Shown here: one piece after another, positions 1 through 64,000 of the stretch
Layout: each line of letters starts with the position of its first letter
How positions within the stretch are numbered: the first letter of the stretch is position 1
Virus record (IMG/VR): IMGVR_UViG_3300044644_001125
Location: 19,623 to 83,622 of that record
DNA: 64,000 nucleotides
Source: a virus
Reading direction: 5' to 3' (one strand)
Position numbers and translations under genes: made by a program
The notes under the pieces: model-generated
What the model was told of the DNA's origin: nothing
The model's database searches: none
Seen by the model: the letters and a program-made list of their open reading frames with translations, nothing else

Positions 1-374
1 TCTAAGATAGTTTCTATCTTAGTTCTGATATAAGAGTTACTTAATGTAACTTTCAACCCAGTATGTAAGTGGTGTGGTAAGAAGTTGATATCACACCACG
101 ATATTGTTTTTGAACTGGTTGTTAAAAATTCAGTATCAACCAAACAAACATACGTACCATACTCAAAGCCTTTATCTTGAGAAAGATACAATTCAATTGG
201 TACTATTTTACCAGTTGAATAACTTTCCATGAGAACATTTGCATCATCCAAAAGAATACCTTCTCTAATGAAAGTGGGTAAAGTCCATTTACCATTCTCC
301 AAAATTAAAAGTATTCTACTAGTTGTTTTAGCTAAGAATAGTAAACCAGCACGTTGCGTTGGTTTTATACTCAT
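1..374 (-). CDS. Partial conserved phage protein, possibly Nudix-like
   Basis: The reading frame is open from an ATG at 374 down to the window edge, about 124 residues, and its C-terminus is outside the window. The ATG overlaps the stop of the gp15-like gene as ATGA, so the two are translationally coupled in one late operon. The N-terminus (AGLLFLAKTTSRILLILENG followed by W-x-LP) resembles the first strand of a Nudix-type fold, but no complete Nudix box is visible, so catalytic activity is not claimed. A virion or assembly role is inferred only from position. Confidence 0.6.
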   Translation of the reverse strand, partial: MSIKPTQRAGLLFLAKTTSRILLILENGKWTLPTFIREGILLDDANVLMESYSTGKIVPIELYLSQDKGFEYGTYVCLVDTEFLTTSSKTISWCDINFLPHHLHTGLKVTLSNSYIRTKIETIL

Positions 375-1786
375 GGTGCTAAGTTAAATCCCCAGAATCC
401 AGCAACATATTCACCTTCAAATGCTCTAAGCCATTCTGTACCTTCCCATCTATATTTTATACCTGTTTTCAAGTTTTGAACATAGGTTGGTACTGTTGCA
501 ATTGTTTGATCAAATACTGCATTCCATTTAGTACCAGACCATTCTATGATTGAATTGGTTGGTATAATTGGGTCAGAACCATCTAAATTTTTCCAAGCAA
601 TTGGTCCGATATAATCTGGACTAACATTTGGTATATCATTAACTGAACCTAACATCAAATATCTTATACCAACTGGTATACCAGATTGATTTCCGTACAC
701 TTCGACTGGATTGTATTTGGCGGGGTCTATAATCGCATCGATAGTTCCTTTACCAGCCAATCCATTTACTGGGCTTTGAATAATGGTATTTGCAGGTATT
801 GTATCTGCATCGAATGTAACAATTATTTTAGACGGATCAGTTTCTGATATGGTAAATGTACCAACCATATTGTACCCAGATGGTTGTTTAAAGTACACTT
901 GGCTTAATGGCGAATAGTTGCCAGTAATATCAATAACAGTATGCCAGTCAATTGCTTTATCTAACATTGCAGTTAAGTCATAATCATACTGACCACCAGT
1001 TGCGGATTTAATCAAGAATACATTAATATCAGCTAATGTAGTAACCACTTGCATATCTGCTGCTTGTTGTTCATATATCAATGAACTCAAATCAACGATA
1101 TCACCGGCATCCGTGAATACGTTACTAATAATAGTTTGAATAATACCAAGTCTTTTTACTTTTGCTGGTGGTGAAATGTAAATTGGCATTGTAAATTCTA
1201 AACTACACACATCGATTTCAGATTCCAAACCTTGTGGTATTTGCCTTGATGAAAACGTAATATTTTTTACATTAACTACTGATAAGCTAGTCCAATCAAC
1301 GAAGTTATCGTTGGTTTGAATTTCCAAACTAGGGTTAAACATACCCAAAATCTGTTCAAGTAATTGCAACTTTTGGTCAGTATTACTTGTCCAAATGTCT
1401 GCTTTCATCGATAACATGAATGGTGTTGGCATTAGTCGTTCAACTGTATATCCACCACCTTGTACATTTTCATATTGCAGCGTATCACCTGAACCAGTGT
1501 ATCTTCGTTGTCTAATGTTTATTTTACTAACAAATGTTGAATCTGAAGTTCTATCCCTATCCATTTCTAAACCAGTTACATAGCATGATATTCTAGGAAC
1601 GGTTAGCATTTTGTTTTCAGAATTCTCTTTAATAACACTTGCAACCTGTCTAGTCATATCACCGTACATAACTGGGATATGTTTTTCTTCAGGTGTTGAT
1701 CCACCCGTTTTATATTTGAATCCAATGAATATACGCATGAACTGCGTTATATATCGTCGTATTTGCCCGTCGTACTGATGGTCCAT
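371..1786 (-). CDS. 15: Tail sheath stabilizer / tail completion protein, gp15-like
   Basis: 471 aa. T4 gp15 forms the ring that caps the contractile tail and joins it to the neck. The first 210 residues follow the gp15 pattern: an RRYITQFMRIF start, a PRISCYVTGLE strand, MPTPFMLSMKADIW, and an EQILGMFNPSLEI segment followed by EFTMPIYISPP. The protein is much longer than T4 gp15 (272 aa); the extra C-terminal 250 residues look like an added beta-rich domain. The start ATG overlaps the stop of the gp14-like gene (TAATG), so it is co-translated with it. Family assignment rests on motif recall and neck-gene context. Confidence 0.72.
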   Translation of the reverse strand: MDHQYDGQIRRYITQFMRIFIGFKYKTGGSTPEEKHIPVMYGDMTRQVASVIKENSENKMLTVPRISCYVTGLEMDRDRTSDSTFVSKINIRQRRYTGSGDTLQYENVQGGGYTVERLMPTPFMLSMKADIWTSNTDQKLQLLEQILGMFNPSLEIQTNDNFVDWTSLSVVNVKNITFSSRQIPQGLESEIDVCSLEFTMPIYISPPAKVKRLGIIQTIISNVFTDAGDIVDLSSLIYEQQAADMQVVTTLADINVFLIKSATGGQYDYDLTAMLDKAIDWHTVIDITGNYSPLSQVYFKQPSGYNMVGTFTISETDPSKIIVTFDADTIPANTIIQSPVNGLAGKGTIDAIIDPAKYNPVEVYGNQSGIPVGIRYLMLGSVNDIPNVSPDYIGPIAWKNLDGSDPIIPTNSIIEWSGTKWNAVFDQTIATVPTYVQNLKTGIKYRWEGTEWLRAFEGEYVAGFWGFNLAP

Positions 1787-3048
1787 TAATTGTCTGCCTC
1801 TGGTCTTAATGCTTTTGATAAACTTTGTTTTTCTTTGATGACGTGACCATCAATAACATGGGTTGTGTCGTTATTAATAAACGTACCACGCTGTGTTAAT
1901 CTGACATCTTTACCTTCATATTCAGCACCTGGTTTAGTATCACTATATCCCAAGTTAGTCACTGTCATTCTTACAGAATCTTCCATTTTAACCCACTTGT
2001 TATTCGTGAATTGGAATAATCTGTTAGGTGTATAATCAGTTCGTAAACAATACTGCCCATCGACAGGCGCGATCGGGAATACAATACCGGCAGTGAACTG
2101 GGCACCATTTGGTGGAATACCATCACCTATTAAATATCCGTTATAGCCTGGTTTATTTGGATTTTGGAACATAGTAGAAGTCGTTGGATTTACATACACT
2201 GGATTGCCATTAGTATCAAATAAAGGATTGCCTGCTTTATCAGTAGCTTGAGTTTGAATAGTAGTATCTAAAGTATCGGAATTGGCTTGTACAATTTCAA
2301 CTAATCCATATCTATCTTGTTGAATTGTATAGTATGGCGTTATATCATACCCACTCAATGGAAGATCTTTATCTGCTTGGTCTAATACCGCATGTGTGAT
2401 TTGCATTTCTTTTTGGTAAGTTGACATGATATCTCTTAATGTCAATCCGTCATCATTTTCATCATCGGCTAATCCATCTAAAATATCTTTAAATTCTTGA
2501 CTATCAACTAATGGTTTGCACTTAGCTCTGTATAAATGTGGGTACCAAAGAGCAGAAAAACCTTGACTAGCACGGCTAACTTCTTCTACAACATAGAATC
2601 GTTTTAACGCATACTGTAGATCATTTAGGGCGTACTCATCTTTTAGATGTGGTAATTCGATAACATCACCTGATATAATCTTTCTACCTAACTTTTCTAC
2701 TGTATCATTAATATGAAAACTAATGAATATAGTATCATTCTGTAAGAATAAACCAAACTGACTTAAGTTAAAATCGATGTCTTGTACATTATAATGTCCA
2801 CGGAGTACATAAACTGATGGGTCGTATTTTCTATCACGGTTTTCTAAGAACAGCAAATCTTGAATCTGGGTTGGATCCGTAGTTGAATATGCAGGTGTTG
2901 TCGGTGTATTTTCTGCTGAATCACCTGGTCCAAGATAGCGGTGGACAAGCACATCCACACCACCAACTTGGAACATTTCCCAAATGGTTTTGTCTATGAA
3001 CTTATAATCGCTTCCTTTCTCGGGTCTGTATAGTGAAAGTCTCGGCAC
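1786..3048 (-). CDS. 14: Neck / head closure protein, gp14-like
   Basis: 420 aa. In T4, gp14 with gp13 closes the portal after DNA packaging and forms the neck. Translation starts at a GTG preceded by a good AGGAG at about 8 nt. Visible features are an IQDLLFLENRDRKYDPSVYVLRG segment-type N-terminal domain and a DTIFISFHINDTVEKLG strand, as in neck proteins that pair with gp15. It is first in a reverse-strand operon (gp14, gp15, partial gene) driven by a TAAATA box at 3069-3074, divergent from gp13. T4 gp14 is 256 aa, so this homologue is enlarged. gp14 is preferred because gp13 and gp15 flank it. Confidence 0.65.
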   Translation of the reverse strand: MPRLSLYRPEKGSDYKFIDKTIWEMFQVGGVDVLVHRYLGPGDSAENTPTTPAYSTTDPTQIQDLLFLENRDRKYDPSVYVLRGHYNVQDIDFNLSQFGLFLQNDTIFISFHINDTVEKLGRKIISGDVIELPHLKDEYALNDLQYALKRFYVVEEVSRASQGFSALWYPHLYRAKCKPLVDSQEFKDILDGLADDENDDGLTLRDIMSTYQKEMQITHAVLDQADKDLPLSGYDITPYYTIQQDRYGLVEIVQANSDTLDTTIQTQATDKAGNPLFDTNGNPVYVNPTTSTMFQNPNKPGYNGYLIGDGIPPNGAQFTAGIVFPIAPVDGQYCLRTDYTPNRLFQFTNNKWVKMEDSVRMTVTNLGYSDTKPGAEYEGKDVRLTQRGTFINNDTTHVIDGHVIKEKQSLSKALRPEADN

Positions 3049-3068
3049 TTGAATCTCCTAGTTTCTAA

Positions 3069-3094
3069 TATTTAGCCGCATTTAGGGCTAAATA
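3069..3094. promoter_or_regulatory. Divergent late promoter pair (TAAATA boxes)
   Basis: GCTAAATA occurs on both strands: reverse-strand box at 3069-3074 for the gp14 operon and forward box at 3089-3094 for gp13. The sequence matches the core of the T4 late promoter (TATAAATA). Only 14 bp separate the boxes, so two transcripts diverge from one site. The forward box lies 5 nt from the gp13 ATG. Confidence 0.7.
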
Positions 3095-3099
3095 CAAGC

Positions 3100-3861
3100 A
3101 TGAATACTAATATTGATCAAGCAAAACAAAGTGTATACGATTACTGCCGAGTATTTCTGGGCGAAGGATTAATTGATGTGGAATTGGATCCAATCCATTA
3201 TGAAACTGCATTAAATCGAGCACTTGCTACCTTTAGACAACGCGGTGATAATTCCGTGGAAGAAAGTTATGCGTTCTTGACCTTAACAGAAAGTCAAAAC
3301 ACTTACATCCTACCGCAAGAAATCCAGCAAGTTCGTCAAATCTTTAGACGATCAGTTGGTTCTCGTACTGGTAATGGTACTGGTGGTACCGTATTTGAAC
3401 CATTCAATATGGCTTATACGAATACTTACTTGTTGAGTTCAACTAACATGGGTGGTTTATTGACATATGAATTATTTGCACAATATCAAGAATTAGTTGG
3501 TAAGATGTTTGGTTCTTATATCGCATTTACATGGAATCCACAATCACGTAAGTTGTTTATCGAACAACGGCCACGCGGTGAGGAAGAAGTACTGCTACAT
3601 GTTTACAATACACGACCTGATAGCGCAATCATTAACGATACCTATGCTGGTCAATGGATTAAAGATTACACACTTGCTAATTGTAAGATAATTTTAGGAC
3701 AAGCACGTGAGAAGTTTTCAACTATCGCTGGTCCACAAGGCGGTGGTACACTCAATGGTGCCCAATTGAAAGCAGAAGGTACTGCTGAAATTGAGAAGTT
3801 GATGAATGATCTCATCACATCGGTACCCGGCGGAACCGGATATACTTGGATCATCGGATAA
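3100..3861 (+). CDS. 13: Neck protein, gp13-like
   Basis: 253 aa. gp13 seals the packaged head together with gp14. The N-terminus (AKQSVYDYCRVFLGEGLIDVELDP, here given only in part) and the following ALNRALATFRQR helix match the gp13 family of T4-like phages. The protein has a central glycine/threonine-rich loop near residues 90-100 and a helical region before a G-rich C-terminus ending YTWIIG. The TAAATA box ends 5 nt before the ATG, so the late mRNA probably begins at the ATG itself. Confidence 0.75.
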   Translation: MNTNIDQAKQSVYDYCRVFLGEGLIDVELDPIHYETALNRALATFRQRGDNSVEESYAFLTLTESQNTYILPQEIQQVRQIFRRSVGSRTGNGTGGTVFEPFNMAYTNTYLLSSTNMGGLLTYELFAQYQELVGKMFGSYIAFTWNPQSRKLFIEQRPRGEEEVLLHVYNTRPDSAIINDTYAGQWIKDYTLANCKIILGQAREKFSTIAGPQGGGTLNGAQLKAEGTAEIEKLMNDLITSVPGGTGYTWIIG

Positions 3862-3925
3862 TTTATTGATTTATAACGAGTTTTTCTCATAATAATTACA
3901 TGTTCAAACTCCTTTTTAATAGTTC

Positions 3926-3963
3926 AAAAGGTTAATTGGGTTTCCAATTAGCCTTTCTTTTTG
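3926..3963 (+). terminator. Intrinsic terminator after gp13
   Basis: An imperfect hairpin (GGTTAATTGG pairing with CCAATTAGCC, with G-U pairs) is followed by CTTTCTTTTT. It lies between the gp13 stop and the dNMP kinase gene. Confidence 0.7.
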
Positions 3964-4008
3964 TCTAGTGATAATGTATAATAACCTAATACAACTTAGG
4001 AATTTCAC

Positions 4009-4665
4009 ATGACAAACAAACTTATTATTGGTATAGTTGGTAACATCGGTTGCGGTAAAGATACCATAGCACATTACTTAACGCAATTTCATGATTTCAA
4101 CCAACTGAGTTTTGCAAACTCATTAAAAGATGCGGTATCCAGTGTCTTTGGTTGGGATAGGGAAATGGTTGAAGGTCGTACACAGGAATCAAGAGAATGG
4201 CGTGAAACAGTAGATCCATTCTGGTCAAAAAGATTATCAATGCCAACCTTAACTCCAAGATGGGTTTTACAACAATGGGGTACTGAGTTAGCTAGAAAGC
4301 ATTTCCATGATGACATTTGGATTGCCAGTCTCGAGAATAAAATCAGTAAAGCGAATACAAACATCGTAATAAGTGATTGTAGATTTCCAAATGAGATTCA
4401 GGCTATTAGAGATTTAGGTGGAAGTATTATACGTGTTCAACGTGGTGAATTACCAGACTGGTATGCCGATGCAGAGTTGGCATTAACTGGTTCTATCATT
4501 GGTATTAATCGGTTAAAGGACAAACAAATCCACGCAAGTGAATGGGCATGGCTTGGTTCTAAGTTTGATATAGTTATCGACAATAACGGTACAGTTGATC
4601 AATTATACGGCCAAGTTTCTGCATTTATTGACAATAAGTTACAGATCAAAATCTCTCAAGCGTGA
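4009..4665 (+). CDS. 1: Deoxynucleoside monophosphate kinase, gp1-like
   Basis: 218 aa. The enzyme phosphorylates dNMPs for phage DNA synthesis. The P-loop GNIGCGKDT lies at residues 11-19; a PRWVLQQWGTELAR helix and the DCRFPNEIQAI segment (residues 122-132) are typical of T4 gp1-type kinases, where the latter carries the lid/Walker B-like Asp. Length is close to T4 gp1 (241 aa). A TATAAT-like box lies about 35 bp upstream, and a strong terminator follows, so it may be transcribed alone between two virion operons. Confidence 0.88.
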   Translation: MTNKLIIGIVGNIGCGKDTIAHYLTQFHDFNQLSFANSLKDAVSSVFGWDREMVEGRTQESREWRETVDPFWSKRLSMPTLTPRWVLQQWGTELARKHFHDDIWIASLENKISKANTNIVISDCRFPNEIQAIRDLGGSIIRVQRGELPDWYADAELALTGSIIGINRLKDKQIHASEWAWLGSKFDIVIDNNGTVDQLYGQVSAFIDNKLQIKISQA

Positions 4666-4684
4666 AATAGTCGTAAACTCACCG

Positions 4685-4710
4685 AAAAGCCTACATTTTT
4701 GTAGGCTTTT
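4685..4710 (+). terminator. Intrinsic terminator after dNMP kinase
   Basis: A perfect 10-bp stem (AAAAGCCTAC / GTAGGCTTTT) with a 6-nt loop. The symmetric A and T ends could also let it work on the other strand. Confidence 0.85.
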
Positions 4711-4757
4711 GTTGTTAAAATCACCCAAAATTTCGCAAGCCATTTCAGCATTGTAGC

Positions 4758-4788
4758 TAAATACTCCTAGTACACTATTATCTAGGAG
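4758..4788 (+). promoter_or_regulatory. Late promoter and SD-sequestering hairpin before tail sheath gene
   Basis: GCTAAATA (box 4758-4763) precedes the sheath gene by 32 nt. The transcribed leader contains CTCCTAG (4764-4770) and CTAGGAG (4782-4788), which can pair. The second arm contains the AGGAG ribosome binding site, so folding would hide it. Confidence 0.6.
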
Positions 4789-4795
4789 ATTAAGT

Positions 4796-7700
4796 ATGGC
4801 ATTACAATCACCCGGCGTACAAGTAACGGTAATAGATGAGAGTTTTTATACACCTGCAGCACCAGGTACAACTCCGTTGATCGTTATCGCCACAGGACAA
4901 AACAAAACAAACGCATCTGGTACCAGTATCGCTAGTGGTACAACAACAGCAACGATTGGTAAAGTTTATAATATCACAAGTCAACGAGATTTGGTTGATT
5001 TTTATGGTCTTCCCTATTTCCAAACTACACCTTCAGCTACTCCTATTCATGGCGGTGAACGCAATGAATATGGTCTTTTAGCTGCATATAGCTTTTTAGG
5101 TGTTAGTAATTCAGCATTTATTTTACGTGCTGATATCGACTTAGACCAATTGATGGGAGACGAAGTCGCTCCTGGTGCTAACCCAACTGATGGTACATGG
5201 TGGGTCGATACACGTACCTCACTTTGGGGTATTCATGAATGGAACGGTAGTGCTCCGACCGTTGCGCATGGTCAAACATTTACAGCTAAAACACCGTTAG
5301 TGCTAAGTGACGCTGATGCAAGTCAAATTGATCCAGCTACACGCGCACCTATGGGTATTGGTGCAATTGGCGAATACGCAGTTGTATTCGAAACTATCAA
5401 AGGTGATGGTACATTTGCTGCTGACAAAGAACAAGCAAAATTATGGTACAAATCTGCTGGTAATGGCGAGATTGGTGTTGATGGATATCCAGGCGGGTTA
5501 TCAGTTTCTGTATCAGCTGGTCAATGGGTATTGGTTGGTAGCCAAGAATGGGCTGCAAGTCACCCAACTGTTGTTGGTAGTAAAGTAGCTGCAATCGATT
5601 CATCTGCTGGTAAAGTATTCTCAATCAATGGTATCGATGTTACTATTGGTGCGCAATGGTCTTCATTGTCAGAATTAGTAACAACTATTAATGGTTTAGG
5701 TATCATTGGTGTTGCTGCTCGTGAAGTTAATGGAGTATTGAATCTATATACAGACGGCGTTAATGATTTGGGTCCTGGTGATTCAACATTAAGCAACGCA
5801 ATCGTAATTGCTGCTGGTACTGCAACTTCTGGTATGTTATCTACTGATTTAGGTATCACAGTTGGTTCATACTACGGTCCTGCATTACAACAAGCACCGC
5901 ACACTTCAGTTCCAGAATGGAAAATTTCTGATCAACCTTCAGTTTCTGATTACCCAACTGGTCGTCGTCCAAGTGGTTCTGTTTGGATTAAATCAACTAG
6001 TATCGGTGGTGGTGCACGTATTCGTGCAAAACGTTGGAGTTCAGCAACTTTATCTTGGGTTTCTTATGATGTCCCAATGTATTCTTCTGCAAGCGCAGCA
6101 TTATATGGATTGGATAGAACAAAAGGTGGTTTCAACATTCCAACAAATTCACTGTACATCCAAACTAACAGTGAAGAAAATAGTGGTTGGGATTCAACAC
6201 CAGAAACAGCAACATTCCGCATGTGGCGTAGAGCAGCATCTGGTCAAACTACTGTAATTTCACCAAAATTAACTGCTACTAGTATCAGCACTGGAAACAG
6301 CACTGTAACATTTAGTTTAGCAGAAACAGTTGAAGGTGAAGCTGCATTACGTCCAGCTAAAACCGTTTCATTCACTGCACATGGTACAATTGCTGATTTA
6401 GTAACATTGGTTGATGCAATCAATGCTGCTGGTTTTGTTCATATCAAAGCAGAAAAAACTGCAAACAATGAATTGAAACTTTACCACAAATTAGGTGGTG
6501 ATATCAGAATCACTGATACAACTGCAACCATTGCTAAATTATTCACACCATTCAGTTTAGATACTTTATTGGGTACTGCTAACTTCTATGCTTTACCAGA
6601 AAATGCAGTTGGTGATTACTTAATTTCTAACTGGCAACCATTTGCAGCTAGTGGTTTTGAAGCAACTGATACTGCCCCATTAAACACTCCAGATGACAAT
6701 CAATTATGGTACGATACTCGTTTAGCTGAAGTTGATATCATGGTTCACAATGGTAAAACTTGGGTGGGTTATCGTTCAGAAACTGCTCCATATTTTGATA
6801 TTGATAGAATTACGGTAGCCCCTATCGTTGCAGCATCTAACCCATGGACTTCTGATACACAAACTGGTGACTTATGGATTTCTACTGCTGATTTAGAAAA
6901 TTATCCATTAATCTATCGTTACAACAGCAACTTACGTGGTTCTGCATTATCAGAAAAATGGGAATTAGTTGACGTAACTGATCAACAAACTGAAACTGGT
7001 ATCTTATTTGCAGATGCTCGTTATGGAAATTCTGGTGAAACTGGTAACATTGAAGCAAGTATCGAATCTTTATTGGTTAGTAACTTCTTAGACCCAGATG
7101 CTCCAGATCCTGCTCTATATCCAAAAGGTATGTTGTTATGGAATCTCCGTAGAAGTGGTGGTAACGTTAAACGTTTCAAACAAAACTACTTCACAGTAGC
7201 TGAAGATAACGCAAGATATGATAACATTCACTCACCATTAGGTCAAACTTATGTTGCTGGCGAAAGTATGGTTGATTATCAATTAGACCGTTGGGTTACT
7301 GCAAGTGCTAATAACGAAGATGGTTCTGGTTCATTCGGTCGTAAAGCACAACGTAGTGTTGTAGTTGCTTCATTAAGAACTGCAGTTAACACTAGCTACG
7401 AAGCTCGTGATGAAGAACGTAGAAACTTCAACTTGATGGCATGTCCTGGATACCCTGAAGTAATGGGTGACTTAGTTAACTTAAACATCGACCGTGGTTT
7501 AACTTCATTCGTTATTGGTGATACACCTTTACGTTTACCTGCTGATGCAACTTCAATCACTGATTGGGGTACTAATGCTCGTACTGTAGTTAGTAATGGT
7601 GATGCTGGTATGGTTACTTATGATGAATACTTGGCTGTGTTCTATCCAAATGGTATCACTGTTGATTTATCTGGTAACAAAGTTGTTGTTCCAGCAAGTC

Positions 7701-8272
7701 ACATGATGTTGAAAACAATTGCGTTATCAGACAACGTTTCATACCCTTGGTTTGCTCCAGCTGGTACACGCCGTGGTGCTATCACTAATGCTGATTCAGT
7801 TGGTTATATTGATGCTTCATCTGGTGAATACCAAACAGTTGCTCTTAACGAAGGTCAACGTGATACTCTCTATGATGCAAAAATTAACCCAATCACATTC
7901 TTTGTTGGTGCTGGTCATGTTAACTTTGGTCAAAAAACACGTGCGAAAAACGCAAGTGCATTAGATAGAATCAACGTATCTCGTTTGACTGTTTACTTGA
8001 GAATTCAATTAAACAAACTATCACGTCCATTTATTTTTGAACCAAACGATAAAACTACACGCGACGAAATGAAACAAGCGTGTGAAAGTTTGTTATTAGA
8101 GTTGGTTGGTTTACGCGCAATTTCTGACTATGCAGTTGTTTGTGACTCATCAAATAACACACCTACACGAATTGACCGTAACGAATTATGGGTGGATATC
8201 GCTATTGTTCCAATCAAAGCGGTTGAATTCATCTATATCCCATTACGTGTTAAAAACACAGGAGCGATTTAA
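4796..8272 (+). CDS. 18: Tail sheath protein, gp18-like, very large
   Basis: 1158 aa. It is the contractile sheath subunit polymerising round the tail tube. The N-terminus (MALQSPGVQVTVIDESFYTP) and the C-terminal domain (RPFIFEPNDKTTRDEMKQ..., ending in a strand with VEFIYIPLRVKN) are classic for the gp18 family. T4 gp18 is 659 aa; here roughly 500 extra residues, rich in Gly/Ser/Thr, lie between about 130 and 750 and contain repeated W-D-Y/W-V-D-T-R type modules (for example WWVDTRTSLWGIHEWNG and LWYDTRLAEVDIMVHNG). These look like surface domains inserted in the sheath. It is followed 2 bp later by the tube gene. Confidence 0.93.
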   Translation: MALQSPGVQVTVIDESFYTPAAPGTTPLIVIATGQNKTNASGTSIASGTTTATIGKVYNITSQRDLVDFYGLPYFQTTPSATPIHGGERNEYGLLAAYSFLGVSNSAFILRADIDLDQLMGDEVAPGANPTDGTWWVDTRTSLWGIHEWNGSAPTVAHGQTFTAKTPLVLSDADASQIDPATRAPMGIGAIGEYAVVFETIKGDGTFAADKEQAKLWYKSAGNGEIGVDGYPGGLSVSVSAGQWVLVGSQEWAASHPTVVGSKVAAIDSSAGKVFSINGIDVTIGAQWSSLSELVTTINGLGIIGVAAREVNGVLNLYTDGVNDLGPGDSTLSNAIVIAAGTATSGMLSTDLGITVGSYYGPALQQAPHTSVPEWKISDQPSVSDYPTGRRPSGSVWIKSTSIGGGARIRAKRWSSATLSWVSYDVPMYSSASAALYGLDRTKGGFNIPTNSLYIQTNSEENSGWDSTPETATFRMWRRAASGQTTVISPKLTATSISTGNSTVTFSLAETVEGEAALRPAKTVSFTAHGTIADLVTLVDAINAAGFVHIKAEKTANNELKLYHKLGGDIRITDTTATIAKLFTPFSLDTLLGTANFYALPENAVGDYLISNWQPFAASGFEATDTAPLNTPDDNQLWYDTRLAEVDIMVHNGKTWVGYRSETAPYFDIDRITVAPIVAASNPWTSDTQTGDLWISTADLENYPLIYRYNSNLRGSALSEKWELVDVTDQQTETGILFADARYGNSGETGNIEASIESLLVSNFLDPDAPDPALYPKGMLLWNLRRSGGNVKRFKQNYFTVAEDNARYDNIHSPLGQTYVAGESMVDYQLDRWVTASANNEDGSGSFGRKAQRSVVVASLRTAVNTSYEARDEERRNFNLMACPGYPEVMGDLVNLNIDRGLTSFVIGDTPLRLPADATSITDWGTNARTVVSNGDAGMVTYDEYLAVFYPNGITVDLSGNKVVVPASHMMLKTIALSDNVSYPWFAPAGTRRGAITNADSVGYIDASSGEYQTVALNEGQRDTLYDAKINPITFFVGAGHVNFGQKTRAKNASALDRINVSRLTVYLRIQLNKLSRPFIFEPNDKTTRDEMKQACESLLLELVGLRAISDYAVVCDSSNNTPTRIDRNELWVDIAIVPIKAVEFIYIPLRVKNTGAI

Positions 8273-8274
8273 TC

Positions 8275-8931
8275 ATGGCATTTAATTCATTAGATAATTT
8301 ATCAGTTAAACCAGTAGGAGAGGCTAACGCCGTCCTATTGATGCCAAAACTGCAATACCGTTTTCGTGTAACGTTACTTGGTTTTGCGTCTGAAGCATCA
8401 ACTGAATTAACCAAACAAGTTGTATCAGTTTCAAGACATACTGTTGGTTTTGAAGAAGTTGTACTTGACGTATACAACTCAAAAGTATACTTAGCAGGTA
8501 AACCAAAATTCGAACCATTGAAATTAGTGGTTCGTGATGACGCGAATGGCGTTATGCAAAAATTGGTTGGTCAACAAATTCAGAAACAATTCGACGTGTT
8601 GAACCAAGCAACTGCTAGAAGTGGTATCGATTACAAATTCACTATGCAAGTTGAAATTCTTGACGGTGGTAACGGTGCAACTTCAGTACAAACTTTAGAA
8701 ACATCAATGTATTACGGTTGTTTCATTGCAAACGCTGAATATGGTCAATTGGAATATAAATCAAATGAACCAGTTACAGTGACTTTAACCGTTAGATTCG
8801 ATAACCTCGAACAATGGGCTAAAGATCAAAACACTACATCAGTATCTGGTGGTATTGGTGCCGCAGTTGCAAGATCTGCTACATCATCAGCATCTACGGG
8901 TGCTGGTATGGGTACATCTGCAACAGGTTAA
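8275..8931 (+). CDS. 19: Tail tube protein, gp19-like
   Basis: 218 aa. It is the hexameric tube subunit inside the sheath. The pattern YRFRVTLLGF (residues 23-32), SVSRHTVGFEEVVLDVYNS, LKLVVRDDANGVMQKLV and the late EYGQLEYKSNEPVTVTLTVR strand are typical of gp19 tube proteins. The C-terminal 25 residues form a Ser/Ala/Gly-rich tail. The gene follows the sheath directly, as in T4, and ends in a strong terminator. Confidence 0.92.
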   Translation: MAFNSLDNLSVKPVGEANAVLLMPKLQYRFRVTLLGFASEASTELTKQVVSVSRHTVGFEEVVLDVYNSKVYLAGKPKFEPLKLVVRDDANGVMQKLVGQQIQKQFDVLNQATARSGIDYKFTMQVEILDGGNGATSVQTLETSMYYGCFIANAEYGQLEYKSNEPVTVTLTVRFDNLEQWAKDQNTTSVSGGIGAAVARSATSSASTGAGMGTSATG

Positions 8932-8945
8932 TCTCCCACACCATG

Positions 8946-8976
8946 AAAACCCGAGGTTTATCCTCGGGTTTTTTTT
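8946..8976 (+). terminator. Intrinsic terminator after tail tube gene
   Basis: An 11-bp stem (AAAACCCGAGG / CCTCGGGTTTT) with a 5-nt loop runs into eight T residues. Confidence 0.92.
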
Positions 8977-8990
8977 GCCTAAATACTGGT

Positions 8991-10064
8991 ATGGATAAAT
9001 TCACTAGATACTTAACAGATTTTGCATCAGGCTTCGTTCAGGGAGTAACACACCCAAAAGGGTTGCTTTCTAACTGGAGACACGCTACACATTTGTTTGT
9101 TGACGACAATTACCGTCTAACACCACGATCAAGATTCTTATTTTATGTTAAATTTACAATGGATAAGAATGCTATTAGAGCCCCTGCATTTACTGCAAAA
9201 CACGCAGACGAAGTGGGAATGCTTGTTAAATCGTCTGATTTGCCAAAAATGACATTCAATTCGATAACGAAAAATCAATATAATCGCAAGAAACTACTTT
9301 ATACAGACGTAACATACGAACCAATTAACATAAAATTACACGATGATGCGGATGGTGTTACCAACGCATTATGGGCGCAGTACTTTGGTTATTACTGTGC
9401 TGATAGAATGACAGCCACCTCGTCAAAAGCATACAAAGCCACCCATTATCACCCAACACTCGATCCAGTTGACAATTACCGATTTGGTTTGGATAATAAT
9501 ATCACAGCACCATTCTTCACTAAGGTAACTATCTATACAATGAGTAGAAATAGATTCCTTGGTTATGAATTAGTCAACCCAAGAATTAAAAAATGGGATC
9601 ATGGTTCAATGGATCACGCGTCGAATGAGATGCAAGAAAGTATTATGTCTTTAGAATACGAGGCAGTTCGTTACTTAGGCGGTAATGTAACCACTGATAT
9701 GCCAGGATTTGCATCACTGCATTACGATACCACACCGTCACCATTGGGTGTTGCTGGTGGTGGTACTGCATCATTAACTGGTAATGGTGGTGTATTATCA
9801 GGGCTTGAGCAAATATTCGGAGATGTTGCCAATGGCGATTCATTTAGTACATTGGGTGGTTTAATTAGCACAGCCGTGAAAGCTAAGAATACATTTGATA
9901 ATTTCAGCAAACTTACAACAGCTGGCGTTGTAAGTGAAGTTGTTGGTAATATCACTAACCCTGGATTATCAAATTCTGCACGTGGTACATTAGCAACTGA
10001 TTATATAATGCCTATATTGGATGCACCGCTCGGTACATCAGCAACCCCTAAAAAAATGATATGA
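8991..10064 (+). CDS. Tube-like baseplate protein (gp54/gp48-like tube initiator)
   Basis: 357 aa from the ATG at 8991; the longer frame upstream runs through the terminator and is unlikely. It shares the tube fold pattern with the preceding gene: SRFLFYVKFTMD near residue 45, VKSSDLPKMTFNSI, an INIKLHDDADGVTNALW segment, and a late ESIMSLEYEAVRYLGG strand. In T4 the tube initiators gp48 and gp54 are tube paralogues at the top of the baseplate, so that role is inferred. The C-terminal 100 residues are Gly/Thr/Ser-rich. A TAAATA box (8980-8985) lies 5 nt before the ATG. Confidence 0.55.
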   Translation: MDKFTRYLTDFASGFVQGVTHPKGLLSNWRHATHLFVDDNYRLTPRSRFLFYVKFTMDKNAIRAPAFTAKHADEVGMLVKSSDLPKMTFNSITKNQYNRKKLLYTDVTYEPINIKLHDDADGVTNALWAQYFGYYCADRMTATSSKAYKATHYHPTLDPVDNYRFGLDNNITAPFFTKVTIYTMSRNRFLGYELVNPRIKKWDHGSMDHASNEMQESIMSLEYEAVRYLGGNVTTDMPGFASLHYDTTPSPLGVAGGGTASLTGNGGVLSGLEQIFGDVANGDSFSTLGGLISTAVKAKNTFDNFSKLTTAGVVSEVVGNITNPGLSNSARGTLATDYIMPILDAPLGTSATPKKMI

Positions 10065-10489
10065 CAACAAATCTACCATTCGTAAATCAATCAGATAATT
10101 CAGAATACCAAACTAAGGTATTACTAACTAGTACTGGCCAATCTGCATTGGAGTTCGCAACCACTGATTATGATATGACTTTATCATTTTTTATTGGTCA
10201 AGGATTTTCCGATGATGCAGCATCAGTCGTTGCAAACGCAATATTAACACAAGCAAAGAAAGGTTATGTATACACTATTTCTGATACCGGTGCTATTTTG
10301 ATTACTAAAGGAAAGGCTGGACCAACCCCAGTTTTTAAAATATTAGATACATTAAAACCTGTCACTGGTACTATATTCATGAGTACATTAGTTGGTAGTA
10401 TATTAAATGGTGACCGAGGACCAACATCGATTCTAGGTTATAAACAACAAAACGATAATACCAAAGTTTCACGGAATGTGGCAGCATAA
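10061..10489 (+). CDS. Conserved hypothetical, probable virion protein
   Basis: 142 aa. It starts by ATGA overlap with the tube-like gene and ends 1 bp into the gp4 gene, so it is in the middle of a tightly coupled virion operon. No catalytic motif is visible. The sequence has a helical middle (FIGQGFSDDAASVVANAILTQ in part) and a C-terminal ILNGDRGPTSILGYKQQ segment. A structural or assembly role is inferred from position only. Confidence 0.65.
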   Translation: MTTNLPFVNQSDNSEYQTKVLLTSTGQSALEFATTDYDMTLSFFIGQGFSDDAASVVANAILTQAKKGYVYTISDTGAILITKGKAGPTPVFKILDTLKPVTGTIFMSTLVGSILNGDRGPTSILGYKQQNDNTKVSRNVAA

Positions 10490-10932
10490 TGGCAAGAGGA
10501 CCTAAGTTCGCACAAGGTAAATTTGAGATGAAGAACCCAGACAAATACATTGGGACTTCTACTCCTTTAGCGCGTTCTAGTTGGGAATTTGTATTCATGA
10601 AAATGCTTGATGAACACCAAAGTGTTCAAAACTGGGCTAGTGAAAGTATCAAAATTCCATATAGAAATCCATTTACCGGTAAACAAACTGTTTATGTTCC
10701 AGACTTTTTCGTTGTATACATAGATAAGAATGGTAAAACACATGCTGAATTGATTGAAGTAAAGCCAGCCAACCAAACCTTTGTTGAACAGGTTGGTAAA
10801 GGTCAATACAACAAACAACAGTATGTTAAAAACCTAGCTAAATGGGAAGCCGCTAGAGCTTATTGTAATAACAAGAATATCACCTTTCGTGTTGTAACCG
10901 AAAATGATATCTTTCATTCAGGAAAGAAGTAA
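10489..10932 (+). CDS. 4: Head completion protein, gp4-like
   Basis: 147 aa. gp4 (with gp50) is needed to finish packaged T4 heads so that tails can join. The sequence shows the family pattern: KFAQGKFEMKNPDKYIGTS, then SSWEFVFMKMLDEHQSVQNW, then IPYRNPFTGK, VPDFFV (Asp of a PD-type nuclease core), LIEVKPANQ (E-x-K), and KWEAARAYC near the end. The PD...ExK arrangement is consistent with a TnsA-like nuclease fold. It overlaps both neighbours by one base. Confidence 0.88.
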   Translation: MARGPKFAQGKFEMKNPDKYIGTSTPLARSSWEFVFMKMLDEHQSVQNWASESIKIPYRNPFTGKQTVYVPDFFVVYIDKNGKTHAELIEVKPANQTFVEQVGKGQYNKQQYVKNLAKWEAARAYCNNKNITFRVVTENDIFHSGKK

Positions 10933-11399
10933 TGACTAAAAAACTTGAAACTCTGCTTAATATCGAAGAAAAAGCACCACTTAAAATCAAGTCAAATGAA
11001 GAAACACAAGCTGAAGTTGCTAGTATTCAACAAAGCTATAATGAAATCACCGAGATGGCTAAGGGATTACCTAGAATCCGTGAGTTAGAAAACTTAGGTG
11101 AAAGAGAACTTGAAAAACTTGCAAAGAAAGCAGAAGCTGCATACGATGACCTTATGGACTTGGGTATGAATGTAGAAGTCCGGTATGCAAGCAGAATCTT
11201 TGAAGTAGCAAGTAGTATGTTAGGGCACTCAATCTCAGCTAACACAGCTAAGATTGATAAGAAATTAAAAGCAGTTGATATGCAACTCAAGAAACTTAAG
11301 ATGGAAAACAGAGCACCAGAAGATGATATGATCGATGGTACTGCTTATGTTACCTTAGATAGAAACGAGTTGATGTCCAAACTTTCTGGTAAAGGCTAA
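10932..11399 (+). CDS. 16: Terminase small subunit, gp16-like
   Basis: 155 aa. The small terminase recognises DNA and activates the large ATPase. The protein is mostly helical: a helix pair around LENLGERELEKLAKKAEAAYDD, a YASRIFEVASSMLGHSISAN core, and a KIDKKLKAVDMQLKKLKME coiled-coil segment. Size (T4 gp16 is 164 aa), charge and position before the terminase large subunit support the call. It overlaps the gp4 gene by one base. Confidence 0.75.
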   Translation: MTKKLETLLNIEEKAPLKIKSNEETQAEVASIQQSYNEITEMAKGLPRIRELENLGERELEKLAKKAEAAYDDLMDLGMNVEVRYASRIFEVASSMLGHSISANTAKIDKKLKAVDMQLKKLKMENRAPEDDMIDGTAYVTLDRNELMSKLSGKG

Positions 11400-11402
11400 A
11401 TA
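11397..11402 (+). promoter_or_regulatory. Late promoter box, leaderless spacing
   Basis: GCTAAATA ends 5 nt before the ATG of the next gene, overlapping the stop codon of the small terminase gene. Confidence 0.6.
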
Positions 11403-11407
11403 TAATC

Positions 11408-11974
11408 ATGAAAACACTACATCAATATCTCGCAGAATCGAAAAAAGACTACAACTTTGTTGTTAAGATTGCTGGTCCGCTACCTGATGAATTTGAAGGT
11501 ACCTTGAAATCTAAACTAGAACAATTCAAAGTGTTACATTTCGATAAAACAACGACAACACCAATTCAAAAGCAACCTATTGACTTCCCAAATAAAGCAA
11601 ATTGCGAAGTTCATGTGTTTGCTATTACTTGTGATTACCCAGTGATTCCACCTGAAATCGCACAACGTATCAAAGCAACCGGTGTTGATGAATCGTCTAT
11701 TCGAGTTCATAACGCAGAAGACCCTTCACTTGATTACATCCCAGTTGGTGAACAAGTTCCTTCTGGTCATGCGTTATTATCAGACCCACATCACAAAGAA
11801 GCCCCTGCTATTAATCAAAAAGACCACTACGGTCCAGAATATAACAAAGGTTTCTTAAAAGGTTTGGCTGCTCAAGCCAAAGACCGTAAGAAAGAATTGG
11901 GTCAAAACGTCGAATACAAGATCGCAAAACAGAAAATAGATAAGACTGGCCTTAACAGCGCCATAGGGAGTTAA
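11408..11974 (+). CDS. Putative capsid-internal protein with capsid targeting peptide
   Basis: 188 aa. The first residues, MKTLHQYLAESKK, match the T4 capsid targeting sequence of internal proteins (MKTYQEFIAE), with a predicted prohead-protease cut after LAE. The rest (YNFVVKIAGPLPDEFEGTLK... then IRVHNAEDPSLDYIPVG) looks like a small alpha/beta scaffold or internal head protein conserved among marine T4-like phages. The gene sits between the small terminase and another head-related gene. Packaging in the head is inferred from the N-terminus; the biochemical role is unknown. Confidence 0.6.
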   Translation: MKTLHQYLAESKKDYNFVVKIAGPLPDEFEGTLKSKLEQFKVLHFDKTTTTPIQKQPIDFPNKANCEVHVFAITCDYPVIPPEIAQRIKATGVDESSIRVHNAEDPSLDYIPVGEQVPSGHALLSDPHHKEAPAINQKDHYGPEYNKGFLKGLAAQAKDRKKELGQNVEYKIAKQKIDKTGLNSAIGS

Positions 11975-11976
11975 AC

Positions 11977-12684
11977 ATGGATTTTCACAGCCTAGTGGCA
12001 AAAATGGGTGAGTTAAGCAAACCCTTAACAGAAAGCGAAGTTAAAATTGGTGAATGCGGAATGGATGCAACTACTCCACACAACCCACCTACAATGACAG
12101 TTAGCTTGAATGCAAATGGCTTAGATGATATCTCTAGCCTAATGCGATTACTGGTTAAAGTTAACCCAGATATGATGCCTAAAGATGACAAAGGTCCTAC
12201 TTTATCAGCAGATCCAAATATCTTAACCATTTCTAACAATCACCCAGAACCTCTTAAAATGCTGCCTGAACCAGCAGATTTAGATGGTGATGAAGACGGT
12301 GATTTAGATAATGACGAAGATGAAGGAATGGCTGGTTCTATCGCAGGCGGTATTGCCGGTGGAATGGCTACTAAATCTCTAACAGGTGCTTCTACTGGTG
12401 CTAAAATCGGATCAGAAATTCAGGATAAATTCTTTGGTGATGAAGAAGAAACCGAAGAAGATTTAGATGGTGGCTTCCAATCAGCCAATACTTCAAACAA
12501 AGATACCAAAACCTTTGATACTGACAAACTAGTTGGTAAAAGTAATGGCATCGATAAAGAAAAAGATATGGTGAAACATAGTTACAAGCAAGGTGATAAC
12601 CCAATGGCTATGAAAGATCGTGACTTTAAAGAATCAATCAAACTTGATTTACAACAACGTTTGGCTGAAATCAAAGCACGTTAA
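11977..12684 (+). CDS. Acidic head-associated protein, function unknown
   Basis: 235 aa, starting 2 bp after the previous stop. It has an acidic low-complexity stretch (residues about 95-120, DLDGDEDGDLDNDEDEG), a glycine-zipper-like helix (GSIAGGIAGGMATK) and a second acidic run. Such composition is common in phage scaffold or core proteins. The N-terminus (MGELSKPLTESE) loosely recalls a protease site but is not a clean targeting peptide. The reading frame ends in a terminator shared with the converging small gene. Confidence 0.6.
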   Translation: MDFHSLVAKMGELSKPLTESEVKIGECGMDATTPHNPPTMTVSLNANGLDDISSLMRLLVKVNPDMMPKDDKGPTLSADPNILTISNNHPEPLKMLPEPADLDGDEDGDLDNDEDEGMAGSIAGGIAGGMATKSLTGASTGAKIGSEIQDKFFGDEEETEEDLDGGFQSANTSNKDTKTFDTDKLVGKSNGIDKEKDMVKHSYKQGDNPMAMKDRDFKESIKLDLQQRLAEIKAR

Positions 12685-12702
12685 TCTAAAGATTAATCCA
12701 AA

Positions 12703-12731
12703 AGAAAGGCACCTACTCGGTGCCTTTTCTG
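12703..12731. terminator. Bidirectional terminator
   Basis: An AAGGCAC / GTGCCTT hairpin with flanking A and T runs lies between converging genes. The stop codon of the reverse-strand gene is inside the loop side of the hairpin. Confidence 0.8.
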
Positions 12732-12877
12732 TTTAATATGTTATAGATTTCCAACTGGCGGTTCAAGTTTTCCAATACTTTCTTAGTATAGTAGCATTCA
12801 CCTAGTTCACTTAGAAGTTTTTCATACCCAATCTTGAATTGATTATAAACTGTCAATTGTTGTTCTGCTTGTGTCAT
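12713..12877 (-). CDS. Small conserved protein, unknown function
   Basis: 54 aa starting MTQAEQQLTVYNQF and ending NRKGTE. It is preceded by GGAG 7 nt upstream and a TAAATA late box at 12895-12900 on the same strand. The product is predicted to be a helical, possibly coiled-coil peptide. Its stop lies in the shared terminator, which supports a real, compact transcription unit. Confidence 0.6.
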   Translation of the reverse strand: MTQAEQQLTVYNQFKIGYEKLLSELGECYYTKKVLENLNRQLEIYNILNRKGTE

Positions 12878-12894
12878 AGCTTTCTCCTTTCTTG

Positions 12895-12928
12895 TATTTA
12901 CATTGGCTCGCTCCTAGCGGAGCTCGCA
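12895..12928 (-). promoter_or_regulatory. Late promoter box for small gene, with adjacent GC-rich dyad
   Basis: The TAAATA box is at 12895-12900 on the reverse strand. Immediately beyond it is a GC-rich inverted repeat (GCTCC-TAGC-GGAGC) of the GCTCGC-type found at several other gene boundaries. Confidence 0.5.
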
Positions 12929-12970
12929 GCATCTATTATAGGTTTTTAGCACATAATCAACAATAAGTCA

Positions 12971-12990
12971 ATTATCTTTTAGGGTAAATA
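12971..12990 (+). promoter_or_regulatory. Late promoter box before terminase large subunit
   Basis: GGTAAATA (box 12985-12990) directly follows a copy of the dispersed ATTATCTTTTAG 12-mer (12971-12982) and lies 34 nt before the TerL start. Confidence 0.5.
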
Positions 12991-13024
12991 CAACTAATTA
13001 AACCACATAAGGAAATAACCAAAG

Positions 13025-14644
13025 ATGGCAAACAGAAACCTAGATGGCGTTCAAATCTTAAGAGCACATCAAAAACAACAATACACACTTGAACAAGTAC
13101 AACACTTAGAGAAATGTATGGATCCAGTTACTGGACCTCTTTACTTCTGCAAAAACTTCTTGAAAATCCAGCATCCAACTAGAGGTGCAATCCCATTTGA
13201 ACCATACGAATATCAAGAAAGATTGATTCAAGCATATAACGATAATACTTATACAATCGCTATGCTACCACGTCAGATGGGTAAAGCACTTTGCAACGAA
13301 ACTCCTGTATTAACACCAAATGGATTCAAACGAATGGGTGATATCCAAGTCGGTGATACTATCTATACACCTAAAGGTACACCAACTGAAGTAACTTTCA
13401 TTACTGAAACGATGACAAATCGTACTTGTTACAATGTTGAATTCTCACACGGTGAAAGTATTATCGCAGATGCACACCACCTTTGGACTTGGTTTGACCC
13501 AGGCTACAATGACTTGATTACTGAAAATACCGAATACCTGATTAAACGTGTTAATAAGTTTAAAACGTCAAACATTAGACTCAGTATGGATTATACAAAA
13601 CTCATTGAATTCGACAAGAAACCAATGAAACTAGATCCATATCTAATCGGTATTTGGATGGGTAATGACCCAGAAGTAAATCAAATGAGATGCTATACTC
13701 ACGAATATACCAGATATAACGAGATGTTTAAATCCCATGGTCTTACTATGTCTGAATTAACACTAAGAAGACACAGTAAACGATTGGGTATGTACTCAGT
13801 TAATAACCTAGAGTTCATGGTAAAACCGGTTCTTAATAAGGATAATACCTTACCAGAAGAGCTCATGCTCAATGATTCTGAAACTCGTTTACAAATCATT
13901 AGAGGTATTATGGATGTATGCGGTAGTGTATCAGATACTGGGTACTGTACTTTTAAACATACCAATGAGAAAATCATGGAACAAACACGTTTCATGTTGG
14001 CTACTCTAGGTGTTAAAACCCATTTGAAAGTCGAAGTCTGTAAGTTTAAAACCAATTACTATCTTAATTTTTCAACTAAAGACTTAAGACTATTCAATCT
14101 GTCTGAGAAAGTTGATAAAGCTGCATTGAGTAATCACTTCCCAAATAATGAAAGAGTTTATATCAAAAGCATTACCAAAGCAAAATCAGTACCAGTTAGA
14201 TGTTTACAAGTGGCAGATAGAAAACATCTATTCCTAGTGGGTAAAACTCTAGTACCAACACATAACACTACTTGTGCATGTGGATTCTTGCTCTGGTATA
14301 CCATGTTTGTTCCCGAAGCCCAAGTACTGATTGCTGCTCACAAATACGCCGGTGCACAAGATATTATGAACCGATATCGATATGGCTACGAGAACTTACC
14401 AGACTTTATCCGTGCCGGTGTTTATTCATATAACAGGAATACAATCGAATTTGATAATGGTGCTCGTATCCAAGCAACTACCACTACTGAAAATACAGGT
14501 CGAGGTAAGTCGCTCTCTTTGATTTATTGCTTAGATGGAGATACTACTGTTCGTATCAGACACAAGGAAACCCTTGTAGAAGAAGAGATATCACTCGCTG
14601 CGTTATATCAACGACTTGACCCAGCGGTACAGGTTATTGCTTAA
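13025..14644 (+). CDS. 17: Terminase large subunit, N-terminal piece, with Walker A intein and split-intein N half
   Basis: 539 aa precursor. Extein residues 1-87 end in PRQMGK, the Walker A motif of the packaging ATPase; a contiguous intein fills 88-414; the extein resumes TTCACGFLLWYTMF (415-501) and reaches GRGKSLSLIY. From Cys502 the frame reads CLDGDTTVRI..., the N-terminal 38 residues of a split intein, and stops. The Walker B acids, the rest of the ATPase and the nuclease are encoded in two further ORFs at 18538 and 20315. Removing inteins and joining all pieces gives about 530 aa, close to T4 gp17 (610 aa). Confidence 0.93.
   Translation: MANRNLDGVQILRAHQKQQYTLEQVQHLEKCMDPVTGPLYFCKNFLKIQHPTRGAIPFEPYEYQERLIQAYNDNTYTIAMLPRQMGKALCNETPVLTPNGFKRMGDIQVGDTIYTPKGTPTEVTFITETMTNRTCYNVEFSHGESIIADAHHLWTWFDPGYNDLITENTEYLIKRVNKFKTSNIRLSMDYTKLIEFDKKPMKLDPYLIGIWMGNDPEVNQMRCYTHEYTRYNEMFKSHGLTMSELTLRRHSKRLGMYSVNNLEFMVKPVLNKDNTLPEELMLNDSETRLQIIRGIMDVCGSVSDTGYCTFKHTNEKIMEQTRFMLATLGVKTHLKVEVCKFKTNYYLNFSTKDLRLFNLSEKVDKAALSNHFPNNERVYIKSITKAKSVPVRCLQVADRKHLFLVGKTLVPTHNTTCACGFLLWYTMFVPEAQVLIAAHKYAGAQDIMNRYRYGYENLPDFIRAGVYSYNRNTIEFDNGARIQATTTTENTGRGKSLSLIYCLDGDTTVRIRHKETLVEEEISLAALYQRLDPAVQVIA
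13286..14266 (+). other. Contiguous intein in TerL Walker A, class 3-like, with LAGLIDADG remnant
   Basis: 327 residues. It begins with Ala (ALCNETPVLTPNGF), not Cys or Ser, and ends PTHN before Thr. Block B reads HHLW (Trp at the B:12 position), block F reads VRCLQV (Cys at F:4), and Thr precedes the final His-Asn (G:5). That W-C-T set is the signature of class 3 inteins, which start splicing from the block F Cys. The middle holds two LAGLIDADG-like helices (YLIGIWMGNDPE and IRGIMDVCGSV); the second has Cys where the catalytic Asp is expected, so the endonuclease may be inactive. Confidence 0.85.
14528..14641 (+). other. Split intein A, N-terminal half
   Basis: 38 residues beginning CLDGDTTVRI and containing SLAALYQRL. 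A Cys1, a block A of the CxxxDTxV type and a very short N half match the atypically split inteins known from metagenomic TerL genes (AceL-TerL type). Its partner is at 18538-18873. Confidence 0.85.
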
Positions 14645-15124
14645 TGGCTCGCTGACGCTCGCACATATAATATGAAACTAAAAGACGTAACTATCCATTA
14701 ATAGAATACTAAAAGATGATTGTCTTATTAGGTATATTATCTTTTAGTTATGATGTTCTTATAGATGATGTTTATATTTGATCTATTATCTTTTAGTTAT
14801 GATGTTCTTATAGATGTTTGTATTAATGGTCTTATTGATGTGAGTTATTAGATAATTATCTTTTAGTTCAAAATGTATGGGTTCGTATGGAGTTTATAAC
14901 GTATGTGTGCATCTGGTAAAAAGCTATAATGTATGGGTTCGAATAGATCTAAAATGTATGTGCGCGAATGGAAACAGCTATAAGGGAATTATCTTTTAGA
15001 GTCAAAATGCGTGTGCGCGTGGCTTAAGCAGGTAGGAAGTAATGGATTCATTATCTTTTAGAATTATCTTATACGCTCCTACTATAATAGATTTAAGATA
15101 GAATCATTAATAGCTTTAATAATA
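14645..15124. repeat. Gene-free, repeat-rich stretch inside the first TerL break
   Basis: No ORF is supported. It contains a GCTCGC-type dyad right after the TerL-N stop, five copies of ATTATCTTTTAG (14736, 14785, 14855, 14988, 15050), a 33-bp direct repeat (14735-14767 and 14784-14816), and variants of AATGTATGGGTTCG and ATGTGCGCG. A TATAAT box lies near 15078. Confidence 0.7.
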
Positions 15125-15612
15125 GAGGCTTTTAATACTGCGGTATGTGGAGCGGAACATCTTAACCCGAAAAACTCGGGTTAATTCAAAGCATTCTCAA
15201 TTGGGTTTTAAGTAATTGAAAAGTTCTGCGTACAAGTATCGCATCACAGCAGCAGTAGAGCGTTACAGAGGCGGTCAGCCGGTACCTCGAGCTCAGTCTT
15301 ATTAATCTGACGGTGGCCACATGAACAACTGCTACCTCATTCATGCGACGTGGACTTTTTAGTCCATCTTTAGCCTTTGTAAATCTTTTCGCTATAACAC
15401 AAATGGGTTGTATGAAGGCATATCCCATAACTCATCTGGTGGGGTAGTGTGTTATATCTCCGTTGCTAACTTCGGAACTTCCATCCCTTGTGATCAAGTA
15501 GTCCAAGGTTTAAGGGCATCATATCAGTCGCCGATGCAGGCTTTCTTAGCAATTCTCTCGTCTTTCTATGTTCTATCTAGTAATTCGACGAGCAAGGTTT
15601 GGCTGGTGCCTA
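15125..15612 (+). ncRNA. Candidate structured RNA of unknown class
   Basis: About 490 nt, visibly richer in G+C than its flanks, with no convincing ORF on either strand and many local inverted repeats (AACCCGA/TCGGGTT at 15162-15180; CATGAA/TTCATG at 15319-15345; GGACT/AGTCC near 15352). A TATAAT-like box at about 15078 suggests forward transcription. It does not resemble tmRNA or RNase P. It could be a large phage RNA of the GOLLD/ROOL kind or a decayed element; orientation and ends are uncertain. Confidence 0.4.
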
Positions 15613-15730
15613 AAAGATAATAGACTTGGTGTCGGTATTGTATATAGTTCAAATAGACTTTGTGTCGGTAGGATTTGGTCTCTAAAAGATAATTGAGTAA
15701 TAGACTTGGTGTCGGTATGGATTTGAGATG
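15610..15730. repeat. Triplicate 17-bp direct repeat
   Basis: TAGACTTGGTGTCGGTA occurs at 15621-15637 and 15701-15717, with a one-base variant at 15654-15670. CTAAAAGATAAT copies at 15610 and 15682 are interleaved. Confidence 0.85.
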
Positions 15731-15867
15731 GTCTCGGTAAACTGCTTTTGTGTAAGTATGATTAATTATAACTTAGATTATGGGGACTGTCAACCTATTT
15801 TTCAAGGTATCTCGGGTAATTCTTTAGTATAGTTAATTGTAATCTATTTTGATTGGGTTGTCAACTG

Positions 15868-16581
15868 TTATTTTGGAAGATTATCGAAAAACTCTGTGTA
15901 TGGGTCGTTTTTGATATTACTGTACTCAACTCGCAATCCTTTTAATTTTTCTTCCTGACCAGCAATTAGATCATCAAAATTGCCATTTTGATTATGTTTA
16001 TGTAATGCTTCTATTGCTGCTTTTATTTGTTCAGCTTGGTTTTTGATGCCTTCTAATTGAGTATTAACTAGTTTATTATGATATTCAATTGCTTTGGCTT
16101 TGGTCGCTTCCCAGTCATATTCCACTCCATTGGAATTAAGAAACTTTTCTACTTTAGCCTTGCGACCGTATTCGTTCGCAACTCTCTGCAAATTACCCAT
16201 TTCATCCCTAGCCAACATCTCATCAATGTTAGCCTGTAGGTCATCAACAAAACGAATCTTAGATTTTATTTTCTCACTTTGTTGTTTCGGTGCACCTTCA
16301 GCCGAACGCTCCCATTGAATAACGGTACCACCTTTATTTGTTGTTTTTTCAACTCTGGTAATACCAATATCGTCTAAGTAGAAATCAATACGAAATTGAT
16401 TCTTATACATAGAACCTTGGGTAGAAAAGAACTTTTCACCGTCTAAGTCGTGTGCGTTTGATAGGATGAATTTAGCTTGTTTCTCTGATTTAAACTTACC
16501 ATCATTGTAATCTTTTAAACCATATAATGTTTTTGCAATATCACCCTCTGTGGCTTCTGCTAATATGTCTTTTACTTGCAT
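15868..16581 (-). CDS. Putative capsid-internal protein with targeting peptide
   Basis: 237 aa. It starts MQVKDILAEATEGD, matching the targeting peptide pattern with a likely cut after LAE. The body is charged and largely helical, with coiled-coil potential around residues 170-225 (NQAEQIKAAIEALHKHNQ). A reverse-strand TAAATA box at 16608-16613 and a GAGG ribosome site precede it, consistent with late expression. It lies on the opposite strand inside the first TerL break. No enzyme motif was recognised. Confidence 0.6.
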   Translation of the reverse strand: MQVKDILAEATEGDIAKTLYGLKDYNDGKFKSEKQAKFILSNAHDLDGEKFFSTQGSMYKNQFRIDFYLDDIGITRVEKTTNKGGTVIQWERSAEGAPKQQSEKIKSKIRFVDDLQANIDEMLARDEMGNLQRVANEYGRKAKVEKFLNSNGVEYDWEATKAKAIEYHNKLVNTQLEGIKNQAEQIKAAIEALHKHNQNGNFDDLIAGQEEKLKGLRVEYSNIKNDPYTEFFDNLPK

Positions 16582-16607
16582 TGAATTTCCTCATTTAACT
16601 GATCTTG

Positions 16608-16613
16608 TATTTA
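16608..16613 (-). promoter_or_regulatory. Late promoter box
   Basis: CATAAATAC on the reverse strand, 26 nt before the start of the capsid-internal candidate gene. Confidence 0.6.
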
Positions 16614-16631
16614 TGATGCATCAATTATCTT

Positions 16632-16910
16632 TTAGACATCACGAACAGCAAGCACACTCCATTTACAACTTTTCAAATCAGTGCCACGTTCAACAAGATC
16701 TGGAAATGGATATAAACTTTTAGCATGTCGATCACCATGCTCTTCACTCGACCAATACCAGTGAATTCCTGTAAATGCTCTAAACTCCCTAAACTCTGCT
16801 TCAGTTGGCAATCTCCAACCAATTCTACCATCTACATTTAATGCAAAACAGTAAAATTTGGCAGTATCCCAGTCCATGCTTAATTTGGTTTCGTAGAATT
16901 CTAGGGTCAT
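16632..16910 (-). CDS. DUF1566/Lcl-like domain protein
   Basis: 92 aa from the ATG at 16910, which overlaps the upstream stop as TAATG. It has one Lcl/DUF1566-type domain: an AKFYCFALN helix, then GWRLPTEAEF, then WYWSSEE and a terminal VLAVRDV strand. The family is a C-type-lectin-like fold found in bacterial surface and phage proteins; its target here is unknown. Its stop codon is part of a CTAAAAGATAAT copy. Confidence 0.6.
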   Translation of the reverse strand: MTLEFYETKLSMDWDTAKFYCFALNVDGRIGWRLPTEAEFREFRAFTGIHWYWSSEEHGDRHAKSLYPFPDLVERGTDLKSCKWSVLAVRDV

Positions 16911-17509
16911 TAGAGATCTCTTACCGGGTGAATTAAACACGTTTCATCCGGATCATTGCCAATATCATCGGAATGCCAAAAATAAGCATGCATAAGGTTA
17001 AAGTAATAACATTCTTCCGGTGTGGGAAACCGCCAGCCAACCTTACCATCGATATTAAGTGAAAAACAATACATCTGCGCTTCTTCTAATGATGTAGCTT
17101 TGATATACGACTGTGGTGCTAACTCAACTGGTATGTTATAAAATGGTTCTATTGTTCTAACAGCTCTAACATGCAATTCATAATCATCAAACCCCTCATC
17201 GTCTGAATCAGTTAGGAAGTCGTAGGTTTGTATAACAGTAAGCGGTTCTTCTTCTGATTCAACTATTCTATAACTACTAGACCAATATTCTGGAGTCTCA
17301 ACCGATCCATCAACATACGCATCGCATAACTTAGTATCTAATCTAACTTCTTGTATGTATTGTTCCCGTATTATGTACATTTCGATGATGGTAGGTAACC
17401 TCCAACCTTCTTTATCATCTGCTACAAGATTGTCACAGTATTCAAGGGCATCTTCCCAAGTCGATACAACCTCTGTGCTTTTTGGTGCTAATTCTAAGTT
17501 AAAGTTCAT
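16910..17509 (-). CDS. Two-domain DUF1566/Lcl-like protein
   Basis: 199 aa from MNFNLELAPKS; an upstream in-frame ATG at 17575 would cross a hairpin and is less likely. Two Lcl-type repeats are visible: DALEYCDNLV...GWRLPTIIEM...YWSSSY, and AQMYCFSLN...GWRFPTPEEC...FWHSDD...HPVRDL. With the downstream gene, three related modules lie in tandem, implying internal duplication. A 6-bp inverted repeat TATGGT/ACCATA at about 17537-17554 lies upstream. Confidence 0.55.
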   Translation of the reverse strand: MNFNLELAPKSTEVVSTWEDALEYCDNLVADDKEGWRLPTIIEMYIIREQYIQEVRLDTKLCDAYVDGSVETPEYWSSSYRIVESEEEPLTVIQTYDFLTDSDDEGFDDYELHVRAVRTIEPFYNIPVELAPQSYIKATSLEEAQMYCFSLNIDGKVGWRFPTPEECYYFNLMHAYFWHSDDIGNDPDETCLIHPVRDL

Positions 17510-17591
17510 ATAGATATCAAAATGTAAGTTATTGGTATGGTAACTATACCATATAAGTAGACGTGACGCAAACATTATCTTTTAGAAATGT

Positions 17592-17597
17592 TAAATA
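17592..17597 (+). promoter_or_regulatory. Late promoter box before HNH gene
   Basis: GTTAAATAG lies 45 nt before the HNH gene. As nothing else reads forward here, it probably also drives the middle TerL piece. Confidence 0.5.
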
Positions 17598-17642
17598 GAG
17601 GTAATAAACTAATTACTTATTAATTTCAAACGGTGAACTATC

Positions 17643-19272
<1,630 letters not shown>

Positions 19273-19314
19273 ATACACGAAACCATTACTTAAATTTTCA
19301 TCAGGGATTATCAC

Positions 19315-20343
19315 ATGAGCAAGGCAACCTATTTATTATCTCCAATTGACGGAAACACCTACTGCAAAACCAATGGTAAGTTCACTATACATCTTAGGGA
19401 ATATGGACTTACCTATCAAGATTATTATGAAACTTATATACTTGGGTATTGTCCAATATGTGCATGCGGGTCTAAAGTTACGATGAATGTATCGACCCAT
19501 TTACATCCACGCAGTTGTGGAAAGCCTGTGTGTGTTGGTAAAATCACCAGCGATGTTAAACAGAATTGGACTCCGGAACAGAGAGAGCAGGATTCAGCCA
19601 ATAAGAAAGCCGCAAGTGCTGCAGAGACACCGGAGAAAAAACAACAGCGAAACGATAAACGTAAAGCAACTAACTTAAAAAATCACGGCGTTGAGTGGTC
19701 TACCCAGTCGGAAACAATGAAATCTAAGTCAAAACAGACTAAACTTGTACGACACGGTGATGAAAACTACAATAACAGCAAGATGATCAGTGCAACCAAT
19801 CTAGCAAAACCTAGAGAGGAAAAAGACGAGATCAATGAAAAACGACGTCTAACTAATTTAGATATGCATGGTGTCGAAAACTGCTGTTTGATTCCGGGAA
19901 ATTCGAGTAAATCGAATAAAGGAAACGCGAAGATTAAAGATTACACATTGCCATCTGGTAAGGTTATTGGAGTTCGTGGTTACGAACCAAATGCAATGGA
20001 TACCTTATTAGAATCGTATCAAGAATCTGATATATTGATGCACGATGATTACTCAGAATATCAAATCCAAGTTTTCAGCTATACCTCGGACAAAGGTAGA
20101 ATCGCGAAATACTACCCAGACATTTATATCCCTTCGGAAAACCGAATTATTGAGATCAAAAGTCAATGGTGGTGGGATGGTAATGGTAAGACTGACGAAA
20201 AATATACAACCCGACTTGCGAATAATCTTAGAAAAAGGCAAGCCGTGATTGATGCTGGATATAATTACGAAGTGTGGTTATTTACTAGCAAGACAAACTA
20301 TAGAGTACTAAAAGATGATGCAGACTTTCAAACCAAACACTAA
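19315..20343 (+). CDS. Vsr/EDxHD-like homing endonuclease in second TerL break
   Basis: 342 aa. The N-terminal part carries Cys pairs (CPICACG near residue 46) and repeated NLKNHGVEWSTQS / NLDMHGVENCC type modules that look like DNA-binding units. The C-terminal nuclease domain reads GVRGYEPNAMDTLLE, then YYPDIYIPSENRIIEIKS (D and E-x-K), and VWLFTSK. This fold was described as a new homing endonuclease family linked to fractured genes with split inteins. It lies exactly between the halves of split intein B and overlaps the TerL C piece by 29 bp. Confidence 0.8.
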   Translation: MSKATYLLSPIDGNTYCKTNGKFTIHLREYGLTYQDYYETYILGYCPICACGSKVTMNVSTHLHPRSCGKPVCVGKITSDVKQNWTPEQREQDSANKKAASAAETPEKKQQRNDKRKATNLKNHGVEWSTQSETMKSKSKQTKLVRHGDENYNNSKMISATNLAKPREEKDEINEKRRLTNLDMHGVENCCLIPGNSSKSNKGNAKIKDYTLPSGKVIGVRGYEPNAMDTLLESYQESDILMHDDYSEYQIQVFSYTSDKGRIAKYYPDIYIPSENRIIEIKSQWWWDGNGKTDEKYTTRLANNLRKRQAVIDAGYNYEVWLFTSKTNYRVLKDDADFQTKH

Positions 20344-20656
20344 GAACTTAAAGGTACTAACACCAGATGGATTCCAACCCTTCTCTGGTGTTAGTATGCG
20401 TGGAGTTAAACCAATTATTCGATTAACATTCGAAAAAGACGTATGGATAGAATGCACACCTGAGCATAAATTCTACATCTCTGAAACTGAACAAAAGTTA
20501 GCAAGTGATTTTAGGATTGGTGATACCATATTAAGTTCGGATGGTGATTTGAAGTTAATCACTTCTGAAGATTTGGGTAGAACTGAACCAGTATACGATT
20601 TAATTGAAGTTGCTAACGGTCATCGGTTCTATGCGAATTCACTATTAAGTTCGAAT
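20315..20656 (+). other. Split intein B, C-terminal half
   Basis: 114 residues: NLKVLTPDGFQPFSGV near the start, block B CTPEHKFYI, block F VYDLIEV, and end LLSSN before Cys. The penultimate residue is Ser instead of His. Confidence 0.82.
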
Positions 20657-21418
20657 TGCGAATTCTTAATTGATGATGAAACGTTAATTAATTCGGTTAA
20701 ATTGGCAGAACTAAAGGGTGTAGATCCGCTATTGACGATGGGGCAAATGCGTTGGTATAAAGAAATCAATCCATTGTCAACCTATCTAGTATCACTAGAC
20801 CCAAGTTTGGGAACAGGCGGTGACTTTGCTGCTATGCAAGTATTTGAAATGCCTAGTATGGAACAAGTGGGTGAATGGCGACACAATACCACACCTGTTC
20901 AAACGCAGATAAGGCATTTGAGGGATATCTTAAAACACATCCATGATAGTGGTATTGAAAAATCTGGGTTTGCTCCAACTACATATTACAGTATGGAGAA
21001 TAATACACTAGGTGAAGCAGCCCTAATCGTTATTGAGAGTATTGGTGAGGAGAACTTTCATGGGTTATTCCTGTCAGAACCGATTAAGAAAGGGCATATC
21101 AGGAAGTTCCGTAAAGGGTTTAATACCACACATAGAACAAAAGTTACTGCATGTAGTCAGTTTAAAAACTTATTAGAAACTGGTAAGATGAAGATTAACT
21201 CTAAAGTTCTAGTATCTGAGTTGAAAACTTATATCTCAAGGGGTGTTGGGTTTGGTGCTAAATCAGGTGAGAATGACGATTTGATTTCTGCAGTTCTTCT
21301 TATTATAAGAATGGCAACTGTATTATCTGATTGGGATCCATCGATATATGATAAGATGTCTGAGAAACTGACTGAAGATCAGATGCCATTGCCTATCTTT
21401 ATTAGTAGTGGATTCTAA
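20315..21418 (+). CDS. 17: Terminase large subunit, C-terminal piece, with split-intein C half
   Basis: 367 aa. Residues 1-114 are the C half of split intein B, ending LLSSN before Cys115. The extein (253 aa) carries the nuclease: STYLVSLDPSLGTGGDFAAM gives the first acidic residue, a YYSMENNT segment the second, and GENDDLISAVLL the C-terminal acids, as in T4 gp17. The start is MM at 20315/20318 inside the endonuclease gene. The stop codon falls in a CTAAAAGATAAT copy. Confidence 0.92.
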   Translation: MMQTFKPNTKNLKVLTPDGFQPFSGVSMRGVKPIIRLTFEKDVWIECTPEHKFYISETEQKLASDFRIGDTILSSDGDLKLITSEDLGRTEPVYDLIEVANGHRFYANSLLSSNCEFLIDDETLINSVKLAELKGVDPLLTMGQMRWYKEINPLSTYLVSLDPSLGTGGDFAAMQVFEMPSMEQVGEWRHNTTPVQTQIRHLRDILKHIHDSGIEKSGFAPTTYYSMENNTLGEAALIVIESIGEENFHGLFLSEPIKKGHIRKFRKGFNTTHRTKVTACSQFKNLLETGKMKINSKVLVSELKTYISRGVGFGAKSGENDDLISAVLLIIRMATVLSDWDPSIYDKMSEKLTEDQMPLPIFISSGF

Positions 21419-21518
21419 AAGATAATCGAACCCAATAAACCCAAGGCTAAAAGATAATTGAAACCCACGTACCATAAGCTAAAAGATAATTGACCTACCA
21501 TAAACTATTATCTTTTAG
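21415..21518 (+). repeat. Phased CTAAAAGATAAT array
   Basis: Exact copies begin at 21415, 21447 and 21479, spaced 32 bp apart, and an inverted copy ends at 21518. The last two can form a 12-bp hairpin with a 16-nt loop. The first copy contains the TerL stop codon. Confidence 0.9.
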
Positions 21519-21539
21519 CTATAACCAAAAGGACAACTA

Positions 21540-21947
21540 ATGAGAGAAACAATAGACGAAATACACAACTTGAAATACGAAGAACACGACAAGTTGAATG
21601 AAAATTCCATAGACGATGCAATCGTGTTCCTACAGCAATTGTTACCTGGTACTAAACAACCAACGGTAGAAGTTCAGTTTGATGGTGAGATTGAATTGTA
21701 TTGGGCAAAAGATTACTTGGAATTACAGGTTGGGTTCTATGGAGATGGTACGTATTCGTTCTATGCGAAAAACAACAAACTCGATGACACTATCTCAGGT
21801 GATAACATCCCAGTAAATATCATCAGTCAGCGAATCGTACCTTATATTAACCCAAGAAAGGTCTTTGGATTAGAGGGATTAACTGACGAAGACATAAAAC
21901 GACTAGAAGGCATCAGTCAACTGAATGACCAAAGTCCCACAGAATAG
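21540..21947 (+). CDS. Hypothetical protein
   Basis: 135 aa, preceded by AAGGA 8 nt upstream. The sequence (DDAIVFLQQLLPGTKQPTVEV, shown in part, then GEIELYWAKDYLELQVGFYGDG) resembles small alpha/beta proteins that are common beside phage and toxin-antitoxin genes, but no function can be given. The acidic C-terminus ends NDQSPTE. Confidence 0.6.
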   Translation: MRETIDEIHNLKYEEHDKLNENSIDDAIVFLQQLLPGTKQPTVEVQFDGEIELYWAKDYLELQVGFYGDGTYSFYAKNNKLDDTISGDNIPVNIISQRIVPYINPRKVFGLEGLTDEDIKRLEGISQLNDQSPTE

Positions 21948-21949
21948 GC

Positions 21950-21955
21950 TAAATA
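21950..21955 (+). promoter_or_regulatory. Late promoter box, near-leaderless spacing
   Basis: GCTAAATAC ends 6 nt before the ATG at 21962 and directly follows the previous stop. Confidence 0.6.
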
Positions 21956-21961
21956 CCGATT

Positions 21962-23680
21962 ATGGATACACGAAATAACATTGCAACAGATTTATTTTAC
22001 AAAATACGAAGCAGATTCTCTGGTCTAAAATTAGGAACGGAATCTGGTGAGATAACTATTATCCCAGAGGATGCACGTTTCTTCGATTTTGATTATATGG
22101 AAGGTGAAACCGCTATTGGTCATGTGAGTATTAGTTTGGCTGAACAGAATTCCATGAAGGTATATTTCTCACATGGAATTACCGAAACCATGGATACAAA
22201 TCAAAAGAACAACTGGTATGGGTTTTTAAAGGAGTTAAGGATATTTGCAAAACGCAGGCTGTTAAACTTCGATCCTAGAGACATTGCCAAAGACAACCTA
22301 GATCAAAGAGACTATTCGTTCTTGAGCCAAAATGCAAAATCTGCAACACCAGCACCAATTGGAGAAAGTATAATGAGTGAAAGTAACCTTTATGGTACTA
22401 AAAACGTAAGCTATCAGAAGTTGATGGATACACGATTAATTATCAAGCACAGTAAAACCTTGAATGATGATATGGCACCTGGGTCTCGTTCACGCAACAT
22501 CTCAGCTTTATTCGTAGAGAATAGTGATGGTGAAAGATTCAAATACCCATTCAAACACTTGGCTGGTGCTAGAGCTATGCAACGACATGTTGCTAATGGT
22601 GGTTTGCCTTATGATGAACTTGGTAAATCTATTACTGGTATGAGTGAAGAAATTGCACAGTTGAAAAGTTTTGGTAACTATGTTGTTAGAAACGATTTGA
22701 TGAATTCAGATACTAATAATATGGTTGAACGTAGTACTGCCCAATTGGACCATCTACGCGAAACTTTACACAAATTAGCAAAACAACACCACTACGAATC
22801 ATACAAAGAAAACTTCAAAGCTGCCGCACCAATGGAAATGCCGCAATCTGTAGTTGAAGAATATAAAGATAAGTTCACTGTACGTAACTTCAAAGAAGAT
22901 ATCGCATCTGTGTTTCCCGTTATCTATAGATTGATGCAAGAAAACGGCATCGAGTATTCTGATATTGTTAACATGACTTCTTCAGATGAACCCGTTTCTG
23001 AAGAAATCTCGGTTATTGACCCAATGACTAAATTTGAACAATGGGCTATGAACTTAGGTGAAGAAGATGCTATTGTTAGTTCAGACCCAGAAAATCAAAA
23101 GTCTGCTATTGCTGAACTACAAGACTTAGTTAAAGAACCTTTACCTGCTGGTGTCGATGGGTTGAATGCCATTGAAAGCCTAAAAGGTATTATCGATGAA
23201 CCCGCTTTGAATAGAGCAATCGTTAAATCTGCTAACGAAGATCCTGAAAAATGCGTGATTCCTTTGATTCACTCTTTCTTGCAACAACGTGCACCTGAAG
23301 TAGTTGATCAAATCGATTGGGAACATGGTCATGAATCGGAACATTCTGATACTGGTGAAACTGAAGTTGAAAAACTTGAGAAAGAAGACGTAGCCTCTGA
23401 ATGCGGTGATTCCGATGAAGAAGAACGTGGTCACGGTAACGTAGATATGAATGAACTATTCGAATACGTTAAATCTTTCTACGACCACATGGAAAACAAA
23501 TTCCCATTAGGTCCAGAAAAAGTAACCATCATGGTTGGTAAGAAGTTCGGTGAATCAGCAGCCAATGCAGTTAAGAAACTAATTGAACGTATGGCTCCTG
23601 AACAAGCTAGTGTTGGTATTCACGCTGCCCCTGAAGAATCTTCTGAAATCGCTCGCTTTAAACAGTTAGCTGGAATTTAA
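21962..23680 (+). CDS. Conserved virion-associated protein of marine T4-like phages
   Basis: 572 aa. The first 120 residues (FYKIRSRFSGLKLG, ARFFDFDY, VYFSHGITE, FLKELRIFAKRRLLNFDPRD) form a domain I recall as widely conserved in marine T4-like phages near the head genes, without known function. The middle is helical and charged; the C-terminus includes a very acidic, His-rich stretch (HGHESEHSDTGETEVEKLEK in part). A late promoter precedes it. A structural role is inferred. Confidence 0.65.
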   Translation: MDTRNNIATDLFYKIRSRFSGLKLGTESGEITIIPEDARFFDFDYMEGETAIGHVSISLAEQNSMKVYFSHGITETMDTNQKNNWYGFLKELRIFAKRRLLNFDPRDIAKDNLDQRDYSFLSQNAKSATPAPIGESIMSESNLYGTKNVSYQKLMDTRLIIKHSKTLNDDMAPGSRSRNISALFVENSDGERFKYPFKHLAGARAMQRHVANGGLPYDELGKSITGMSEEIAQLKSFGNYVVRNDLMNSDTNNMVERSTAQLDHLRETLHKLAKQHHYESYKENFKAAAPMEMPQSVVEEYKDKFTVRNFKEDIASVFPVIYRLMQENGIEYSDIVNMTSSDEPVSEEISVIDPMTKFEQWAMNLGEEDAIVSSDPENQKSAIAELQDLVKEPLPAGVDGLNAIESLKGIIDEPALNRAIVKSANEDPEKCVIPLIHSFLQQRAPEVVDQIDWEHGHESEHSDTGETEVEKLEKEDVASECGDSDEEERGHGNVDMNELFEYVKSFYDHMENKFPLGPEKVTIMVGKKFGESAANAVKKLIERMAPEQASVGIHAAPEESSEIARFKQLAGI

Positions 23681-23683
23681 AGG

Positions 23684-23712
23684 TTGACTTTGTACCCTTT
23701 GGTTTATAAGAT
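23684..23712 (+). promoter_or_regulatory. Early sigma70-like promoter
   Basis: TTGACT (23684-23689), 17-bp spacer, TAAGAT (23707-23712), 24 bp before the next ATG. Confidence 0.55.
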
Positions 23713-23735
23713 TGAAGGGTACTTGGAGAGCTACT

Positions 23736-24050
23736 ATGACCTTAACTGAAATATTCAATTTAGATCCACCCGAAGATGAATGGGATTTACCACAGATCGA
23801 ATTCGTCATGTTTGAAATCGGTTCTGGTAAGTTGTACATCTCAAGTAAAATAGCAGGTCGGGTATGTGCAGTTCAGTACTTAATTGATGACAATAATATA
23901 CGTATTGAATACCCATTTTCAGATGTAGAAGGTAAGTTAGCTGATTTCTTAGTTAAAAATCGATCTGCTATCCTAGAGTTTTGGGAATGTGGTGGTTCGT
24001 TTATGTTATGTGAGTTGGTTAATTTCGTTGAGAATCGATTTACGGATTGA
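23736..24050 (+). CDS. Hypothetical protein
   Basis: 104 aa from MTLTEIFNLDPPEDEW; GGAG lies 7 nt upstream, and the in-frame TTG at 23712 overlaps the -10 box and is rejected. The protein is acidic with a short beta-rich centre (IEFVMFEIGSGKLYISS). No family recognised. It has its own early-type promoter, in contrast to the late gene upstream. Confidence 0.6.
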   Translation: MTLTEIFNLDPPEDEWDLPQIEFVMFEIGSGKLYISSKIAGRVCAVQYLIDDNNIRIEYPFSDVEGKLADFLVKNRSAILEFWECGGSFMLCELVNFVENRFTD

Positions 24051-24053
24051 TTA

Positions 24054-24101
24054 ATTGATGCACCGATTGATGCACCGATTGGTTAGACCGGTGCATGCTG
24101 G
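24054..24101 (+). terminator. Hairpin with duplicated arm
   Basis: GATGCACCGATT is directly repeated (24057-24080), and GCACCG can pair with CGGTGC downstream. There is no strong T-run, so termination is uncertain. Confidence 0.4.
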
Positions 24102-24112
24102 ATGCTTATCTT

Positions 24113-24679
24113 TTAGAGCAGTTCTTGAATAGATGCCCAAGAAAGTTGATGCTTGGTCAATATATGAATAATAACATTATTATCTTTCATAGCTTGATTG
24201 ATCTTAGGGATATCTTTAGGTATAATCCAATCGTTCTTTGGATCTAAGTAAATATCTTGATCGGGTAAGTAAAAGTCAGCAAAATACTTTTTCTTTAATC
24301 CATTAAGGACGTAATACATGTAAGGTGGTCTTGTCAACGGAATACCATGATCATCCAAATCTTTGGCAACTCGATACTCGTAAGAGGATTCTAACCAAAC
24401 ACGACCAGCGAATGGTGAATCATACCAACCATACGCGTGGTTATTTTGATTACCACCGAAGTTTGGATTATTAGTTGCAGTTCTTGATATAATCGCTCTA
24501 GCGCATTTAGTAGAACACGTGGATCTCTCGGTCGTATTGTGAAACCATTTACCACATTCTTTACATTGCGACACCTTAGAATATGGTGGTTTAGTTGGAC
24601 GATTATATGAAGATTTTTTAGTTTTGGTGGTATTACTACTTTTTGCAGTACTATCACTTTCTGGCAATCTCACACCCAT
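24113..24679 (-). CDS. Homing endonuclease, nuclease-domain fragment
   Basis: 188 aa. It has a Cys4 zinc-like unit (CKECGKWFHN...CSTKC) and a nuclease domain with WLESSYEYRVAKDLDDHGI, YFADFYLPDQ and LDPKND, in the Vsr/EDxHD style. Its apparent ATG at 24679 is internal: upstream in the same frame lies another Cys unit (CKVCGKWFPKTGKRLTC) that would belong to the same protein. Together with the ORF at 24738 it looks like one frameshifted gene. The stop codon is in a CTAAAAGATAA copy. Confidence 0.65.
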   Translation of the reverse strand: MGVRLPESDSTAKSSNTTKTKKSSYNRPTKPPYSKVSQCKECGKWFHNTTERSTCSTKCARAIISRTATNNPNFGGNQNNHAYGWYDSPFAGRVWLESSYEYRVAKDLDDHGIPLTRPPYMYYVLNGLKKKYFADFYLPDQDIYLDPKNDWIIPKDIPKINQAMKDNNVIIHILTKHQLSWASIQELL

Positions 24680-24737
24680 AGCTGTTTTTGCACAAGTATC
24701 AGAACAAGTTAACCGTTTTCCAGTCTTAGGAAACCAT

Positions 24738-25118
24738 TTACCGCATACTTTGCACTGCGATACTAGGGTATACGGTCCTTGTTGAGTAATTGTCCTTTAA
24801 TGACGAACTCGTTTCAATACCAACCGAGTTTCTAGGAGTACGGAATTTGTTATTAACGGTGGCCGCACAACTAGATGAGCAGTATTTGTTGAAACTGGTA
24901 CTAGTTTTCTTACCGCAGCATATGCAGCTTGATAGACTATCAATATGATCTTTTAATTCGGATACGTACATCTCCTTTTTAGAATAAATACAACAGCACA
25001 GTAGTTCAATACGACGATTGGTTGGTTTACCACTGTTTTGGTGCTTACGGAAGATATGATGCTTGAGCATTCTCTTGTTTGTGTATTGTCTACTGCAGGT
25101 TTCACATGTATGAATCAT
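24738..25118 (-). CDS. Homing endonuclease, zinc-finger fragment (frameshifted from next ORF)
   Basis: 126 aa. It contains a C2H2-type finger (CETCSRQYTNKRMLKHHIFRKH, in part) and a treble-clef-like CICCGKK...CSSSC unit. Around 24740-24795 the meaningful frame switches: the alternative frame reads TQQGPYTLVSQCKVCGKWF and continues into the nuclease ORF. A TAAATA box is at 25173-25178. Either the gene is decayed or it uses frameshifting; decay is more likely. Confidence 0.55.
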   Translation of the reverse strand: MIHTCETCSRQYTNKRMLKHHIFRKHQNSGKPTNRRIELLCCCIYSKKEMYVSELKDHIDSLSSCICCGKKTSTSFNKYCSSSCAATVNNKFRTPRNSVGIETSSSLKDNYSTRTVYPSIAVQSMR

Positions 25119-25145
25119 AAGTTTTAAATTAAAGTTGAGTTAATC

Positions 25146-25171
25146 GGTTGTGTATGGCCCCATACACAACC
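25146..25171. repeat. Perfect inverted repeat
   Basis: GGTTGTGTATGG and CCATACACAACC are 12-bp arms separated by 2 nt. It lies between the endonuclease fragment and the tRNA; possible operator or transcript-end hairpin. Confidence 0.8.
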
Positions 25172-25183
25172 ATATTTATGAAC

Positions 25184-25265
25184 GGTTTTCATTATCTTTT
25201 AGCTAAATACCTAGTCTAAAAGATGATTTTCTCAAGGTGGTTTTCATTATCTTTTAGATAAATAC
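25184..25265 (+). promoter_or_regulatory. Duplicated late-promoter cassette before tRNA
   Basis: A 27-bp direct repeat (25184-25210 and 25239-25265) consists of GGTTTTCATTATCTTTTAG followed by CTAAATAC or ATAAATAC. The second TAAATA (25259-25264) is 13 nt before the tRNA. Confidence 0.65.
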
Positions 25266-25277
25266 AATATATGAAGT

Positions 25278-25352
25278 GCCGGTGTAGCTCAGTAGTAGAG
25301 CAGCTGTCTAGTAAACAGCAGGTCATGTGTGCAATCCACATTACCGGCTCCA
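25278..25352 (+). tRNA. tRNA-Thr-like (anticodon AGT), unusual D and T loops
   Basis: 75 nt with a 7-bp acceptor stem (GCCGGTG / TACCGGC), D stem GCTC/GAGC, anticodon stem GCTGT/ACAGC with loop CTAGTAA, T stem ATGTG/CACAT and encoded CCA. The anticodon reads AGT (Thr). The D loop AGTAGTA lacks the usual GG pair, and the T loop TGCAATC has G in place of the usual U55. A34 in bacteria normally needs deamination to inosine. It may be a poor substrate for the standard translation role. Confidence 0.85.
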
Positions 25353-25453
25353 GATATAAATCAATGACTTACGACTAAAAGATAATAGTTCCCTAAAGCT
25401 AATCAATAGGTAACCTGTTCGAATCAAACATAAAGCAATACATAAAATAAACC

Positions 25454-25482
25454 TTGACATACTAAAACAAAACACATATACT
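25454..25482 (+). promoter_or_regulatory. Early sigma70 promoter, near consensus
   Basis: TTGACA, 17-bp spacer, TATACT, 43 bp before the small gene at 25525. Confidence 0.85.
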
Positions 25483-25524
25483 TAACAAATGCAGTAACCC
25501 TTCAATAACTTAAGAGGTAGTAAA

Positions 25525-25695
25525 ATGGAAGATTTAAAATCAATGTCAGCACAAGAACTTTTCGATTTGTATTACACCAAATCATGGGAATTAGTAAAAG
25601 CAATTCACTCTATCAAAGATGAACTTCCTGAAGAAATCACGTCTATTGCAGCTTTAATGATCGATGCAAATGATCAACGATTATCGTTAGATTAA
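25525..25695 (+). CDS. Small early acidic protein
   Basis: 56 aa (MEDLKSMSAQELF...QRLSLD), preceded by AGAGG about 8 nt upstream and by a near-consensus early promoter. The product is acidic and helical; no family recognised. It lies just upstream of gp32, so it may be co-expressed in the early phase. Confidence 0.7.
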   Translation: MEDLKSMSAQELFDLYYTKSWELVKAIHSIKDELPEEITSIAALMIDANDQRLSLD

Positions 25696-25697
25696 TA

Positions 25698-25756
25698 TTG
25701 ACAAACTAAAACACTTACTTTATACTAAACACTCTGGGCTAAGAAACCCTTAGCCC
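25698..25756 (+). promoter_or_regulatory. Early promoter and leader hairpin of gp32
   Basis: TTGACA (25698-25703), 17-bp spacer, TATACT (25721-25726). The leader of about 135 nt contains a GGGCTAAG/CTTAGCCC hairpin at 25736-25756. T4 gp32 represses its own translation through a structured leader, so a similar control is plausible. Confidence 0.75.
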
Positions 25757-25866
25757 AAACTTTCAAAAGCAACCTAGGACGGCAATATGATTTAGATATA
25801 TACTTACAACAGAGTTACAATTCACAAGAGCAGTACAAACTTTTTACTTTTTATAGGAATACAAAA

Positions 25867-26877
25867 ATGGCATCTTTAGCTGAAATCCGCGCAAAACTTC
25901 AAGCATCACAAAACAACCAATCTAACAGTGGTTCTAATGGCGAACCAAGCGTTATCTATCCACACTGGAACATTACCGATGGTAATGAAACAACAATCCG
26001 ATTCTTACCGGATGCAGACACAACCAATGATTTCTTCTGGGTTGAAAAACAAATGATTAGACTTCCCTTCGCTGGCATTAAAGGCGAGGCAGATTCACGT
26101 CCAGTTGTTGTTCAAGTTCCATGTATTGAGATGTATGATGCAAAAGCATACTGCCCAATTTTAACCGAGGTTCGTGGTTGGTTCAAAGACAAATCATTAG
26201 AAGAAATGGGTCGTAAGTATTGGAAAAAACGTACGTTCTTAGCACAAGGATTTGTTGTTGAAGATGGCTTGAAAGAAGAAAACCCACCTGAAAACAAAAT
26301 CCGTAGATTCATTATCAGTCCACAAATCTTTGGTTTGATTAAATCTGCCTTATTAGATCCAGAGTTAGATGAATTACCAACTGATTACTTACGCGGTCTT
26401 GACTTCCGTATTTGCAAAACCTCAAAAGGTGGATTTGCTGATTACTCAACTTCTAAATGGAGCCGTCGTGAACGTGCTTTAAATGAAGAAGAATTGCAAG
26501 CAATTGCTGACCATGGGTTATTCAACTTAGCTGACTTCTTACCTAAACGTCCTGGTGAAGTTGAGTTGAAAGTTATTAAAGAAATGTTTGAAGCATCTGT
26601 TGTTGGTGAAGCCTATGATGTTGAAAGATGGGGTCAATACTATCGTCCAAATGGAATTCAAGCACCTACTACAGAAACTCGTGTAGTTGCTGCACCTGCG
26701 GCATCAGTTGCTGATTCTGTTGTTTCTGCTCCTTTATCATCAGCTGATGATTTACCATGGGAAACTCCTGCAGCACCTTCTTATGCAACACCAGCGGTTG
26801 CACCTGAAACATCTGCTGAAGGCGCAAGTCGTGCACAAGACATTCTTAAAATGATTCGTGACCGTCAAACGGCTTAA
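25867..26877 (+). CDS. 32: Single-stranded DNA-binding protein, gp32-like
   Basis: 336 aa. It coats ssDNA in replication, recombination and repair. The N-terminus MASLAEIRAKLQA is typical for cooperative-binding domains of this family; the OB-fold core follows (IYPHWNITDGNETTIRFLPD, then FFWVEKQMIRLPF). The C-terminus is acidic and Ala/Pro-rich before RAQDILKMIRD. T4 gp32 is 301 aa. It has its own early promoter and a terminator follows it. Confidence 0.9.
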   Translation: MASLAEIRAKLQASQNNQSNSGSNGEPSVIYPHWNITDGNETTIRFLPDADTTNDFFWVEKQMIRLPFAGIKGEADSRPVVVQVPCIEMYDAKAYCPILTEVRGWFKDKSLEEMGRKYWKKRTFLAQGFVVEDGLKEENPPENKIRRFIISPQIFGLIKSALLDPELDELPTDYLRGLDFRICKTSKGGFADYSTSKWSRRERALNEEELQAIADHGLFNLADFLPKRPGEVELKVIKEMFEASVVGEAYDVERWGQYYRPNGIQAPTTETRVVAAPAASVADSVVSAPLSSADDLPWETPAAPSYATPAVAPETSAEGASRAQDILKMIRDRQTA

Positions 26878-26888
26878 TCAGTAGTATA

Positions 26889-26922
26889 GGGTGTGCAGGG
26901 TAATTCCTGTACACCCTTTTTT
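26889..26922 (+). terminator. Intrinsic terminator after gp32
   Basis: GGGTGTGCAGG pairs with CCTGTACACCC, followed by six T residues. It lies only 20 nt before the UvsX start, so it can act as an attenuator for UvsX. Confidence 0.85.
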
Positions 26923-26941
26923 CGTTTATAGAGGAGAGGTA

Positions 26942-28438
26942 ATGAAAGCATTTGACGTAAGTAAATTTCGTAAAACATTAACCAAGTCTATCGAAGGTCT
27001 TGGTGTTGGTTTCAATGACCCAACTGATTGGATTAGTTGTGGTAACTATGCACTTAACTATTTGATTAGTGGTGATTTCAATAAAGGTATTCCATTAGGT
27101 AAGGTTACAGTCTTTGCCGGGGAATCTGGTTGCTTACCAGCATTGGCTAAGGTCGATGTCAAGTACACAATTGATGATGTTGAGGTTGCTGAAACGGTGA
27201 CAGTTTCTAAACTTCGTGAATTGGTTCATGATTCAGCTGTTGAAAAATTAAAAATTTCAACACCAGATGATTATCAACTCGTTGGCCAGTGGTTCGACAA
27301 AGGGTCATTAGCTGTTGTTCGTATTTCAACTGCTACTAGAAGTGCAGAATCAGCAACAAGCCACTTGTATCAGTTGGAAGATGGTGAATGGGTTGCTGCT
27401 GGAGCATTGACCATCGGTGATTCGGTGATGACAGTTGATGGTGCTGAAGAAATCGTTAGTAAAGAATTCTTGGCAGATGCTGAGTGTTACGATTTCGAGG
27501 TGTTACATCCAAACCACCGTTATTGGAGTGATGGTTTCTCAAGTCACAACAGTGGAAAGTCATATATTTGTTCAGGTAACATTGTTAAAAATGCACAGGA
27601 ACAAGGTATCTTTGTTGTATTGATTGATACAGAAAACGCGTTGGATGAGGCATGGCTTCATGCGTTGGGTGTTGATACGGCTGAAGATAAACTTATGCGT
27701 TTAAGTATGTCGATGATTGATGACGTAGCTAAGACTATTTCTGAATTCATGAAAGAAATTAAAGGAATGGATGAAGCAGATAGACCTAAAGTCCTGTTTG
27801 TAATTGACTCACTTGGTATGCTACTAACGCCAGTTGACGTGAACCAATTCGATAGTGGTGATCTCAAAGGTGATATGGGTCGTAAACCAAAAGCATTAAT
27901 GGCATTAGTTCGTAATAGTGTTAATTTGTTTGGTAATTATAACGTCGGTATGGTGTGTACTAACCACACATATGACTCTCAAGACCCCTACAATCCTGAT
28001 CCGCGTATAAGTGGGGGTTCGGGTTTTGTGTTTGCTTCAAGTATTGTTGTGGCAATGAAGAAGCTGAAACTAAAAGAGGATGAAGACGGTGCAAAAACCA
28101 AAACTGTCCAGGGTATTCGTTCTGGTTGTAAGATCATGAAAACTCGTTACGCTCAACCATTCACTGACATCGAAGTTCAAATTCCATACAATGAAGGTAT
28201 GAGTTTATATAGCGGCATGTTTAGCTTACTGGAAGGTAAGAATCTTATAACTAAGGATGGAAATAGATACTGCTACGTTGATACTGCTGGAGTTACACAT
28301 AAGTATTTCCGTAAAGAGTGGAATCGCAATGAGAATGGCATTTTGGATTTAGTTATCTCGGAATTTGCCAAAAAAGTTGAAGCAGTAGAAGTTGCTGCAG
28401 AATTGGCAGATGATTTTATTGAAGAGGATCTCGATTAG
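26942..28438 (+). CDS. uvsX: UvsX recombinase with mini-intein in the P-loop
   Basis: 498 aa precursor from the ATG with GAGGAGAGG upstream; the longer frame would cross the terminator. UvsX is the RecA-like strand-exchange protein of T4. Extein residues 1-63 end FAGESG; the intein fills 64-203; the extein resumes SGKSYICSG, rebuilding the Walker A motif GESGSGKS. VLFVIDSLGML is Walker B, and a NPDPRISGGSG loop follows. Mature length is about 358 aa (T4 UvsX 391). Confidence 0.93.
   Translation: MKAFDVSKFRKTLTKSIEGLGVGFNDPTDWISCGNYALNYLISGDFNKGIPLGKVTVFAGESGCLPALAKVDVKYTIDDVEVAETVTVSKLRELVHDSAVEKLKISTPDDYQLVGQWFDKGSLAVVRISTATRSAESATSHLYQLEDGEWVAAGALTIGDSVMTVDGAEEIVSKEFLADAECYDFEVLHPNHRYWSDGFSSHNSGKSYICSGNIVKNAQEQGIFVVLIDTENALDEAWLHALGVDTAEDKLMRLSMSMIDDVAKTISEFMKEIKGMDEADRPKVLFVIDSLGMLLTPVDVNQFDSGDLKGDMGRKPKALMALVRNSVNLFGNYNVGMVCTNHTYDSQDPYNPDPRISGGSGFVFASSIVVAMKKLKLKEDEDGAKTKTVQGIRSGCKIMKTRYAQPFTDIEVQIPYNEGMSLYSGMFSLLEGKNLITKDGNRYCYVDTAGVTHKYFRKEWNRNENGILDLVISEFAKKVEAVEVAAELADDFIEEDLD
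27131..27550 (+). other. Mini-intein in UvsX
   Basis: 140 residues, beginning CLPALAKVDVKY and ending FSSHN before Ser. Block F is CYDFEV with Asp at F:4, so it is a standard Cys1 (class 1) intein. No endonuclease domain is present. Confidence 0.92.
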
Positions 28439-28448
28439 TTCGTACCAA

Positions 28449-28478
28449 AAAACCCGTCTTTTTACGAGGCGGGTTTTT
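28449..28478 (+). terminator. Intrinsic terminator after UvsX
   Basis: AACCCG pairs with CGGGTT around a loop, followed by TTTTT. Confidence 0.8.
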
Positions 28479-28530
28479 CAAAATGATACATAAGGTCAGT
28501 TAACATTTTTAATTAAGGAGAAAACAACCC

Positions 28531-28746
28531 ATGAAAGAAGCATTAATCACTGACATTTGGACTGTATTAGTTGAGCACTTATCAGAAAGGCAACGCAAGA
28601 ATGCGGCAGTTGAGTATGTAAATGTATTACAAGACCACGGGATTAAAGAAACGACGTTAGAAAGTTTAGTGGGTGTAGACCCATACTTAGACTTTGCATT
28701 AGAAGCAGTTATGGATGACGAAGACGAAGATTACGACGACGAATAA
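28531..28746 (+). CDS. Small acidic conserved protein
   Basis: 71 aa with an AAGGAG ribosome site. It is helical and ends in the acidic tail MDDEDEDYDDE. Similar short acidic proteins occur beside recombination genes in T4-like phages, but no function can be assigned. It is followed after 9 bp by the UvsY candidate. Confidence 0.65.
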   Translation: MKEALITDIWTVLVEHLSERQRKNAAVEYVNVLQDHGIKETTLESLVGVDPYLDFALEAVMDDEDEDYDDE

Positions 28747-28755
28747 GAGGCGGAA

Positions 28756-29214
28756 ATGACCAACTGGTATGACAAGGTTTCACGGGATATAACGAATGTT
28801 CCACACGCAATTACCCATTATCGGTCAGAATTAGGTTCTGCCAAGGTAGACGTTAAGATTTCTGGTAGTATTGAACGTGCGGCAGCTGCAATGCCAGGGA
28901 TTGTTGAAACACGTTTTTGCCAGTTACAAGAGATTGAGGCTATATTGGAATACTTGAACATTTGTTTGAAGCAGATGAAAAGTCAACATTTCCAAAAGTA
29001 TCTTGAAACATATCAACGTTCTTTGAGTAGTAGAGATTGTGATAGATATGTAGATGGAGAACAAGACGTGGTTGATTTTGAGATTTTAATCAATGACGTT
29101 GCCTTACTCAGAAATCAGTATCTTGGTGTTATCAAAGGATTGGATATTAAGCAATGGCAGTTATCCAATATTGTTAAGTTAAGAACTGCTGGATTGGATG
29201 ATGCGTCTATCTAA
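28756..29214 (+). CDS. uvsY: Candidate recombination mediator, UvsY-like
   Basis: 152 aa. T4 UvsY loads UvsX onto gp32-coated ssDNA. The architecture fits: a helical N-terminal half (RFCQLQEIEAILEYLNICLKQ), a short YQRSLSSRDCDRYVDGE turn recalling the UvsY Y-S-G-R-x-D region, then a C-terminal helix pair ending KGLDIKQWQLSNI. It stands two genes after UvsX. Sequence similarity is weak by eye, so this is inference. The stop codon is in a CTAAAAGATAAT copy. Confidence 0.5.
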   Translation: MTNWYDKVSRDITNVPHAITHYRSELGSAKVDVKISGSIERAAAAMPGIVETRFCQLQEIEAILEYLNICLKQMKSQHFQKYLETYQRSLSSRDCDRYVDGEQDVVDFEILINDVALLRNQYLGVIKGLDIKQWQLSNIVKLRTAGLDDASI

Positions 29215-29252
29215 AAGATAATTGATACACTTTGTATCCACCATTGACACGG

Positions 29253-29278
29253 AAGCCCACTCTCGAGTGGGCTTTTTG
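29253..29278 (+). terminator. Intrinsic terminator
   Basis: AAGCCCACTC / GAGTGGGCTT stem followed by TTTTT. Confidence 0.9.
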
Positions 29279-29295
29279 TTACCTACAAATTTCAA

Positions 29296-29301
29296 TAAAT
29301 A
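29296..29301 (+). promoter_or_regulatory. Late promoter box before the glycan island
   Basis: CAATAAATATAGG, 25 nt before the kinase-like gene that starts the island. Confidence 0.6.
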
Positions 29302-29326
29302 TAGGAAAAACTACGAGGTTACATCC

Positions 29327-30010
29327 ATGAGAATAACAGATATCATCGGCGAATCAGCAATCGATGAAGCACCACTCCCACCAGATTGGGATAAATCGGT
29401 ATACACACCAAAAACATCATACAAGAAAAGAATTGAATATGCGGTAGCACGTGCCCAAAAGATGGGTAAAGGATCATCGAGAACTGCTTTTGATATTGAA
29501 TACGAAGGTAGACCAACTGTTCTTAAAGTTGCGCATAATGTAAAAGGAATGGCACAGAACAAAGAAGAAGCAGAAATACTAGATGATGGTTATGTGCAAG
29601 ATTTGGGAATTACTATCCCAATTATCGATTATGATGAAGAGCATGATGAACCGGTTTGGATTCATACAGAAAAAGCACAGAAAGCTACTGAAAAACAATT
29701 GTGCAACTTGATGAAATGTGGTACTTTACGTTTATTGGTTGCTATGGCATTTGCTAGTACTGGTAAGAAAGGTGGAACCTTAAGTCACGAAGAAGTTATT
29801 CGTGAGTTGAAATCAGACCGCTTTAAGTACACAGACGAAGATGTTGAGTTGTGTGAAGAATATGCACAGGCATTAACTGAACTTGCAGTTAATTTTGATG
29901 TAGGTTTATGGGATTTTGTAAGAACAGCCAACTGGGGTTTATTTAATGGTAAACCTGTTGTAATTGATGTTGGTTATACTGATGCAGTTCACGCGGCACA
30001 CTATCGATGA
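29327..30010 (+). CDS. Protein-kinase-like protein with capsid targeting peptide
   Basis: 227 aa from MRITDIIGESAIDEAP; the longer frame upstream runs through a terminator. The first ten residues match the capsid targeting pattern with a cut after IGE. A small kinase fold follows: GKGSSRTAF (Gly-rich loop), TVLKVAH (Lys), EEAEIL (alpha-C Glu), IIDYDEEHDEPVWIHTEKA (hinge), and LWDFVRTANWG...VVIDVGY as catalytic loop and metal-binding Asp. If packaged and injected it could modify host proteins early, like T4 Alt. Substrate unknown. Confidence 0.65.
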   Translation: MRITDIIGESAIDEAPLPPDWDKSVYTPKTSYKKRIEYAVARAQKMGKGSSRTAFDIEYEGRPTVLKVAHNVKGMAQNKEEAEILDDGYVQDLGITIPIIDYDEEHDEPVWIHTEKAQKATEKQLCNLMKCGTLRLLVAMAFASTGKKGGTLSHEEVIRELKSDRFKYTDEDVELCEEYAQALTELAVNFDVGLWDFVRTANWGLFNGKPVVIDVGYTDAVHAAHYR

Positions 30011-30744
30011 ATACAATAGTAATAGTAACTGGTGGCTTTGATCCGATTCATTCTGGTCACATAGAATACTTGAAGGCTGCGAAGTCATTAGGTGATATTC
30101 TTGTTGTTGGTGTGAATAGTGATGAATGGCTTGTTCGTAAGAAAGGTCAGGCTTTCATGCCACTTGACGAGCGGGTATCTATCATTCAGAATCTAAAGAT
30201 GGTTGATGATTGTATTGTATTTGATGATACGAATGGTGATGCAATTGATGCTATCAATCGAGTCAAAAATTTATACCCAGATAACCGGTATATCTTTGCT
30301 AACGGTGGTGATAGAACGGCTAGTAATATCCCAGAGATGTCAGTCAAAAATGTAGAATTTGCATTTGGTGTTGGTGGTACTAATAAAAAGAATTCAAGTT
30401 CATGGATATTAACTGAGTGGAAATCACCCAAGACCGAAAGACCATGGGGATATTATCGAGTATTGCATGATGTTCCTGGAATAAAAGTTAAAGAATTAAC
30501 AGTAAATCCCCAGTCATCATTATCAATGCAACGACATGAATCTCGGTCTGAGTATTGGATGGTAGCTGAAGGTACGGCAACTGTTACTAGTTCTGATTCG
30601 ATTTCTACATTGGTTACACATGATGAATATCACGTACCTGAGCATACTTGGCATCAATTGAGTAATATCACAGATAGACCACTAAGAATAATTGAAATAC
30701 AATACGGTGAAAGTTGTGTTGAAGAGGATATTGAAAGAAAATGA
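30007..30744 (+). CDS. Cytidylyltransferase-like / sugar-isomerase cupin fusion
   Basis: 245 aa. Residues 1-135 form a nucleotidyltransferase of the glycerol-3-phosphate cytidylyltransferase / RfaE-C type: TGGFDPIHSGHIEYL (the HxGH motif), GVNSDEWLVRKKG, LDERVSII. Residues 140-240 form a ManC/type II phosphomannose isomerase cupin: RPWGYYRVL, SLSMQRHESRSEYWMV and VPEHTWHQLSN with metal-binding His/Glu. The fusion suggests one protein making or activating a nucleotide sugar. It overlaps both neighbours by 4 bp. Confidence 0.85.
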   Translation: MNTIVIVTGGFDPIHSGHIEYLKAAKSLGDILVVGVNSDEWLVRKKGQAFMPLDERVSIIQNLKMVDDCIVFDDTNGDAIDAINRVKNLYPDNRYIFANGGDRTASNIPEMSVKNVEFAFGVGGTNKKNSSSWILTEWKSPKTERPWGYYRVLHDVPGIKVKELTVNPQSSLSMQRHESRSEYWMVAEGTATVTSSDSISTLVTHDEYHVPEHTWHQLSNITDRPLRIIEIQYGESCVEEDIERK

Positions 30745-31424
30745 TTACAGTATTCATTGGGTATGATCCACGAGAAGCAATAGCTTATCATGTATGTGCT
30801 AATAGTATTATTAGGCATAGTTCAAAGCCAGTTGCATTAGTTCCATTGGCTTTAGATAATCTAAAAGATTATGCAGAAACGCACGACGATGGTAGTAATC
30901 AATTCATTTATAGTCGATTCTTAGTTCCTAGTTTAATGGATTATGAAGGATGGGCAATCTTTATCGATGGTGATATGTTACTACGTGAAGATATTGCTAA
31001 ACTCTGGGAGTTGCGAGATCCGACAAAAGCAGTTCAATGCGTTCATCATAATTATGAAACTAAGATGACTACCAAGTACTTGGGTTCAGTTAATCAAAAT
31101 TATCCACGTAAGAATTGGTCTAGTGTGGTAATGTGGAATTGTGCACATCCAGCCAATGCTGTATTAACCTCTGGTTTAATACAAGCCTCCTCTGGTGCAT
31201 TTTTACATCGTTTTACTTGGTTAACTGATGATTTGATTGGTGAATTGCCAGTTGAATGGAATTGGTTACCTGATGAATTTGGTGCTAATCCTGATGCTAA
31301 ACTTCTACACTATACACTTGGAACGCCTTGTTTCCATGATTTTGCACTAACTCCAATGGCAGACGAATGGCACAGAGAAAGAATGTTAACAAACTACTCG
31401 ACTCAAGTAAATGCAATTTCTTAG
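30741..31424 (+). CDS. Glycosyltransferase, GT-A type
   Basis: 227 aa. The N-terminus VFIGYDPREAIAYHVCANSI and the metal-binding motif FIDGDMLLRED (DxD) near residue 74 point to a GT8-like transferase. A HYTLGTPCFHD segment near the end carries a further His. The donor sugar is unknown. It is the third gene of the coupled island operon. Confidence 0.8.
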   Translation: MITVFIGYDPREAIAYHVCANSIIRHSSKPVALVPLALDNLKDYAETHDDGSNQFIYSRFLVPSLMDYEGWAIFIDGDMLLREDIAKLWELRDPTKAVQCVHHNYETKMTTKYLGSVNQNYPRKNWSSVVMWNCAHPANAVLTSGLIQASSGAFLHRFTWLTDDLIGELPVEWNWLPDEFGANPDAKLLHYTLGTPCFHDFALTPMADEWHRERMLTNYSTQVNAIS

Positions 31425-32193
31425 TAAGAATCTTCAAGATGAGTACGTGGGTATGCTTGCGACTAGCCATAATCATGATGTGGTTGGATATCATGTTTTT
31501 GATTACGATGCTAGTACAGACCCTCTTGTCATCCGAGGTATTCTCAAACATAAACTTATCAAGCGTTGTTGGGCGGATAATCGCGATTTCTACTACATAG
31601 ATAGTGGGTATTTTGGAAATAGCAAGTATAATAAGAATCCATTGGGTAATAAGTTATATCATCGAATTGTAAAGAATGATTTGCAACATGGTGCTGTAGT
31701 TGAAAGACCTGCGGATCGATGGTTGAAACTAGGATTGACACTTTCTAATTGGCGAAATACTGGTAGAAATATACTAGTTGCTGCACCGGATGAAAAGCCT
31801 TGTAAGTTTTATGGCGTCGATAAAGATACTTGGATTGCTGAAACAGTTGCTACTATTAAACAACATACGGATAGACCAGTGGTTGTTCGGGATAGAGCAA
31901 AGTTACGCAGTGAGAGAATAACAAATACTTTACAAGAAGCGTTATCAGATACGTTTGCATTAGTTACGTTTAATAGCGTAGCAGCCACTGAAGCAATTAT
32001 GTATGGAATACCGGCATTTACCTTAGTGAACAATGCGGCTAGTCCAGTTTCATTACAAGATTTAAGCAAAATAGAAACACCTTATTATCCAACTATGGAT
32101 GAACGTTACGCATGGGCTTGTCACTTAGCCTATGGTCAATTTCACGTCACTGAACTAAAAGATGGTTCAGCCCTACGAATTTTAGAAATATGA
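31411..32193 (+). CDS. KpsC-like glycan synthesis protein, paralogue 1
   Basis: 260 aa. The pattern TDRPVVVRDRAKL, then FALVTFNSVAATEAIMYGIPAFTL, is shared with three other proteins in this window (32190, 33173, 39307) and resembles the capsule polysaccharide synthesis (KpsC/KpsS) fold. The motif is usually RPHP; here it is RDRA, so it may have altered activity. It overlaps both neighbours. Confidence 0.55.
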   Translation: MQFLSKNLQDEYVGMLATSHNHDVVGYHVFDYDASTDPLVIRGILKHKLIKRCWADNRDFYYIDSGYFGNSKYNKNPLGNKLYHRIVKNDLQHGAVVERPADRWLKLGLTLSNWRNTGRNILVAAPDEKPCKFYGVDKDTWIAETVATIKQHTDRPVVVRDRAKLRSERITNTLQEALSDTFALVTFNSVAATEAIMYGIPAFTLVNNAASPVSLQDLSKIETPYYPTMDERYAWACHLAYGQFHVTELKDGSALRILEI

Positions 32194-33176
32194 AGATATT
32201 AGTTAGTATTGCATCTGGTGCAAATAATACTGAACGTAATGTATTGCGTTCATTCTATGAAGGTATTGAACGGTATTACTTTCAGTTATTTGCGGTTAAT
32301 AATCAACGCATGTTGAAAAAACAGCATGGTATTGATTTGCGGATGAGTTACGATACTGAAATAGAATCGTGTGATATTGCTGTGCAGTTTGGTACGGTTA
32401 AACCTAGATCAGCCGAACATCATGTAACACGGCAAAGTATTCAAAAGAAGGCTGAACAAGTAATCTATATTGAAACTCCACTATTGGGTAGAACTATTGT
32501 AGAAGGTAGTAAACATCAATATTATCGAGTTGGTATCAATGGATTTATGAATAATGATGGTATATTCTACGGTGATTCAATTGATAAAACTCGTTTACCA
32601 GAAATGCGCAACCATCTTACTATCCCAGAATTTGCTGGTTGGAAAGATCATTCGGTGGGTAATATATTGGTGTTGCTGCAATTACCAGGCGATGCAAGTT
32701 TACGTGGCCAAAAGATGAGTGAGTGGCTATTAGAAACTCTATCATCTATAAGAGAAATAACCAATAGACCAATCGTAGTTCGATTTCACCCAGCAATGAG
32801 TGTTAAAGGTCGTGCTGAATTTTATAGTGAAATTGGCGATGTGTTATTCAAGAATTATCAAAATATAACTTGGTCTAATGGATTAGATCGAAGTTTACAG
32901 GAGGAGTTATCGGATGCTGGAGTTTGCGTTACATATACCAGTGGATCAGCAATTGATGCAGTGCTGGCAGGAGTACCCGTTATTGCAATGGATGAAGGAA
33001 ACATGGGATATCCAATTTCAAGTCATCGTATTAGTGAATTGTTAAATCCAAAGAAAGTGGGTAAACTTGAAATAAACCGATGGGTTGCTCAGTTAGCAAA
33101 TAGTCAATGGTCTGAATCTGAGATGATTGAATCTAAAGTTTGGCAGCATTTGTTGCCACTGATTGGTGATTTGTGA
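32190..33176 (+). CDS. KpsC-like glycan synthesis protein, paralogue 2
   Basis: 328 aa. The second half shows the family core: VLLQLPGDASLRG, TNRPIVVRFHPAMS and CVTYTSGSAIDAVLAGVPVIA, followed by a NRWVAQLANSQW helix. It is longer than its paralogues because of an N-terminal domain of about 140 residues. A transferase acting on a surface glycan is inferred. Confidence 0.6.
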   Translation: MKILVSIASGANNTERNVLRSFYEGIERYYFQLFAVNNQRMLKKQHGIDLRMSYDTEIESCDIAVQFGTVKPRSAEHHVTRQSIQKKAEQVIYIETPLLGRTIVEGSKHQYYRVGINGFMNNDGIFYGDSIDKTRLPEMRNHLTIPEFAGWKDHSVGNILVLLQLPGDASLRGQKMSEWLLETLSSIREITNRPIVVRFHPAMSVKGRAEFYSEIGDVLFKNYQNITWSNGLDRSLQEELSDAGVCVTYTSGSAIDAVLAGVPVIAMDEGNMGYPISSHRISELLNPKKVGKLEINRWVAQLANSQWSESEMIESKVWQHLLPLIGDL

Positions 33177-34090
33177 AAGTAGCAATCTATCATAGGTCAG
33201 TTCCTAATGCCAAGAACCAAGAGAAAGTTGATTTATTAAATCACTTTGCTACTGGAGTTGCGCGTAATGGTGATGCGGTTATTAATGTAAATGATTTGAT
33301 GTATCAATCCACTGATGTTGGTGTTATACAAGGTTGGGTTAGTAATGATATTAAAAGACCTCATTTGAGATTGCGAAATACCGTAGTTGAAGAACAAATC
33401 AAATCTGGTAAGTATGCGGTTGCAGTTGATAGCAACTTGTTTCTTTATAACGATACTACAAATGCGTTACATTATTTAAGATATAGTTTTAACGGTATAT
33501 TTCCAAACACAGGAATCTACTGCGATTCTGTGATAGATCCTACTAGATGGCAGAAGATAAGTAAGAACTTAAACTTAAGTCTAAAAGATAATAGAACTAC
33601 CGGTAATCATATCTTAATTTGCATGCAACGGAATGGTGGTTGGAGCATGGGTGGTGCGGATGTTCAAGATTGGGCTATTTCTACAATAAATGAATTAAGA
33701 AAGTACACCGATAGACCAATTGTTATTAGACCACATCCAGGTGATAAAGCAACGAAGGAGTTGCTTAATTCTACAAATGCAACGAATAAGTTGCGTGGTT
33801 TGACTATCAGTGGCAATCCAAATCTAAAAGATGATTTAATCAATTGTTGGGCAGTGGTGAATTGCAATTCTAGTCCAGTAGTTGGTGCTGCTATTGAGGG
33901 ATTCCCTATCTTCGTTACTGACCCTGATAAAAGTCAATGTAGAGAAGTAGCAAACTTGAGTTTATCTGATATAGAAAACCCATTACTACCAGATAGGCAG
34001 CAATGGGTTGAAAGACTATCCATGTTTCACTGGAACTTTGATGAGTTAAAGTCTGGTGAATGTTGGGCTCATATGCGTAGTTTTATTTGA
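33173..34090 (+). CDS. KpsC-like glycan synthesis protein, paralogue 3
   Basis: 305 aa. The core motifs are HILICMQRNGGWSMGG, TDRPIVIRPHPGDKA and CWAVVNCNSSPVVGAAIEGF, with a terminal FHWNFDELKSGECW like that of the other copies. Its 3-prime end overlaps the converging GT2 gene by 8 bp, marking the switch of strand inside the island. Confidence 0.65.
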   Translation: MKVAIYHRSVPNAKNQEKVDLLNHFATGVARNGDAVINVNDLMYQSTDVGVIQGWVSNDIKRPHLRLRNTVVEEQIKSGKYAVAVDSNLFLYNDTTNALHYLRYSFNGIFPNTGIYCDSVIDPTRWQKISKNLNLSLKDNRTTGNHILICMQRNGGWSMGGADVQDWAISTINELRKYTDRPIVIRPHPGDKATKELLNSTNATNKLRGLTISGNPNLKDDLINCWAVVNCNSSPVVGAAIEGFPIFVTDPDKSQCREVANLSLSDIENPLLPDRQQWVERLSMFHWNFDELKSGECWAHMRSFI

Positions 34091-34742
34091 AATTTTCGAT
34101 AAACTTCTGTAGTAATGCGACATCTGCATCCCGATAGTGTACGGTTTTATCCCAGATCCAATCATCTCTTTCACGCATCCATGAATGATGATAGGTCCTA
34201 TTAACCGCGTCTTTTATATTTTCAATTGGCATTTCGAAATCTGCGATCAAGTGAAATCTACCAAGTGACATTGCAACTTCACGGATCCAGGTGTCAACGT
34301 ACCAGTGATAAAACACGGGTGGTAAGAAATAACCAACCGTGTTAATCCAGTTTTTATGTAAGCAAAAATGTGGGTTCTTTTTCTTACCAACTGATGGAGC
34401 TCTTGGATATATACATGCGATTTTATCTGGGTATTGGTTAAATGCATTGATTACTTTTAAACCCCAATTGGCACAATCAAATTGAGCATCATCACCAACT
34501 AAGAATAATATATCATGTGTAGCTTTTTCAGCCATCAAGTTCCAACTATAGCAGGTGCTTTGATTTGGACCAATTATATATTGCGTTACATTCAAGAATG
34601 AAAGATAATCTTGTAGTAATGGGTCGTCTGCGTTCAAATAAAACTTGATATCTACTTCACAACCAGCAGATTTAAACGCGGAATCCATCATACGTTTTGC
34701 TAATTCTGGTCTACTTCTACTAGGTGTTAAGATGCTAATCAT
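34083..34742 (-). CDS. Glycosyltransferase, GT2-like
   Basis: 219 aa; the ATG at 34742 overlaps the upstream stop as ATGA. The start ISILTPSRSRPELAKRM and the FLVGDDAQF motif (DxD-like) are typical GT-A features, and a later HSWMRERDDWIWDK segment may give the base. It is the last gene of the reverse-strand half of the island. Confidence 0.75.
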   Translation of the reverse strand: MISILTPSRSRPELAKRMMDSAFKSAGCEVDIKFYLNADDPLLQDYLSFLNVTQYIIGPNQSTCYSWNLMAEKATHDILFLVGDDAQFDCANWGLKVINAFNQYPDKIACIYPRAPSVGKKKNPHFCLHKNWINTVGYFLPPVFYHWYVDTWIREVAMSLGRFHLIADFEMPIENIKDAVNRTYHHSWMRERDDWIWDKTVHYRDADVALLQKFIENFK

Positions 34743-35302
34743 ACAGACCAATTAATTGAATTAATTTCGGCTATTAATTCAGAATTTGCTGATAACACGC
34801 CAAGACCAGCAGAATGGGCGAATCGCATTTTTGGTAAATCTATATTATCGAACACATTCCTTACCTCCTTAAATGCAGACGTGTCATGCATTATAATAAC
34901 TGCATTTGGTGTTAAAAATTTACGCCAGGTTTGATAATCATTCATTGCTGCTTCGTATGTGTGTAAACCGTCGATATGCAAAATATCTATGGGTTTATCC
35001 CAGCCACCGGCAACATCGTTAAAAAAACCTTTAATGATTTCGATATTCCCGTATCCATTTGAGTTGATAATCGACATCACGGTATCATACGCATCCGGGT
35101 GGTGCCCTGCATGAATATCACCTTCGAATGAGTCAATACCATAAACAGTTCCGATATTTGGATTTGCTAGGCAAAACAAACTGTACCCGTAATCGACTCC
35201 TAGATCAACGGATGTAGTTGGTTTTACTTTATTAACCAGCCATTCAGCGAACACGCGATGACCTTTCCACGCACTTGCTAGTTGTTCTATATCGTATTTC
35301 AT
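34739..35302 (-). CDS. SAM-dependent methyltransferase
   Basis: 187 aa. The class I fold shows VDLGVDYGYSLF (motif I, SAM loop), VYGIDSFEGD (acidic end of strand 2), ILHIDGLHTYEAAMNDYQTW and AVIIMHDTSAF. It resembles the Methyltransf_24 group, often found in sugar-modifying clusters. Overlaps of 4 bp on both sides. Confidence 0.8.
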   Translation of the reverse strand: MKYDIEQLASAWKGHRVFAEWLVNKVKPTTSVDLGVDYGYSLFCLANPNIGTVYGIDSFEGDIHAGHHPDAYDTVMSIINSNGYGNIEIIKGFFNDVAGGWDKPIDILHIDGLHTYEAAMNDYQTWRKFLTPNAVIIMHDTSAFKEVRNVFDNIDLPKMRFAHSAGLGVLSANSELIAEINSINWSV

Positions 35303-35988
35303 TGGTTTCCTTTGTATAATGATTTGGGGTAAGCTGATCTATAATGATCAACATTACTGTTGTGTAAGGTAACTGCATTTGGTTTTCCAATACCAATCCA
35401 AAATTCGGCATCGTGCCGGTATGGGTAATTTTCAAAATTAAATTGCGATGCATTACTATCTGCCACTGGTAAAATGAAACTTGGTAACTTCTGAATATAT
35501 TCAGAAGTAGCCCACCAGAAATTACCAGCATAATGAGGGTATTTAGAGTTTTCCATCCAGTTTACACCGACTGTGTCAAAACCAGCATTCAAGTAAGTTA
35601 CACACTGTTTCCAACAGTCAACTGTGTAGAATAGCATTAGCTCACGCCAGTCCGTTATATTCGCTGTTTTCTTTGACTTCAATTTCGATGCACCTTTGTG
35701 ATGTAAATACAAAACATACGAATCCGATGTGTCGCATATCAATTTTAACTCATTTAGTGTTGGTATTTCGTATTCATATGTATTAGTTTCTGGGTATAGA
35801 ACGAGCGCATTGGGATATTCCTGCATTTTAGTTTCCACCCAGCTGAAATTTGCTTTATCATACTGGCAATATATGAACACTCTTGCGTGGTTGATTAGGT
35901 CAGATTCTATCACATGATTTAAAATGTCAATAGCAATGTGTTCAGAACCAGGTATATCTACTAAGTGAATGAATACATTAAGTTCCAT
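35299..35988 (-). CDS. Glycosyltransferase-like protein
   Basis: 229 aa. The motif YVLYLHHKGASKL followed by WRELMLFYTVDCWKQC, and a later FWWATSEYIQKLP, match a family found next to sugar-transfer genes in phages and giant viruses. The YRHDAEFWIG segment gives acidic residues. Exact activity unknown. Confidence 0.65.
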   Translation of the reverse strand: MELNVFIHLVDIPGSEHIAIDILNHVIESDLINHARVFIYCQYDKANFSWVETKMQEYPNALVLYPETNTYEYEIPTLNELKLICDTSDSYVLYLHHKGASKLKSKKTANITDWRELMLFYTVDCWKQCVTYLNAGFDTVGVNWMENSKYPHYAGNFWWATSEYIQKLPSFILPVADSNASQFNFENYPYRHDAEFWIGIGKPNAVTLHNSNVDHYRSAYPKSLYKGNQ

Positions 35989-36823
35989 GTGGTATCCTAA
36001 GCAACTCTTCCAATGTGTATAGTTGTTTCATATGCTTTGATGGATTTGATAATACACTGTATTCAATATCCCCGGGTCGTCTATTACCAACGGATACCTT
36101 AAACTCTACAGAATTTACCATTTTAAATGTCTCTACGATTTGGTTTACACTAATTCCGATACCATGGCCTAAGTTTTCAATTTGATTTGTTGGGTTTTTT
36201 ATTACTGATATTATTGAGTTGCATATTTCATTGACATGCGTGTAATCCCGAATACATGTACCATCGAATGTATTGTAATCGTTTCCAAATATTGTAAAAT
36301 TACCACTAGTTCTAGCATTCATTAATGAGTAGAATAAACCATCTGGGTTTGTCGGAGTTATACCATCACAGCCGATTACGTTGTAAAATCTAAAAATGGT
36401 GAATTGTATGTCGTTTTCGATGCAGTGCTGTATTGATATATCTTCGGCCATTTTCTTAGAAAGTCCATATGGACTTTCTAAGTTATCAGCAGCCCCAGTA
36501 GATGCTAGAATATAATGCGATGTTTTTATATGCCGTAATATATTTAATGTACCGGACACGTTTGTTGTGTAGTATGCAACTGGATTTATAGTACTTTCGG
36601 CCACTGATACCAAGGCGGCTAAATGTATTACGCAATCAAACTCTATACCAATCATATCAGCTTCGCACAAGGTAGTTATATCAGCTGCGTAGAATGTATC
36701 AACTGGAATAGCTGGTTGATTTCTGTCTAAACCTGATACACTGAAACAACCAGCGGCATTCAGTAATTTGGTTAAATGTGAACCGATATACCCAGAATTA
36801 CCGGTTATTAATATGCGTTTCAT
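35978..36823 (-). CDS. galE: NAD-dependent sugar epimerase, GalE-like
   Basis: 281 aa. It has the Rossmann motif TGNSGYIGSHL (residues 7-17), HLAALVSVAES, a Ser/Thr in ASTGAADNLESPYGLSK with the YxxxK catalytic pair, RFYNVIG and CIRDYTHV, all typical of UDP-glucose 4-epimerase. It is shorter than bacterial GalE (338 aa). It probably supplies a UDP-sugar to the neighbouring transferases. Confidence 0.88.
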   Translation of the reverse strand: MKRILITGNSGYIGSHLTKLLNAAGCFSVSGLDRNQPAIPVDTFYAADITTLCEADMIGIEFDCVIHLAALVSVAESTINPVAYYTTNVSGTLNILRHIKTSHYILASTGAADNLESPYGLSKKMAEDISIQHCIENDIQFTIFRFYNVIGCDGITPTNPDGLFYSLMNARTSGNFTIFGNDYNTFDGTCIRDYTHVNEICNSIISVIKNPTNQIENLGHGIGISVNQIVETFKMVNSVEFKVSVGNRRPGDIEYSVLSNPSKHMKQLYTLEELLRIPHGT

Positions 36824-37791
36824 GTTGATTTTTTACCAAAGTACGCGTCTAATCCTTCATTTTTATACGAACGACCGCCACTGATTGATTTGATCGTTTC
36901 GTTTTCAAATGCATCTATTTGGCAATTTGGATTCAACCCAACCTGCTGGTATAGTGGTTCGAATCGGTTACCATAAATATTAAACAGTAAGTTAAGAGTC
37001 CCACCAATATACAACGCCTGTTTACCCATTTCTGATTTTATGTAGTTTCCAATAAACATGGCATACGAACCGCATGATAGAAACGCAATATCAAACTCAA
37101 TTTCTTTAATTTCAGCAACCATCCGATGGCATTCATCATGCCAATTTACTGTCGTTAGATTTAGATTATCAGCAGAATCACCAGCATCATTATACGTGAT
37201 GTTTGTGTTGTATGTTTTTAGTATAAAATTTGGGAATTTGTAATCGTAAAACAATTCATCTTTTCGGGTGAATTGGTACTCAATACTTTTTGAAAACGGG
37301 CTTACTATTAGGATAGTTTTATTATCACCCCAGGATTTAAACGATTCCAAGAACGGTTTTACTGGTTGTACGTATTGGTTCCAGTTGAATAAAACTTTGT
37401 TTTCTGATATATATGATATAAATGGCTCGTATCTTTGGTCAAATTCTGATTTACCACGCAGCATGAATTTAAAATGTTTCTCCTGTTTACCAGCATATCC
37501 GATTAAATCGCCATTTGTATAATAGGTAATCATTGATTCCAAAAATAGCCTGAAGCAATCTTTACTATTATTAAAATCAAAATAGCCGTTTAATTCTTTA
37601 ACTCTTCTGGTAGCTCTATTATACCAAGCATCGTCATGTATGATTTCGTTGTTGTTAAAATAATCACACACTAATTCAAAATCAGACCCACCAATTCTAC
37701 TAATAAACATTGGGTGTGGTCTAGCCATATAGTCGGTAAAATACTTCATGATATCTGTAGTATCGTGCAGTACATTGACTTTGTTAATCAT
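36820..37791 (-). CDS. GT-D-like glycosyltransferase (DUF1792-like)
   Basis: 323 aa. ISRIGGSDFELVCDYF near residue 30 and FLSCGSYAMFIGNYI near 240 match the GT-D fold described for DUF1792 glucosyltransferases. The C-terminus (GGTLNLLFNIYGNRF) fits the same fold. The acceptor is unknown. Confidence 0.6.
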   Translation of the reverse strand: MINKVNVLHDTTDIMKYFTDYMARPHPMFISRIGGSDFELVCDYFNNNEIIHDDAWYNRATRRVKELNGYFDFNNSKDCFRLFLESMITYYTNGDLIGYAGKQEKHFKFMLRGKSEFDQRYEPFISYISENKVLFNWNQYVQPVKPFLESFKSWGDNKTILIVSPFSKSIEYQFTRKDELFYDYKFPNFILKTYNTNITYNDAGDSADNLNLTTVNWHDECHRMVAEIKEIEFDIAFLSCGSYAMFIGNYIKSEMGKQALYIGGTLNLLFNIYGNRFEPLYQQVGLNPNCQIDAFENETIKSISGGRSYKNEGLDAYFGKKST

Positions 37792-38465
37792 TTATGCTCC
37801 CAAAAATTGGTTCGTGTCAGGCTTTTCTTGCCGTCTTTCTTTGTTAGGGCAGTACCCATAGTATAATTGTGTATTTGAATCTTAACATGGTATTGATTAA
37901 TCGCATTATCTGCTGGCAGGAATGTATTCGCATATGTTTCAATTAGTTTCTTAGCAGCATGTGGTTTGATAGCATATCCACAGCAACCGGGCATTGACGA
38001 ATTCCTGTACTCAGAAGCTGCAGGTTCACTGGTTGGATCTAAAAGATAATTGATATACCGTTCACTTTTCGCTGGATGTCCCAATGCAACTACAAGTACA
38101 TCATCCCATTCTACTGGGATAAACTCTCTGGTTAATACAATATCATCTTCCCATATGATAATGGGTTCATCCAACTCAACGCATTTCTTCCATAGGTTAT
38201 AGTGACTGAAGAAACAGCCTTTGACACCAGGTGAACTCATTTTAGAAACTGCTTTGGAATCTACATCATCTGTATCTATCGGGCCTTTAATACCAAATGG
38301 GTGTAAAGTTCTTCCTTCTTGTTCCATTTGCAATACCGCATCATTACCATAAGTACCTTCGAATAGTTCAACTGTTGCTCCAAAAGATTCTAAATTATCT
38401 TTTAGGTTAGTAGCTGTTTCCAAAGAAGCTGGAATCTTTGATAGATGGATGATATAGTTGTTCAT
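37788..38465 (-). CDS. Glycosyltransferase family 25 (LPS-type)
   Basis: 225 aa from the ATG at 38465 (ATGA overlap); the track-type longer start is a TTG. GCFFSHYNLWKKC and IIIWEDDIVL (the ExDD motif) are diagnostic for GT25, the family of LPS beta-galactosyltransferases. A LTRTNFWEH end is present. Confidence 0.85.
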   Translation of the reverse strand: MNNYIIHLSKIPASLETATNLKDNLESFGATVELFEGTYGNDAVLQMEQEGRTLHPFGIKGPIDTDDVDSKAVSKMSSPGVKGCFFSHYNLWKKCVELDEPIIIWEDDIVLTREFIPVEWDDVLVVALGHPAKSERYINYLLDPTSEPAASEYRNSSMPGCCGYAIKPHAAKKLIETYANTFLPADNAINQYHVKIQIHNYTMGTALTKKDGKKSLTRTNFWEHK

Positions 38466-39265
38466 TGCCAATAAGCCTCGGTTCTTGGAACTTTCAAATC
38501 AGATAAATTGCTACGGGCTGCTTGCTTTCTATCACCTTTCAAGTGGTCTAAGTACGCACCCCATTCACTGTTAATCAATGGATGACCTTCACCAGCAATC
38601 AAATGACTACTCCAATCTAATTCATTCAAGTCAAATAGCTTTCTAACTGCATCGAATACATAACTATCATGCCATTCTTCTAATGTGAAAATACCATTCT
38701 CAGCATCATCATAATAACGTTGGAACTTAGCTAAGAATCGACGAACCTTTTCACTCTTTAAATTCATGGCATATAAGCCACATTCGGTGTACTTTCCTTT
38801 ACGACCTAAGAAACAAATGTCTTTATTAGGTGGACATAATCTTTCGATTTCAGCCATCGTAATTGGACTATGGCAAATCGTGTCAGCATCCATCCAAATT
38901 AACATATCTGCTTTAGAACGACTGGCGCAGTGAAATATACTGTAAACCTTGTGAGCGAAGCGAACTGCATCCCATTTGAAACCAACCTTTTGTGTTTTAT
39001 CTGGGTGCTTCTGAGTTGAATCTTCACACCAACCAGTAGCCATTGGAATATCTTTCCACTTGTCTTTAAATGCCATTAACTCTGGTACATTTACTAGGTT
39101 GAATAAACTGGCATTGTCAACATGTTCAATATTAGGCTTGCAATTCTCTGGGTATAGTTGTAAAGTGACCTCTTTAGGCCAGTTCTCATTGAATGAATCG
39201 ATCATTCGTTGAGCATACGTGGTCAAACCTTTTTGATTAAATGTTGTTACTACAGTGACTTTCAT
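38462..39265 (-). CDS. Glycosyltransferase, GT-A type
   Basis: 267 aa. A FKWDAVRFAHKVYSIFHC segment precedes WMDADTICHSPI, the DAD metal motif, then CFLGRKGKYTECGLYAMN. The pattern is common in phage and marine bacterial surface-sugar genes. It is the first reverse-strand gene of the island, transcribed from the late box at 39289-39294. Confidence 0.78.
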   Translation of the reverse strand: MKVTVVTTFNQKGLTTYAQRMIDSFNENWPKEVTLQLYPENCKPNIEHVDNASLFNLVNVPELMAFKDKWKDIPMATGWCEDSTQKHPDKTQKVGFKWDAVRFAHKVYSIFHCASRSKADMLIWMDADTICHSPITMAEIERLCPPNKDICFLGRKGKYTECGLYAMNLKSEKVRRFLAKFQRYYDDAENGIFTLEEWHDSYVFDAVRKLFDLNELDWSSHLIAGEGHPLINSEWGAYLDHLKGDRKQAARSNLSDLKVPRTEAYWQ

Positions 39266-39280
39266 ATTTTCTCTATTCGT

Positions 39281-39294
39281 TAAATAACTATTTA
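39281..39294. promoter_or_regulatory. Palindromic divergent late promoters
   Basis: TAAATAACTATTTA holds a forward box (39281-39286) for the KpsC-like gene and a reverse box (39289-39294) for the glycosyltransferase operon. Confidence 0.65.
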
Positions 39295-39306
39295 GTGAGG
39301 TTTACA

Positions 39307-40131
39307 ATGCGATTTCGGTTATATAGAGAGTTCGGTGCAATGAATAGCGGTCCAGTATTCGATGCGTTTGAACAAGGATTACTGGCATTAGGCCATAGCG
39401 TAGTAGACGAAGATTCCGATGTTGATGTTATCTGGTCAGTTCTATGGAAAGGCAGAATGGCTCCGAATGCTGGAATATATGAATCAGCTAAAGTTACCAA
39501 TAAACCAATTGTCATACTAGAAATTGGAAGCCTAATACGTGGAACTACATGGAAAGTTTCGCTGAATCACATGAATGCGCTAGGGTTCTACGGCCATGAA
39601 ACTGATTTGGATGAAAACAGACCAGCTAAGTTAGGACTGGCACTAAAAGATAATGCAACCAGAAAACCTGAAATTCTACTTGCATTGCAACATCAAGATA
39701 GTTTACAATGGCAACATCAAATGCCAACGGTTGACTGGATTGAACAAACCATCGCAGTAATCAGACAATATACCGATAGAACTGTAGTAGTAAGACCGCA
39801 TCCTAGGTCAATTATATATGTACCAATTAGAAAAGATGTTCACTGTGAACGTCCAAACCGAGTTACTGGAACTTACGATAGCTACGATATAGATTACAAT
39901 TATCATTGTGTAGTTAACCACAATAGTGGTCCTTCTATACAAGCCGCTATTCATGGAACACCTGTTATTTGTGATAGTACTAGTCTGGCATACCCAGTAA
40001 GTTCACCGATGAAAACAGTACACAACCCAGTATTACCCGATAGAGAAGATTGGTTTTTAAAATTAACACATACGGAATGGACTTTAGATGAAATTACCAC
40101 TGGCCTACCTTTAAAAAGACTACTTATATGA
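39307..40131 (+). CDS. KpsC-like glycan synthesis protein, paralogue 4
   Basis: 274 aa from the ATG at 39307, with GTGAGG serving as ribosome site instead of a GTG start. Core motifs: LLALQHQDSLQWQHQ, TDRTVVVRPHPRS and CVVNHNSGPSIQAAIHGTPVI, then LTHTEWTLDEITTG. It is the most compact copy. It ends by ATGA overlap with the next gene, linking the island to the UvsW operon. Confidence 0.68.
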   Translation: MRFRLYREFGAMNSGPVFDAFEQGLLALGHSVVDEDSDVDVIWSVLWKGRMAPNAGIYESAKVTNKPIVILEIGSLIRGTTWKVSLNHMNALGFYGHETDLDENRPAKLGLALKDNATRKPEILLALQHQDSLQWQHQMPTVDWIEQTIAVIRQYTDRTVVVRPHPRSIIYVPIRKDVHCERPNRVTGTYDSYDIDYNYHCVVNHNSGPSIQAAIHGTPVICDSTSLAYPVSSPMKTVHNPVLPDREDWFLKLTHTEWTLDEITTGLPLKRLLI

Positions 40132-41255
40132 TACCTTATATTGAAGACGTATACCCATTATTCTACGGATTAGTTGAGAAATTTGATCCATCAGTTGCAA
40201 CCGCAGCTAAACAATTTAAAACAATGTGTCAGGATGGTAAACAATTCACCGACAAACAAGCCGGTTATTTGTTATCCATAATGTCTAGTCACAAACATCA
40301 AGTACCAGTTGACTTATCTCCGGTACTTGACAACCCTAGTTGGAAATTATCTTTTAGACAAATAGATACCGGTAAACGGGTCTGGATTACAGATAATCGA
40401 GTACATATACAATTTCCGTTTAGTATCAAAGCCAACTTCGAATCTGAATTTGATGATGAATCTACTAGTTGGAATTCCGAGTTACGATATCGCACAGGTA
40501 GTCTATTTGATATTAATGTCATACAGTTATACGATTTTGCATTAAGACATGGTTTTGAAATAGACCCGTCATTTGAAACTATTGCGTTTGAAACCGAAGA
40601 TTGCCTAGCTGAAGAAAAGCAAGCATCTCCGCATAGTGTGGTTATCGATAAGCAAGTATATTTGGTTAACTCAACCGAAGAAACCGATACTTGGTTTGAT
40701 TCACATAAAACCGGTAATCGACTTCAAGACCTATTCTTAGCAAAACACATGGGATATTTGTATGCTGGTAGACCAAGAAACTTAGTAGAACGCATCGCTT
40801 CATTACCTGAAAATGCTTTTTGGTTAACAGATATCGATAGATTCTTGGTACTTTGCCACCATATACAAGGTAAAGTGTGTATTGTACTAGATAGAGCAAG
40901 CAACAATTATTATTGGTTACAAGATTTCATCGAAGAAGTTAAACGCTCACCTATTTCAATGGACGAGGTTAAGTATGGGTCTGCGGTAAAAGGTAACAAT
41001 CCACTCAATGATATAGTCATTGAATATGGGTTGAATAAGAATGTACGTTCTGGAAAAATCATAATAAGTATCTACAGACCGAATAATTGGTTGATAGATC
41101 AATCAGAAAATGTTATGATGCTAGTTACAAACAACATATACCCGTCAACAAATGTAGTAACCAGAGAATGGCTAGATTCGCATCCTTGTGTTATTCATTT
41201 AAGCGAATATAAACCAACAATCCACCACTGGAGTAAGAACCTTGTCAAACTGTAA
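40128..41255 (+). CDS. Helicase-accessory-like protein, unknown
   Basis: 375 aa. A segment near residues 40-110 (FTDKQAGYLLSIM, LDNPSWKLSFRQID, KRVWITDNRVHIQFPF) resembles the N-terminal accessory region of some phage SNF2/DEAD-type helicases, but no Walker motifs follow, so it may be a stand-alone partner. It overlaps the UvsW gene by 14 bp, which favours a joint role. The assignment is tentative. Confidence 0.5.
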   Translation: MIPYIEDVYPLFYGLVEKFDPSVATAAKQFKTMCQDGKQFTDKQAGYLLSIMSSHKHQVPVDLSPVLDNPSWKLSFRQIDTGKRVWITDNRVHIQFPFSIKANFESEFDDESTSWNSELRYRTGSLFDINVIQLYDFALRHGFEIDPSFETIAFETEDCLAEEKQASPHSVVIDKQVYLVNSTEETDTWFDSHKTGNRLQDLFLAKHMGYLYAGRPRNLVERIASLPENAFWLTDIDRFLVLCHHIQGKVCIVLDRASNNYYWLQDFIEEVKRSPISMDEVKYGSAVKGNNPLNDIVIEYGLNKNVRSGKIIISIYRPNNWLIDQSENVMMLVTNNIYPSTNVVTREWLDSHPCVIHLSEYKPTIHHWSKNLVKL

Positions 41256-43317
41256 ATTAATAATTAAGGATGAAGTAAACATCCAAATCGATGGGTTAGC
41301 GGTTGAAACCCGTCGTAAACTAGTTAGTAAATTGAAATATGAATTACCTTATGCTCGTCATATGCCAGCCTATAAACTTGGTCGCTGGGATGGTACTAAA
41401 ACATTCTTTAGTATCGGTGGCACTGGGTTCTTAGCCCATTTAGATGTTATATTACCTATTATTCAAAACGATGGATATGAAATCGAGATTGAAGATAAAA
41501 GAAAACCAATTGATTTGAAATTCGATCCGATAACTGAATCATACTGGGCAGACCAAGGTAAAGTTTGGCCAGAAGGTCATCGATACGCTGGTGAACCTAT
41601 TATGCTACGTGAGGACCAAGCACATGCAGTTAATATGTATTTGCAAAATCCACAGTCACTTCAATCCATATCAACAGGTGCGGGTAAGTGTCAACCATTA
41701 ACCTGTAACGTATTGACACCAACTGGTTTTAGACCAATTGGTGATATTCAAGTTGGAGATTTGGTATTAACACCGACTGGCGAATCAGTTGCAGTACTTG
41801 ATGTATTCGAGCCTGGTAACAAAGACGTTTATGCGTTAACATTTGAAGATGGTAGAACTACTCGTGCTTGTGGTGATCATATTTGGAAGGTATTTGTCAA
41901 TTCAGATTGGAGTCATGTAACCACTGAAAGTCTTATTGTTCTACTTGGTGGGACATCTGCATTAAGCATTCCAATGGTTACAATGGATCACCAATCTGCA
42001 TCGAATCCTGTTGATTTATCGATGCGGTTGCATCTAATTGAACAACTTAACAAACTTCTTGGCACACCGTTAGTGACTGCATTAAAATCGGAAGCAGAGG
42101 GATTCCAGCAACTTGTTAGAAGTATTGGTGGTTTGGCTCGATTAGCTTATAATGATGGTAAGTATACAGTTGATGCGACTCTACCTGTACCGGATTTAAA
42201 ACTACAAATCAGTGACATCAAATTGGTTTCCAATGAACCAGTTAAGTGTATTATGATTGATAGTCCAGAACATCTATATGTAACAGATGATTTCATCGTA
42301 ACACATAACACGATCACAACGGCTACCCTAAGTCAGTTATGCGAACCTTATGGTCGTTCTATGGTTATTGTACCTAGTAAAGATTTGGTACTACAAACCG
42401 AAGAAGATTACAAAAACGTAGGACTTGATGTTGGTGTTTATTACGGTGATAGAAAAGAACTTGGCAAAACCCACACCATTTGTACATGGCAAAGTTTAGA
42501 AGCACTCGATAAGAAAGACCCAGACCAAGCGATTTTATCACTTGCTGAGTTTATTGACGGTGTAACTGCTGTTATCGTGGACGAGTGTCACGCGGCCTCC
42601 GCTTCAATTCTAACCAAACTTCTTACCCAGAATTTCAAGCACTGTCCTATTAGATGGGGATTAACTGGTACCGTACCAAAAGAACCGCATGAATTCCAAG
42701 GGATTCTTGCGAGTCTTGGTTCCGTTATTAATACTGTTACAGCTAAAGATTTACAGGATCTAGGTATTCTTGCTGACTTGCATATCAATATTCTACAAAC
42801 CAATGATGTGCAATCATTTAAAAACTACCAAGCGGAGTATGATTTTTTGGTAACTGATACACGTAGACTTACTTGGATGGCAAGTAAAATCGTTGAAATG
42901 ACGGCTACTGGTAACACATTAGTGCTTGTTAACAGAATTGAAACTGGTAAGGTGTTAACTGATTTGATCCCCAACAGCACATTCATTAATGGTAGTGTTA
43001 AGTCTAAAAACCGTAAAACTGAATACGATGAAATCAAAACCAGTGATGATAAAGTTATTATCGCAACGTTTGGCGTAGCCAGTACCGGTATTAACTTACC
43101 ACGTATCTTTAACCTAGTATTAGTCGAGCCTGGTAAGAGTTTCACCCGAGTTATTCAGTCAATTGGTCGTGGTATTCGTAAAGCCGATGACAAAGATTAT
43201 GTTGATGTGTATGATATCACCAGTGCTTGTAAGTATGCTAAAAAACATTTGACTGAACGTAAACGGTATTACAAAGAGGCTCAATATCCATTCACTGTTA
43301 CTAAAGTAAATCTGTAA
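41242..43317 (+). CDS. uvsW: UvsW-like SF2 helicase with intein in Walker A
   Basis: 691 aa precursor. UvsW unwinds R-loops and recombination intermediates. Extein 1-149 has an N-terminal DNA-binding region (MPAYKLGRWDGTKTFF) and ends QSISTGAGK; the intein fills 150-356; the extein resumes TITTATLSQL. Then come VIVDECHAA (DEAH-type box), WGLTGTVPK, and the C-terminal helicase lobe with VIQSIGRGIRK (motif VI). Mature length about 484 aa, as in T4 UvsW (about 500). Confidence 0.93.
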   Translation: MSNCKLIIKDEVNIQIDGLAVETRRKLVSKLKYELPYARHMPAYKLGRWDGTKTFFSIGGTGFLAHLDVILPIIQNDGYEIEIEDKRKPIDLKFDPITESYWADQGKVWPEGHRYAGEPIMLREDQAHAVNMYLQNPQSLQSISTGAGKCQPLTCNVLTPTGFRPIGDIQVGDLVLTPTGESVAVLDVFEPGNKDVYALTFEDGRTTRACGDHIWKVFVNSDWSHVTTESLIVLLGGTSALSIPMVTMDHQSASNPVDLSMRLHLIEQLNKLLGTPLVTALKSEAEGFQQLVRSIGGLARLAYNDGKYTVDATLPVPDLKLQISDIKLVSNEPVKCIMIDSPEHLYVTDDFIVTHNTITTATLSQLCEPYGRSMVIVPSKDLVLQTEEDYKNVGLDVGVYYGDRKELGKTHTICTWQSLEALDKKDPDQAILSLAEFIDGVTAVIVDECHAASASILTKLLTQNFKHCPIRWGLTGTVPKEPHEFQGILASLGSVINTVTAKDLQDLGILADLHINILQTNDVQSFKNYQAEYDFLVTDTRRLTWMASKIVEMTATGNTLVLVNRIETGKVLTDLIPNSTFINGSVKSKNRKTEYDEIKTSDDKVIIATFGVASTGINLPRIFNLVLVEPGKSFTRVIQSIGRGIRKADDKDYVDVYDITSACKYAKKHLTERKRYYKEAQYPFTVTKVNL
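41689..42309 (+). other. Intein in UvsW, class 3-like
   Basis: 207 residues from CQPLTCNVLTPTGF to VTHN before Thr. Block B is GDHIW (Trp at B:12), block F is VKCIMI (Cys at F:4) and Thr precedes His-Asn, the same W-C-T set as the TerL Walker A intein. A shortened, degenerate middle (about 80 residues) replaces an endonuclease. Confidence 0.82.
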
Positions 43318-43346
43318 TTGACAAATCACTACTGAAGATGTACAAT
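43318..43346 (+). promoter_or_regulatory. Early sigma70 promoter
   Basis: TTGACA, 17-bp spacer, TACAAT, overlapping the end of the UvsW gene and 33 bp before the next start. Confidence 0.8.
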
Positions 43347-43378
43347 TGGATATTAAACATTATTAATCAAGGACCCAC

Positions 43379-43885
43379 ATGCGAATTTTAACATTGAACA
43401 ATAAGTCTTATAACTTGAATGATTTACCTGACGTGATTGAAGAAGATATCCGTTATAGTGTATTAGATAATTCAAACTCAGAAAACCCAGACTTCTTTTT
43501 CCATCCATTGATTTTCATGGAATCATTTAATAGTCCAGCTATTCAACTTAAAATCGATAGCTACACTATCCAAATGCCACTTGATTGGCATATCCTAGTG
43601 GGTGATCAAGAGTGTGGATTAGATCCAGAAGCAATCCCATTGACTAGCTTGAATCAACGTAAGTTTGAAGCATTTACTTTCAACCCAATGACTGGCTTTG
43701 GTGCTGAATTCTCTGAGATTAAAATTGCAAATATCTTCCAAGATGTCAAATGGTTCTTTCCTAAGTTGAGAAATGGACATTACTTATCAGTCCCATTAGG
43801 TGATGACGAGAATCCAAGATGCGTCTTTTTCATTAAAGACGTAACTAAACAATGCGAATCTTTGAAAATCGACCAGATCATGTGA
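43379..43885 (+). CDS. Conserved hypothetical of T4-like phages
   Basis: 168 aa with AAGGA upstream. The segment MPLDWHILVGDQECG, then PLTSLNQRKFEAFTFNPMTGF and WFFPKLRNGHYLSVPLG, matches a protein conserved after uvsW in marine T4-like phages. No function is known. It has its own early promoter. Confidence 0.7.
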   Translation: MRILTLNNKSYNLNDLPDVIEEDIRYSVLDNSNSENPDFFFHPLIFMESFNSPAIQLKIDSYTIQMPLDWHILVGDQECGLDPEAIPLTSLNQRKFEAFTFNPMTGFGAEFSEIKIANIFQDVKWFFPKLRNGHYLSVPLGDDENPRCVFFIKDVTKQCESLKIDQIM

Positions 43886-43891
43886 CGTTGT

Positions 43892-44119
43892 ATGGCATAT
43901 CGATATAATACATTCACGCAATTCTTCGAATTGATGGCGTGGGAGTTAAAGTTATCTTGGCTTCCACGTCGATGTGCCAAAAGTGACGATCATATATGGT
44001 TAGAATTGGCATATCGAGGTCGAAGAAAAGTAAAGGTATTCAACGAAGATATAACAATCGAACATTGGATTTCACGTAAACATTTTGATATAGGAACTAA
44101 TAATGATAATCGCAGGTAA
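43892..44119 (+). CDS. Small hypothetical protein
   Basis: 75 aa, basic (LSWLPRRCAKSDD, YRGRRKVKVFNED). The gene fits between its neighbours and overlaps the cupin gene by 17 bp, which supports it although its ribosome site is weak. No family recognised. Confidence 0.5.
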   Translation: MAYRYNTFTQFFELMAWELKLSWLPRRCAKSDDHIWLELAYRGRRKVKVFNEDITIEHWISRKHFDIGTNNDNRR

Positions 44120-44456
44120 AGTATGGGGTCAAACCGAGCTACTAGAAGCAAATGGAGTACTTGAATTCCATCGTATACAAGCTATTGCTGGTGGTACTTG
44201 TTCTAAACACAAGCACAAATACAAATGGAATGGGTTCTTTGTTGAATCTGGTAAGATGATAATCCGTGTTTGGAAGAACAACTACGACTTAGTAGATACC
44301 ACTGTATTAACCGCAGGTCAGTATACTAAAGTCGCACCAGGCGAATATCATCAGTTCGAAGCGGTTGAAGATACAGTTGCTTTTGAGTTATACTGGGCAG
44401 AGTTCGATCATACCGATATCGAACGCGAATCTGTAGGATATGTACATGGCAACTAA
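44103..44456 (+). CDS. Cupin-fold protein
   Basis: 117 aa. Cupin motifs are visible: CSKHKHKYKWNGFFVESG (two His and, later, a Glu) and PGEYHQFEAVEDTVAFELYW. Similar single-domain cupins are common in T4-like phages and are often listed as sugar-isomerase-like. A link to the glycan island is possible but unproven. Confidence 0.75.
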   Translation: MIIAGKVWGQTELLEANGVLEFHRIQAIAGGTCSKHKHKYKWNGFFVESGKMIIRVWKNNYDLVDTTVLTAGQYTKVAPGEYHQFEAVEDTVAFELYWAEFDHTDIERESVGYVHGN

Positions 44457-44922
44457 AGCAAAGAAAGTTGATATTAAAGAAGTGCTAGCAGCCACCGATC
44501 TTAACGCAAAAGAAGCATGGGAAGAGTTTACAGAAGAAGAACAAAAGTCAGTTTCTCTTTTTGTGATGAATCGCTTCTTAAGTAGTGTTGTTAGTAAAGA
44601 TAGGGAAGTTGTGGAGCATTATCTTTTAGCAACAAATGAGATTTACAATAAGAATCTTTATGCTATAATGGGTAAACATCCTAAACTGACTTGGCAATTG
44701 GCATGTGCTTGTTCATATGACAATGAAACAATCCAGAATCATAAATGGATTAAAGTCGAGAAAACATCGTCTAAGAAGGAAAAGTTCCTTGCGGAACTTT
44801 TCCCAAACATGAAGATGGATGATATCACCGCGTTAGCGAACATTACAACTGATAAAGAGGTTAGAGAATACTGTGAATGTCTTGGATGGGATAGAAAAAA
44901 AGCAAGTGCCCTTAAATTTTAA
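44446..44922 (+). CDS. Candidate clamp-loader small subunit, gp62-like
   Basis: 158 aa from the second ATG, which has AGGA 8 nt upstream. The pattern FVMNRFLSSVVSKD, then EIYNKNLYAIMGKHPKLTW and HKWIKVEKT, resembles the gp62 family (FMVNR-type start of the conserved block and a K-K-W/R turn). It sits among replication genes. Sequence similarity is only by eye; it could be an unrelated conserved protein. Confidence 0.45.
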   Translation: MATKAKKVDIKEVLAATDLNAKEAWEEFTEEEQKSVSLFVMNRFLSSVVSKDREVVEHYLLATNEIYNKNLYAIMGKHPKLTWQLACACSYDNETIQNHKWIKVEKTSSKKEKFLAELFPNMKMDDITALANITTDKEVREYCECLGWDRKKASALKF

Positions 44923-45589
44923 TTGCGAGTTCTGTGGTAAAGGATTCGTTAGGGCATCTACATTTCAAGTTCATGTGTGTGAGAAGAAACGCAGACACTT
45001 CGCACGTGATGACAAGAATGTAAAGATTGCATACAGTGCATATGTACGTTTTTATGAACTAACAATGCCAAATTCAGCAAAACCAACCTACGAAGATTTT
45101 GCTAACGGTCCTTACTATACAGCATTTGTTAAGTTTGGTAGTTTCATGATTAACTCATCACCTATCTACCCAGAACGATTCATTGACTACGTTATCAAGA
45201 GTGGTACTAGGTTAGATAAGTGGTGTAGAGATGACTTATATGAAAAGTATGTTTCCGAGTTGATTAAGATTGAACCAGCCGATAGTGCACTAGAACGTAC
45301 TATTAAAACAATGATGGCTTGGGGTGATCTTAACAAAACGCCATGGGAACATTACTTCAAGTATGTTAATAACAACCGAGCAACCCATGATGTTTTAGAA
45401 GGGTTTATTTCACCATGGGTTATTCTTAATTGCAACGCTGGTAAAGAAATGGTTGGCAGGTTAACAGATGAACAACTGGATATCATTAGTGTCGTTATTG
45501 ATCCTAATTTCTGGTTGAGAAGATTCAAAGAGTTGCCTGCCGATGTTGTCTTTATCAAAGAAGTTATCAAAGAGGCAAAATTGAGATGA
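44873..45589 (+). CDS. Zinc-finger-containing conserved phage protein
   Basis: 238 aa if started at the GTG at 44873 (another GTG at 44906 is possible). A C2H2-like finger lies near the start (CEFCGKGFVRASTFQVHVC), followed by helical segments (YEDFANGPYYTAFVKFGSF, YPERFIDYVIKSG, TMMAWGDLNKTPWEHYFKYV). It is a recognised conserved family near replication genes of marine T4-like phages, function unknown. Confidence 0.65.
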   Translation: MNVLDGIEKKQVPLNFNCEFCGKGFVRASTFQVHVCEKKRRHFARDDKNVKIAYSAYVRFYELTMPNSAKPTYEDFANGPYYTAFVKFGSFMINSSPIYPERFIDYVIKSGTRLDKWCRDDLYEKYVSELIKIEPADSALERTIKTMMAWGDLNKTPWEHYFKYVNNNRATHDVLEGFISPWVILNCNAGKEMVGRLTDEQLDIISVVIDPNFWLRRFKELPADVVFIKEVIKEAKLR

Positions 45590-46152
45590 TGGACATTGAT
45601 ATCGATTTTCAAGACCGTGAAAAAGCACTTGCTCTTTTTAAACACATAAGAGCAAGTAGACTTGATAACGGTAAGCTCGTTAAACATAATTCAGGGGTGT
45701 ATCTACACGAAGTACCGGTAGACGCACCTACCAATCTGTGTAGTGTTCAATACAAAGAAGCAACCGATTACTTTAAAATCGACTTCTTGAATGTTGGGAT
45801 TTACAATGGGATTAATTCGGAACAAGAACTCATCGAGTTAATGAATACAGAACCCATGTGGGAATTACTTGAAGACGATATCTTTATCAGTAATCTTTAT
45901 CACGTAGCAGATCATGGTGATTTACTACGAGCCATGAAACCAACCTCAATAGAACAGCTAGCTGCTGTTCTTGCATTGATTAGACCAGCTAAAAGATACT
46001 TGGTTGGTAAAGATTGGAATGCTATTATGCAAGAGGTTTGGAAAGATACTGGTACTGAAACTGGTTACGCTTTTAAACATTCACATGGTATAGCGTATGC
46101 AACGGCTATTGTTGTGCAAATGAACTTTATATGTAACCAGCTACTTAGGTAG
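45586..46152 (+). CDS. Miniature DnaE-like (C-family polymerase palm) protein
   Basis: 188 aa. It carries motifs that echo bacterial Pol III alpha: MDIDIDFQDRE (compare PDIDIDF, the palm catalytic Asp pair), YFKIDFLNVGIY (compare K-F-D-F-L-G-L), ALIRPAKRYL and KHSHGIAYATAIV (compare the S-H-A-x-A-Y-A segment). The protein is far too short for a polymerase, so it may be a degenerate or regulatory relic. It overlaps the previous gene by 4 bp and converges on the next. Confidence 0.6.
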   Translation: MMDIDIDFQDREKALALFKHIRASRLDNGKLVKHNSGVYLHEVPVDAPTNLCSVQYKEATDYFKIDFLNVGIYNGINSEQELIELMNTEPMWELLEDDIFISNLYHVADHGDLLRAMKPTSIEQLAAVLALIRPAKRYLVGKDWNAIMQEVWKDTGTETGYAFKHSHGIAYATAIVVQMNFICNQLLR

Positions 46153-46515
46153 TTTTCTTATTAAGGTTATAGACTTTCTTTTTACTCGCTTCGTGATGAT
46201 ATCAGATAATTTAGTTACTGGACCAAATTCCACGACAACATCCTTAGTAGTAAAGTTCTTGATGGCATAATGAAATTCTTCAATTTCCGAGCCCAAGAAT
46301 ATACTAATGGGGATTTGTCTATTCGACTCCCACCACCATACCTCACCAAGCTCAATGAACTTCGCCTTTTCTGCATCAGTACGTATCGACCCGTAGTCAT
46401 ACATACTGGTGATCATGTTATCTTGGTTAATAATAATTCCAACGTACTCGTTCTTAACGTGCGTGATCACGGTTAAGAATGGGAAGTTCTCTTGGATGTT
46501 GTCGGTTAAAATCAT
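46141..46515 (-). CDS. Conserved hypothetical of T4-like phages
   Basis: 124 aa. The segment YVGIIINQDNMITSMYDYG, then FIELGEVWWWESNRQIPI, and a basic end KRVKRKSITLIRK match a protein conserved in cyanophages and relatives; function unknown. Its start codon lies on top of the forward late box of the next gene, and its 3-prime end overlaps the DnaE-like gene by 12 bp. Confidence 0.7.
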   Translation of the reverse strand: MILTDNIQENFPFLTVITHVKNEYVGIIINQDNMITSMYDYGSIRTDAEKAKFIELGEVWWWESNRQIPISIFLGSEIEEFHYAIKNFTTKDVVVEFGPVTKLSDIITKRVKRKSITLIRKLPK

Positions 46516-46520
46516 AAATA
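46515..46520 (+). promoter_or_regulatory. Late promoter box before virion gene
   Basis: CATAAATAC, 19 nt before the ATG at 46540, with AAGG between. Confidence 0.6.
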
Positions 46521-46539
46521 CTCAAAGGGTCCTTAAATT

Positions 46540-47346
46540 ATGCAATCTAATTCATTATATTTACTAGCAAACAAAATTGACGTATTCACAGATTCGTCAA
46601 GCACTTGGTCAACAGAGAGGTATCGCAGAGTGTATAACCGAAATCTAAAAATATATCAAAGTGTAGACAACAAGATTGATCTACAAGTTCGCAACGCTGA
46701 TCAGAAAGCTACCGATATATCCCAATCGGTGCTTGTATTTAACTTAATTTCAAGAACGGGTAAAGTCGTTCTTCAACGTGATTGCGACACGATAAATGCT
46801 GCTAAAGGCAGAGTGACGGTTACCATTAACCGTGAAGATATGCTTAACTTGGAAAATGGGTATTACAATTACACCGTATTCCAGGAATTCCGCGAAACTA
46901 TCGACAGTACAGAATACGTAGTTACGACCAAGAAACCCATGTTTATGGATGCCCAATACGGTATTAACGGCACTATTGAAATCGCAGGCGATGCGCTTGG
47001 CGAAGTAAAACCAGCACTGGTTGTTGATAAGTTCAACTATAATAATCCAATTACTACTGGCTCATTAGATCCAAAATTCTTCGTTAGTAGTATCATCGAT
47101 GCACAACCAAGTGAATCAACACCACAAAGCCTACATACATTCCAGTTCTACTTCACTGATTACACTGGAACCGTAACCATACAGGGCAGTATCGAGCAAC
47201 AAGGCGGTACACCTTGTAAATGGGTTGATATCACCGACATAGACCCAACCTTAGATGTCTACAAAAACATCGTAGGTAAATGGTCTTGGTTTAGAATTAA
47301 ACATATCCCATTAACAGGAACTCTTGACAAGGTGCTGTACGTGTAG
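46540..47346 (+). CDS. Probable virion structural protein, BppU-like N-terminus
   Basis: 268 aa. The segment YNRNLKIYQSVDNKIDLQV is characteristic of an N-terminal domain found in tail and baseplate appendage proteins, followed by beta-rich repeats (GRVTVTINREDMLNL; GYYNYTVFQEFRE). The C-terminus reads IVGKWSWFRIKH. It has a late promoter although it lies between replication genes. Tail or baseplate location is inferred. Confidence 0.6.
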   Translation: MQSNSLYLLANKIDVFTDSSSTWSTERYRRVYNRNLKIYQSVDNKIDLQVRNADQKATDISQSVLVFNLISRTGKVVLQRDCDTINAAKGRVTVTINREDMLNLENGYYNYTVFQEFRETIDSTEYVVTTKKPMFMDAQYGINGTIEIAGDALGEVKPALVVDKFNYNNPITTGSLDPKFFVSSIIDAQPSESTPQSLHTFQFYFTDYTGTVTIQGSIEQQGGTPCKWVDITDIDPTLDVYKNIVGKWSWFRIKHIPLTGTLDKVLYV

Positions 47347-47352
47347 TATCAT
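47324..47352 (+). promoter_or_regulatory. Early sigma70-like promoter before primase
   Basis: TTGACA, 17-bp spacer, TATCAT. The predicted start of transcription coincides with the primase ATG at 47359, so this mRNA too may be leaderless. Confidence 0.5.
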
Positions 47353-47358
47353 CTAACC

Positions 47359-48372
47359 ATGAACTACGTAATAGATACCTTTAGAGAACTACTTCCACCA
47401 CTTAAATCCAGTGCTAGTAAATGGCAGAGTTTCAACTGCCCTTGCTGCCAGCATCTTGGTCACAACCGAGATACTCGTAAACGCGCTGGAGTTATGCTAG
47501 GTCCAGGAATTGTGTTCAATTGCTTTAATTGCAAATTCACTGCAGGGTGGCAACCCGGCCGTCCTATATCCGATAACATGAAACGCCTGTGCGCTTGGCT
47601 AGGAGCAAGTGACGCCGAAATCAAACGAATTGTATTCGAATCTCTTAAGGCAGAATCATCCGACTATGAACCAGATGAGAACAGCTTAGTTACCTTTACT
47701 GAAAAAGACTTACCAGAAGGTTCACTTCCTTTAGCTGAATGGATCTTGGTACAAGATTTAGATGACAGCATAGCCAATCATCTTTTAGGTGTAGTGGAAT
47801 ACGTGCTATCTCGTGGACTAGATCCAATGAGCGATACGTTCTACTGGAGTCCAAATCCTGCATTTTCTGATAGACTTATCTTACCATTCTGGTATAATAC
47901 CAAAATTGTTGGGTATACAGCACGACGTATTACCAACAATAGACCTAAGTATCTATCTGAACAACACCCTCATTTTGTGTTCAATTTGGATGCACAAGAT
48001 CCAATGAATCGGTATGTGTTGGTAACAGAAGGACCATTTGATGCACTTAGTATCAATGGCGTTGCGTTGTTAACAAATAACATTGCAGATCAACAAGCAC
48101 GTATGATTAATCGATTAGGTAAAGAAGTCATCGTGATACCAGACCAAGACATGGCTGGCTTGGCAGTTATTAAACGAGCCATTGAGTATGGGTGGTCTGT
48201 TGCATTTCCTACTTGGGAGCCTGATATAAAGGATTGTGCAGATGCAGTATTGCGTTATGGTAAGTTGTTTGTTATAGTTGACGTTATTAAATCTGCTGAA
48301 AGACACGAAGCAACAATTCGAATTAAAATGAAACATTTAGAACAACAAATACGGAGTTTGCATGGCAATTAA
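47359..48372 (+). CDS. 61: DNA primase, gp61-like
   Basis: 337 aa. It makes RNA primers for lagging-strand synthesis together with gp41. Zinc ligands are CPCC (residues 29-32) and CFNC (55-58). The TOPRIM domain shows VTEGPFDALS (acidic Glu) and VIPDQDMAG (D-x-D). Size equals T4 gp61 (342 aa). It overlaps the helicase gene by 11 bp, so the primosome pair is co-translated. Confidence 0.92.
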   Translation: MNYVIDTFRELLPPLKSSASKWQSFNCPCCQHLGHNRDTRKRAGVMLGPGIVFNCFNCKFTAGWQPGRPISDNMKRLCAWLGASDAEIKRIVFESLKAESSDYEPDENSLVTFTEKDLPEGSLPLAEWILVQDLDDSIANHLLGVVEYVLSRGLDPMSDTFYWSPNPAFSDRLILPFWYNTKIVGYTARRITNNRPKYLSEQHPHFVFNLDAQDPMNRYVLVTEGPFDALSINGVALLTNNIADQQARMINRLGKEVIVIPDQDMAGLAVIKRAIEYGWSVAFPTWEPDIKDCADAVLRYGKLFVIVDVIKSAERHEATIRIKMKHLEQQIRSLHGN

Positions 48373-50200
48373 GAACTATGATTATGATGTACAGAAAATG
48401 TACCTAGAACTAATGTTATCTGATGCAGAAACATTTGTACGTTGCCAAAGCATTTTTGACCATTCATTATTTGATAAAAAACTACAACCTGCTGCTGAAT
48501 TCATCCTAGAATATGTAAAAGGTTATACCGTGTTACCCGATTACAATATGGTTAATACTTCATGCCGTGCTAATTTAAAACCACCAAGTGAACTAAAAGA
48601 AGGTCATACCGCATGGTTAATTGATGAGTTTGAACAATTCATACGACATAAGTCATTGGAACGTGCGATCATTGCTTCAGCTGATCTTTTAGACCAACAT
48701 GATTATGGTTCAGTAGAAGCACTTATCAAAGAAGCAGTACAGATTGGTTTAGCACGTGATATGGGCATTGATTATTATGAAGACCCGAGAACACGTTTGA
48801 TGGGACTAAAAGATAAGAATGGCCAGGTGTCTACCGGTTGGGATTCATTAGATAAGATGTTATACGGTGGATTCAACCGAGGTGAACTAGAAATCTTCGC
48901 AGGTGGTTCTGGTTGTGTCATATATAGTACACCGGTTGAAGTTAGGGAAGTAGTAGACAGTATTTTTGGATTACCGAAGCATGTCCCAATTGGCTCATTA
49001 TTAAACAACACTGGTAAATTCGTAGTAAACAGCCCAGATGGTTGGGTTCCAGTACTTGATTGTGTGGAAAAACTAAAAGATGAGTTATACACGTTTGTAT
49101 TTGAATCTGGTGTAACCATTACTGCTAGTCATGACCACTTGTATCAGAAACCAGACTTATCATGGCACTATGCTAAAGATTTGCAAATAGGTGATGTTCT
49201 TTTAGCAGAACGCGGTTCTGATAAGATTGTTTCATTATCTTTTAGTAAGGAACCAACTAAAGTATATGACTTATCAGTAGATCACGACAATCACAGATAT
49301 TACACGGATACTATCTGCAGTCATAACACTGGTAAAAGTTTATTCTTAGCAAACCTAAGTGTTAACTTCTCATTTGCTGGGTTAAATGTTGTATATATCA
49401 CATTAGAGTTAAGTGAACCATTAGTTGGTATGCGTATCGATTCTATGGTTACTGGTATTGGTACCCGTGATGTATTCAAACAACTAGATGAAGTTGAAAT
49501 GAAAGTTAAGATGATTGGTAAAAAGTCAGGATCATTACAAATCAAATATCTCCCAAGCGGGAAAACGGTCAATGATATTCGCAGTTATCTAAAAGAGTAT
49601 GAAGTTAAAACTGGACTACGTGCAGACATTATCGTAATCGATTATATGGATTTGTTAATGCCAATTGGTAAGAAGATTTCAGCAGAAAACTTGTACATTA
49701 AGGATAAGTATGTTGCAGAAGAACTACGTAACTTGGCAGTAGAGAAGAATGCTGTTGGAATTAGCGCCGCACAATTAAATCGAGGAAGTGTGGAGGAGGT
49801 AGAATTCGACCACAGTCATATCTCTGGTGGTATCAGTAAGATTCAAACAGCGGATAACGTGTTTGGTATCTTTACCTCGAGAGCCATGAGAGAACGCGGT
49901 AGGTATCAACTACAATTCATGAAAACTCGTAGTTCTAGTGGTGTTGGTCAAAAGATAGACTTAGATTTTAATATCGATAGTTTACGCATAACTGACGTAC
50001 CTGAAGTTGAACAAGAAGCCAGTGGCGTAAGAGTAATAAACTCAACTGATTCGTTGATTGACAACATCAAACGTAAAACAAGTTTGGAAAATGCGAATGC
50101 TATTCCAGTAACCGTAATCAGCAGCAAAGGAACTGAAGTTGGGTCAACTAAACTACGTTCTATTATTAACAACCTAGGGACAGAAGAAGATGAATATTGA
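48362..50200 (+). CDS. 41: Replicative helicase, gp41/DnaB-like, with mini-intein
   Basis: 612 aa precursor. It is the ring helicase of the T4-type replisome. Extein 1-184 contains the N-terminal helical domain and ends IFAGGSG; the intein fills 185-322; the extein resumes TGKSLFLANLSV, rebuilding GGSGTGKS. IIVIDYMDLL is Walker B, followed by SAAQLNRG and RERGRYQLQFMKTRSSSGVG (Arg finger region). Mature length about 474 aa (T4 gp41 475). Confidence 0.94.
   Translation: MAIKNYDYDVQKMYLELMLSDAETFVRCQSIFDHSLFDKKLQPAAEFILEYVKGYTVLPDYNMVNTSCRANLKPPSELKEGHTAWLIDEFEQFIRHKSLERAIIASADLLDQHDYGSVEALIKEAVQIGLARDMGIDYYEDPRTRLMGLKDKNGQVSTGWDSLDKMLYGGFNRGELEIFAGGSGCVIYSTPVEVREVVDSIFGLPKHVPIGSLLNNTGKFVVNSPDGWVPVLDCVEKLKDELYTFVFESGVTITASHDHLYQKPDLSWHYAKDLQIGDVLLAERGSDKIVSLSFSKEPTKVYDLSVDHDNHRYYTDTICSHNTGKSLFLANLSVNFSFAGLNVVYITLELSEPLVGMRIDSMVTGIGTRDVFKQLDEVEMKVKMIGKKSGSLQIKYLPSGKTVNDIRSYLKEYEVKTGLRADIIVIDYMDLLMPIGKKISAENLYIKDKYVAEELRNLAVEKNAVGISAAQLNRGSVEEVEFDHSHISGGISKIQTADNVFGIFTSRAMRERGRYQLQFMKTRSSSGVGQKIDLDFNIDSLRITDVPEVEQEASGVRVINSTDSLIDNIKRKTSLENANAIPVTVISSKGTEVGSTKLRSIINNLGTEEDEY
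48914..49327 (+). other. Mini-intein in gp41 helicase
   Basis: 138 residues from CVIYSTPVEV to CSHN before Thr. Block B is TASHDHLY, block F KVYDLSV (Asp at F:4): a standard Cys1 intein without an endonuclease domain. Insertion is just before TGKS of the P-loop. Confidence 0.93.
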
Positions 50201-50426
50201 GTTTAAGAAAACCTTGTTTAAGTGGACAGAAGAACCAAAAGATAATATCGATATCGATTGGCCTAATGTACACAAAGCAGTTGGTAGTGACCAAATCAAG
50301 TGGTTAGAAGAGCAACCACTATCAACTTGCCAAATGGTACTAGAGATGGTTGGTAATGAGGTTAAGTTAGTTGCTGAGTTTTATAACAAAACCACAGCAA
50401 ATACCTATATGTTATTGTGGGCATAA
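50190..50426 (+). CDS. Small hypothetical protein
   Basis: 78 aa overlapping the helicase 3-prime end by 11 bp. It is acidic with a C-terminal hydrophobic end (TANTYMLLWA). No family recognised. Coupling to the helicase gene suggests expression with the primosome. Confidence 0.6.
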   Translation: MNIEFKKTLFKWTEEPKDNIDIDWPNVHKAVGSDQIKWLEEQPLSTCQMVLEMVGNEVKLVAEFYNKTTANTYMLLWA

Positions 50427-50433
50427 TCTCGGC

Positions 50434-50439
50434 TAAATA
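50434..50439 (+). promoter_or_regulatory. Late promoter box, leaderless spacing
   Basis: GCTAAATAG ends 5 nt before the ATG at 50445. Confidence 0.6.
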
Positions 50440-50444
50440 GTTTC

Positions 50445-51356
50445 ATGTGTATAGTCATAGCCAAACATTTTGAAACTCACGGCTGGGTTGCTTTTAAGAA
50501 CCGAGATCGTAATTACATCCCCGAAATTTCTTTTAAAAAGAAACTGGTTAAGGGAGTAGAAATCCTTTACTTCTGGGATAATGTCACCGCTTACTGCGAA
50601 GGTATGAACTCTCACGGTATTGGTGTATTGAGTGCTAGTCTTATGGTATTAGATGACGAAAAGGAAATTGAAATCCGTACTAGAACACCATCTAAAGACG
50701 GTGCTAAAATTAAGAAAGCACTTGAGTTAACAAATGTACACGACGTAGCAAAGGAACTTATCGAGTTGAAACTCACTGGTTCTACTATCATTTTCAACCA
50801 AGAGACCTGTTATCTTTTAGAGGGTGCTTGGGAGAAAGGTGGTTATAAAGCAGAGAAGTTCAGGTACGTCATTAAAGAGATTCCAAAAGACCAAACCGTG
50901 GTTAGAACTAATCACGGCGTCTGGTTACCAGATGCTGGTTATCAGCGAGGTGTTAATGAATCACAAACTAAAAGCAGAATCTCAAGTGAATGCCGTAAAC
51001 TTATTGCAGAGATCGTAACATTAACAGCTAAAACTCCAATAGAAATCTTAAATGGGTTAACTAAAGACTTTACCCATGATGGTCAAATGAACGCATTGAG
51101 AACGTCAACTGAAGACAAAAAGATGCGTACCACTAGTCAGATTATGATTATCCCCAAAGAACAAACCATGTTTGTACGTCCAGTGCAAAGTAATATGGAG
51201 TTTAACTTCTGGGAATTGAACAGACCTGACCAACGCACTTGGGTAGAATTGTTGAGTAATCGTGTACTATACGATAACCTAAAAGATAATGATCCAAATA
51301 ACGACCCACCATTTGATTATGATTTAAAACATACATTATTAGGAAACGCAGAATGA
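50445..51356 (+). CDS. Ntn-hydrolase, C45/choloylglycine-hydrolase-like
   Basis: 303 aa. The protein begins M-C, exposing Cys2 as N-terminal nucleophile after Met removal (MCIVIAKHF), followed by VAFKNRDRNY (the conserved Arg/Asp site) and MNSHGIGVLSAS, then TIIFNQETCYLLEG and VVRTNHGVWLPDAGYQ. These match linear-amide C-N hydrolases of the Ntn fold. Substrate unknown; peptidoglycan, quorum-signal or modified-protein amides are possible. Confidence 0.75.
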   Translation: MCIVIAKHFETHGWVAFKNRDRNYIPEISFKKKLVKGVEILYFWDNVTAYCEGMNSHGIGVLSASLMVLDDEKEIEIRTRTPSKDGAKIKKALELTNVHDVAKELIELKLTGSTIIFNQETCYLLEGAWEKGGYKAEKFRYVIKEIPKDQTVVRTNHGVWLPDAGYQRGVNESQTKSRISSECRKLIAEIVTLTAKTPIEILNGLTKDFTHDGQMNALRTSTEDKKMRTTSQIMIIPKEQTMFVRPVQSNMEFNFWELNRPDQRTWVELLSNRVLYDNLKDNDPNNDPPFDYDLKHTLLGNAE

Positions 51357-51718
51357 GAATCCATGAAATCCTAAGTGAAGCAAGCACACCACTGAGTAAA
51401 AATGCAAAAGCTAGTCTCAAAGGTGCTGTAACGACTCCAGCAGCGAATAACAATGGTGGTGATGCGTACAAGCATTATCGCATGGGATTGGCATTAGCAG
51501 GAGCTCCTGAGTATCCCACAAAGGCTACAAATGATATCGCTGGTGATCCATTAATCAGTACGTATACTGATGAAGAATTGGAGATGGTTAACTTTGCAGC
51601 TAAACAATCAAATGCAGGTAAAATAAAACGCATTACGAAAAATCGTAGTGAAGAAAGACCAGATACGGACAAGTTCAGTCCAGTGGCAAAAACAAAGAAG
51701 AATAAGTACGGTGTTTAA
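51353..51718 (+). CDS. Putative capsid-internal protein with targeting peptide
   Basis: 121 aa. It starts MRIHEILSEASTPLS, the targeting pattern with a likely cut after LSE. The rest is small, basic and polar (GKIKRITKNRSEERP; KTKKNKYGV), as expected for a DNA-associated internal head protein. ATGA overlap with the upstream hydrolase. Confidence 0.6.
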   Translation: MRIHEILSEASTPLSKNAKASLKGAVTTPAANNNGGDAYKHYRMGLALAGAPEYPTKATNDIAGDPLISTYTDEELEMVNFAAKQSNAGKIKRITKNRSEERPDTDKFSPVAKTKKNKYGV

Positions 51719-51720
51719 AG

Positions 51721-52407
51721 ATGAAAGATCCATTAATAGTAACAGTAAACAAAAACTTAAACCCAAAACTATGGGACCAAGACGGTAACTTACATCCAGT
51801 TATCAAAGATAAGTTAATCGATATTGCCGATGCTTTCTATGAGTTCATTGGTGTAAAATTGAACATCATCGATTTAACTATCACTGGCTCTAATGCCAAC
51901 TTCACCTGGAATGCCCATTCTGATATCGACTTACATCTTATCATCAGTGGCGTTGCGAGTGAACAAGATAGAGAACTCTTTAATGCCAAGAAAGCTGTTT
52001 GGGGTGATCAACATAATATTACAATCAAAGGCATCCCTGTCGAAGTTTATGTTCAAGGTAATGCAGAAGTTCATTACTCAACCGGTGTGTATTCTATATT
52101 AGAAGATGAATGGGTAGTTGAACCAATGAAACAAAAACCTGCAATTGATGATGCGGCAGTTCATGCCAAAAAAGATAACATCGTAGAACGAATCGAAGAA
52201 GCTCTTATGGAAAACGACTTAGAAAAACTAAAGTCTATCAAAGAGAAAGTTGTACAGATGCGTAAGGCTGGATTAGAAAGAGCAGGCGAATGGTCAACTG
52301 AAAACTTAGTTTTCAAGATACTAAGAAATACAGGTATGATCGAAGAACTTACCACAAAGATTCACGAGTTAGTAGATAAAGAACTTAGTTTGGAGAATTT
52401 ACAATGA
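51721..52407 (+). CDS. Minimal nucleotidyltransferase-fold protein
   Basis: 228 aa. The signature is TGSNANFTWNAHSDIDLHLII (here GS ... DxD), the core of Pol-beta-type nucleotidyltransferases, followed by PVEVYVQG with the third acid. The C-terminal half is helical (IEEALMENDLEKLKSIKEKV). Members may adenylylate proteins or tRNAs; the target is unknown. It lies between two genes with capsid targeting peptides and overlaps the second by 4 bp. Confidence 0.72.
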   Translation: MKDPLIVTVNKNLNPKLWDQDGNLHPVIKDKLIDIADAFYEFIGVKLNIIDLTITGSNANFTWNAHSDIDLHLIISGVASEQDRELFNAKKAVWGDQHNITIKGIPVEVYVQGNAEVHYSTGVYSILEDEWVVEPMKQKPAIDDAAVHAKKDNIVERIEEALMENDLEKLKSIKEKVVQMRKAGLERAGEWSTENLVFKILRNTGMIEELTTKIHELVDKELSLENLQ

Positions 52408-53597
52408 GAATGAGTGATTTGCTACTAGAAGACGCAAAACCCAAATTAACTGAAAGAACCTTGGGTGGTTTTCCAGTTACAAAATCATATGGTGCTATTC
52501 CAGATGCACCGGAAGATGACGTCGATGAAGCATTGAAAATTGGTGATGCAAGAACTAAAACCATCCCAACCGATGTAATGCAAGGTAGACTTAATAGAAT
52601 CCACAATAGAAACAAAACACTAACAGATAAAAAGAAACCAATCATTCATCGGAGTAACTTGGTTGCTACTAAAAGTGATGACCCAAATGATAGATGGGAT
52701 CTTAATGATCTAGCACAACAAATCATGACTAGACCTAGACAACTCATCAGTTCAAATGCTAAGATGAAATCGAGTATCATTAAAGGTCAAGAAAAGTTAT
52801 ATGATATTACACTACCTGCACTTAGTGGTATTGTAGTTGATGAACAAACACATGAATTCGTAGAAGTGAATACATGTCCAGCTGCAGGTGTTTGTCAGAA
52901 GTATTGCTTTGCAAGAAAGGGTGGATATGTTCAATTCCCAGCTAGTAGTATGAATGCAGCTAAAACACTCAACTTCTTAGTTAATGATCCAGATGGCTAT
53001 TTTGCTAGAATAGCAAGAGACTTAGCATCACTTGGTACTGGTAGAGTTACCAAGAAGCTACAGATTATTGTAAGATGGCATGATTCTGGTGACTTCTTCA
53101 GTATGGATTACTTCCAACGTGCAGTTGATTTAGCAAAACAATTTCCAAACATTGAATTCTATGCTTATACTAAATCAGCTAATGTAGCAACAAGTTCAGA
53201 TACACCTGATAACTTCATCATCAACTTCAGTGATGGTGCAGCTAACAAATCTACTGAATTAGTTCAAAAACACATTGATGCAGGTAACCACATCAAACAC
53301 GCTAGGGTTATTCCAAAAGATGTTTTTGATGATCTAGTACTAAAAGATAATGAAGGTAAATTAGTTAAAGATAATCTACACAGAACACAACTAAGATCAC
53401 CAGCTGCTTGGGATATGCTAAAACAAAGATTGGCAAAAAGATTCAACGTTGATGTAGATACAATTATTTCCTATGATGAAATGCTCAAAATCCCAAAAGG
53501 TACAGAACCCAAATGGCGAGTAATTGTTCAAGCTGGTGCAGGTGACAGAGCAGCAAATCGCAGAGATGTTATCGATTCATATCTTCTCATTCATTAA
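52404..53597 (+). CDS. Gp88-family protein with capsid targeting peptide
   Basis: 397 aa. It begins MRMSDLLLEDAKPKL (possible targeting peptide, cut after LLE). The Gp88 core is present: EVNTCPAAGVCQKYCFARKG, then RWHDSGDFFSMDYFQ, FYAYTKS and a PKWRVIVQAGAGDRAANRRD end. The family is widespread in phages with unknown function; the clustered Cys suggest metal or Fe-S binding. A related Cys-rich protein is encoded at 56359. Confidence 0.72.
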   Translation: MRMSDLLLEDAKPKLTERTLGGFPVTKSYGAIPDAPEDDVDEALKIGDARTKTIPTDVMQGRLNRIHNRNKTLTDKKKPIIHRSNLVATKSDDPNDRWDLNDLAQQIMTRPRQLISSNAKMKSSIIKGQEKLYDITLPALSGIVVDEQTHEFVEVNTCPAAGVCQKYCFARKGGYVQFPASSMNAAKTLNFLVNDPDGYFARIARDLASLGTGRVTKKLQIIVRWHDSGDFFSMDYFQRAVDLAKQFPNIEFYAYTKSANVATSSDTPDNFIINFSDGAANKSTELVQKHIDAGNHIKHARVIPKDVFDDLVLKDNEGKLVKDNLHRTQLRSPAAWDMLKQRLAKRFNVDVDTIISYDEMLKIPKGTEPKWRVIVQAGAGDRAANRRDVIDSYLLIH

Positions 53598-53599
53598 TA

Positions 53600-53680
53600 T
53601 GACAGACGAACAATTCAAGACCTTCCTGATAGTAGCAGTGGTTTGGTTCATGATATTATTTGGTCAAAAAGCAGTCTAGT
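53600..53680 (+). CDS. Small single-span membrane peptide
   Basis: 26 aa (MTDEQFKTFLIVAVVWFMIL...). A charged start is followed by a hydrophobic helix of about 15 residues. It starts 2 nt after the Gp88 stop, so translational coupling is likely. It could be a small membrane effector; it may also be spurious. Confidence 0.4.
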
Positions 53681-53693
53681 ATGCGCAGGACGG

Positions 53694-53732
53694 CAGTCCT
53701 GTGCAACAGTAGGGGAGACGAGTCTCCCTTTT
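53694..53732 (+). terminator. Two hairpins, second an intrinsic terminator
   Basis: GCAGGAC/GTCCTGT is followed by GGGAGAC/GTCTCCC with TTTT (53713-53732). Confidence 0.85.
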
Positions 53733-53825
53733 AATTTCCACTGTATTTTGTTCTTGTTTCACCACGCACACTAAAAGATGAGCATCCAGCATGCTCCTAC
53801 AACCGTATCTACCGTATAAAGCTAA

Positions 53826-54587
53826 TCAAACTATAGTGAATAAGTTTGCAAACATGTTTCCTGTCGAGCCAACCGCTCCTGTCCAAACTGCAGAACTATT
53901 GTGCGATTCGATCCTATCGGCTATCACAGCAGCACGCTGTGCTGACGTCGCTGGTTTGTACATACCAAACCTTGACAAACTCCCAGCGTTCACTGCAGCG
54001 TTTGTACTGTCAGCTGACGATAACGGTAATTTGGTAAACACTGCTGTATTTAACATTCGCAAACCATGCAGTTTACACCTAGGCCTACCTTGAGAATCAC
54101 AAGCAACCGCCATCGCTTCATCCATTCTGTCCCACCACTTATCAGTATTTGGAGTGGCATACTCACCAGAACTTCCTAATGCAACAATCTCAAAATTCTC
54201 AACTAACCACTCAAGATATTCTAAAGATTCATGCAAATGCCAAACTGGAACACCCTTTGCCCTTGTCCCCGTTCTAATCCATTGTAATACCCAGGCTTTG
54301 TTGTCAGCCTCAGTCCCATCAATGATATCTGGAATCAATGCCCAATCAAATCCAGGGTGACGATACAACGTATGCACCCAATTCAAATAAGCATCAAAAT
54401 CTATTCTACCAGATCCCTTCTTCCAATGGGAAAATGCACCGTTGTCTAAACAAAATGTCTGACAAAACTCAAGCACCGGTCCTACATCGTCCTGACGACC
54501 AAATGGGATCAACGCATGTCGTCCTACTAAAAACCTAGCAACATCCTGCCTGCTACCTCCAACTGGGGTACCATGATAATGTATCAT
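53826..54587 (-). CDS. TGT/DpdA-like TIM-barrel protein
   Basis: 253 aa. The sequence runs YHGTPVGGSRQDVARFLVGR, LDNGAFSHWKKG, FDWALIPDIIDG, VPVWHLHESLEYLEWL, VALGSSGEYATP and LHGLRML..., ending a barrel with SSADSTNAA. I relate it to phage tRNA-guanine-transglycosylase-like (DpdA) proteins that can insert 7-deazaguanine into DNA, from recall. No queuosine-precursor genes were seen in the window. A TAAATA box is at 54616-54621. Confidence 0.5.
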   Translation of the reverse strand: MIHYHGTPVGGSRQDVARFLVGRHALIPFGRQDDVGPVLEFCQTFCLDNGAFSHWKKGSGRIDFDAYLNWVHTLYRHPGFDWALIPDIIDGTEADNKAWVLQWIRTGTRAKGVPVWHLHESLEYLEWLVENFEIVALGSSGEYATPNTDKWWDRMDEAMAVACDSQGRPRCKLHGLRMLNTAVFTKLPLSSADSTNAAVNAGSLSRFGMYKPATSAQRAAVIADRIESHNSSAVWTGAVGSTGNMFANLFTIV

Positions 54588-54615
54588 TCTTATTCTCTCG
54601 TTTGTAATTATGCCG

Positions 54616-54621
54616 TATTTA
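54616..54621 (-). promoter_or_regulatory. Late promoter box
   Basis: CATAAATAC on the reverse strand, 28 nt before the DpdA-like gene. Confidence 0.55.
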
Positions 54622-55477
54622 TGAACACGCTCCTACTACCCTAAAACACGATAAAATTCTATTTTTCATCACAATCCCGGCGGACAATTGGCAGGGTTCA
54701 GGCCTCAGATGTTCTGATATTCACGGCCGTGAACGGCCTAAAAGATAATGCTGCGCGGTTCAGGCCGTGCCCAATCTAGTTTATGGTTACTCACAGTGAA
54801 AAGGTACAGCCTCTGCATTTTCTGGGCGGCCAGAATTTTTCAATTTGGATTCTACAGTAGAGTGCATTGGTTTCTACGGTCTCCAATATGCAAAACCCAC
54901 TAAGGGTACTCTATATTGTTTACCGTGAAGTCGATTGTAGAGTTTATGGTAAAGTTCACCATTGACACTGTCAAGAGCAGTTGGCAGGGTCTGATTCAAT
55001 TGGGTATAGAAGGTTCAGGCCTCAGCGGTTCTGTATTCTAAAGGCGAATTGATCTAGGGTTTAGGCGCGAGGTGTTCGGATTGTTGGTTTATTGTAGGTT
55101 TATTGTAGAGTCGATTGTAGAGTCGATTGTAGAGTCGATTGTAGAGTCTATTGTAGGTTAATTATCTTTTAGGATAGATCTATTGTAGATCTATTATCTT
55201 TTAGGGTGCAGGCCCGAAAAAGGGTACGGTTTCTCAAAAATCGAGCCGCGTAAAAAATACAGGGTAGGTACTTATGAAATAGGGGGTACCGTTTTCCAAC
55301 CCCCGCACCCGTATATACACCCGTATATTATACCACACCTTTTTGCACCTTGTCAACCTTTTTTTCTTTTATTTTCGAGTCGAAAGTGCTTGACATTTTG
55401 CGCGAGCTGTGCTAACCCTTTTTTGCCCGAACGAGCTGCTACCACGTTTTGCCGTGCTTGTCAAGTCTTACCCACAT
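54622..55477. repeat. Gene-free repeat-rich region, possible origin
   Basis: No ORF is supported over about 850 bp. It has repeats of GGTTCAGGCC (54697, 54759, 55013), the dyad GGCCGTGAACGGCC (54725-54738), four tandem 12-bp units ATTGTAGAGTC[GT] at 55102-55149 with related copies at about 54933, 55091 and 55150, CTAAAAGATAAT copies, and paired CACCCGTATAT. Iterons plus a switch in transcription direction are origin-like. Confidence 0.6.
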
Positions 55478-55505
55478 AAAAAAAGACTTGACATAATGTC
55501 AAGTC
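55478..55505 (-). terminator. Terminator of the reverse-strand early region
   Basis: On the reverse strand AGACTTGACAT pairs with ATGTCAAGTCT and runs into seven T residues. Confidence 0.85.
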
Positions 55506-55643
55506 TATGAGTTTAACCCTTTAGTGGTTATCTGTTTTAACTGGTAGCCTATACCGTTTCAATGTATAGGCTTAAATCGTTCATAATTGCCTTTTAAGGC
55601 GTGATAGACTGATAAGTAATACCAGTCTATCACTCTATGCGGT

Positions 55644-56210
55644 TTAGGCGTGTAACGCGGTTTTAGCGTTCAAATTCAATTCCATTTTATTTGCTTTAAT
55701 CGCTGTAATGTTTTCGATTTTGATAGTACGAACAATGGTAGAATGAATCACGTCATTTGTTTTATTATATACAAGGCTATTATCGTTCAATAGCTTTTCA
55801 CGTTCACTAGGTGTTAAGTATTGTGAAACAGTCATTTTGTCTACTTCAATACCGTCTATTGTATAGACTGATTTACTGGCATTGTTAAAGATAGCGTACA
55901 GGTAAGCCGTGCCATTAGTTTTATGATTAACGATTGAAAAGCAAGTTTTATCATGTTCAAAATATGTATCGCTTACTTCAAAATTATTGATTGATTGCCC
56001 GTCAATTTTGTTTGCTGATTTAATCACGGCACGTTGATAAACTTCAAAATCTTTGAGTGTACCGAATAGCGTTACATTGGCTTTAGACTGTTTCATGATT
56101 TTAATATCTTTGAATTTAGCCGCTGTTTTAACTTGCGTAGTGTATTCAATGCTAGCAAACGTGCTACCATTAGCGATTAAAGATTTTACTGTTTCGATGA
56201 TTGCTTTCAT
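55644..56210 (-). CDS. Hypothetical early protein
   Basis: 188 aa, last gene of the early block. It is Asn/Lys/Thr-rich with a hydrophobic-strand pattern (ANVTLFGTLKDFEVYQRAV) and a LTPSEREKLLND helix. Its promoter (TTGACA, 16 bp, TAGAAT) differs from the others by lacking the shared leader; the leader instead holds a GCTTAACGGGC/GCTTAA repeat. No family recognised. Confidence 0.65.
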   Translation of the reverse strand: MKAIIETVKSLIANGSTFASIEYTTQVKTAAKFKDIKIMKQSKANVTLFGTLKDFEVYQRAVIKSANKIDGQSINNFEVSDTYFEHDKTCFSIVNHKTNGTAYLYAIFNNASKSVYTIDGIEVDKMTVSQYLTPSEREKLLNDNSLVYNKTNDVIHSTIVRTIKIENITAIKANKMELNLNAKTALHA

Positions 56211-56277
56211 GATAAGTTACCTATTTTTAGTGATTAAGTGATTTTGCCCGTTAAGCGTTTTGCTTAACTTGTGGCAT

Positions 56278-56305
56278 ATTCTACAGCAATTCACGGCAAT
56301 GTCAA
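56278..56305 (-). promoter_or_regulatory. Early promoter P1
   Basis: Reverse strand: TTGACA, 16-bp spacer, TAGAAT. No dyad. Confidence 0.75.
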
Positions 56306-56358
56306 ATTATTTTGAGCGAGCTGGTATTCAATCCATTGAATACCAGTAAATTCGCGGT

Positions 56359-57093
56359 TTAGGCTTTAGTTTGATATTTTCTGTTTGCATCAATTACGGC
56401 TTTAGATACTTTTGTTTTGCCCGTGCCATGCGCTGTAAAGCCAATAATGACGCGGTTTTGCGTTCTATCCTTTGCGCATAACATACAGTTAATGCACTGG
56501 ATTTTTTCGTTATATTCATTAGGGCATTGCACCACTTTAACGTCATCAATCTTTTGTACTTTAGGGCTATTCAATGGCATAACTAAAACCGCGTTAATGC
56601 CATTATCTAAAGCCGTTTTTGCTTGTTCAATGCTTTCACAGCTCGCGTTAACGTGTAAGCCTTGTTTGAATGCTGATTGAAAAGCAATTAAATTGCTTTC
56701 AATGGTTAAATCATGATGACTGTAAAGTATTGTGTTTAATTGACGTTTAACGATAATATCAACTAATTGATTGAATAAATCAACTAAAATAGTTTGGTCT
56801 TTATGTGGTAAATCACCCATAACATTTAGGCGTAATTTTGCGCTTTTATCCATGTGACGTATGTTAGATAACAAGGCTTTAAAGTCTAATCCTGTTTTAT
56901 CCAATTTACGCCATTGGATACCAGTATAGCTATAATCAGCATAACACCCGTTTAATTGCATTTTAACCGCGTCTACGATAACGGTTTTAATGAAAGGGCA
57001 TGAAGTAGGGCATGAATCACTTGACGTGCTAGTAACTGCAATGTTACCTGTTTTTGAATTTTGAGATACCGCTGTAAATGAATAATTAAACAT
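56359..57093 (-). CDS. Cys-rich Gp88-like protein (DUF7227-like)
   Basis: 244 aa. It has SDSCPTSCPF near residue 28, NGCYADYSYTGIQWRKL, RLNVMGDLPH, and a C-terminal CINCMLCAKDRTQNRVIIGF. The layout recalls the Gp88 protein at 52404 (C-P-x-x-C, C-Y, M-G-D). The four C-terminal Cys could bind a metal or Fe-S centre. It is an early gene, unlike the Gp88 copy. Function unknown. Confidence 0.6.
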   Translation of the reverse strand: MFNYSFTAVSQNSKTGNIAVTSTSSDSCPTSCPFIKTVIVDAVKMQLNGCYADYSYTGIQWRKLDKTGLDFKALLSNIRHMDKSAKLRLNVMGDLPHKDQTILVDLFNQLVDIIVKRQLNTILYSHHDLTIESNLIAFQSAFKQGLHVNASCESIEQAKTALDNGINAVLVMPLNSPKVQKIDDVKVVQCPNEYNEKIQCINCMLCAKDRTQNRVIIGFTAHGTGKTKVSKAVIDANRKYQTKA

Positions 57094-57130
57094 GGTTTGA
57101 ATCCTGTAGTGCTTTTGTTAAGGTGGGTAT

Positions 57131-57159
57131 AGTTTAACGGTTTGTTGCTACCATGTCAA
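57131..57159 (-). promoter_or_regulatory. Early promoter P2
   Basis: Reverse strand: TTGACA, 17 bp, TAAACT, followed by the shared leader ACCTTAACAAAAGCACTACAG. Confidence 0.8.
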
Positions 57160-57205
57160 ATTTATTTTTGCATAACGCATTATACGCGTATAGGCGTATA
57201 TCATT

Positions 57206-57215
57206 ACAGCGGGTA
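57206..57215 (-). repeat. 3-prime element ACAGCGGGTA, copy 1 of 4
   Basis: Copies at 57206, 58075, 59792 and 60264 each lie just downstream of a reverse-strand stop codon and next to CGTATA-type alternating palindromes. They may act in transcript ends or processing. Confidence 0.6.
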
Positions 57216-57261
57216 ACGGGCGTTTTATGCTGATTTAACGCCCGTCACAGCTCGTTCGAGC

Positions 57262-57582
57262 TTAGATACCGTACTCGCGTATTGTGTACAATTCTGATTT
57301 TGTTTCGATTGCCTTGTAATCACCAAACGCAATGCTAGGATTAGCAAAGGATTCGCTGGCATCGTCATAAGCGGCTTTAGCACGTTCTACATTCGACCAA
57401 AATGACGATGATTCGAGTTTGATTGACGCGGTTACGATACCGTCTGTTTCACTGATTGCATCAGCATCATAGAACGACCAATCGCCTAGATTAAAAGACA
57501 ATTCTACATTGTCCCATAAATCAGCAGGTACTTCTACAACAAAGTTTACAACGTAGGTTAAGTTTTGATTATTCGCGTTCAT
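57262..57582 (-). CDS. Hypothetical early protein
   Basis: 106 aa from MNANNQNLTYVVNF; the longer frame crosses the promoter. It is acidic with a beta-rich first half (NFVVEVPADLWDNVELSFN). No family recognised. Confidence 0.65.
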   Translation of the reverse strand: MNANNQNLTYVVNFVVEVPADLWDNVELSFNLGDWSFYDADAISETDGIVTASIKLESSSFWSNVERAKAAYDDASESFANPSIAFGDYKAIETKSELYTIREYGI

Positions 57583-57621
57583 GGTATGAATCCTATAAAG
57601 TGTAGTGAAAAGAGCAAGCCG

Positions 57622-57665
57622 TTTGACTTGGTGCATATTCTACACGAATTACACACCAAGTCAAA
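57622..57665 (-). promoter_or_regulatory. Early promoter P3 inside a 12-bp inverted repeat
   Basis: Reverse strand: TTGACT, 16 bp, TAGAAT (57637-57664). Perfect arms TTTGACTTGGTG (57622-57633 and 57654-57665) flank the -10 box and include the -35 box. Confidence 0.85.
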
Positions 57666-57670
57666 TCTTT

Positions 57671-57964
57671 TTACGCTGGTAGGCGATAACGTGGAACGTC
57701 CGTGTATTCGCTTAGGACAGACCACCCATATTGCAGGACAGGCTCTTCACGTTCTGATACTTCGCCACTGTAGGCATTGGTAACGGTGGTAGACCAAACA
57801 GGCTCGAAAGCCTGCCATTTTGTCCATGCTTTTGCATAACCATTGTAGGCATAGGCACGTTGAAACCATGCGCCTGTAGCAGATAGCGCGACTTCTACGT
57901 TTACGCCAAAAGTGTTTGAGCCACCAAATGCGCGTACTGCTTTCACTGTTTTTGATGTTGCCAT
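57671..57964 (-). CDS. Hypothetical early protein
   Basis: 97 aa. It is rich in aromatic residues (WFQRAYAYNGYAKAWTKW; AFEPVW) and probably beta-sheet. Own promoter and shared leader. No family recognised. Confidence 0.65.
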   Translation of the reverse strand: MATSKTVKAVRAFGGSNTFGVNVEVALSATGAWFQRAYAYNGYAKAWTKWQAFEPVWSTTVTNAYSGEVSEREEPVLQYGWSVLSEYTDVPRYRLPA

Positions 57965-58000
57965 GATGTTTACTCCGTAGTGCTTTGTTAAGGTGGGTAT

Positions 58001-58029
58001 ATTCTAAAAGATAATTAAACTATTGTCAA
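58001..58029 (-). promoter_or_regulatory. Early promoter P4 with ATTATCTTTTAG motif
   Basis: Reverse strand: TTGACA, 17 bp, TAGAAT; the spacer end and -10 start form ATTATCTTTTAG. Confidence 0.85.
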
Positions 58030-58121
58030 CCTCTAAATTCATATACGCGTATACACGTATAGGCGTGTATACTCACAGCGGGTACTGGTAGACTTCACGC
58101 CTACCAGCTCCCTCGGATTGG

Positions 58122-58325
58122 TTAACTATCGCTGTTGATGTATACCCATTCAGCGTATAACTCTTCTATTGTTGTGCCGTACTTCAATTCTAGTTTTTCT
58201 TCTTTGTTTAGTTTTTTCGCATACTCTTCGATTGTTTTGATTTCAGTTGGCACTGCGTATATTTTACCTTGGAATTCAACAGATGTAGGTTTATTAGAAT
58301 TGTCGTAGTGTAGGATTGGTTTCAT
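58122..58325 (-). CDS. Hypothetical early protein
   Basis: 67 aa (MKPILHYDNSNKPTSVEF...). Short charged helix KTIEEYAKKLNKEEKLEL in the middle. No family recognised; supported by its own promoter and shared leader. Confidence 0.65.
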   Translation of the reverse strand: MKPILHYDNSNKPTSVEFQGKIYAVPTEIKTIEEYAKKLNKEEKLELKYGTTIEELYAEWVYINSDS

Positions 58326-58350
58326 TGTCTTGTTTCCTGTAGTGCTGTTT

Positions 58351-58390
58351 AGTGAGGTTATAGTCTAATGGATTATAACCTCACTGTCAA
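58351..58390 (-). promoter_or_regulatory. Early promoter P5 with 12-bp dyad round the -10
   Basis: Reverse strand: TTGACA, 17 bp, TAGACT (58362-58390). Arms AGTGAGGTTATA at 58351-58362 and 58374-58385 are perfect complements. Confidence 0.88.
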
Positions 58391-58398
58391 ATTTATTT

Positions 58399-58746
58399 TT
58401 AATCTAGTCTACTGCAAGCATAAGCGTCGATACCGTTATCGCGTAAGACTTTGGCGTATGCTTGTGCGCCTGCTTCGAGTGTATCCACGTTTTGAACGTG
58501 AAGTCTGCTAGGATTCCATAACTCAAAGCATTTTGAGGTATAACCTTTATCGAATCCTAGACTTTCCAATTGTTTACCTAGTTTGCTATTGGCACGAATG
58601 CGTTGTTCAATGCGAACCCAAGCGAAACCGCAGGCGAATCTATCAACACCACCTAGTTTGTTGATAAAGTATTCGCGTGCCGCAGTTTCAGCGGCTAATG
58701 ATGCTTGTGTGTGGATTGCTGTTAAGTCTAAAGTTGTAGTAGTCAT
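58399..58746 (-). CDS. Conserved early phage protein, unknown
   Basis: 115 aa. A mixed alpha/beta protein with AAREYFINKLGGVDRFACGFAW and a C-terminal GAQAYAKVLRDNGIDAYAC. Similar proteins are common in phages without known role. P6 drives it. Confidence 0.68.
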   Translation of the reverse strand: MTTTTLDLTAIHTQASLAAETAAREYFINKLGGVDRFACGFAWVRIEQRIRANSKLGKQLESLGFDKGYTSKCFELWNPSRLHVQNVDTLEAGAQAYAKVLRDNGIDAYACSRLD

Positions 58747-58776
58747 TTTAAATGTCCTGTAGTGCTGTTGTTTAGT

Positions 58777-58813
58777 GAGGTTATAGTCTAATGGATTATA
58801 ACCTCGATGTCAA
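58777..58813 (-). promoter_or_regulatory. Early promoter P6 with 9-bp dyad
   Basis: Reverse strand: TTGACA, 17 bp, TAGACT (58785-58813); arms GAGGTTATA at 58777-58785 and 58797-58805. Closely related to P5. Confidence 0.88.
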
Positions 58814-58820
58814 ATTATTT

Positions 58821-59024
58821 TTATTCGAAAGATAAAGCAATCGTAATACCGTTTTTGGTAGCTTTGCCAGCAGTGCGTACTTTGCTTTGTAATTGCATTG
58901 CTTGTGCTGTTTGGCTTGCTGTATAGCCACCACCGCAGACTTGTAGGCAGACTGCCGCGAGTGCATCGATTGGGTGTTGTGTTTTGAAGTTAGGTTTTTT
59001 AGTAACTGTGATGTAGGTTGTCAT
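58821..59024 (-). CDS. Hypothetical early protein
   Basis: 67 aa (MTTYITVTKKPNF...). A helix with VCLQVCGGGYTASQTAQAMQL. No family recognised. Confidence 0.65.
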   Translation of the reverse strand: MTTYITVTKKPNFKTQHPIDALAAVCLQVCGGGYTASQTAQAMQLQSKVRTAGKATKNGITIALSFE

Positions 59025-59055
59025 TGCTTTGTTTCCTGTAGTGCTTTGTTAAGGT

Positions 59056-59090
59056 GGTGATAGTTTAGTTGATAACTATCACCTTGTCAA
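59056..59090 (-). promoter_or_regulatory. Early promoter P7 with 10-bp dyad
   Basis: Reverse strand: TTGACA, 17 bp, TAAACT (59062-59090); arms GGTGATAGTT at 59056-59065 and 59074-59083. Confidence 0.88.
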
Positions 59091-59100
59091 CCATTATCTT

Positions 59101-59349
59101 TTAATTAAGTTTATAGTAATGTTCCACGGCTAACCCATTACCAGCACCGCAATCGAATAATTCGGTACGGCATGATAGTACATTATCTTTGAGTAATTCG
59201 TGAAACGCGGCGGTTATTTGCTTATCTAATTGAACCCATTTATTGAAATCAGTTCTGAATGCGTGATGATATTCTGCTAAAGTCCAGCAGAATTTTGACG
59301 CAGATACTTCTGTTTGTTTGGTTAATGCGTCAATGATTAGTGCTTTCAT
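59101..59349 (-). CDS. Hypothetical early protein
   Basis: 82 aa (MKALIIDALTKQTEVSASKF...). Helical, ends CGAGNGLAVEHYYKLN. Its stop is next to a TTAAAAGATAAT copy. Confidence 0.65.
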   Translation of the reverse strand: MKALIIDALTKQTEVSASKFCWTLAEYHHAFRTDFNKWVQLDKQITAAFHELLKDNVLSCRTELFDCGAGNGLAVEHYYKLN

Positions 59350-59384
59350 GGTGTTTACTCCGTAGTGCTTGTTAAGTTGGGTAT

Positions 59385-59413
59385 AGTCTAAAAGATAATC
59401 GTTTAGCTGTCAA
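59385..59413 (-). promoter_or_regulatory. Early promoter P8 with ATTATCTTTTAG motif
   Basis: Reverse strand: TTGACA, 17 bp, TAGACT; the spacer carries ATTATCTTTTAG. Confidence 0.85.
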
Positions 59414-59669
59414 CACTTTTATTTTGTCGTTCACGGCTTGCCATAGCCATCAGTGAGAAGTTGCTACATTTATCTTCCCAGCGTAGTAAATCCGCCACTG
59501 CGTAGCGTATGTGTTCTTTTTTGTACACTCTAATTTCTTGGTTTACCGCACCATTAGCAAATACTCTAACGTTCCAACCTTTACCGATTCGTCTAACGGT
59601 GATTTCATGATGACACCAACCTAGACCTATTCGAGCTGGTGTTATGATTTGTTCTAATTTTATTTTCAT
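59403..59669 (-). CDS. Hypothetical basic early protein
   Basis: 88 aa, basic, with strands HHEITVRRIGKGWNVRVF and a RYAVADLLRWEDK helix. Its 3-prime end overlaps P8. No family recognised. Confidence 0.65.
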   Translation of the reverse strand: MKIKLEQIITPARIGLGWCHHEITVRRIGKGWNVRVFANGAVNQEIRVYKKEHIRYAVADLLRWEDKCSNFSLMAMASRERQNKSVDS

Positions 59670-59698
59670 AATGTTTACTCCGTAGTGATGTTAAGTTG

Positions 59699-59732
59699 GG
59701 TACATTATAAAGGCGAATGTACCTAATGTCAA
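59699..59732 (-). promoter_or_regulatory. Early promoter P9 with 8-bp dyad
   Basis: Reverse strand: TTGACA, 17 bp, TATAAT (59704-59732, full consensus); arms GGTACATT at 59699-59706 and 59716-59723. Confidence 0.9.
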
Positions 59733-59802
59733 CTCTATTTTTGCCTATACGTGCGTATATGGGTATAATGCGCGTATAGGCTTGCGTACTCACAGCGGGT
59801 AC

Positions 59803-60015
59803 TCAGTATCTGTGACGTCTTGCGTATCGTCTTTTATCGTAGTAGCCTCTGCGATAGTCGCCATATCGATAATGCGGGACATAGTTATACTCTTTGAGGT
59901 ATACTGGATGGCCCGGAATGTAGGTGGTGTCTGTTTCATAGATTGGATAGGTTGCCTCATAGACAGGGCCAGCAGTACAACCAGTGAGCAATAAGATTAA
60001 GATATATTTTAGCAT
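59803..60015 (-). CDS. Small Tyr/Arg-rich lipoprotein
   Basis: 70 aa. A lipoprotein signal peptide is clear: MLKYILILLLTGC with lipobox LLTGC, giving Cys13 as the lipidated residue. The mature part is Tyr-rich, ending with the basic run YYDKRRYARRHRY. Phage lipoproteins can block superinfection or act in lysis (Rz1-like); the early location favours an envelope role during infection. The start overlaps the upstream small gene. Confidence 0.75.
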   Translation of the reverse strand: MLKYILILLLTGCTAGPVYEATYPIYETDTTYIPGHPVYLKEYNYVPHYRYGDYRRGYYDKRRYARRHRY

Positions 60016-60167
60016 GATAGTCTGATGTGGTCGATGGTTTCGTGGACTGTTAAGGTTTCAGTAATTAAGTTAATCACGGTGCCGTTTTCCAGTGGTTTAA
60101 GTGATACGATGTATTTTGTGTTAATATAGATCGTTTCGTGTTGTTCGTTGGTAACTGGTAGTAGCAT
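60009..60167 (-). CDS. Small hypothetical early protein
   Basis: 52 aa (MLLPVTNEQHETIYIN...IRLSC), with AAGGA upstream. It overlaps the lipoprotein start (ATGCTAA), so the two are coupled. No promoter of the standard type lies directly upstream. Confidence 0.6.
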   Translation of the reverse strand: MLLPVTNEQHETIYINTKYIVSLKPLENGTVINLITETLTVHETIDHIRLSC

Positions 60168-60282
60168 AAGGATCCTTTTGATTATGGCTCGTCACTAACG
60201 TGACTCGCTAGGTTATATGTGTATGTATATGTGTATAATTACCCGCGTGAATGGCGTACACTCACAGCGGGTAATGTGGATT

Positions 60283-60705
60283 CTAAAGTAAATCGTGGAT
60301 ATGGTAGCAATTTTGGTAGAAGTAAGGTAGTTTAGTTTTACCTACTGATTCGTTTTCTACACGAAACTCGTAGAAGTAATCGTCATAATCGTCTGTGTTA
60401 GATTCTTTAGTTGGTTCGTACTCCCAGAATGTCACGATGCCGCTACCAGATACGGTTAGGTAGTTTGCCCATGATGGTGCTGGTGAGTCGGTTATATCGG
60501 CTAGTGCTAGTGGCAATTCGATGACTGTTGGTTTGGTCACAGGTGTGAATGATTCGCCTAGATACGTTGAACTTGACATACTGAACACGTCATCACTGAT
60601 AATCCATGTTTCACCGTAGTGTGCATTGACTTGATTGTCTTTGATGCTAATGAATAACGCGCCAGTTGGGATTGTGCTTGTGTCGATTACTTCGTATGCT
60701 TTCAT
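60283..60705 (-). CDS. Hypothetical early protein
   Basis: 140 aa, acidic, beta-rich (GALFISIKDNQVNAHYGETW; YFYEFRVENES). The C-terminus ends FYQNCYHIHDLL. No family recognised. Confidence 0.65.
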   Translation of the reverse strand: MKAYEVIDTSTIPTGALFISIKDNQVNAHYGETWIISDDVFSMSSSTYLGESFTPVTKPTVIELPLALADITDSPAPSWANYLTVSGSGIVTFWEYEPTKESNTDDYDDYFYEFRVENESVGKTKLPYFYQNCYHIHDLL

Positions 60706-60741
60706 GGTCTTTGCTCCGGTAGTGCTTGTTAAGTTGGGTAT

Positions 60742-60770
60742 AGTTTAATCGTAAATTGACGAACTGTCAA
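60742..60770 (-). promoter_or_regulatory. Early promoter P11
   Basis: Reverse strand: TTGACA, 17 bp, TAAACT. No dyad. Confidence 0.82.
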
Positions 60771-60783
60771 GCATTATCTTTTA

Positions 60784-60823
60784 GAAAAAGAAAAACCTAA
60801 CAGAGCACTACTTCTGTTAGGTT
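60784..60823 (-). terminator. Intrinsic terminator within early block
   Basis: Reverse strand: AACCTAACAGA pairs with TCTGTTAGGTT, followed by TTTTCTTTTTC. Confidence 0.85.
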
Positions 60824-60914
60824 GTTTCAGTGGTGGTATACTAGGGTCACTACTCCCACATTGACCACCTTGTTACTGGGCGTTGGTTAGGTTTCCATGC
60901 CCAGTGGATTTGCA

Positions 60915-61043
60915 CTACACTTTGAATTTTGGGTTTGTTTTGCCAATGGTTGCCGCGCTTAGTAGCTGGATTGTTTTGTTGTCGAATCCGAGCTGTTTGG
61001 CTAGGTCTTTGACTGTTTCTTTTGGTTTAGTGGGTTTGTTCAT
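60915..61043 (-). CDS. Small HTH-like early protein
   Basis: 42 aa (MNKPTKPKETVKDLAKQLGF...). ETVKDLAKQLGF followed by a second helix looks like a short helix-turn-helix. It uses an AGGCACTGCC variant of the shared leader and is read through from P12. Confidence 0.55.
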   Translation of the reverse strand: MNKPTKPKETVKDLAKQLGFDNKTIQLLSAATIGKTNPKFKV

Positions 61044-61078
61044 TTGGCAGTGCCTATTTGTGTTTTAAGGGGTGTACA

Positions 61079-61105
61079 AGGCTCGCGCGTTGCGCTCGCG
61101 AGCCT
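61079..61105. repeat. GCTCGC-type hairpin
   Basis: AGGCTCGCG / CGCGAGCCT, 9-bp arms. Related dyads lie at 12903, 14645, 60185, 61995 and 63801, all at gene boundaries. Confidence 0.75.
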
Positions 61106-61110
61106 AATGT

Positions 61111-61299
61111 TTATAAACCTTTTAATAACTGGTTTACTACTGGTTTTAAATCGTCTTGTAGGTTATCTAGTTCTAATTGGTATTCTAAACTTTCGCTGTA
61201 TTGTTCTAAATCTCTTACTACATAGTCAAGTAATCTCATTCTACCTTCTAGGGTTAGGACTTCGTACATATCAATGGTAATTGGACTGTAGTTACTCAT
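61111..61299 (-). CDS. Hypothetical early protein
   Basis: 62 aa, helical and acidic (MRLLDYVVRDLEQYSESLEYQ in part). No family recognised. Confidence 0.65.
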   Translation of the reverse strand: MSNYSPITIDMYEVLTLEGRMRLLDYVVRDLEQYSESLEYQLELDNLQDDLKPVVNQLLKGL

Positions 61300-61333
61300 G
61301 GGTAGTGCCTCTTTGTTTTGTTAAGGTGGTGCT

Positions 61334-61362
61334 ATTCTAAAAGATAATTAACGCACTGTCAA
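61334..61362 (-). promoter_or_regulatory. Early promoter P12 with ATTATCTTTTAG motif
   Basis: Reverse strand: TTGACA, 17 bp, TAGAAT; spacer contains ATTATCTTTTAG. Confidence 0.85.
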
Positions 61363-61365
61363 GTA

Positions 61366-61977
61366 TTATCTTTTAGTTAGAATCAATCTAATGTCTTTCT
61401 TTTCTGGGGTATAAGCCCAAACTCGTTGGTCGAAGTCGTAGTCTTCTTCACCGTGGTGTAGTTTAACATTGGTTTCTAGTATGGTGTTAGTTGCAATGTC
61501 TACGATGTCTACTTGGTATTCTTCTAGGTTGCTAAACATTTTCCAAAGTTTTCTCGCGCCATAGTATTGTTCTTCGCCACCCATTAGCGTATAACCTGCG
61601 TCAATTAGGCTCATATAGCTACCTGATGCAATGCCACGTCCATATTGGTTATCGACAACCTTGACTGCTTTAACGCTTAGTATGTTACTATAGTGTTCAA
61701 AGTTTGGCATTTTTTCAAGGCTAATTTCACCAGATACTTTAAACTTATCCTTTATAGTTTTGTAGTTCTTATCGATGTCTTCAGCAAAGAACCCGACAAC
61801 AAACTCATAAGAGTTGTTTAGTTGATAGCGTTCCATTACGCTATCAGTCGTGTTTACAGTTCCAACAAAGGTATATTTGCTTTTCATTACACCCATTGTT
61901 ATATCTGAATAGGCTAGTTGGGTATTCCATTCACCGTATCGTGCGATTGACATTTCTGTTAAGTCTTTTATTCTCAT
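61366..61977 (-). CDS. GNAT-like protein, unknown substrate
   Basis: 203 aa. The segment VDNQYGRGIASGSYMSLIDAG, followed by GYTLMGGEEQYYGARKLWKMF, resembles the acetyl-CoA binding loop and following helix of GNAT acetyltransferase-like phage proteins. The N-terminus MRIKDLTEMSIARYGE loosely recalls the capsid targeting pattern but lacks a clean [LI]xE-[AS] site. Its stop codon is in a CTAAAAGATAA copy. It has no own standard promoter and is read from P14. Confidence 0.55.
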   Translation of the reverse strand: MRIKDLTEMSIARYGEWNTQLAYSDITMGVMKSKYTFVGTVNTTDSVMERYQLNNSYEFVVGFFAEDIDKNYKTIKDKFKVSGEISLEKMPNFEHYSNILSVKAVKVVDNQYGRGIASGSYMSLIDAGYTLMGGEEQYYGARKLWKMFSNLEEYQVDIVDIATNTILETNVKLHHGEEDYDFDQRVWAYTPEKKDIRLILTKR

Positions 61978-61994
61978 GGTCGTTCTCTTGGTTA

Positions 61995-62023
61995 CAAGGC
62001 TCGCCTACGGCTCGCAAGCCTTG
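61995..62023. repeat. GCTCGC-type hairpin in leader
   Basis: CAAGGCT / AGCCTTG arms enclose CGC...GCTCGC; located between the 52-aa gene and the GNAT-like gene. Confidence 0.7.
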
Positions 62024-62041
62024 TATTGAGTTATCTTTTAG

Positions 62042-62200
62042 TTATCTATCGCCAACTGCTTCGTTATGTAGTTGTTTAATGCGTTCGTCTGTTTCGATGG
62101 CAAAGTAACTTTGTAAAATGCTTTTTAAGTATCCAACGTCTTCTAAACAGGTATCTAGTGCATCATCGACTAATTCGTCTATTAGTTGTTCAATATTCAT
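62042..62200 (-). CDS. Small acidic early protein
   Basis: 52 aa (MNIEQLIDELVDDAL...EAVGDR), acidic helix. Own promoter P14 and leader with AGAGGCACTACCC. No family recognised. Confidence 0.65.
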   Translation of the reverse strand: MNIEQLIDELVDDALDTCLEDVGYLKSILQSYFAIETDERIKQLHNEAVGDR

Positions 62201-62228
62201 GGGTAGTGCCTCTTTGTTTTGTTAAGGT

Positions 62229-62263
62229 GCGAGTAGTATATAACTACTCGCTGGGTTTGTCAA
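62229..62263 (-). promoter_or_regulatory. Early promoter P14 with 9-bp dyad
   Basis: Reverse strand: TTGACA, 17 bp, TATACT (62235-62263); arms GCGAGTAGT at 62229-62237 and 62243-62251. Confidence 0.9.
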
Positions 62264-62270
62264 TTGTTTT

Positions 62271-62447
62271 TTATTGGTCTTCTAGCATTAAGTCTTCAAG
62301 GTTTGTAACTAAGCCGTCAAAGTCTTCATCTGGGCCGAGTGTACTTGCGTAGAAGAAGACTGTTTCGCGGTCGATGCCGAAGTCATCTGCTAGGTTGTTC
62401 AAGTAGTCTTTGCGGTTTTTGTAACCTTCTTCAGTGTAAATGCTCAT
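62271..62447 (-). CDS. Small acidic early protein
   Basis: 58 aa (MSIYTEEGYKNRKDYL...MLEDQ). The layout, LADDFGIDRETVFFYASTLG, is seen in small phage proteins that may bind host factors; no function assigned. Confidence 0.65.
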   Translation of the reverse strand: MSIYTEEGYKNRKDYLNNLADDFGIDRETVFFYASTLGPDEDFDGLVTNLEDLMLEDQ

Positions 62448-62498
62448 AGGTAGTGCCTCTTTGGTTATCTTGTAGCGGTATTGCTACAAGGTGGTTAT

Positions 62499-62527
62499 AT
62501 TCTAAAAGATAATTGATTTACTGTCAA
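62499..62527 (-). promoter_or_regulatory. Early promoter P16 with ATTATCTTTTAG motif and leader hairpin
   Basis: Reverse strand: TTGACA, 17 bp, TAGAAT with ATTATCTTTTAG in the spacer. The leader has a CTTGTAGC/GCTACAAG hairpin (62469-62490). Confidence 0.85.
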
Positions 62528-62532
62528 CTGTT

Positions 62533-62751
62533 TTATTGTACTGGTTTGCCATTTTCGTCATAGATACCAGTACGGTTGTGCATTTCGTCATAGTTGTCTA
62601 GGCATTCATTGATTTTGTCGTTGTTGCCTTTGTAGAGTGTTTTACAGAAACCCACTTGATAGCCTACTGTTGGTTCTACTGCTCTATAGATAAAGTAAGC
62701 ACTTGTTAAGGTGATTACTGATAATATGATTGATGTTATGATTTCTTTCAT
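62533..62751 (-). CDS. Small membrane protein
   Basis: 72 aa. One N-terminal membrane segment (IITSIILSVITLTSAYFIY) and a polar tail with two Cys (GFCKTL and INECL), which could form a disulphide if periplasmic. Early promoter P17. Possible inner-membrane effector. Confidence 0.7.
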   Translation of the reverse strand: MKEIITSIILSVITLTSAYFIYRAVEPTVGYQVGFCKTLYKGNNDKINECLDNYDEMHNRTGIYDENGKPVQ

Positions 62752-62772
62752 TGTTTTTCTCTGTTCGGTTAA

Positions 62773-62810
62773 GGTGGTGATAGTTTAATCGTTTATCACC
62801 ACCGTGTCAA
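62773..62810 (-). promoter_or_regulatory. Early promoter P17 with 10-bp dyad
   Basis: Reverse strand: TTGACA, 17 bp, TAAACT (62782-62810); arms GGTGGTGATA at 62773-62782 and 62794-62803. Confidence 0.9.
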
Positions 62811-62817
62811 ATCTTTT

Positions 62818-62976
62818 TTATGCGAAGTCTTTAACTAATTCTACTTCGGTTGCGTATGGGAAGAACTGCTCGAATAACTCGTTTGCTTTGGTCGATGACT
62901 CTGCGTTGATTACCAAGGTTTCTTCAGTGCCGTACATACCAATGTAGTGGTATTGATATGGGAATAGTTCTTTCAT
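62818..62976 (-). CDS. Small acidic early protein
   Basis: 52 aa (MKELFPYQYHYIGMYG...VKDFA). A beta hairpin then a helix (SSTKANELFEQFFPYA), a compact fold common in small phage proteins. No family recognised. Confidence 0.65.
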   Translation of the reverse strand: MKELFPYQYHYIGMYGTEETLVINAESSTKANELFEQFFPYATEVELVKDFA

Positions 62977-63004
62977 TTGTAGTGCCTCTTGGTTTTGTTA
63001 AGGT

Positions 63005-63039
63005 GGGTACAGTATAGTTGTTCTGTACCCAGTTGTCAA
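63005..63039 (-). promoter_or_regulatory. Early promoter P18 with 8-bp dyad
   Basis: Reverse strand: TTGACA, 17 bp, TATACT (63011-63039); arms GGGTACAG at 63005-63012 and 63023-63030. Confidence 0.9.
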
Positions 63040-63042
63040 CTA

Positions 63043-63231
63043 TTATTTTGATTGGCAGGTTGCCGCGTATCCGATTAAACCTTCTTCTAGTGCGTGGTTT
63101 AATGCTGGTGTAATTTGTGCTTTGTAGGTTTCGCATTCAGCAGTGGTTGTGAAGTTACGCGCCACATTAGTTGGTGTGTCGTTGTTCATGTCAACTGGTG
63201 TGAAGTAAAGTGATACGAGTAAGATAATCAT
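63043..63231 (-). CDS. Small possibly exported protein
   Basis: 62 aa. A short hydrophobic start (MIILLVSLYFTPVD) could be a signal or membrane anchor, followed by a polar part with two Cys (AECETY and ATCQSK). Could be periplasmic. Confidence 0.6.
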   Translation of the reverse strand: MIILLVSLYFTPVDMNNDTPTNVARNFTTTAECETYKAQITPALNHALEEGLIGYAATCQSK

Positions 63232-63261
63232 TTTGTTTGTCCTGTAGTGCTTTGTTAAGGT

Positions 63262-63296
63262 GGGTACATTGTATTCTCAATGTACCCAGTTGTCAA
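63262..63296 (-). promoter_or_regulatory. Early promoter P19 with 10-bp dyad
   Basis: Reverse strand: TTGACA, 17 bp, TACAAT (63268-63296); arms GGGTACATTG at 63262-63271 and 63278-63287. Confidence 0.9.
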
Positions 63297-63302
63297 CTCT
63301 TT

Positions 63303-63497
63303 TTATCCTATTGCTTGCACTAAGTATGCGTAGGTGATTTCTTTCTTCGTGCCTTTTGGTAATCCTAGTAGCTGGCAAGCTACTGTGTTTGCTGATTTTC
63401 CACGACCTTTCAATCCTTTGATTTCTAATCCAAGTGCTGATTTCAAGGTTAATAATTGGAATCTGCTGATTTGTTCTGGTGTAGTTAATGCGCTCAT
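63303..63497 (-). CDS. Small basic early protein
   Basis: 64 aa, basic, helical (SRFQLLTLKSALGLEIKGLKG), ending AYLVQAIG. No family recognised; could bind nucleic acid. Confidence 0.65.
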   Translation of the reverse strand: MSALTTPEQISRFQLLTLKSALGLEIKGLKGRGKSANTVACQLLGLPKGTKKEITYAYLVQAIG

Positions 63498-63534
63498 CTT
63501 TGTATCTCCGGTAGTGCTTTGTTAAGGTGGGTAT

Positions 63535-63563
63535 AGTTTAGTCGTTTATGCCTACATTGTCAA
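63535..63563 (-). promoter_or_regulatory. Early promoter P20
   Basis: Reverse strand: TTGACA, 17 bp, TAAACT, with only a weak, imperfect dyad. Confidence 0.82.
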
Positions 63564-63783
63564 CAACTTTCGTTAAACAATCTACAGGATAATAACAACA
63601 GTCGCCAAAAGATACTGAATACGAGTACCACGTAGTCATTACACCGTCTATGAGGTTATTCCATTCGCTTTGCTTGGTATTGACTACGTCACCAATGATA
63701 GGCTTTGAACCTCCTAAGTCTAGGCTAAGTGTTAAGCCTATCACTGAGTTGATGTCTGTTTTCATGCGATCTAGTACGTTCAT
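63538..63783 (-). CDS. Hypothetical early protein
   Basis: 81 aa (MNVLDRMKTDINSVIGL...). A Cys pair (DCCYYPVDC) near residue 61. Its 3-prime end overlaps P20. No family recognised. Confidence 0.62.
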   Translation of the reverse strand: MNVLDRMKTDINSVIGLTLSLDLGGSKPIIGDVVNTKQSEWNNLIDGVMTTWYSYSVSFGDCCYYPVDCLTKVVDNVGIND

Positions 63784-63831
63784 GGTTTGTCCTTTGACAG
63801 CTCGCGCTAACGCGCTCGCATAATATAATCT

Positions 63832-64000
63832 TTAGTCTGCTGGTTTAACATGGATTATGTTTATATCACTACCGTGTTTATAATGTGCCATCTTTCTTGC
63901 GTTTTCTGCATCTGATATAGTAATATAGTCATACTGGGTAATGGTACGTTTAGTGAAGTTGTAATCGTACTTCTCGAAGTAGACTTCAAACTGGGTTAGT
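63832..64000 (-). CDS. Partial early protein
   Basis: Open from the window edge to a TAA at 63832; 56 C-terminal residues are visible (YDYITISDAENARKMAHYKH in the middle). The D-Y-I-T-I-S-D-A-x-N-A-x-K-M-A pattern resembles small phage proteins of unknown role. The start is outside the window. Confidence 0.6.
   Translation of the reverse strand, partial: LTQFEVYFEKYDYNFTKRTITQYDYITISDAENARKMAHYKHGSDINIIHVKPAD

Follow-up and report, generated by a model that had tools for sequence, protein, structure and literature searches.

The analysed stretch of DNA (hereafter, the window) comprises 64,000 nt, corresponding to positions 19,623 to 83,622 of the IMG/VR record IMGVR_UViG_3300044644_001125, a jumbo-phage record of 327 kb. 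The locus studied spans window positions 13,025 to 21,418; coordinates count from the window start, and features lie on the plus strand unless stated otherwise. Here the large terminase (TerL) is spread over three ORFs that leave 530 aa once all intein parts are removed. The first ORF contributes extein 1a (87 aa, 13025..13285), which runs up to the Walker A motif RQMGK, and extein 1b (87 aa, 14267..14527), which runs up to LSLIY of Walker B. They are followed by extein 2 (103 aa, 18874..19182), carrying the Walker B residues CDEF and the TSTP motif, and by extein 3 (253 aa, 20657..21415), a nuclease domain with D, E and DD motifs that was recognised from profile matches. The other pieces were delimited by their joints against uninterrupted TerL. 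These extein sizes had been given by a first-pass annotation made from the sequence alone and were reproduced on recount, as were its intein halves (N halves of 38 and 29 aa with Cys1, C halves of 112 and 114 aa). Its break positions, LIY/CDEF in Walker B and SREFN/CEFL, are confirmed by the uninterrupted TerL of 80 contigs, in which the joints are exact (RQMGK/TTCA, LSLIY/CDEF and REF[DE]/CEFL). The three-ORF TerL with two split inteins and one contiguous intein is real and is confirmed to the residue.

As expected of a T4-gp17-like TerL, the spliced product would combine Walker A, Walker B (CDEF), an ATPase domain, and an RNase H-like nuclease domain. The pieces matched phrog_36964 at 7.8e-97, 1.6e-24, and 1.2e-47, and a full-length match to the 80 uninterrupted-TerL contigs was obtained; the Pfam models PF03237 and PF17289 matched weakly, below their cut-offs. 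Comparison with the related locus L158 revealed 10 synonymous and no non-synonymous codon changes in the 174 codons of exteins 1a and 1b, and 61 synonymous and 7 non-synonymous changes in extein 3; the exteins are under strong purifying selection. As to an intact copy elsewhere in the genome, a possibility raised in the first-pass annotation, a search of the 327-kb record turned up no second TerL; this record is classed as linear and may therefore be incomplete, so that a further TerL could lie outside it.

The intein noticed earlier in Walker A (site P) is contiguous and measures 327 aa on recount (13286..14266). It starts with Ala1, carries a Trp in HHLWTW and a Cys in SVPVRC, and ends in THN/T. 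In the PDB it matched the class 3 inteins 6bs8 (E 2.8e-23) and 6rix (E 7.3e-22). It belongs to class 3: position 1 is neither Cys nor Ser, and the W, C, and T residues align with those of 6bs8/6rix and are conserved in an alignment of relatives. This class 3 chemistry was absent from the first-pass annotation. The LAGLIDADG domain is degenerate, with GND and DVCG where GDG and DTDG are expected, and both motif Asp of the nuclease have been lost.

The N half of split intein A (IN-A, 38 aa, Cys1, 14528..14641) is 94% identical to that of L158 and L163, and the C half (IC-A, type I, 112 aa, 18538..18873) ends in SHQ/C, with a C-terminal Gln that is conserved in the family. This family matched the solved CatC at 1.7e-10 in PDB sequence comparison; Pfam Intein_splicing matched IC-A and the C half of intein B only below cut-off. 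Gap A holds opposite-strand genes and structured RNA. On the minus strand we found a non-coding stretch (15128..15550) that is mostly 97-100% identical in L158 and L163 (87-90% in the low comparison windows) and includes a match to Rfam RF01718 (Polynucleobacter-1 RNA, 15392-15542), a phrog_2274 ORF (15868..16581), and two Lcl_C-domain ORFs (16632..17575, as 16632-16940 and 16910-17575). The Lcl_C genes and the non-coding stretch are also present in gap A of L163. A free-standing homing-endonuclease-like ORF (17643..18566, plus strand), with a shared N-terminal domain and an HNH-like nuclease (HIDH...N...N), overlaps the IC-A ORF by 29 nt at its 3' end. Contiguous forms of intein A occur as well (L118/L120 versus split L119; L136/L139 versus split L137). 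The AlphaFold2 (AF2) model of the L118 form (pLDDT 91) is disordered only at residues 40-51, the point where the genes break, and its fold matches in the PDB, VidaL and CatC among them, were nearly all inteins.

Group I or II introns could remove the gaps at the RNA level and leave the inteins acting in cis; TerL introns are known from phage ICP1 (PMC10448857), and structured RNA is present in gap A. However, Rfam finds no intron family in the window, even at a permissive threshold over gap A, where the sole RNA match is RF01718 on the opposite strand. In addition, each C-half ORF has a start codon of its own and overlaps an endonuclease gene, gap A contains genes on the opposite strand, and the TerL pieces of phage SCTP-2 are separated by tens to hundreds of kb and do not all lie on one strand. 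We consider RNA-level splicing extremely unlikely.

Split intein B consists of an N half of 29 aa with Cys1 (IN-B, 19183..19269), delimited by the extein joints, and a C half of 114 aa ending in LSSN/C (IC-B, 20315..20656), for which CatC was the best PDB match (7.5e-11). It lacks the penultimate His, a feature conserved in its family. Between the halves lies a second free-standing homing-endonuclease-like ORF (19315..20343; PF24308, DUF7487, E 2.1e-30; phrog_3339, homing endonuclease), which runs 29 nt into the IC-B ORF at its 3' end. A PDB sequence search with both endonuclease-like ORFs gave no meaningful match. For a Hint fold we looked for IN and IC forming one domain with Cys1, a TxxH block, C-terminal Asn or Gln, and Cys+1; the sequence blocks are there in A and B, and the assignment of A is also backed by the AF2 model of its contiguous form, that of B by sequence only. 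Atypical short-N split inteins were recognised by a break after about 25-38 aa, an IC of about 104-115 aa, and relatedness to CatC, and both A (38+112 aa) and B (29+114 aa) are of this type by size and CatC relatedness. The likeness to the AceL-TerL type proposed earlier thus holds by sequence, and trans-splicing of the AceL/GOS/Cat type is predicted for both pairs. With the ORFs 17643-18566 and 19315-20343 between intein halves, the locus has the make-up of a fractured gene, in a novel form.

Doubly split TerL genes were found in 14 lineages and 29 loci, some of the latter being overlapping extracts of one contig. A contiguous Walker A intein, as in the window, is also present in 3 of the 14 lineages, and two lineages have three split inteins and hence four TerL genes (loci L141 and L200/L201). 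Empty, contiguous, and split alleles exist at each of the insertion sites, where HNH, EDxHD, DUF7487, and GIY-YIG nucleases alternate. Since contiguous, split, endonuclease-bearing, and endonuclease-less alleles occur at one site, the origin of split inteins can be read directly. Sequenced isolates with split TerL are SCTP-2, kaaroe, JK32, and Atu_ph07; in a megablast search, no isolated phage matched the locus itself. An assembly error or chimeric contig that broke an ordinary intein-bearing TerL might be suspected from the single metagenomic record and the odd-looking opposite-strand genes in gap A. Yet identical codons are broken in contigs of many metagenomes, L163 shares Lcl_C genes and the non-coding stretch in its gap A, and the TerL of the isolated Salicola phage SCTP-2 lies in three distant genes. 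These independent breaks, which also answer the doubt voiced in the first-pass annotation, exclude an assembly error for all practical purposes.

Intein A of the window arose by recombination: it has the N half of close relatives in which the C half is different and intein B is absent. IN-A and the non-coding stretch of gap A are about 95-100% identical to L158/L163 in most comparison windows, whereas the IC-A type differs (type II in L158). Over extein 2, up to near its 3' end, identity is roughly 57-90% in windows of 30 nt, and extein 3 is 77% identical, rising to 97% after about 20950. The near-identical contigs L133 and L146 differ by a swap of nuclease domain and IC beside a 100% identical IN, with the 3' border exactly at the Cys+1 codon, i.e., the extein start. 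The types of IC and nuclease agree in every case (31/31 and 11/11), and IN similarity follows extein 1b (rho 0.49, partial 0.48) more than IC (rho 0.22, partial 0.18). Near-identical phages combine one IN-A with either of two IC types, so within site A the N half is evidently not selective about its partner. The mosaic tract and the cassette swap hint indirectly at homing, by cutting of the empty site and gene conversion, by the putative endonucleases of both gaps. We see an even chance that the site-A IN is a promiscuous resident inherited with the upstream extein and that nuclease plus IC form a mobile cassette, with loose pairing within a site and tight pairing between A and B. If so, the unit of mobility would be half an intein, as the replacement of nuclease domain and IC beside an unchanged IN implies.

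The recombinant origin of A, its Gln end, and the lack of the penultimate His in B go beyond the first-pass annotation. Block G residues are unusual, the IN-A/IC-A pair is chimaeric, and the LAGLIDADG domain of the Walker A intein is dead, all of which could point to a decaying or dead TerL, or to pieces acting as an unspliced, non-covalent complex. Against decay stand the purifying selection on the exteins, the 36 of 38 residues that IN-A shares with L158, and the lack of another TerL in the record; break A, which falls inside the Walker B strand, after Y and before CDEF, is a poor place for non-covalent assembly. Both variants appear very unlikely. Of the readings put to the test, we discard assembly error, RNA introns, pseudogene decay, and a second TerL within the record on the evidence set out for each.

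Cross-pairing is a different matter, as IC-A and IN-B could circularise part of the middle protein, generating cross-products and a low TerL yield. Both inteins fall in the CatC-like family, the order IC-extein-IN is the one used for peptide cyclisation, and GOS-TerL and AceL-TerL, which are close homologues, have interchangeable N halves (PMC11766414). On the other hand, mean identity is 31% between IN-A and IN-B and 30% between IC-A and IC-B, and a basic-then-acidic charge pattern (about +3/-3) is conserved in IN-A (13 of 14 loci) and absent from IN-B. A lack of orthogonality is rather unlikely, and the strict orthogonality of A and B required by the first-pass annotation is plausible, given that a cross-paired middle protein would become circular and that IN-A and IN-B have different charge patterns. 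AF2, used to look for A/B cross-docking within the middle protein (IC-A/extein 2/IN-B), gave a low-confidence model (pLDDT 62, pTM 0.42).

Exact junctions, purifying selection, recurrence in 14 lineages, and the absence of a second copy in the record make two trans-splicing events and one cis-splicing event, as first proposed, by far the best reading. We are highly confident in a twice-broken, fractured TerL gene whose products are joined by two class 1 pairs and a cis-acting class 3 intein, with an origin by homing and a chimaeric A. Three proteins would be made: extein 1 (with the class 3 intein)-IN-A, IC-A-extein 2-IN-B, and IC-B-extein 3. IN-A would dock with IC-A and IN-B with IC-B into two complete Hint domains, which would join the exteins through class 1 trans-splicing from Cys1 to Cys+1, the last step proceeding via the C-terminal Gln in A and via Asn without the usual penultimate His in B. 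The Walker A intein would leave in cis through its internal Cys and Thr+1, and an uninterrupted 530-aa TerL would result. Each break would be a former insertion point of a homing endonuclease inside an intein, and the endonuclease genes would mobilise the break sites by homing. Beside the resident IN-A, some 5 kb of DNA comprising nuclease A, IC-A, extein 2, and the whole of B was probably acquired by recombination, so that pair A would be a natural N/C chimaera. Counting against this, such a chimaeric pair might splice poorly, and the Gln end of A and the missing His of B are unusual, though family-conserved.

The locus would provide a natural example of tandem protein trans-splicing, in which an essential motor protein is assembled from three polypeptides by two co-existing short-N split inteins, and in relatives from four by three. 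The literature searched yielded no description of a natural gene with breaks at two split inteins, a weak result since subscription journals were absent. Such loci offer candidates, matched by nature, for orthogonal sets of split inteins, and the N/C swaps that have occurred among them show which pairs accept exchange. They also suggest that phage annotation takes many intact proteins for fragments. The coliphages kaaroe (TerL in two genes) and JK32, isolates with broken TerL genes that grow on laboratory E. coli, open this biology to testing now.

Mycobacterial DnaB class 3 inteins are inserted in the P-loop. They (6bs8, 6rix) share the Ala1, Trp, Cys, and Thr (WCT) positions with the TerL Walker A intein, which differs in its host protein, degenerate LAGLIDADG domain, and Thr+1. 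In the fractured genes of Dassa et al. (2009), the two parts of a split intein are reportedly separated by a free-standing homing-endonuclease gene; these genes are reported to be broken once and to involve Vsr-like (EDxHD) nucleases. The break is of the same kind here, but the window TerL is broken twice and those of L141 and L200/L201 three times. The AceL intein occupies the CEF site, which we take to be site B of the window. AceL-TerL, GOS-TerL, and Cat are atypical split inteins with N halves of 25, 37, and 30 aa and C halves of about 104-115 aa (PMC11766414; PDB 6dsl); TerL host, short N half, similar C half, and Cys+1 are shared with the window inteins. AceL-TerL, GOS-TerL, and Cat were, however, characterised as single pairs, whereas in the window TerL a third intein accompanies two distinct pairs, and A ends in Gln. 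SCTP-2 (MF360958) also has three TerL genes, split inteins, and a contiguous intein, with an HNH gene adjoining IC-A; its genes, however, are dispersed (about 217, 257, and 429 kb, on different strands) and split at P and A, whereas those of the window share one locus and are split at A and B. The jumbo Pseudomonas phage MIJ3, whose TerL is among the closest isolate relatives (51%), has a single break, in PolB, by a split intein with an HNH ORF between its halves (PMC6892783), and an uninterrupted TerL. Finally, engineered tandem protein trans-splicing joins three segments by two orthogonal split inteins (PMC12707363), a designed layout of which the phage TerL would be the natural counterpart.

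The first-pass annotation had read three ORFs as a single large terminase (TerL), and this reading held. ORF 1 (13025-14644) encodes extein pieces ext1a and ext1b around a contiguous intein, followed by the N half of split intein A (IN-A); ORF 2 (18538-19272) encodes the C half IC-A, ext2 and IN-B; and ORF 3 (20315-21418) encodes IC-B and ext3, giving 530 aa once the five intein parts are removed. The three insertion points were likewise recovered: split intein A (38 + 112 aa) lies at Walker B between LSLIY and CDEF, split intein B (29 + 114 aa) between SREFN and CEFL, and the contiguous intein (327 aa) in Walker A directly after RQMGK. An uninterrupted version of the same TerL is encoded by 80 IMG/VR contigs, nearly all without a residue gained or lost at any of these points (IAMLPRQMGK/TTCA, GRGKSLSLIY/CDEF and RREF[DE]/CEFL). 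No second TerL was found in the 327,256-bp record, a virus classed as linear, where the spliced-protein query matched these pieces alone. Between the window and the related locus L158, ext1a + ext1b (174 codons) differ by 10 synonymous and 0 non-synonymous changes, and ext3 (253 codons) by 61 versus 7. The fractured gene is thus under purifying selection and no wreck, and its pieces are presumably joined by splicing.

The Walker A intein matched structures of mycobacterial DnaB inteins of class 3 (6bs8, 2.8e-23; 6rix, 7.3e-22), sharing with them Ala1, the Trp that follows the block-B His, the SVPVRC Cys and the PTHN Thr. Its central LAGLIDADG domain has GND and DVCG where relatives have GDG and DTDG, and the nuclease is therefore probably dead. 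Both IC-B and the intein A family matched CatC, a consensus derived from GOS-TerL and AceL-TerL (PMC11766414). Intein A terminates in Gln and intein B in Ser-Ser-Asn, without a penultimate His, each ending being conserved in its family. A natural contiguous form of intein A (165 aa) occurs in locus L118; the sole disordered stretch of its AF2 model (pLDDT 91), residues 40-51, coincides with the gene break, and its PDB matches were inteins almost throughout, VidaL and CatC among them.

Both gaps between N-half and C-half ORFs contain an endonuclease-like ORF, presumably active as such, the last 29 nt of which lie within the C-half ORF. Type I IC-A, ending HQ as in the window, accompanies an HNH-like nuclease in 31/31 loci with a recognised nuclease, and type II, ending N, an EDxHD/Vsr-like nuclease in 11/11; these counts are non-independent because related phages are included, and the labels derive from motifs and from resemblance to the ORFs of the window and of L146, not from a curated family. 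At site B, DUF7487 genes alternate with GIY-YIG genes. The N half at site A does not follow this typing: IC-A similarity drops from 0.56 within to 0.36 between types, and that of IN-A is 0.601 and 0.605, correlating more with the upstream extein (rho 0.49) than with IC (0.22). The clearest swap separates loci L133 and L146, where flanks are 97-100%, IN-A 100% and the N-terminal endonuclease domain 99.8% identical, and the nuclease domain and IC were exchanged as a single block ending at the Cys+1 codon of ext2.

The window provides a second such case. Its upstream exteins, IN-A and a non-coding RNA stretch are mostly 95-100% identical to L158 and L163, its two closest relatives, in which the C half is of type II, site A lacks an endonuclease and intein B is absent. 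Much of the window from ~15.87 to ~20.95 kb is foreign to that lineage, with Lcl_C genes inside the tract still 82% identical to L163. Pair A is therefore a natural chimaera; if it is spliced, IN-A would be promiscuous within site A. A match to RF01718, the Polynucleobacter-1 RNA of Rfam (15392-15542, minus strand, 75.9 bits), lies in gap A inside a mostly 97-100% conserved non-coding stretch (15128-15550); Burkholderiales and fresh water are the reported sources of this family (PMC2864571), whose presence may hint at the host. Both relatives carry a TnpB-like 423-aa ORF directly after terL (L158, 7829-9100; L163, 10670-11941) that is absent from the window.

The middle protein runs IC-A - ext2 - IN-B, the IC-extein-IN arrangement exploited for producing cyclic peptides. 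Were A and B halves to cross-pair, the products would therefore be a circular ext2 or an ext1-ext3 fusion. Mean identity is 31% between IN-A and IN-B and 30% between IC-A and IC-B, and a basic-then-acidic charge pattern conserved in IN-A is missing from IN-B. These sequences favour, without proving, A/B orthogonality, and the halves presumably pair faithfully; an AF2 prediction for the middle protein came out at too low a confidence to bear on this.

Other genes of this phage are also interrupted. A DnaB-like helicase ORF (48362-50200, plus strand) is itself interrupted at Walker A by a mini-intein (GGSG/...HN/TGKS). DNA polymerase B is fractured (L189; record 256.5-261.5 kb) into an N-half ORF, a Vsr-like endonuclease ORF and a C-half ORF, and stretches L190 and L191 (record about 193-195 and 319-322 kb) contain two more intein-bearing ORFs, one ribonucleotide-reductase-like (two contiguous inteins) and one portal-like (one intein). 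Separately, the 10-mer TATCTTTTAG, mostly as ATTATCTTTTAG, occurs at 41 sites in the window versus 0.26 expected and at 88+84 = 172 in the whole record (reversed control, 2+1); it is also present in L158/L163, and not in L133, L146, L083 or L145.

Empty, contiguous and split alleles are known at each of the three sites in the wider clade. TerL split at both A and B was found in 29 loci, some being overlapping extracts from one contig, which represent 14 lineages at 95% identity. In three of the 14, the window's among them, Walker A additionally holds the contiguous intein; in two (L141; L200/L201) a third split intein divides TerL into four genes. Among isolates, the split in TerL lies at Walker A in Agrobacterium phage Atu_ph07 and just past the Walker B Asp-Glu in the Krischvirus coliphages kaaroe and JK32, where an endonuclease is fused to the N half. 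In Campylobacter phage CP21 (L171), TerL carries contiguous inteins near Walker A and immediately past Walker B, with a split intein immediately ahead of Walker B; part of this TerL sits in an unannotated frame. In Salicola phage SCTP-2 (L169, L187, L188), three TerL genes on different strands lie at ~217, 257 and 429 kb; Walker A and site A hold split inteins, and ext2 a contiguous one. These dispersed positions and strands rule out RNA cis-splicing as the joiner. In the stretch viewed, only its last piece is annotated as terminase.

Our literature search, weak on subscription journals, returned no description of two or three split inteins interrupting one natural gene, and the priority of this finding is uncertain. 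Each kind of element involved is known: TerL genes with short-N split inteins, genes fractured with an endonuclease between the pieces, and inteins of class 3.
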